A stretch of 34,275 nt of DNA from Hypoxylon rubiginosum (lineage: Eukaryota; Ascomycota; Sordariomycetes; Xylariales; Hypoxylaceae): assembly GCA_902806565.1 (NCBI GenBank), contig CADCXA010000070.1, positions 1-34,275 on the forward strand, given 5' to 3'. The position numbers and the translations under genes were made by a program. Shown piece after piece: positions 1 to 34,275 of this stretch. Positions within the stretch are counted from its first letter, which is position 1. Each line of letters starts with the position of its first letter. The notes beneath the pieces were generated by a model, which saw only the letters and a program-made list of their open reading frames with translations, did no database searches and had not been told where the DNA came from.

Positions 1-2242
1 TTTTTTATTTAAATTTAATTAATTTTTTTATTGTTATTTTTTATAATTTAGTTAAATATAAGAAAAAGAAAAATAAAATAAATTATAATAACGTTATTAT
101 ATTAATATAATTTAATAAAAGCTTATATTTTTAAATTAAAATTTTATTTTAAAATATTATTTTTATTAAGTTGTTATTTTTTATTTAATATTATTAAACT
201 TTTTTATTTATAAAAAAAGATTTTAATAAATATTTTTATAAAAAAATAAAAGTTTTATATAATTATAAATTAATTTTTTAAATATACTTGTAAATATAAT
301 TGATTTTTTATAATTTATTATTTTATTATTTTAAAGTTAAAATTATTATTTAATCTTTTTATAACTAGCAGTATTTTTATTATATAAAAAAATTTTTAAA
401 TAAAAAGTGTTTTTTTAGTGTTATTAATTTGGTTATTATTAAGTGAGAAAAAACTAAATAAATTAACTATTATAAATAATTTAAATTTTTATTTTATATT
501 AATAAAAATGTTTATAAATAATTTGTTAATAAAAAATTTATTAAAAAAAAAATATTATTTATTATAATCCTTTTTTTATTTTGAATTATTTATACCTAGT
601 TATTTTTATTAATATTATTATTATCTAAAAGTTTTTTTATAAAATATAAGTTTTTAATTATTTTATTAAGTTTATTAGATTTATTTATTATTATTTTGTT
701 TTTAATTTATTTGTTTTTACTTTTATTAATATTAAATATAAGTAGCTAACTACTTTATAAAAATATATATTTAAATTATTTTATAGTTTTTTATATTAAG
801 TTTAATATATATATTATATATTATAATATTTTAATAAATATAATTTTATTTAAATCTTTTTATATATTTTAAAAGTTATTATTTATATTAATATTAAAAT
901 ATAAATAATTATTTTTTATCAGTTATTATAATGTTATTATTATAATAAATTTTTAAAGGTTTAAATATAATAATAGGTTTTTTACTTTTAATTAATTAAA
1001 ACTATATTATAAAATATAAATGTTATTTATAATATCCTTTAAATTTTTAGGTAAAATTTTTATTATAATTATTATATTATTTATAAAAATTATTATATAA
1101 TTTATAATTTTATAATAAAAAAACGTTAAAAAGTTATTTAGTTTTTAAGTTTAAAAATAGTTTAGTAATTATAATAAAAACTAATATAATAATTAAAAAT
1201 CTTTTTTTTAATAGTTGTAAAACCTTAATAATAAAAAGAAATAAATATATATAAGGTTTTTAAAATATTATTAAGCGATAAATAATTAAGATTTTTTTAT
1301 ATTTAATATTAATAATATATTTCCTATATATAATTATTTATATTTCTTATTAATATAAAAAATAATCTATATAATTAAACTAATATAAATATTAAATAAA
1401 ATTAAAAAAAAATAGTTCTTTAAAACAAATTAAAAATTATAATAAAAATAAATTTTATATATAAGTTATTAATTTACTTAATAAGTATTATATAAAGTAA
1501 AAATAATATTAATTTATAAGTAATTTATTAAAATTATAAGCGTTAAATAAAAAGTTATAAATATAAAATGTTTTATTTTTAAGGTTTATTAACTTTAAAA
1601 ATAATTATTAAATAAAAGTGTTTATTTTTTTATTAAATTTATAGTTTATAGTTATTAAAAAATTATTAATATATTTTTAATATTAATTAAATCTTTTTAT
1701 ATTTTATTTTAGTTTATTTAATAAATTTATTATATATTAAGTAAAAGGTGTAATTAAATTATTTTAAAAAGCGAAATATATGTTTAAAAAAAAAAAGTTA
1801 AAAAATTAAAATATAGTAAAAGTTAAAAAAGTTATATTATTTTTATAAATGAAAAAACTATGTTTATATATTTATATAAATGGTTTATAAAAAAAAAAGT
1901 TAATATTAATATAATAAATAATAATAAAAAAAGTAATAATAAAAAAAAAGGATTTTAATAATAATTTAATAACTTTTAATTAAATAAATAAGTTTTAATT
2001 AATAAATAATATTAAATATAAAATATATTAAAGGTTTTTAAGTAAAATATTATAAAAAAAAAAGTAGATTTTCTAAATATATAATTTAATATAAAAAGTA
2101 TTATATATTATAATAAAAATAATTATATTATTAATTTATAAAAATTATTATATATTTTTATATTTATTAAAAATGTTATTATATTAAACGTTTTTTTAAT
2201 AACTTATTATTTTTATTTATTTTAGTTTTTATTTTCTTTTAT

Positions 2243-2282
2243 AACTTATATTATTTTTTTTTTCTTTTTTTTTTTTTTTTTA
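2243..2282 (+). repeat. Poly-T / polypyrimidine tract
   Basis: This is a nearly uninterrupted pyrimidine run, mostly T with two C. It could be the complement of an old poly-A tail of a retroelement on the minus strand, or simple slippage. Nothing else distinguishes it. Confidence 0.5.
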
Positions 2283-2500
2283 TTAAATCTAAGAAATATA
2301 TTTCCTTTATTATTTTTTACTAGTTTTTAAAAATAACTGTTTTTTTTATTATATTATATTATTATTTATTAATATAAATAAAATATTTAAGTTTTATTTA
2401 TATATAAAATTAATAATTTTAATATTATTAGTTTATATGAATATTAAAAGTTTATAAATAAAAAATAATTTAATAATGTTAATTTATTAAAAATTATTAA

Positions 2501-2815
2501 GTTATTTATATAATAATGTTAAAATTATTTATTTTTATATATTATATTATTAAAAGTATCACTAGTTTATTATTTAAAAATATTAAATTAATATTTTTTT
2601 ATATTTTAACGTGGATTTTATAAACTTTTTTTTAACGTTTTAAAACTAGGAATAATTATAGGTTTTAAATAATTCTAGCTTTTTTTATTAGTTATTAGGT
2701 TATTTATATAATAATGTTAAAAAATTATTTATTTTTATATTTTATACTATTAAAAATTAAATTTCTAAAAATATTAAATTAATATTTTATTTTATTTTAA
2801 TATAGATTTAATATA
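2501..2815 (+). repeat. Decayed direct repeat, two copies 198 bp apart
   Basis: Copy 1 (about 2501-2620) and copy 2 (about 2699-2815) share GTTATTTATATAATAATGTT and then a long collinear A/T pattern to a shared GATTT end. Near that end copy 1 reads AACGTGGATTT and copy 2 AATATAGATTT, which differ only by C-to-T and G-to-A changes. That is the expected outcome of unequal RIP on a duplicated unit. Small indels are present. The origin of the unit is unknown. Confidence 0.6.
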
Positions 2816-5588
2816 ATTAATTATTAATTAATTTAATAAAAAAAACTAAAAAAAAAGTATTAATTTTTAAATAAAAATCGTTTTATAAAAAAAATAAGTA
2901 TATATATAATAAAATAATGTAAAAAACTTATATTAAAACCTTATAAAACTTAAATTTAATTATTTAGTAAAATTAATTATAAAAAAAAAAATAATAAATA
3001 ATATTATATTATAAAATAAATATGTTTATAAAAATACTAAACTTAATAAATAATAATAATTATAAAAGGTTATAAACAAATAAATATTTAAATATAAAAA
3101 ATTATTTTTTTATTATTTTTAATTTTAAAACCTAGATATAAATATTATAAATATTATTAATTTAATATATTTAATATAAACTTTATAAAACAGTATTTTA
3201 TAATTATAATTTTTATTTTATTTTAAATTATAGCTTTTACACTAGTTTAATTTATTTATCTTTTTTTATTATAATAATATTATTATAAATTAAAAAGATA
3301 TTTATTTATTACTATTAAAATTATTAATTTATTAATTAAAATAATATTATTCTTTTGTTTTTTACTTAGATTTATATAAAACCAGGTTTTATTTTTTTTA
3401 AAATAAGGAATTTTTTAATACTTTTATAATTTAAAGTTTATAATTATTATTTATTTTTATTTTTTAACATATAAACGTTAAAATAATAAAAAAGTTATTA
3501 TAATTATTAATAATATTAATTTTTAAGGTATTTAAATAATTAATAACTTAAAAAAACTAATATAAAATATTATTATAATTAGTAATTTAAGTTTTATTTA
3601 ACGGTAAATTATAAAGATTAATTTTATTATTATAATTTTATAAATATTTTAATAAAAGGTTAATTAGTTTATATAAATATTAATTAAATATAATTTATTT
3701 AAAACTTTTAAAACTTATAATAAAAGGTTTTATTTTATATAAATTTATAAAATTTACATGTTATTTATTTAATAATTAAAATATAATATTTTATAATATT
3801 AACCTGTTGTTTAATTATAAAATATTTATAAAGTTATAAATATATTTTTATAAAAAAGGGTTATAAAATAATAATTATTTAAAGAAAAGATTTTATATAT
3901 TTTATATGTTTATTTTATTTAATAAAAATATTTAATTAAAATTTTTATAATATTATAAAAATAATTATATAAGTTTAAACCTTGGTTAAATATATAATTA
4001 TATTAATAAAGTTATAAGTTAATTAAAAGATAAATATATAGTTAAAATAAGATATATATTAAATATTTTAAAAAAAATATTACTTATATTTATTGTTGTT
4101 TTTTAGGTTTTATATTTTAGTATATAAGGATTTATAAAGTTAATATTTATAATATTATTTTAGTTTATATTTAAATTAAAATTAAAATATATAAAAAAAT
4201 AAAAAATATATAAAAATAACAGCGATAATATAATTATAAATAAAAATATTAATAAAATATTTTTAATTTTTAAAAAATTAGTTATAAAATTTATTATTAA
4301 TATAATTTTTTATTTAATATTAATTATTATAATTAAAAGTGCTAATATTATTTAATTAAACTAGTTATTATTTAAAAATGGTTTTTTTATGTTTTTTATA
4401 AAACTGGTTTTTTTTATTAATAAAAAGGTTAATATAATAAAATATATATAGTTTTTATATTTAAAATTAAGTTTTAATATATTAAATAAGCTTTTAGTTT
4501 TATAGATTACGATAAATATAAGTTTTAATAAAATTAATTTATATTAATAAAATTTTATTTTAATGTTTTTATTATTATTTGTTTTATATTTTATATGTAA
4601 TTTTATTTAAAAAGTTTTTAAAAATAAAAAACCTGTTTAAAAACAGTAAAAAATTACTTAAAAATAAATAAGTTAGTTTTTTAATATTATTAAAATTATA
4701 ATAATAATAACTTTAAATGTTAATAAAAAAAGTGTAAATTTATTTATATTTAAATGTTTTTAAAACATGGTTTATATAATTTTATATATCTTTTTAAAAA
4801 ATAATAAAATAATTATAATTTATAAATAATAAATTAAACTGAATTTTTTTTTGGTATTTAAATTAATTTTATTACTTATTAAATTATATTTTCATTTAAA
4901 AAAAATAAGTTTTATAATAAAATAAAAACTTTTATTTGGTTTTTTTTTATTTTATTTTTTGTTTTTATTTATAATAATAAGTAAATTTTAAATCTTTAAA
5001 TAAAAAGTTAATATAAAAAAGCTATAATATTAATTATAGTAAAATATATATTTAATGGTTTTATTATTATAATAATAATTAATATAAATATTTTAAAAAT
5101 TATATTTTATAGTTTATAATATAATTATATAAAAATCTTAAAATCTTTTTTTTTCTATATAATTTTAATATTTAAATTAATATAATTTATATAATTTTAA
5201 TATTTAAAATAAAGCTGTGTTAATATTTATTTATAATGAACTTTTAAAATTTTTTCTTAAGTTAATATATTTTAAATTAAAATATAATAGATTTTATATA
5301 AATAAATTAACTAAAAATTATATAACGAAATTTTTTAATAAAAGTATAAACTTATATATATTAAAAAGGATATTATTTTAATAGATTTTTTAAACTATAT
5401 TAAATATAGTTAATATATTTTATAATAAAGTTATTACTTATTTTAATATAAATAATATAAATAATATAAATTAAATAAAAAATAATGTTAAATTTAATAA
5501 AATTAAAGTAACTAATTAAATGGTTTTTTAAATAATTAAAATAAATAAAAAAAGATTAAAATCTATATTAAAAAATAATAAATATATA

Positions 5589-5628
5589 ATAACGTAGATT
5601 TTATTATAATTATAATAAATTACGTTAT
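5589..5628. repeat. 40-bp imperfect palindrome with nested perfect palindrome
   Basis: The outer arms ATAACGTA (5589-5596) and TACGTTAT (5621-5628) are exact reverse complements. Between them lies an 18-bp perfect palindrome at 5601-5618. The flanking A/T background makes chance palindromes common, but the arms contain a CG step, which raises the signal. It could be the centre of an inverted duplication or a terminal inverted repeat remnant. Confidence 0.5.
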
Positions 5629-5698
5629 ATTATAATTTAAATTTATTTTATTTAGTTTTTATTTTTTTATAAGTTTTATTAATTATAAGTAAAATTAC

Positions 5699-5732
5699 CG
5701 TATATTTAATTTTTATAACAGTTAAATATACG
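5699..5732. repeat. 11-bp perfect inverted repeat, 12-bp loop
   Basis: The arms CGTATATTTAA (5699-5709) and TTAAATATACG (5722-5732) are exact reverse complements around a 12-base spacer. It lies about 70 bp from the palindrome at 5589-5628, so the two may belong to one decayed structure. No function is implied. Confidence 0.5.
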
Positions 5733-7806
5733 ATGGATTTTTTAAAGTTTAAAAACTTAATTACTTTAATATTAAAATTTAAAAATATATTTTAAAATAA
5801 TATTTAAAAAGTAAATATATTATTAAATAAATTTTTATAATGGTTTTTTTTAAATAAAGATTAAACTTTATAATTTTATTATAAATAAAGTTATATAAAC
5901 ATGTTAAATATAAGAATTATATAAATATAAAAAAAAAAAAAAAAATATAAATAAAATAATATAAAGTTAAAAAAAAATAAAAAGTTAAAAATTAAATATT
6001 TATAAAATAGATAAATAATTATTAAAATATTGTAAAAATTATAAAATTAAAGGATATATTAAATATATAATAATTATTTTTATAATAATAATATTTTTTA
6101 GGGTAAAAATTAACAGGTTTTTTTTATTAAATATAATAAAAAAATATAAATAGTTAAATATATATTTAAATTTATATTCTATGTATTGATTTTTTTCCCT
6201 TTTTTTTATATATATAAATAATTTATATATTATTATTTTTTATTAAATAAATGTAGTAAATATAAAGATAATTAATAGTTATTTATTATATAATAGTTTA
6301 TTATTTATATAAATATTTAAAAGTATTAAAATATATGATAATTTTTATAAATAATATTTTTTTTTATAATTAAGTTTTTTTTTATAATTAAAAGAATAAT
6401 TAAAATTAAAATTAAAATAATATTTAATATAAAATAAGTTTAAGTAAGTTAAAATAATATATAAAATATATTAATATTAAAAACATATATAATATATTTT
6501 TAAAATTATTTTATTTTAAATAAATATTAATATTATTTAGTTTATTTATTTTAAATTAAATGGTAAATATATTTATTTTATTATATGGCTTTTTTATTTA
6601 ATAAAAATAGTTTAAACCGTAAATTATATAGTTTCTTTATATTTTTATATTTATATTAGTTTTTTATATATAACTTTTAAATAAAAAAAGGCTGAATTTT
6701 TATATTTTATAATTATATTATATTTTTAACTTAAAATACTTTTTTTAGTTATTAAAAATTAATATTATAAGTATTATATTTAATTTATTTATATATATTA
6801 TATTTTATTATATTTTAAAATATAATAAAATATTTTATAAATATATAAAAAATATTATGGTTTTTTTTTTTTTAATAGTTATATTTATTATAAAAAATAA
6901 ATTATTTTGTTTTTTTTTAAGTTTTTTAAATTTTTTATTAAATTATATAAGTTATTTTTTACTGGTATTTAAATGTTATTTAATAAATAATAATAATTTA
7001 AAAATATAAAATTATATAAATAATAAAAACATTAATTAATAATTATATTAATTATAATAATAATATAATTAATAAGTTATAAGTTAAAATTAAACTATTA
7101 TTAAAATCTTAGTTTATATTATTAAAATAAAAATATAAGTTTATTAGTAATTTTATTATTTAAATAAAGTTATTAGTTTATTAATAATAAAAAAAGTAAT
7201 AATAAAAAAGAAATATTTTTTAATGTTTATAATCTAATATTTTATTAGTTTTTTAGTTATTTTTTTTATTTTATAATTAATATTATAATATATATTTAAA
7301 TATTAAAATATAATAAATAAAAAATATATTATAATAGTTTTATTAAATATATAATATAATATTAAAACCTTAGTAATTTAATATATATTATTTTAAAAAA
7401 AAGCTGGTAATATAATTTTATATATTTAGGTTTTTATTTATATAAAAAATAATAAATAATAAATAAAAGTTTAAAAAAATAAGGTTTAAATAATAAAATA
7501 TAACATATATATACGTAAAAATTTATTTTTAAGTATATTATTAATATTTTATTTTTATTTTTTAATATTATAATTATTTATTTAATAAAAAAATTTTTTA
7601 ATTTTATATAATAAATATTAGTTAATAAATAAAAAATATAATATATAAATAATAAAAAAAAAAAAAATAAATATATATATTTTTAAATTTTAAGTTTATT
7701 AAAAAATAATAATAAAAAATAAAATAAAAAAAAAAGATAATATATTAATTTTTATTGGTTATAACTTATAATATATTTTTATGTTAAAAAAATATTTTTA
7801 GGTAAA

Positions 7807-7823
7807 TAGTATTATAAATACTA
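7807..7823. repeat. Small hairpin
   Basis: The arms TAGTATT and AATACTA pair perfectly over 7 bp with an ATA loop. In this composition such a hairpin can arise by chance, so it is recorded only as a visible structure. Confidence 0.25.
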
Positions 7824-8239
7824 CTATTTTTTTAAAACTAATAAAATTAAAAAAATATTTAAATAAATAAAAGATATTTTTTATTATAAAATAATAATAA
7901 ATTAATTAAAAAATTATATTTAAATAAAAAAAAAAGCTTTAGTTATTATATTATTTATTATTAAATAAAAATATAAAAATAAAAAATAGTTATTATAAAA
8001 TGTTATAAATTATAATGTTATAATAAAGGAATATTATAAAAACTTATTAATATAAAAAAAAAAAACCTTTTTAAAAAAAAAAGGTGCGTTTTTTTAAATA
8101 ATATACGCTTTATTAAATATAAAATACTTTAATATTTTCTTTTTATTAGTTTAAATAAACTTATTTAATTTATTACTTTTTAAATATTTTATTTTTTAAT
8201 AATATATAACCAGTTAAATATATGTTTTATTATATTATA

Positions 8240-8260
8240 ACTCCGGAAAATTCACCTGTT
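8240..8260. other. Small patch of less-mutated sequence
   Basis: A short run with CTCCGG and CACCTG stands out in near-pure A/T and keeps a CpA. It is probably a remnant of the pre-RIP sequence. It is too short to identify. Confidence 0.3.
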
Positions 8261-8494
8261 TATTAAGTAATTATTTTAAAATACCAGTTAATAATATTTT
8301 AATTATATATTAATATCACTTTTATTTTTAAAAAAAAATATTTATATTAAAATTCTTTTTTAGTATATTATTAATTAAATATATTAATATATTTTATATA
8401 AAAACTTTTTAAAGTTTTATTAGTTATTTAAACTATTTTATTAAGCTATAAACTTAAATTTTATAAGTTAATATATTAAAGTTTTTTTTATATT

Positions 8495-8557
8495 TTATAT
8501 AAAACGTGATTTTAAAAAATATTATTATATTTAATTATTAAACCACGTTTATTATAT
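8495..8557. repeat. RIP-altered inverted repeat around 8500
   Basis: The left arm contains AAACGTGATTT (8502-8512) and the right arm AAACCACGTTT (8540-8550), within longer matching A/T flanks. The reverse complement of the right arm reads AAACGTGGTTT, so the arms differ by one G-to-A step, plus a single-base length difference further out. This fits an inverted duplication that later took RIP hits. Confidence 0.35.
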
Positions 8558-9949
8558 ATATTATAAAATTTTATACTCGTATTTTTTTACTAATAACTAA
8601 ATTTTAAAAAGTGTAAAATATAATTAACATTAAAAATAAATATTACTAGTTAATTATTATTAATTTTATATTAAATATAAAATTAAAAATAAATATTATA
8701 TACTTAGGGATTTTTTTATTATAAAGTTTTAAAATATATATTAAATTTACTTTTATATATTAATATAAAATAATTAAATTATATTTTATAAGTTTTATAA
8801 TAACATGTATTTAATATTATTAAAGTTATAAAAATTTATAATATAAATATAAAAAAAGTTAAATAGTTTATTTTATATAATATAATAATATACTAAGATA
8901 TTTTTTTTTTTTATTATATATAAAAAGTATAGTTACGGTAAAAATATATTATTTATTATTTTTTTTATTTTATTTTATACGTAAAAATATATTAAGTTTA
9001 AAAAAAGATTTATATTATTATTTATTTTAATAAACACGTAATTAAATTAAACTTTTTTATAAAAAAAAATTTATTAAAAAAACTTAAAAGTTAATATTTA
9101 TATATAAAATTAAACCAAGTTATTAACAGTTTAAAAACTATATAATTTAAATGGTTATTATAAAAAATAATATTTAAAATTAATATTTATTTAAATATAT
9201 AATTTAATTTAAACTTAAAATAAGTTAAATATTTTATAAAAATAAAATATTATATAAAAAAGTATTTATAATAAAAAACTAATATATAAAAAGTAATTAA
9301 TTTTAATATTTTATTATTTAATAATATAATATAAAAAAATGTTTATAATATTTTATTATTTAATATTAAAGTTTTTATTTTTACTTAGTTTTTTTTTTTT
9401 TTATAAAGGTTTTTTTTTATAACTATTTAAATTATTATTTATATATATTAAATTTAATGTTTAATTATCCTTTAATTAAAAAATCTTTTTTTATATTTAA
9501 ATAATAATAATAATAAATAAAAACTTAATATTTTTTTATAATATTTTATATATATTTAAGGTTTTTTTTTTCTTTTATTTAAATATTTTTATAAACTATA
9601 TAAAAAAGCGATTATAAAAACTTAGTAATAAAAGTTTATAATATTATTATAATATTTAATATATAAAAAGATTTTATTTTTTTAAAGAAGTTTTAATATT
9701 ATATAGTTTAAATTTTATAGGTGTTTTAATTTATTTTAGAATATTATGTTTTTTTTTTATTTAAAATGTTAAACTTTTACCGGTAAAAAGTAAAAATAGT
9801 TACTAAAAAAATAACTAGTAATTTAATTTATTTTTAACTATTAAAAATATTAATAACTATAATATTATATTTATAAAAATTTAAATTAAAGTAAAAATCT
9901 AATTTATTAATTTATTAATTTTATAAAATAATAAGTTAAATTACGTATT

Positions 9950-10190
9950 TAAACGTGGGGATTAAAATATTAAAATTATAACCGCTTTGGATTTTTTATT
10001 TTTAGGAATTTAATTATAAAATAATAAACCGGTGGTATTTAATATTAGGATTTTTTATAAAAATCTATGGTTAATTATTTAACGGTTAAATATTTATAAA
10101 AGTAACGTCGAATTTTTAAAAAAGGCCGGATTAAAAGCTATATTATTAAATTAAATAATAGTAAAAACGATTTTTTTTAACGTGGTTTTT
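9950..10190. other. Least-degraded patch of the left block
   Basis: This stretch keeps CGTGGGG, AACCGCTTTGG, ACCGGTGG, GTAACGTCG and GGCCGG within about 240 bp, far more G/C than its surroundings. Most retained C sits in CG or CC steps and CpA is nearly absent, so survival may reflect local dinucleotide context as much as weaker RIP. No reading frame is open and no protein family is recognisable. Confidence 0.45.
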
Positions 10191-11700
10191 TTTTATTTAA
10201 CTTATTAAAAGATATTTAAAATATATATATATAGCTTTAAATATTATTTTAAATTTATTAAATAAAATATTTTAATATAATAAATATAAAAACTTAAAAT
10301 CTTATTATTTTTCTTTTATTATAATATAAAAAGTCGTGTATTTACGTTGTTTATAATAAGGTTAAATATAATAATATTAAGTTTAACCTTAAAATTTAAA
10401 AATATATTAAATTAATTATTTAATTTTTTTATTAAATTTAAATATATTATTAAAAATATAATAAATTGGTTTTTTATTATTTAAAAAAGGTAAGTAAGTT
10501 TATTATTACCGCTTTTATATTTTAAAGTTATAATAAAATATATAATTTAATTATTAGTTTTTTTTTTTTAATATTCCTTATAATTAATAATATTAAAAAA
10601 TATATTTTAAAAAATGTTATAAAAAGTATTAAATATTAAAATAAAAATTTTTTTAGTTTTAATTTATTTTAATAATTTTAATTTAAAAACAATGTTATTA
10701 AAAATAAAAGTATTATTAAATTTTATAATTATATTTTAGGTATAGTTTATTACTAGTTAAAAAATTCTTTTTTTAAATATAAACTTTATAAAAAACTTTT
10801 AAACTACTTTTTTTATATTTATTTTTTTATTTTTATATAATTCCGGTTTTATTTTTAGCTTTATATTATTATAAATAAAAAACTTTTTAATTTTTTTATT
10901 ATTAAGCTTTTTAAGCTTTTTATTATTATTTTTTTATAACTTTATTATTTTATTACTTTTTAAATTTAATTATTTTATATTATTATAAAACTTTTTTTTA
11001 TTAATAAACTTAAAGTGTTTTAAAAATAAAACCTAATAATATATATTTTTTATATCTTTAAATTTAATAACCTTAATTTTAATAAGTTTTTTTTTTTTAA
11101 AAAATAAATAATTTATCTGTTTTTTAATAATATTAATAGTAGTAAAAATTATAACCAGAGCTTTTTTAATATTAATATTAAAACGCTTATTAATAAAATA
11201 AATATTATTTTTTTTTAGTTTATTAATATAAAAATTCTTTTTAGTTATTAATTTTATATATTATTAATAAAAAGCTGTTTTTTTAACAATTAAACTATTA
11301 GTTATATTATTAAATAATAAATTAAATTATATATTATTTTTTAAATTAATTAATAAATATATAAAGTTTATATTTTAGTTTTATTTTTATTTATTTATTT
11401 ATATAAAAAGTAAAAATAGTTATTTAAATAGAAAACTTATTAATATAAAATTAACTTAAAAAGTTATTTATAAAAAAACATTATAATTAAATATATTTAA
11501 AAATAAAATTATTAACTTAGTTAATTAAATTAATATTAATTATTATAATATAATTTATATTTATTAATATTAATTAATATTTAATATAAAACTTTTATTT
11601 TATATAATAAATTACTTATATTTTAAATAGTTTTTTTAATTTTAAAAATTAAGGTATTTTAACTAATTTATTAAATTAAAATCTTTTTATAAAAAATAAG

Positions 11701-11950
11701 TTAATTTTATTTATTAAATTATATAATTTTTTAATAAAAGTTAAATTAATTTTTTTAAATATTTTTATAAAAAAAAGGTTAGTTTCATTTAATAGATTAT
11801 ATAATTTATTAATAAAAAGTAAATTAATCTTTTTTAAATTAACTTTATTTAATAGATTTTATAATTTTTTAATAAAAACTAAGTTAATTATCTTTTATAT
11901 TTTTATAAAAATAAAATTAATTTTATTTATTAAACTATATGGTTAATTAT
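11701..11950 (+). repeat. Decayed tandem repeat with 78/60/78-bp spacing
   Basis: Four related units start at 11701, 11779, 11839 and 11917 with versions of TTAATTTTATTTATTAAATT. Copies differ at C/T and A/G positions. Units 1 and 3 are 78 bp and include an extra segment built around ATTTTTATAAAA; unit 2 lacks it and is 60 bp. The end of an earlier unit is visible just before 11701. All spacings are multiples of three, which would suit a former protein repeat, but no frame is open today and the original product is unknown. Confidence 0.5.
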
Positions 11951-13318
11951 AAAATAAAAGTTTTATTTATTTTAAAAAAATCGTAATTTAAAAAAACTTT
12001 ATAATAAATAAAAAAAGTTATTTTTATAGTTATAATAAAAATAAAATATATATTTATATTTTTTTAAATATTAAAGTTTAAATATATTATAAAAACTATT
12101 AATAATTATATTTTAAATTAAAAATATAGTTTTAAATAAAACGAACTATATATTTTACTAGTAATTAAAAATATAGTAAAAAGTTTATTATAAAGATTTT
12201 TAAGTTTTTAAAAAACTATACGTGGCAGTTTATTTTTAAAAATAATATATAAAGTAATAAGAAAAATATTAACCGGTTTTTACGTTATTAATAAAAAATA
12301 TATTTAAAAGATATTAAAATATTATTAAAATACTTTAAAATAACTTATAAAAATTAAAACTAACTAATATATATTATAAGATTTAATAAAAATAAAGTAA
12401 TATAAAAAATTAATAATATAATTAAATAATAAAACTTATATAGAAATTGTTAGTAACTTAAAAAAATATAAGTAATTAAAAGTATAATTATATTTAAATG
12501 TAAAAAAAAAAGGAACTTAAAGTAAAAAATTAAAATAATTAATTACTAGTAAAAAAATAATTATAATAAAAAATAAAAACTAGGTGGTTAAACTTTTATA
12601 TTATTTATATAATATATAAATAAATATTAATATTAAAATATATAATATATAAAATTAATATTTTTATTTATAAACATTTATTTAAATATTATTTAAATAA
12701 ATTTATAATTAAAATAATTAGTTTTATATAAATTAAAGTTTTTTATTAATATAAATATTAATTATATTACTTTTAAAATTAATATAATATATGTTATTTA
12801 TAGTTAATTAAATAAATTATAAAAACATAATTAATATAAAAACTATAATACGAATTTTTTTTATAATTAAAATTTATTTAAAAGTAAAATTTTAAAAGGT
12901 AGGTTTAAAATAAATATTATATATTTTTCCGTGATATTTTAAATAAATAACTTTATAAAAAAAAGTGAAATTAAAATATAATAATTATATATTTAAATAA
13001 AAGAATATTAGTTTTTTTATATTTAACGGGCTTTTATTTTATTTTATTTAAAAATATATATAGTTTATAATTTTCGTTATTAATATATTTTATTTATAAT
13101 TAAACATGTTTTTATTTTAAGTTTTTACTATAAATATTAAATAAGTTAAATTATTTTTCTTAGTTTTTTTTAAAATATATAAAATTATTAACTTTTTTTT
13201 TAAATTAATATAAATAATAATATATTATATAGTTAGTATATATTTATATATTTTTATATAATCCCTTACTTTAAGTTTTATTTAAAAAATAAAGTTAATT
13301 GGTTTTTTTATATATATT

Positions 13319-13402
13319 ATAATTAATATTAAAATTAATTTTAAAGTTAAAATTAAAACTATAACTAAGGTTAAAATTAAAACTAAAATTAATATTAAAA
13401 TA
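13319..13402 (+). repeat. Hexanucleotide array (about 14 units)
   Basis: In-phase hexamers run through the stretch, such as AAAATT, AAAGTT, AAAACT, ATAACT and AAGGTT. Most follow a four-purine, two-pyrimidine pattern, and units differ chiefly by transitions, so this is a RIP-eroded hexamer repeat. A similar hexamer phase (AAGGCT, AAAACT, AAGGCC) occurs inside the least-mutated family A copy near 29236-29253. Confidence 0.5.
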
Positions 13403-16400
13403 AATACTGTTATATATTAATAAATAAAATCTAGTTAATATTTTATTATAATAATATTAACCTATAAAATTATATTAAAAATTATTATTATTATAATAAT
13501 AACTAATATATACGTTATTTAATATATTAGTATTTTATTTTAATATTATAAATTTAATTATATATTTTTACTATAAGTTATAACTATTTATATATTATTT
13601 ATAATATTAACTTTTAATATATAAATAACTATAAATTTAAATATATAATATTAAAAAGTTTTTTAATTATATTAATATAATTTTTATTATTTAGATTTTA
13701 ATATATAATTATTTTATTGATTAATAATAAAAAAGGGTTTAAATTAACTGCCTTAGTGTTTATTTTTTTATAACTTATAATAAAAAAAAGAATTTAATAA
13801 ATTAATTATAATATTATATTTTAAATAAAAAAAAAATATATATATATATATAAATAATATAAGTTATATTTTATATTTTTTTATAAGTTATATACCACTT
13901 AATTAGTTATATTAATATTTAGTTATAAATAACTAGTTTATATATTAATAAAAAGTTTATTATTTTTTTTTAAAAAAAAAATAAATTATATATTTTAAGG
14001 TATATTTTATACTAGATTATTATATGTTATTTTAATTATTAAACGTATAATTTAACATTATTTATATATATAAATAACTTATAATAATTTTATTATTATT
14101 TATTTATTTAAACCAGGCTGTTTATATTATTAAATATATATATATATATATATTAAATAAGTTATATTAATTTTTTTAAACCGTGTTAAAAACTAAAAAA
14201 AAATATTAGTTATATTTACATTATATAAAATAATAAACTACGCTTATAAATAATTAATAACTTTATTTTTAAACGTTATATTAACTTAAAATTAATATAA
14301 TAAAATAATATAATAACATATCCTATAAATTATATTAATTTTTATAATATTAATATTTAATTTTTAATATATATAAAGTTATATATATTTTAATTTTACA
14401 TAGGTTTTTTAAATAAATATATTTTTATATTAACCTTTAAAATAATATATCCTTTATTAATAATAATTATTAAAAGATACTATATATTTTAACTTATAAA
14501 AAATATTTTTTATTTTATTTATTTAAATATTTTTATTTATATAGTTATATAAAATAAGTATTTTTTATTTATTTTAAAAAGTTATTAATAGTTTTTTTTA
14601 GTTTTTTTATATTAACAATTAAAAATATTTTTATTTAACTTATTAAAATAACATATTATATTATTAAGTTAAATAATAATAAAATAAAAATTTGTTTAAA
14701 AAAACTTATTTTTTTAAAAAAAAGTAATTTAATAATTTTAAATAATTTAAACTAACGCTTTTTTAATGTTAAAAAATAATAACCTTATTATTTTATTTAT
14801 AATAATTAAAAGTATAATCTTTAAAATAATTTTTATTAAATACTTTATAATAGTTTTTATAATAATTAACATTATAATATTTAATTTTTTTTATTATAAC
14901 TTATATTATAAACTTTATTTTTATTTAATTAATAGTTTTTATTATTAAATTTATTATAAATTTTAATAAACATTTTTAAGTATTTAATATAATGGTTTTA
15001 ATATTTTAATTTATAAATTATTATTAATTTAAATAAATTAATTTTAAAGTATAAATACTTTAACTTTTTTTTTATATTTAAATATAAATTTTTAAGATAT
15101 ATAAAATTTATTATTTTTATATTTAAAAATAAAATAAATATTTATAATAATATTATTATTAAATAAAACTATAAAAATATTTATAAAACAGTTATTAATA
15201 ATAAAAATAATAAAAACCCAACTTATTAAAATTTTTTATGTGCCGTTAAAATTAAATATATATATAATTTTTAGATTTAAAATATATTAATATTAAAATA
15301 AGTTAAAAAATTAATTAGTTAAATATCTCCGTTTATAATATATTATAATAATAATGATTTTATTTTTAAAAACTTATAATTATATTATAATTAGAATATA
15401 TTTTAAATATAAATAAAAACCGATAATTTTTTAAAAAATATTATTTAAAGTTATATTGTTTTATTTAATAATAACTTATTATAAAAACATATAAATAAAA
15501 ATTTATTATTTAATAAAAAACTTTTTAATAATTTTATATATATATTATTTATTTTTAAATTAAATATTATATTTAAATATATTATAAAAATAATATATAG
15601 TTAAAAATTAAATTAATTTTTTATAAAAATATTAAAAAAATTTATATTATAATAAAAATAATTTATAAAAATAATTAATAATAAATTAAACGTATAATTT
15701 AAAGTATTTTAAGTTTTTAAAAAAATAATAACTTTTTACTTAATTATAAAATATAAATTTAATATAAAAAATATATTTATAAAAATAAACCAATGTTTAA
15801 ATAATTTTATAGTATTTATATTAATAAATATCGTAACGTTTTTTTAATATTATAATATATTTAGTTTTATAATTAATTAAAAATATATAATATTTATATT
15901 TATTTAATTAAATTAATAAATTAAAAAGTTTTATATAAAAAAGATTAAATGTTTATATATAGTTAATTTTAATTAGTATGTTATTTTTAAAAAAACTTTT
16001 AATAATATCTATATTTAAAATAAAAAAAATAAATTTTATTAATTTTTAAAACGTTTTAATAAATAATATAAAAAAAAATTAAATAAAACGTTTAAAAAAT
16101 AACTTATATTATTAATATTAAAACTATAAAAATTATATTGGTTTTTATAAGTTTTAAAAGTATAATTTATTTAAATAATATCTAATATTATAATTTTACT
16201 GGTTTAAATTTAATATATATTATAGTTATTTTTTTATATGTTTTTTTTATAGTTAATATAACTATTTTTATAGCTTTTTAAAATATTAAATTATTTTATA
16301 TTTTTTTTATTACTAGTTTAATAAGCTTTATAATTATATTATTTTTTTTTTTTTTTATAATAATAATAAATAACTTTATAGTATTTAATAAAATTGTTTT

Positions 16401-16799
16401 TTATAAACTTTATATAATAAAATTAATAGTTATTATAACTATTAATAATATTATTTTTTCTTATATTTTATATATAATAATTATAACTTATTTTATAACT
16501 TTTTATAATATCTTATTTTATAGTTTTTATATAATAAATAAAACTAATTTATTAACTTTAAATAATATTATTTTTTATAATATTTTAAAGTTAAATTTAA
16601 TAGATTTTATAATTTTTATATTAAATATTAATATTATAATTTAAATTAATATAAAATAATATATATTTATTTATATTATTAGTTTATTTATTTACTTATA
16701 AATATTATTTTTAATTTAATTATAATATTTATAATAAATTATTAATAGAATTTTATATTAATTAATAAAATATTTATATATATAATATCTTAAACTTCC

Positions 16800-19080
16800 C
16801 TTTTTTTATTTAAATTAAATTAACTTAAAAAAAGATTTAATTTTTATAAAAAGCTATTAAAAATAAAACCTTATAAAAAAATAATAAAAATAAATTAAAT
16901 AATTAAAACTAATAAAATTAATATAAAATTAAAATAAATATAATTAATTTTATAATAAAAAGAAATTTTTTAATAAAAATATAAAAAAAGAATTAAAAAA
17001 TTAATAATTTTAAAATAAAATATTTTATATTTTTTATATTTATAGTAAAAAAAAAACCGTTTTTAGTAAAAATTATATTTTTTTTTTATTAATAGTTTTT
17101 ATTTAAATTAAAGTTTTAATTAATTACTAATATTTTAAATATTATTTTTATTTTTTTAAGTTTATTAATATATTTATTATAATTTTTAAAAATTTAAATA
17201 ATATCGTTACTTTTTCTTTTTTTAATATAGTTTTTATTATATAATAAATTATAAAAACTTAACAAATTTATATTTTACTTATAATAATTAAAGTTTTTTA
17301 TTTATTATTATATTTATTTAATATATAAAAAAAATTATAAATAATAAAAAGAAATTTATAGTAAAAGTTAAAATTATTTATTTAATTTATAAACTAAAAA
17401 TAAAAAAAGAAAAAGATTTTAATAATTTATTTATATATATTTTAAAAAATATATAAAAAAATATATTTATTAAAAAGGTTTTTTTTATAAAATATATTTT
17501 ATAATATATAATTAAGTTTTATTATATATATTAAATTAATAAAAAGTAAAAAATAAATTTAAAAGAAAATATTATTATTTATTAGGAAAAAAGTGAAATT
17601 GTTTTATAATAAGTTAATTATTTTTTTAAATATTTAAATACTAAGTTATTTTTAAAATAATTAAAAATATTTATTTTTTATGTTAAAAATTAAAATAAAA
17701 TAAGAACTTATTTAAACTATAAAATTTATTAAAAATTTAAAAAAAAAAACAAGGTATAAAATTAAACAAAAAAATTATTAACATAAATATTAAAAACACT
17801 TATAAAAAGTTATATAATAAAAAGAAAAAAATAAAATTAAAATTATTTTTAAAAAAAGAAATTAATAATTAGTGGCTTTAAATAAATAAATTAAAATTAA
17901 ATAAGTTTAAAATTATTATTTTATTTAAAAAAAACTTAATTAAATTCTTTTTTATTAATAAAAATTTAATAAAAGTTAAATTAATAAATATTTACTTAAA
18001 AAAAATTAAATAAAAAAAAAATTAAATATAAAACTTATTATTTATTAAAATTAAGTTTTAATAAAATAAATATATAAAAGTTAAATTAAAAAAAATTAAT
18101 TTTATAAAATTAAAAATAAAGGAAATTAAATTAATAAATATTAAAAAATATATAAAATATATAAAAATTAAATTAATAAAAGTTTTAATTATAAATATTA
18201 ATATAAAAGAAATTAATTTAAAAAAAACAAATATTATTATTATTAATTTAAAAATTATTAAAATATAAAAAATAAAATTAATAAATAATATTTTAATAAA
18301 AAATAATTTAATAATAATTAAACTGTTAAAATATAATATAAAAAAAAGTTATTTTATAGTTATTTTATTATTAAAAATTAATATAAAATATAATTAATTA
18401 TTATTATAATTTTATATATTAAATAAAAATAAATTATTAGTATTAAAAATAACGTTTTAAAATATTAATATAATAATTATTTAAATATATTATTAATATT
18501 TAAATAATAAAGTTATTAAAAATAATATTAATAAAAAATAAATTAATTAAAAAAGCTTATAAGTTATTATTATAAAATCTTTTATATAAAATAAATATAT
18601 TTTTATATAAAATAAAAATAATAAAATTAAAATTTTATATAATAATAATAAAAAAAATTAAAAAAGCTTTTATATATATAAAAAAAATATTTTTAAAAAA
18701 TAATTACAAATTTTAAAAATATTATTAATTATTAATTTTAAATATAACTTAAAATTATTAAATATATATATAATATTTTATAATTAAGAATTTTATTATA
18801 AATATATATATATTTTAAAAAAAAAAGTTAAATTAAAATATATATAATTATAATATAAAAAATTAAAAAATAAATTAAATATTTTAATAAAAAAAAAAAA
18901 ATTTTATATATTATATAAAAAAATAAATATATTTTTAATTAGTTAAATATAAATATATTTATAAATATAAATATTTAAAAAAGTTATAATAAAAAAAATA
19001 TAAAAACTTTTTAAAGTTATTATAAGATTTTTTTTTTATATTATAAATTAAAAAAAAAAACTAATTTATTAAGTTAAAAA
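16800..19080 (+). other. A-rich, T-poor strand segment (fossil purine skew)
   Basis: On the plus strand A greatly outnumbers T, most clearly from 17700 to 18700. RIP converts C to T and G to A, so it preserves the purine/pyrimidine order. An A-rich strand today was therefore a purine-rich strand originally, as is usual for coding strands of genes and transposons. The segment also repeats motifs such as AAATTAAATTAATAAA between 17940 and 18290. No domain can be read through the mutations. Confidence 0.4.
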
Positions 19081-19177
19081 CTGGTTTTATATCGTTTTAA
19101 ACTTTTTTTTTAATTGGCTTTCGTTTTTTTTTTATAAAGTGCGCACGGGCCAGTATGTGGTTGAGGTTTTATTTTCC

Positions 19178-19185
19178 TATTTAAG
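19178..19185 (+). promoter_or_regulatory. TATA-like box in the island
   Basis: TATTTAAG is followed by GC-rich sequence (GCGGCGGGC), an arrangement typical of eukaryotic core promoters and of LTR U3 regions. Transcription would be expected to start roughly 25-35 bp downstream on the plus strand. The reverse complement (CTTAAATA) is also TATA-like, so direction is uncertain. Confidence 0.3.
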
Positions 19186-19218
19186 CGGCGGGCTCCTATA
19201 GAAAAAAAACACGACACA

Positions 19219-19260
19219 ATAACCCTCGTAAACTCGGGCATAACCCTCGTAAACTCGGGC
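19219..19260 (+). repeat. 21-bp exact tandem repeat, two units
   Basis: Units 19219-19239 and 19240-19260 are identical and start ATAACCCTCG. The length is a multiple of three. It lies 33 bp downstream of the TATA-like box. Identical units imply recent duplication or absence of RIP. Confidence 0.9.
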
Positions 19261-19326
19261 ACTCTAGATCCGCGTTCCACCACGCAAGACGGATTTAAAT
19301 CGAGCGCCTCATCGGCCGGGCTTAGC

Positions 19327-19346
19327 GACGTCACTCGATTGACGTC
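19327..19346. promoter_or_regulatory. CRE-like inverted repeat
   Basis: GACGTCA (19327-19333) and TGACGTC (19340-19346) are exact reverse complements separated by 6 bp. Each is a seven-base part of the TGACGTCA element bound by ATF/CREB-type bZIP factors, which fungi possess. Whether it is bound, or controls anything here, cannot be told from sequence. Confidence 0.3.
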
Positions 19347-19470
19347 CCAGTATCACCGACCGATCACACGAGAAAGATCCCGCCAGACAAATCAAGGACC
19401 TGGAAACGTGATTCCGCCTGCCCTTGAGGTTGTGCCGCTTCACTTTTTCCAGCTCCACGTCCACCACGTA

Positions 19471-19800
19471 ACGATTCCGACTATACGAAGAATCTATCAT
19501 AGAGACCACGAAGACTCCTTTACTGGACCAGTCCACAAGACCACGATTCCGACCGTACGACGAATCTATCATAGAGACCACGAAGACTCCTTCACTGGAC
19601 CAGTCCACAGATCCCTATTCACCACACATCGATTCGGACCGTACGAAGAATCTACAAACACACTCGACAACAGATAGATCTTGCGGCTCTTCACTGAGTC
19701 ACCAAGATCCCTATCCACAAGACCAAGATTCCGACCGTACGAAGAATCTACAAAACCTCAACAAAACACCTTCACTCCGAATCGAACCCTAGACCTTCAG
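19471..19800 (+). repeat. Four-copy diverged repeat with a 24-bp core
   Basis: The core beginning ATTCCGACCGTACGAAGAAT occurs at 19474, 19546, 19632 and 19728 (spacing 72, 86 and 96 bp). Units 1 and 2 are near-identical over about 72 bp. Several of their differences are C in unit 2 against T in unit 1 (including TTCACT to TTTACT, a CpA change) or G against A, so mild RIP of unit 1 is possible. Units 3 and 4 share the core and a GATCCCTAT segment but have different spacers. The 86-bp step breaks the triplet phase, which argues against a conserved protein repeat across all four. Confidence 0.85.
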
Positions 19801-19839
19801 ACCGAATCTTCAATTGACCCGATTTTGCGCACGGCCCCC

Positions 19840-19869
19840 GTACGGCACCTTTGCGTACGGCACCCTGGC
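19840..19869 (+). repeat. 15-bp tandem repeat, two units
   Basis: GTACGGCACCTTTGC is followed directly by GTACGGCACCCTGGC, differing at two positions. A CA-rich stretch (about 19870-19905) follows. No function is evident. Confidence 0.75.
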
Positions 19870-19900
19870 AAAGCAACACACAAATCAACACACACACGCG

Positions 19901-20030
19901 CAACAAGAAAAGAGAAAAATTGTCAGTGTTGAATTGATTTAATCAATTGAATTACGAAGGATTTACAAAGGCTTTGGATGGCAATTGCGTCATACCAAAA
20001 AGGAGAAGGAAAAGAAAAAATAGTCAGTGT
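19901..20030 (+). repeat. Two purine-rich tracts each followed by GTCAGTGT, 101 bp apart
   Basis: GAAAAGAGAAAAATT runs into GTCAGTGT (19922-19929), and a longer purine tract GGAGAAGGAAAAGAAAAAAT (20002-20021) runs into GTCAGTGT (20023-20030). Downstream sequences TGTTGAATTG (19927) and TGTGGGATAA (20028) remain loosely similar, and both go on to ATTACG-AAGG or ATTACGTAAGG. A purine tract followed by TG is how a polypurine tract meets the start of an LTR, so this could mark an LTR edge. Alternatives are a diverged 101-bp tandem duplication, or a 93-bp A-tailed insert flanked by 8-bp target duplications. Confidence 0.4.
19932..19948. repeat. Short palindrome AATTGATT-T-AATCAATT
   Basis: Two 8-bp arms are exact reverse complements around one base. 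It lies just inside the first TGTTG start and overlaps the CAATTGAATT that follows. It might be a hairpin or a protein-binding palindrome at an element end. Confidence 0.5.
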
Positions 20031-20067
20031 GGGATAATATGAATAGGGTTATTACGTAAGGTGGCAC

Positions 20068-20090
20068 GTGCGGGGCCCTAGGCCCCGCAC
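20068..20090. repeat. GC-rich hairpin, 10-bp perfect arms
   Basis: GTGCGGGGCC (20068-20077) and GGCCCCGCAC (20081-20090) pair exactly around a CTA loop. This is the most stable hairpin seen in the window and the most GC-rich spot. In RNA it would be a strong stem loop. There is no following U-run that would suggest termination, and bacterial-type terminators do not apply to this genome. It could be a structural feature of an LTR or another element end. Confidence 0.7.
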
Positions 20091-20096
20091 ACAATT

Positions 20097-20114
20097 GCAA
20101 GGATTAAGCCTTGC
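20097..20114. repeat. Second hairpin beside the GC-rich one
   Basis: GCAAGG (20097-20102) and CCTTGC (20109-20114) pair exactly around ATTAAG. It starts six bases after the larger hairpin ends. The two stem loops close the island before the AT block resumes. Confidence 0.5.
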
Positions 20115-20244
20115 GTCACACACTTATACTTAAACTAATCAAAGAGTTAAAGCTTTATTTTTTTCGTAATATTAGTTTTTATCCTTACTTTTATTATTAT
20201 TTTAGTTATATAGCTTTCTTTTTTTTTTTTTTTTTTTTTTTATT

Positions 20245-20890
20245 AATAGTTTTATTTATTAATTTTTTAATTAAAATTAAAAAAATTAAATTTATAAAAA
20301 AAATATTTTAATTTAATAAATTATTAAATTATTTTTAATTAATAATTAAAATATATTTATTTATATAATTAATTAATTATTTTATATAAAAAAAATAATT
20401 ATAAAATATTTAAATAAGTTTTTTTATATTTAAAAAAAAATTATTATTAATATAATAATATTTAATATTTAAAAAATTAATTTTATAAAAAAATTATATT
20501 TTATTAAAAACTTAATATTATTATTATATATTATTTAAATAAATAAAAAAACTAAATTTAATTATTTAAAAATAAATAAGCGTATTTAAATATAAAAAAT
20601 AAAAAAAAAAATTTATAAATTATATATATAATTATTTTAAAATAGTTTATTTTTTATTAATATATATTTATTTAAAATATTATATATATTTTAATTTTAA
20701 TTTTAATTTTTAAATTAATAAAATAATATTTATATATAAATTATATATATAAATTATAAATATTTAAATTTATATTATAATAATTATAATAAAAAGTTTT
20801 TAAATTTAATTTAAATTATTTATAAATATAAATAATTAAATATAATTAAATAATTTATAAAAACTAATAATAAATAATTTTATAAAATTA
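20245..20890 (+). repeat. Repeat family B, copy 1, interrupted by a family A copy
   Basis: The segments 20245-20520 and about 20795-20890 match 21890-22262 in order. Shared landmarks include AATTTAATAAATTATTAAAT, then AAATAAGTTTTTTT, then TTAATTTAAATTA-TTATAAATAT. Between the two segments lies about 270 bp of inverted family A sequence that copy 2 lacks. Differences from copy 2 include C-to-T and G-to-A changes. The original element type is unknown. Confidence 0.6.
20521..20781 (-). repeat. Family A copy b (inverted, inside family B)
   Basis: The reverse complement follows the 29.2-kb copy from its TATTACACAC end to its CACGTTATAAT end. C is replaced by T and G by A almost throughout; AATAAGCGTATTTAAATA keeps one CG. 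It is absent from the matching place in family B copy 2, so it behaves as an insertion. Confidence 0.75.
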
Positions 20891-20929
20891 AATTATAAAA
20901 TTAATAAATATATTAATAAATATAATTTT

Positions 20930-21033
20930 TATATTAATAAAAAATAAGTTATTTTAAAATAATTATATATATAATTTATAAAATAAAAATTTTTATTTTT
21001 TATATTTAAATATATATATTTATTTTTAAATAA
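20930..21033 (+). repeat. Family A copy f (partial)
   Basis: It matches the 3' half of the family A element, from the ATTAATAAAA segment through the TATATATA segment to the CGGACAACC equivalent (here TTAAATAATT). It ends immediately before copy a, giving a head-to-tail arrangement. Confidence 0.5.
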
Positions 21034-21034
21034 T

Positions 21035-21303
21035 TAATATTATAATATAAATTTAAATATTTATAACTTATATATATAATTTATATATAAATATTACTTT
21101 ATTAATTTAAAAGTTAAAATTAAAATTAAAATATACGTAATATTTTAAATAAATATATATTAATAAAAGATAAATTATTTTAAAATAATTATATATATAA
21201 CTTATAAATTTTTTCCTTTTTTAATTTTTTATATTTAAATACGCTTATTTATTTTTAAATAATTAAAACTAGTTTTTTTATTTATTTAAATAATATATAA
21301 TAA
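21035..21303 (+). repeat. Family A copy a (full length, RIP-mutated)
   Basis: It aligns without gaps to 29160-29428 at a constant offset of 8125. By hand count about 60 positions differ, all C-to-T or G-to-A toward this copy except one C-to-A. Examples are GGCCGG to AATTAA, CGGACAACCG to TAAATAATTA, and CAGTGTG to TAATATA. Retained ACG and TTCC show that CG and CC steps were sometimes spared. Confidence 0.9.
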
Positions 21304-21345
21304 TTAAATTTAATTTTTTTATTTATTTAAATAATATATAATAAT
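21266..21345 (+). repeat. About 40-bp tandem duplication at the end of copy a
   Basis: The last roughly 40 bp of copy a (TTTTTATTTATTTAAATAAT and following) are repeated immediately downstream. One unit starts AAACTAG and the next AAATTTAA, again mainly transition differences. Confidence 0.55.
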
Positions 21346-21889
21346 ATTTAAAAAGTTTTTATTTTATTTTTAAAAATAATTAATAATATTTTAAAAAAAA
21401 ACTTTAATTTTAAAGTTTTATTTAATTTAATAAATTAAGATTTTTAATATTTTATTATAGTTTAATAATAAAAGTTTTAAATAATATAATAAAAATAAAA
21501 TAAAAATTTAAATTAATATAAAACTTAAAATTTATTATATATATTATAAACTTTATAATTAAAATTATAATTAAAACTTTTAAAATTTAATTTTAATATA
21601 TTTTTTTTAATTTTAAATTTTAATAAAAAAATATAATATTAAAAAATATTATAATAATAATTATTATTTTATTAATTTATAAAAAAATTTTAATTATAAA
21701 TTATTTTTATTTATATAAAAATAATTATATAAGTTTTAAATATATATAATATAAATAACTTTTATTATTATTTTATAATTATATATTAAATCTTTTTTTT
21801 AATATTTTATATTAATATTATAATTTTAATAATTATTAATAAAAAAAACTTTTAAAATATTTATTATATTTTTAAAAAAAAAATTTAAT

Positions 21890-22262
21890 TAATAAAAATT
21901 TATTTATAAATTTTTAATTAAAATTAAAAAACTAAGTTTATATTTAAAATAACTTAATTTAATAAATTATTAAATTATTTTTAATTAATAATTTAATATT
22001 TTTATATATATAATTAATTATTAATTTTAATTAAAAAAAATTTTATAAAAATTTTAAATAAGTTTTTTTTATATTTAAAATAAAACGTAATGTTTTTAAT
22101 ATAATAACGTTTAATATTTTAAAAATTTATTTAAAAAAAATTTATAATTTATTTAAAAATTAATAATATAATAACAATTTTTTAAGTTTAATTTAAATTA
22201 CTTATAAATATAAATAATTAAATATAATTAAATAATTTATAAAAATTAATAATTAATAATTT
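21890..22262 (+). repeat. Repeat family B, copy 2 (uninterrupted)
   Basis: It is collinear with 20245-20890 but lacks the inserted family A copy, and so represents the empty site. It retains a few more C/G (CTAAG, AACGTAATG, AACGTTT) than copy 1. No coding potential is left. Confidence 0.6.
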
Positions 22263-25200
22263 TAAAATAAAAATAAAAAAACTATATTTTAAAATTATTT
22301 AAAATAAAAAACTTATTAAATTTATAATTAAAAAACGTGATTTTAAAAATAAAAAATAAGGATATATATTTTATAATTATTTTAAAAAATTAAAAAAGTA
22401 ATAAAATTAAAAAAATAATAATTATTAAAATAATAATTTAATAAATATAACATAAAAAATTTAATAAAAAAAAACATTAAATTATAAAAAAATCACTATT
22501 AAAAATAATAAAAATTTTATATTTAATAATTTAAAAGTAAAACATTAATTTTAAAAAATATAAACCTTATTTTAAAAAAGGAATTTTTATTTAAAATAAA
22601 TTTTAATAATATTTTATATACTTTTTTTAAATAAAATTAAATAAATAAGTTTTATTATTTATTTTTATAATAATTAATAATAAATTATTATTAATTATAA
22701 ATAATATATTAAAAAATATAAAAATTAAAAAATATATTTTTATTAATATTAATTTTATAAAATAAACTTAAAAACTTATTATAAATATTATTAAAACTTT
22801 AAATTTAAATTATAATATATTAATAAATATAAAAAAAAATTTATATAAATAATTAATATATTATTATTAATAAATATTTATATTAATAATTTAATAATTA
22901 AATAAATACTGTTAGTAATTATTAATATAAAATTAAATATTATTAATAATAAAAAATAATATAAAAAAATAATAAAAAATATAAATAAAAAGTTTTAATA
23001 AAATATTTATAATTAAAAAAAAGAAAAAAACCTAATATTAATAAATTAATAATTAATTAATTATAAAAAAATAATATTAATATTAAATATAAATATATAA
23101 TATAATTAATTAATTTAAAATATAAAAAAATATAAAACGAAAAATATTAATAATAATAATAATTAAAGAAATAATATAAATATTAATAATAATTTTATTT
23201 TAAAAAATAAATAAGTTAAACTTTAAAAATTAAAATAAATAATATAAAAAAAATTTAATAATAGTTTTTTTTTAAAAAAAAACCACGTTATATTTATATT
23301 TAAATATAAATAAAAAAAGTTATTATTATATATATTATAATATAAAAATTATAAATTAAATATAGTTTTTATTAAAATTAAACTTTTTTATAAATTTATA
23401 AAAATTTTAAAATTAAAAAAACTAATTTTTATAATATTAACCGTTTATTAAAAAATAAATAAAAATATAATAACTATAAATATAATTTTAAACTTTAAAA
23501 TAAAACTAAATTAAAATAATTAATAATATAAATAATATTTATTAAAACTAATATATTAAATAATATAAAAATAAAAAAATAAAGTTTAATAATTTACTTT
23601 TAAAAATAATATAAAATATAAAATATAATTATAATATTTATAATAATAAAATATTAATTATAATATAAATATTATAATATTAAAAAATAAAACTTATTAA
23701 ATTATAAATAATATAATTTTTTTAATAATAATAAATTATTATATTTTAAAATATTCTAATAATAAATAACTTTTTAGTTAATATTATATAAAATAAATAA
23801 AATTTATATTTTTATTAATATATTATTTTATAAATATAAAAATATTAAATAATATATATAATAATTATATTTAAATTAAGTTTTATAATAAAATAAATAA
23901 AATATAATATAAATTTAATTAATATAATAACATTAAAAATATATAAAAAAATAATATATTTATTTATTTTTAATAAATATATATTTATATTTAAACATTT
24001 AAAATAAAATTAATAAATAAATAATTAAAAGTAAATATTATTTATTTTAATTTAAATATATATTATTAAATAATGTAAAATAATAAATTAAATAATATAT
24101 TTTTTATATTTAAAAAACTAGTATTTTATTATAATTAATTAATTATATTTAATATAAATAACTTTTAAATAAAAATATTAATTAAAATATATTTATATTT
24201 AATAATAATATATTTTAAGTAATAAATAAATTTATAAAATATTTTTTATATATTATTAATAAAAAGAATAATTTATTAATATAAATTATTTTATAAATAA
24301 TAATTATTATTAATTTTTAAAAGTTTTTTAGAATAAAAATTTAAATTAATTATATTTTTTATTAATATTATTATAAATATAAATATAAATTATAATAAAT
24401 TTTAAATTTAAAATAAAAATTAATTAATTATAAATTAAAAGATAAAATAAAATATATTATATTTTTAAATAATTATAATAAAAATTATATTTTAAATATA
24501 TTTTAAAAAGTTATATAAAGTTTTTAAGTTTTTAATTAATATAATTAATAATAAAAAATTATAAGTTATTATAAATTTTATAAATAAATTATTATAAACT
24601 ATAAATATTAAATAAAACTTTTTTATTATAAAATATTTTTAAAAAAATGAATTAAAATATAAAAATAAATAAATATTTTTTTTAATATTTTTTTTTAATT
24701 ATTAATTATTATTAAAATAATTATATTATTATAATATTAACGTTAAATAAAATATAAATATTATTATTATATAAATTTATTAATATATTATAATATAAAA
24801 TAAAAAATAGTTTATTATTATTATTATTATTTAATTAAAAAGCTTATATAATAAAATTAAAAAAACTTTTAATTTAAAAATATTTTAATTAAAAAAAAGC
24901 TTTAAAATAAAAGTTTCTTATTAAAAATTAATAAAATAAAACTTTAATAATTATAAAAGAATTATAAAAATAAATAATAAAATAAATTAATTAATATTAA
25001 TATAAGTTAAAATTTAAAGTAAAAATTTATATATATATTATTAAAAGAAAATAATTATAAATTATATTAATAAATCTAATAATATAATTATTAAAAACTA
25101 TTATAAATTTTAAAAATAAAAGATTTATATATATAATAAATATATTAAAAATAAAAACCTAATAATATTTTTTATTAATTAATTAAAATAATATTAAAAT

Positions 25201-25525
25201 ATTTTATTATTAAAATAAATAAATAACAATATATTAATAAATGTAATTAAATTAAATAATATTAAAAAATAATAAATAAATAAAATATTTATATTTTAAA
25301 TAAATTATAAAACATTGAAAAATTAAATATAATAATTAAATTAAAACTTTAATTTAAAATAATATAATATATTAAAATTTAAAATAAATATATTAATATT
25401 ATAAAAATATTATAATAATAATTCAAAAAAATTAAAATTATTAAAAAGATTAAATAAATTTAAAAAAAAACAATAAATATAATAAGTATAATAAATTATA
25501 TAAATAATAATAAACCAGTTTTTTT

Positions 25526-25695
25526 AAAAGTTAAAATTAAAATTAAAATATATATAATATTTTAAATAAATATATATTAATAAAATATAAATTATAAAGT
25601 TTTTTTTATTTTTATTTTTTATATTTAAATATATATATTTATTTTTAAATAATTAAAATTTAGTTTTTTATTTATTTAAATAATATATAATATTT
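25526..25695 (+). repeat. Family A copy d (internal deletion)
   Basis: It begins at the TTAAAATTAAAATT hexamer region and continues to the TTTAAATAATATATAATA end. About 27 bp around the TATATATA centre are missing. Nearly all C/G is gone. Confidence 0.65.
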
Positions 25696-25922
25696 ATATA
25701 TATAATTTATATATAATTATTATTATATAAATTTTAAAATTAAAATTAAAATTAAAATATATATAATATTTTAAATAAATATATATTAATAAAAAATAAA
25801 TTATAATAAAATAATTATATATATAACTTATAAATTTTTTTTTTTTAGTTTTTTATATTTAAATACGTTTATTTATTTTTAATTAATAAAACTTAGTTTT
25901 ATTATTTATTTAAATAATATAT
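25690..25922 (+). repeat. Family A copy e, head to tail with copy d
   Basis: It starts in the ATATATAATTTATATATAA segment and runs to TTTAAATAATATATAATA. It directly follows copy d in the same orientation. ATACGTTTATTTATTT keeps one CG at the same place as the CG in the 29.2-kb copy (ATACGCTT). Confidence 0.7.
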
Positions 25923-26090
25923 AATAAATATATTTAATAATAATATTATTATTAAATATAAAAAATATAATAATTAATTTAATTATTATATTTAATATTA
26001 TTATTAAATTTTATAATATAATATTTAGTTTTTAATAAATTTAAATATTTTTAATTAATTTATATTTTTTAATAAATTTTTATTGTTATT

Positions 26091-26165
26091 TATATATAAA
26101 TAAATATATATAAATAAATATATATAAATAAATATATATAAATAAATATATAAAAATAAATATAT
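26091..26165 (+). repeat. 14-bp AT satellite, about five units
   Basis: The unit TAAATAAATATATA repeats almost exactly. It is simple-sequence DNA with no sign of function. Confidence 0.7.
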
Positions 26166-26633
26166 TTATTATATTAATATTTAAAAAAAATAAAAAAGTT
26201 ATTTAATTAAAGTTAAAAAAAAATTATATAATAAAATATTAATTATTTTTATAATATTTATATATAAAAATAAATATATAAATTATTTAAATTATTTATT
26301 TAATTTATTTATTTAAATTTTATTTAATATAATTATATAAAATTAAATTATAAAAATAATTAATAACTTAATATTATTATTAGTTTTTATTAAATTTATA
26401 TTAATTTATTTTAATGTAAATATTTTTATAATATAATAAAATAATAATATATTTAATATAATATAAAATTAATATAATATAATTTTAAATAATATATATA
26501 AATTAATATTATTTAATAAATCAATTATTAAATAATAAAATGTTTTATAAAAATAAAAACTTTTAATATATTTTTAATATAAAATTAATTTAAATAAAAT
26601 AATTTTAATTAATTATATAAACTAGTTTTTAAA

Positions 26634-26654
26634 GTTACTCGCTTCGCGAGTAAC
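26634..26654. repeat. Preserved CG-rich hairpin in A/T desert
   Basis: The arms GTTACTCGC (26634-26642) and GCGAGTAAC (26646-26654) are perfect reverse complements around TTC. It is followed by CGATATG. Neighbouring hundreds of bases are almost pure A/T. It contains no CpA or TpG, so it offers no preferred RIP target, which may explain its survival. It could be a terminal inverted repeat or hairpin of a small mobile element. Confidence 0.75.
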
Positions 26655-28026
26655 CGATATGTTTTTTTAAAAATAATGTTTTATTTAATAATATTTTTAA
26701 ATAAATATTTATAAATATATATTAATTTTATTTTTAAAAAAAGATTATTTTATTATTATTATTATATTTATATTTTATATTATTTATATTATATATATTT
26801 ATTATTTACTTTTTATATTTAATATTTAATTTAATTTTAATTAATATTATTTATAAATTTAAATTTAAAATGGTTTTTTTTTTAATTTTTAAATATTTTT
26901 AAATTTAATATTTTATAAAAGTTTTATATAATTTTATAAAACTTTATTTATAAATAAATTTAAAATATATATATATAAAAAATATATATAATATTATTAT
27001 TAAAATATATAGTTTTTAAAAAATTAACTTTTAAATTTTTAATATTTAATAAGTTAAATTTAAATTAAAATATTTTTTATTATTTTTATAAATATTAATA
27101 TTTAAACTTTTTATAAAATTAAAAAGCAGTTTTTTATTTATATAATATAATAAATTAATTTATAAAGATTTTTATTTTTATTTATTTTTAAAATTATATA
27201 TTAATTATATATTTATTTATAAATTAATATTTTAAGGTTTAAAGAATATATAAAAGTTTTATAAAAATATAAATTTAAATTTATATTAAGTTTAAATATA
27301 TAAATAATATTAATATTAATTAAATTTTATATTATTTATTTTTATATTAATATTTTATATATTTATAAATATTTTTATAAATTTAAACTTTTATAATTTA
27401 TTTTTTATTATTATTTTATAAAATATTAAACTAAAAGTTAAAAATTAAAATATAAAAACATTTATATTTAAATTTTAATTAATATAAATATTATAATATT
27501 ATTTTTTTAAATTTCAAGGTTTTATTTATAAATAAATATTTTAATTTTATATTAATTTCTTAAAGTTTTTTTATTTATATATAATTATAAATTTAATTAT
27601 AACTTTTTATATTTATTTTAAATAATAAATTATTAAAATTTAAAAATTAATATTTTAAAACTTTTAATTTTAATTTTAAGTTTTTATATATTTTTTATAG
27701 TATTATATATTAGTTTTAACTAAATATAAATTTAAATTTAATTTAATGTTTTATATTTAAACTTTTAAAAATGTTTAAAATTTTAATTTTTATAAATTAT
27801 TTATATTAATTTAAAAAAAACGTATTTTATTTATATTTAGTTTAATTAATAAATAATAAAACTATTATATTTTATATTTTATATATATATTATATATATA
27901 TTTATATACTTATATTTTTAATTATAAAATATTTAAATTTCTTTAATATAAAATCTATATAATTTATTTTATAATATATTATTTTTATTATTTTTATTTA
28001 TTTTATATTATAATGTATTTTATATT

Positions 28027-28750
28027 TTATATATTTTTAATGTTTTTATAATTTATTTTTATATATATTTATATTTTAATATTTATTACTTTTAATATTA
28101 TTAATTTTTAATTTTTAATTTTTATTATATTTTTTAAAAAATGTTTAAATTTTTTCTTTATATATTAATTTTTTAATTTTTTTATATTTATATATATTTT
28201 ATATATTATTATTTTTACTTTAATTTTATATATATATATTAATTTATTTTAATTTATATTATATTTATTTTTATTTTTATTATAATTTATTTTATATTTA
28301 TATATAATTTTTATAATTATTAATTTTATTTTTTATTAAAATATTTAATATATATTAAATATAAAATTAATTATATTAATTATTATATAATATATATATA
28401 ATTAACTTTTTTTTATAATTTTATATTAATTTAAAAATATTAAAAAAATCTTAATAATTTATATTATTTAAAAAACTTCTTTTATATAATTTTTTAATTT
28501 TAATTTTATTATTATTAAAATAAACATTAAATTATAAAAAAAGAAAATATAAATATAACGTAATTTTAAATATTTAATTAACTTATAAATATATTGTTTA
28601 ATTAATTATTTATATTATATTAAATATTTAAATTCTTTTTATTTTAATATTTATATATTTTATTTTATATTATATTTTTATTTTTATTTTAATTTATATT
28701 ATATATATATATATTTCTTTATTTTTTTAATTATAAAATATTTTAAAAAA
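28027..28750 (+). repeat. Family C copy 1 (T-rich)
   Basis: It starts with TTTTATATATTTTTAATGTT and includes a middle part (28303-28605) that also occurs at 30959-31262. It ends in a TTTTATATTATATTTTTATT tail that recurs at 28912-29010 and 29970-30060. Plus-strand T far exceeds A, so the original minus strand was purine-rich. Confidence 0.5.
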
Positions 28751-29159
28751 AGTTTATAAAATTATAAATTATTATATATTTAAAATAAAAAATAAAAACT
28801 TAAATTTATAAATAATATTATATATTAAATATATTAAAATATTTATTATTATAAGTATATAAAATTATATTAAAATTTTAAAAATTATAAATCTTAAAAT
28901 ATTTAAATTTATTTTTATTATTATTTATATTATATTAAATATTTAAATTTTTTTATTTTAAAATTAATATATTTTATTTTATAATATATTTTTATTTTTA
29001 TATTAATTTATTTTTTATAATTATATATTTTAAATATTTTATATTTTTATTACAGTTTATTATAATTAAATAAGGGTTAATATTAAATGAAAATATTATA
29101 TTAAATGTATTTTAAAATTAAATTTAAAGTAAAAAAAATCGTTATAAAATTATAATAAA

Positions 29160-29428
29160 TAATATTATAACGTGGACCTAAATATCTGTGGCTTGCACAC
29201 GTGGCTTACGTATAAACGCCACCCTATTAATTTAAAGGCTAAAACTAAGGCCGGAACACACGTAATATTTTAAGTAAATATATATTAATAAAAGATAAAC
29301 TATTTTAAGGTAGCTATATATATAGCCTGTAAATCTTTTCCTTTTTTAGTTTTTTATACTTAGATACGCTTATTTATTTTCGGACAACCGAGCCTAGTTT
29401 TTTTACTTATTTAAACAGTGTGTAATAA
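29160..29428 (+). repeat. Family A reference copy, nearly unmutated 269-bp element
   Basis: This is a stretch of near-normal composition inside A/T-only DNA, keeping GGACC, TGTGGC, GCACACGTGGC, ACGCCACCC, AAGGCCGG and CGGACAACCGAGCC. It contains many CpA/TpG steps, so it truly escaped RIP rather than lacking targets. At least four other copies and one fragment in the window are RIP-mutated versions (20.5, 20.9, 21.0, 25.5, 25.7 and 33.8 kb). No open frame or clear terminal inverted repeat is present. A 13-bp direct repeat TAATAAATAATAT (29153-29165 and 29423-29435) overlaps both ends and might be a target duplication. It is best described as a short non-autonomous or satellite-like element, possibly a fragment of something larger; the class is unknown. 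Confidence 0.85.
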
Positions 29429-29548
29429 ATAATATAATTTTATAAGTTAAATTATAAAAGTTATAATTTTAAAATATAATTTTAAAATAATTAATTATAA
29501 AATAACTAAGATATTTATAAACTTATAGTTTATAAGTAATTTTAATAA

Positions 29549-30100
29549 TTTTATATATTTTTAATGTTTTTATAATTTAATTTTTATATATATTTATATT
29601 TTTATTTTATTATTTTAAAAATTATTAATTTTTATTTTATATTATATTTTAATTTTAATTTTAATTTATTATTTATTTTATTTATTTAAATATATTTTTT
29701 ATTATTATTTAATAATTTTTATATTTTATTTTTATAAGTTATTAATTTATTTTATTTTAATTTTATATTTTATATATTTATTTATATATATTTTTTTTAT
29801 ATTATTAATAATTTATATTATTTAAAAAAACATGTTTTATATATAGTTTTTTATTTTTTATTATATAATAATTAAAAGGAAAATTAAAATATAAAAACTA
29901 AAAAAATTTAATAATATAAAATAATTTAAAATATTTAATTAATTTATTAATTTATAATTTAATTAATTATATATATTATATTAAAAATTTAAATCTTTTT
30001 TTTTTAAATTTATATATTTTATTTTATATTATATTTTTATTTTTATTTTAATTTATTTTATATTTTTATATTTTTTTATATTTTCTTTATTTTTTTATAT
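29549..30100 (+). repeat. Family C copy 2 (T-rich)
   Basis: It shares the TTTTATATATTTTTAATGTT start with copy 1, the middle part at about 29800-29968, and the TTTTATTTTATATTATATTT tail. Copies are diverged and contain indels. Confidence 0.45.
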
Positions 30101-30363
30101 TTCTTTTACATTATATTATATTTTTAATATATATATATTCTTTTTTATATTTTATTTTTAAAATATATTTATTTTTTAATTTTTAATTTTTAAAAGTTTT
30201 TTTTTAATTTTTTTTATTATTTTTTTTTATTATTTTTTTTAATTTTCTTTTATTGTTTTTTATATTATTTTTTATTAAATTTTATTTTTTTATTTTTACT
30301 TAAATTTTATTTATATTAATATATATTTAATATATTATATATTTTATTTTATATTATTTTATA

Positions 30364-30640
30364 TATTTTTATTTTTATATTTAAATTTTATTATTATTTA
30401 TATTATTATTATTTATTTTATATTTTTTATTTTATATTATATTTTATATTATATTTTATATTTTTATTTTTATATTTAAATTTTTATTATTATTTATATT
30501 ATTATTTTTTATTTTATATTATATTTTTATTTTTATTTTTATTATATTTTTTATTATTTTATATTATATTTTATATTTTTAAATTTATATATTTTAAAAT
30601 TTATATATTTTATATATTTTATATATTTTATATATTTTAT
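30364..30640 (+). repeat. T-rich simple and tandem repeats (95-bp and 9-bp periods)
   Basis: TATTTTTATTTTTATATTTA starts at 30364 and again at 30459 (95-bp period). From 30601 to 30640 a 9-bp unit (TTATATATT) is repeated about four times. It is part of a long polypyrimidine-biased tract running from about 30000 to 30690. Confidence 0.55.
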
Positions 30641-30690
30641 TATTTTTTTATTTTTATTTTTATTTTTTTTAAAAATTTTAATTTTATATT

Positions 30691-30744
30691 ATCGGAGATA
30701 TCGGCGATACCGGCTATATCGGTGGTATCGTGAATATCGGTATT
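30691..30744 (+). repeat. 9-bp array of six ATCGG-type units, not RIP-degraded
   Basis: Units ATCGGAGAT, ATCGGCGAT, ACCGGCTAT, ATCGGTGGT, ATCGTGAAT and ATCGGTATT follow each other without gaps. One frame would read I-G-x repeats (GDI, GDT, GYI, GGI), resembling a collagen-type Gly-X-Y pattern. The array is only 18 codons long and flanked by stops, so coding is not supported. Most C is in CG steps, which RIP attacks less, and that can explain survival. Confidence 0.8.
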
Positions 30745-30825
30745 ATTAGGCTTATATAAAATATTAAAAGTTATCGTGGTTATTAAAATTATTTATAATT
30801 ATTTGTAACTATTTATAACTTTTAT

Positions 30826-31000
30826 AGCTATTAATTTTATTTTTTATTAAAACTTTTTATAGTTATTAATTTTATTTTTTATTAAAACTTTTTATAGTTA
30901 TTAATTTTATTTTTTATTAAAGTTATTTATAATTATTAGTTTTATTTTTTATCGGAGCTTTTTATAACTATTAGTTTTATTTTTTATCGAAGCTTTTAAT
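30826..31000 (+). repeat. 35-bp tandem array, five units, graded RIP damage
   Basis: Five exact 35-bp units start at 30826, 30861, 30896, 30931 and 30966. Units 2-3 begin AGTTATTAAT. Units 4-5 keep ATTAGTTTTATT and ATCGGAGC or ATCGAAGC, where units 1-3 have ATTAATTTTATT and ATTAAAAC or ATTAAAGT. Almost all differences are C/T or G/A. Unit 1 keeps AGCTATT. The array thus shows decay in steps. Confidence 0.85.
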
Positions 31001-31262
31001 ATACGTTAAATATATAATTAGCTATATTAATTATTATATAATATATATTTAATTTATCTTTTTTTAAAATGTAATATTAATTTAAATTTTTTATAAAAAT
31101 ATTAATAATTTATATTATTTAATAAAACATATTTTATATAACTTTTTAATATTAATTATATTATAATTAAAATAAAAGTTAAAATATAAAAATAAAAAAA
31201 ATATAAAAATATAAAATAATTTTAAGTATTTAATTAGCTTATAAATTTATAGCTTAACTAAT
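30959..31262 (+). repeat. Family C copy 3 (middle part)
   Basis: It matches 28303-28605, beginning at the ATTAGTTTTATTTTTTAT segment and running through TATTAATTATTATATAATAT, AATAATTTATATTATTTAA and TATTTAATTAGCTTATAAAT. It is the least mutated of the three, retaining CGAAGC, ATACG and AGCTATATT. Its start overlaps the end of the 35-bp array. Confidence 0.55.
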
Positions 31263-33789
31263 AAAATAATAAAAACTTAATAAAAATTTAATTAAAATAG
31301 TTTTATTTTAAATTTAATAAAAATTTAATAAATTTATATAAATAAAAATTTTAAAAAATAAATATTTAATATAAAAATAATTTTTTAAATAATATATAAT
31401 AAATTTATATTAAAATTTAAATATTTATTAATAAATTAGTTTTTTTTAAAATTTTATTATATTTAATATAATATATAAATTATATAATTATATTTATTTA
31501 AATAATAATTAAATTTATATTTAATTATTTAAAAATATTTAAAAATGAAATATATAATTTTTAAAATAAATATAATATAATAAAAAATATTAAAAAATAA
31601 ATATTAAAAAAAACTTTTTTTAAAAAATAAAATATATAAATATTTCAATTAAAAATAAACTTTTAAATAAAATTAAAAAAAACTTTATTAATAAAGTTTA
31701 AATAATTTTAACAGTTTAAAAATTATATTATATTTAAAATTATAAATATAATTTAATTAATTAATTTATTTTAAAATCTTTATAAAAAAGTTTTTTAATA
31801 TTTAAATTTTATAAATTTAAATTTAAAAATTATATAGTTTTTTAATTTTATATTTTAATTATATTAATTTAAGTTTTTAAATTTAATATTAATAAATTAA
31901 TATAATATAATAAATAATATAAAAATATTTTTATTAAAATAAAATTATTAAATATTAAGTTTTTAATATTTTATTAATTATTAGTAACTTATAATTATTT
32001 AAATAGTTATAAAATATAAAATATATAATATAAATAATTAATAAAATATTAAAGAATATATTAAAAATATAATATTAATATTTATAATATAATATTTAAA
32101 TTAAATAAATATTTTATAAGTTTTTTAATTTTCATAATAAATTATAATATTTTTTTATAAATATTTTAATAACCACTTTTTAATTATATAATAATTTCGC
32201 TTATATTTTTATTATTTTATTAAAAAAAATTAAAACATTTATATGTTTTTTTATATTAAAATATTAAAAACATATAATTTTTATTAAATAAAAATAACGT
32301 GTTATAATTAATAAAATTTAAAAATAAATTAAAAAATAAAATAAGTTATTAATATATTTTACTATTAAATAAATTTAATTTTTATTAATTTTAAAAAATA
32401 AATAAATAAGTATATATAAATTAAAAATAATATTTATTTTTATAAAAAAAATATATAATAATAAATAACTAAATAAATTAAAAAGTTATAATTAGTTAAA
32501 ATTATTTTAAAAAAAATTATTATATTAAATATATTAATAAAATTCATAATATTTAATATAAAATTTAAATTTATTATAAAATCTTTTATAATATTTATTA
32601 AAAAATTTATTAAAAGTTTAATTAACTTAAATTTTAATAAAAGTTTTATTAAATAATTTATTAAAATATTATTTAAAACTATAAATTATTTTTAAATAAT
32701 AAAAGTTTTTAAAAAATAAAAATAACTAATTAAATAATTTTAAAAATAAATTAATAATATTAATAATAATTAAAAAAAAAAAAAAAGATTTAATAAATTA
32801 TTAAATAAGTAATAATAAAAAAGTAAAAAAAAAAAAGAAAAAAATTCTAAAATTTTATTTAATAAAATAATAAATTTATATAAAATATTATTAACTAATA
32901 AATTTTATAAATTAAAATATAATAAAATATTTATTATATTAATTTTATTTTTTATTAAAATAAAATTAAAAACTTAAAAACTTATTTAAAAGTTATTAAA
33001 AGTTTAATTAAAAGTTTTATTTTTAAAATTATTTGATTTTAATTTTAAATTTAATAATGAAATTATAATTATAAAAAATTTTCCTTAATTTTTATATTAA
33101 AAGTTTTTAAAAAAGTTTTTAAAAATATTAAAATATTTTTTTAAATTTAACTTTAATATTAATTTTAAATTTAATTATAAGTTTTATAAATTATAAAATA
33201 TTTATAAATTAAGTTATAAAAATAATAAAAAGTTAAATAATAAACGTAATAAAAAAACTTATTAATTAAAAAATCTTTAAAATAAGTTTAAAAAAAATAT
33301 AAAAGTTTTAATTTCTTAGATTTTAATTTATTAATAAGCTTAAATTTATTTAATTTAAATTTATATAACATTAATTTAATTAATTTTTATTTTTATTAAA
33401 AAAAATTTAAAAAAAGTTTTATAAAAAAAATAAAAAATATAGGTTTTTTAGTAATTAAATATAATTTAATTAAAAATATTTTAATTTTATATTAAATAAG
33501 GAAAATTATTTAATAAAAATTAATAATTAACACGTTTATTAAAAAGTTTTTATATTAAATTTAAAAAAAATTAATTATAAAAAAAATAAAAAGATTATTA
33601 TTATTAATAAATTAAATTTAATAGTAGTTATTTTATATATTTATAAATAATAATTATTAAACCTAATTAATAATATAAAAAAAGCGATTTTATTATTTAT
33701 ATTTTTAAATAATAATTTATATTATATAATTATATAAATATAAAATTTAAATTTAATATAAATTAATTAATTATAATATTTATTATAAA

Positions 33790-34050
33790 TATTATATATT
33801 ATTTAAATAAATAAAAAAACTAGGCTTAATTATTTAAAAATAAATAAATATATTTAAATATAAAAAAGTAAAAAAAGAAAAAATTTATAAGTTATATATA
33901 TAATTACATTAAAATAACTTATTTTTTATTAATATTTATTTATTTAAAATATTATATATATTTTAATTTTAATTTTAACTTTTAAATTAATAAAATAATG
34001 TTTATATATAAGTTATATATATAAGTTATAAATATTTAAATTTATATTAT
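33790..34050 (-). repeat. Family A copy c (inverted)
   Basis: The reverse complement matches the 29.2-kb element over nearly its whole length. It keeps CTAGGCTTAA (against CTAGGCTCGG in the reference), AACTTATTTTTTATT and TTTAACTTTTAAATT, so it is somewhat less mutated than copy b. Beyond 34050 the match ends. Confidence 0.75.
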
Positions 34051-34126
34051 TATAATAAATATAAAAAATAATAAATAATTTTATTAATAAATTTTAAAAT
34101 AAAATTAAAAGAAATAACTATTAAAA

Positions 34127-34128
34127 TA

Positions 34129-34151
<23 letters not shown>
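34127..34151 (+). repeat. (AAT)n microsatellite
   Basis: About eight AAT/ATA triplets occur in a row. It is a simple repeat with no further meaning visible. Confidence 0.8.
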
Positions 34152-34159
<8 letters not shown>

Positions 34160-34275
34160 TTATAATATTTAAACGAATAAAAAATGGTTTAAAAAACTAT
34201 TTAAATTTAAATATTTATTAAATTATAATTTAAATAAAAGCTTTTTATATTATAATTATAAAAAATATAATTATA

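Follow-up and report, generated by a model that had tools for sequence, protein, structure and literature searches.

The closest described counterparts of the locus presented here come from two fungi in which repeats are altered by RIP. In Neurospora, 155 bp of perfect homology can be enough to set off RIP when the repeats are closely placed, and with 220 bp the process is substantially promoted (PMC4858203, in the text available); the efficiency of RIP depends on both the length and the identity of the repeats (PMC12543289, likewise from the portion available). In Podospora, the available part of PMC10787394 describes solo LTRs as less RIPped than those belonging to full copies and considers size, timing, and gene conversion as causes. 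As for Hypoxylon, our literature search for RIP in this genus gave no title on the subject among the matches listed.

The DNA considered in this report, hereafter the window, is the entire contig C70 (34,275 bp) of Hypoxylon rubiginosum, and the genome searched comprises 48.3 Mb in 70 contigs. Within it, the stretch from 28.5 to 30.2 kb contains a sharp GC peak, with 50-bp bins of 0–12% GC outside and 12–38% GC inside a short repeat at about 29.2 kb, referred to below as the 29.2-kb copy. An earlier note on this DNA, made from the sequence alone, had taken this repeat for an unmutated, master-like copy lying beside its own RIP-mutated copies, an interpretation that the analysis described here partly supported. 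The repeat is real and so is the direction of the differences, but the 29.2-kb copy is an ordinary RIP intermediate.

The comparison on which the earlier interpretation was built is confirmed. Aligned without gaps to 21035–21303, the stretch 29160–29428 differs at 64 of 269 columns, where about 60 had been counted by hand, and these are 31 C>T, 32 G>A, and a single C>A; none of them falls at an A or T of 29160–29428, and the RIP polarity thus runs away from the 29.2-kb copy. The remaining copies in the window also differ from it mainly in the RIP direction, as had been claimed: the copy at 20522–20786 (minus strand) by 73 RIP-type, 0 other, and 8 gap columns; that at 33790–34054 (minus strand) by 65 RIP-type and 5 other; a ruined copy at 25674–25926 (plus strand, LTR positions 14–265, with a shorter BLAST match at 25726–25924) by 63 RIP-type, 10 other, and 5 gap columns; and a partial, poorly matching copy at 25458–25680 (plus strand, BLAST match 25523–25595) by 51 RIP-type, 25 other, and 33 gap columns. 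As a control, 300 random 265-bp stretches from the window's first 18.3 kb were compared on the better of the two strands. They scored 96 on average and 135 at most in alignment, whereas the real pair reaches 463 over the 265-bp unit; when such stretches were compared position by position without being aligned, mismatches other than C>T or G>A made up 79% on average and no less than 73%, against 1 of 64 for the real pair, so that the similarity goes beyond what any AT-rich target would offer. Within the window, therefore, the idea of an unmutated master as the source of the ruined copies has two points in its favor, namely that 63 of the 64 differences from the 21035 copy run as C>T or G>A away from the 29.2-kb copy, and that the latter is the least mutated among the four near-full copies present.

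Some other properties of the window are worth recording. Positions 18001–19000 and 21001–29000 hold 2.2–3.8% GC per kilobase, which is under the expectation for loss at CpA only, and 19051–20220 forms a GC-rich island (43.5%) amid ruined DNA. A search with 19130–20130 gave at least 43 matches in the genome (40 of 52 candidates scored), 40 of them inside its first 133 bases, and in eight of nine copies, which were compared over 105–111 bases, all differences are transitions, running either way. In this respect the island would resemble another short repeat lightly affected by RIP. Neither Rfam nor ARAGORN gave a match when run on the window.

Looking beyond the window changes the status of the 29.2-kb copy. 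A DNA search of the genome with this copy gave at least 43 matches (40 of 81 candidates scored), and a second one with C65:11344–11607 gave 38 (38 of 38 candidates scored); the copy numbers are accordingly lower bounds. BLAST over 50 loci and the window returned 69 matches, 49 of them spanning all 263 query bases, and after 11 had been left out as fragments, 58 near-full copies were aligned. An exact 5-bp repeat flanks 33 of these 58, compared with a mean of 3.65 and a maximum of 9 after shuffling, and flank repeats of 3, 4, and 6 bp (5, 6, and 2 observed) stay within the shuffled range (maxima of 9, 11, and 3). This excess at exactly 5 bp fixes the boundaries of the unit, which is a 265-bp LTR with a 5-bp target-site duplication (TSD). 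In the least mutated copy, TTTAA flanks the LTR on both sides, and the LTR itself runs from TG to CA, its ends being TGTTATAG...GTGTGACA. In the window, the TSD register trims the span given in the earlier note to 29163–29427 on the plus strand, with 29.4% GC, between the duplications AATAA at 29158–29162 and AATAA at 29428–29432 (both plus strand); its ends read TATTATAA...GTGTAATA, and the conserved TG and CA are both now TA, as expected from RIP.

From their flanks, 32 of the 58 copies are classed as solo LTRs, of which about 3 to 4 may be chance TSD matches, 11 as 3′ LTRs, and 5 as 5′ LTRs, with 10 left unassigned. With AATAA on either side, 29163–29427 is a solo LTR, an assignment that draws on the family as a whole, given that a 5-bp flank match at a single copy is a chance event of about 6% (3.65/58). 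Three further solo LTRs of the family in the window were assigned in the same manner, namely 21038–21302 (plus strand, 5.3% GC, ATTAA on both sides), which is the comparison copy mentioned above, 20522–20782 (minus strand, 1.9% GC, TSD ATAAT), and 33790–34054 (4.9% GC, TSD TTTAT). Nesting at the 21038 insertion was considered and is not claimed, as the host copy aligned poorly (62 RIP-type, 22 other, and 23 gap columns).

Four same-strand pairs of LTRs measure 6,830, 6,907, 6,908, and 6,926 bp from end to end (contigs C12, C15, C48, and C19), and because their outer TSDs match, full-length elements of ~6.9 kb are present in ruined form. The match is exact for three of the four; the remaining one, on C12, has GAACG intact at its GC-rich border and AAATA at its far end, three RIP-type changes apart, and mispaired LTRs used as controls gave 0 of 12 exact matches. 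Between the LTR pairs, no match was found to the profiles PF00665, PF07727, and PF00078 (integrase, Copia RT, and RVT_1), and the insides, as read near the LTRs, are AT-rich. The two LTRs of one element are identical at the start; in all four full elements, the 5′ LTR now has a higher GC content than the 3′ LTR (0.208/0.056, 0.136/0.091, 0.121/0.098, and 0.098/0.075).

Over the 58 aligned copies, GC content descends from 44.5% to 0.8%, and the 29.2-kb copy takes rank 3, behind copies of 44.5% and 37.0%; two copies in the genome are therefore less mutated than the supposed master. Compared with C65:11340–11604, it differs at 56 columns, with the C:G pair lost in the 29.2-kb copy at 48 and in the C65 copy at 8, without any transversion; a few copies in the alignment contain more transversions, as many as 22 where their rows are ragged. 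When a C:G column is defined as one with C or G in at least two of 55 copies (3 ragged rows of the 58 having been dropped), 122 columns result, of which the C65 copy keeps 110 and has lost 12, C6:2446439 keeps 94 and has lost 28, the 29.2-kb copy keeps 78 and has lost 44, and the 21038 copy keeps 14, with 107 lost and one transversion. The three lightest copies have thus lost 10%, 23%, and 36% of these columns. For the 29.2-kb copy, the loss is 44% if one copy suffices to call a column and 31% if three are required; each of its 78 kept C or G columns is supported by another copy, and some of the 44 losses could represent older C/T variants, if the source elements differed.

These counts dispose of the unmutated master, to which we now attach next to no credence in spite of the polarity seen in the window. 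Two genomic copies retain more C:G, 44 of the 122 columns read T or A in it although two or more other copies have C or G there, both end dinucleotides of the LTR are gone, and a solo LTR lacks machinery of its own. The earlier note had stated that its reading would fall if copies elsewhere in the genome showed the 29.2-kb version to be derived, and this is what the 58 copies reveal. The idea that the ruined copies are its own descendants finds no support either. Its losses coincide with those of the two lighter copies at 4 columns (5.2 expected) and 11 columns (12.0 expected), and the C65 and C6 copies have 6 losses in common against 3.4 expected (P = 0.07). Because common losses are not significantly above the independent expectation, the three lightest copies look like siblings that were probably mutated separately. 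By a cruder residual correlation, the pairs among them come out as the most similar of all (0.82, 0.61, and 0.52), which counts against full independence, and part of their losses may descend from a common ancestor; since the three have in common that they retain columns lost from most copies, we tend to read this ranking as an effect of light mutation and give it little weight. The columns lost in the 29.2-kb copy are also lost more often elsewhere (mean of 92% against 76%), as fits a preference for certain sites.

With the C65 copy as the template, the 29.2-kb copy has lost 15 of 28 CpA, 12 of 31 CpC, 9 of 28 CpG, and 12 of 31 CpT, a CpA bias that is weak in this copy taken alone (15/28 against 33/90 in the other contexts). 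In the other 52 copies the losses amount to 94% of CpA, 78% of CpC, 81% of CpG, and 76% of CpT, so that both marks of RIP are present, namely changes in repeats that are almost exclusively C>T or G>A, and, in these 52 copies, a preference for CpA. General AT-biased mutation, or the slow decay of 5-methyl-C, would account for the eventual loss of most C in every context, and arguably for ruined DNA falling to 2–4% GC per kilobase, below what loss at CpA only would leave. We nevertheless consider either process very improbable in place of RIP, given the CpA preference (94% against 76–81%), the presence of a RID-like gene, and the manner in which the loss stops at the edge of a repeat. The latter is visible at C12:201997–202261, a 5′ LTR with a GC-rich outer flank, in which mutation fades at the repeat edge: losses rise from 2 of 24 C:G pairs in the sixth facing that flank to 19 of 22 in the innermost sixth.

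Regarding the enzymes, matches to PF00145 occur on contigs C31, C12, and C6. The C12 frame, RID-like, carries the PF00145 domain and extends over 731 aa without stops. It has 638 relatives at E ≤ 0.001; among the 120 listed, two are named “RIP defective”, the top relative, labelled Hypoxylon rubiginosum, is 100% identical, and another with the same label is 79% identical. A PDB sequence search with this protein gave 42 matches, all to other cytosine methyltransferases. The C31 frame combines methylase and BAH domains, an arrangement also found in DIM-2. On the strength of these similarities, a RID-type methyltransferase would be the putative agent of the LTR mutation.

The history of 29163–29427 that we propose, and hold to be very probable as a whole, begins with the insertion of a ~6.9-kb LTR retrotransposon, most likely into DNA already ruined by RIP. 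Its inside would then have been lost through recombination between the two LTRs, leaving the solo LTR, which would itself have been RIPped until 31–44% of its C:G pairs, depending on the calling rule, were lost, and would have stalled at that stage. As for the order of these events, the three lightest copies keep 64–90% of the 122 C:G columns within flanks of 7.0%, 4.2%, and 3.2% GC (the last being the 29.2-kb copy, with 300 bp on each side), and are therefore most likely late arrivals in ruined DNA. To this extent the later arrival suggested in the earlier note remains the most likely course, with flanks of 3.2% around an inside of 29.4% GC, although the copy that arrived has not stayed unmutated. 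The TSDs of the 32 solo copies contain 2 G or C in 160 bases, which fits ruined targets; AT-only TSDs are no proof of such a target, because the TSD of the C12 element was itself RIPped, and that element had inserted beside GC-rich DNA. A search for the empty site of the 29.2-kb insertion, with a query of ~3% GC, gave 8,394 AT-rich matches in which no site was identifiable.

Several reasons for the stall can be envisaged; they are not exclusive of one another, and the likelihoods that we attach to them need not add up to one. Most likely, the copy arrived late and passed through few rounds of RIP, and its remaining relatives would be too diverged to pair with it: among the 40 of 81 candidates scored, its best partner has 82% identity over 264 bases. 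RIP needs a minimum repeat identity, and 82% may lie out of reach.

Protection by length would mean that a solo LTR of 265 bp lies below the length limit of RIP and is frozen, the ruined solo copies having been mutated earlier, inside the 6.9-kb element. The three lightest of the 58 copies are all classed as solo, solo copies have a higher GC content than 3′ LTRs (p = 0.035), and the pattern has been published for crapaud of Podospora (PMC10787394, available part). The difference is not significant when the 32 solo copies are set against all 16 linked LTRs (p = 0.21), GC content is under 12% in 25 of the 32 solo copies, which are equally short, and closely placed perfect homology of 155–220 bp is enough for RIP in Neurospora (PMC4858203, in the text available). 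Shortness of the repeat, which the earlier note had offered as one explanation, is hence insufficient alone, and we hold it to be a possible but rather doubtful contribution. Among the solo copies, GC content showed no correlation with that of the flanks (Spearman 0.16, p = 0.37). Gene conversion, with a less mutated copy as the donor, could also have partly repaired the 29.2-kb copy, an option raised for solo LTRs in the available text of PMC10787394. The losses are spread over the entire unit (5/24, 7/23, 13/22, 7/17, 3/14, and 9/22 by sixths) with no clear tract edge, and we regard such repair as very improbable.

Nor is shortness necessary for escape, as shown by a Copia family whose RT stretch is identical over 675 bp in 13 of 13 compared copies, located on C44 (two places), C56, C57, C59, C62, C66, C1, C7, C14, C25, C31, and C42, the open frame being 1,321 aa long in 12 copies and 869 aa in one. 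These repeats are free of RIP, in a genome where old RIP is otherwise massive. A different Copia type is represented by two loci whose RT scores are equal; counting their flanks, they diverge at 374 of 3,723 positions. The identical copies, found even though the RID-like frame is intact, bring in a further reason for the stall, namely a slowing or halt of RIP in this lineage, in which few sexual cycles would have followed the last bursts and late arrivals would have been mutated in part or left untouched. A Copia burst that followed the last cross would look identical, 4 other Copia RT matches among the 21 carry stops and some copies are thus broken, the comparison covers 675 bp per copy, and the identity of the Copia copies is not directly informative on the older LTR family; a slowdown is thus a plausible factor, for which we stop somewhat short of calling it probable. 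More speculative is the stronger claim that the genome records a switch-off, in which RIP or crossing ceased between the burst of the LTR family and that of Copia. It is suggested by the coexistence of graded, stalled LTRs with an untouched Copia burst and an intact-looking RID-like gene, and we consider it rather unlikely.

The value of the LTR family lies in the fact that copies of the same length, graded by mutation within one genome, make the order in which RIP uses the C contexts directly readable, and permit protection by length to be tested against late arrival. They also advise caution, since a GC-rich copy among ruined ones need not be the original.

Compared with the systems described at the beginning, the family shares with Neurospora crassa, where RIP involves RID and DIM-2, the conversion of C:G to T:A in repeats with CpA favored (PMC12543289 and PMC4858203, in the portions available), and the Hypoxylon genome appears to have the corresponding pair of genes, judging by its RID-like frame and its methylase-plus-BAH frame. 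It differs from Neurospora crassa in that all C contexts are finally mostly lost, down to 2–4% GC per kilobase in parts, a depletion that these enzymes would presumably have produced. The likeness to crapaud and grenouille of Podospora lies in solo LTRs of LTR retrotransposons with less RIP (PMC10787394, available part). In that source, as far as its available text goes, most solo or fragment copies have a high GC content and few intermediates occur among the full copies, whereas in the Hypoxylon family most solo copies (25 of 32) have a GC content under 12%, with three others forming a graded series from 10% to 36% loss. The solo LTR at 29163–29427 thereby adds a new example to the known pattern of less-RIPped solo LTRs.
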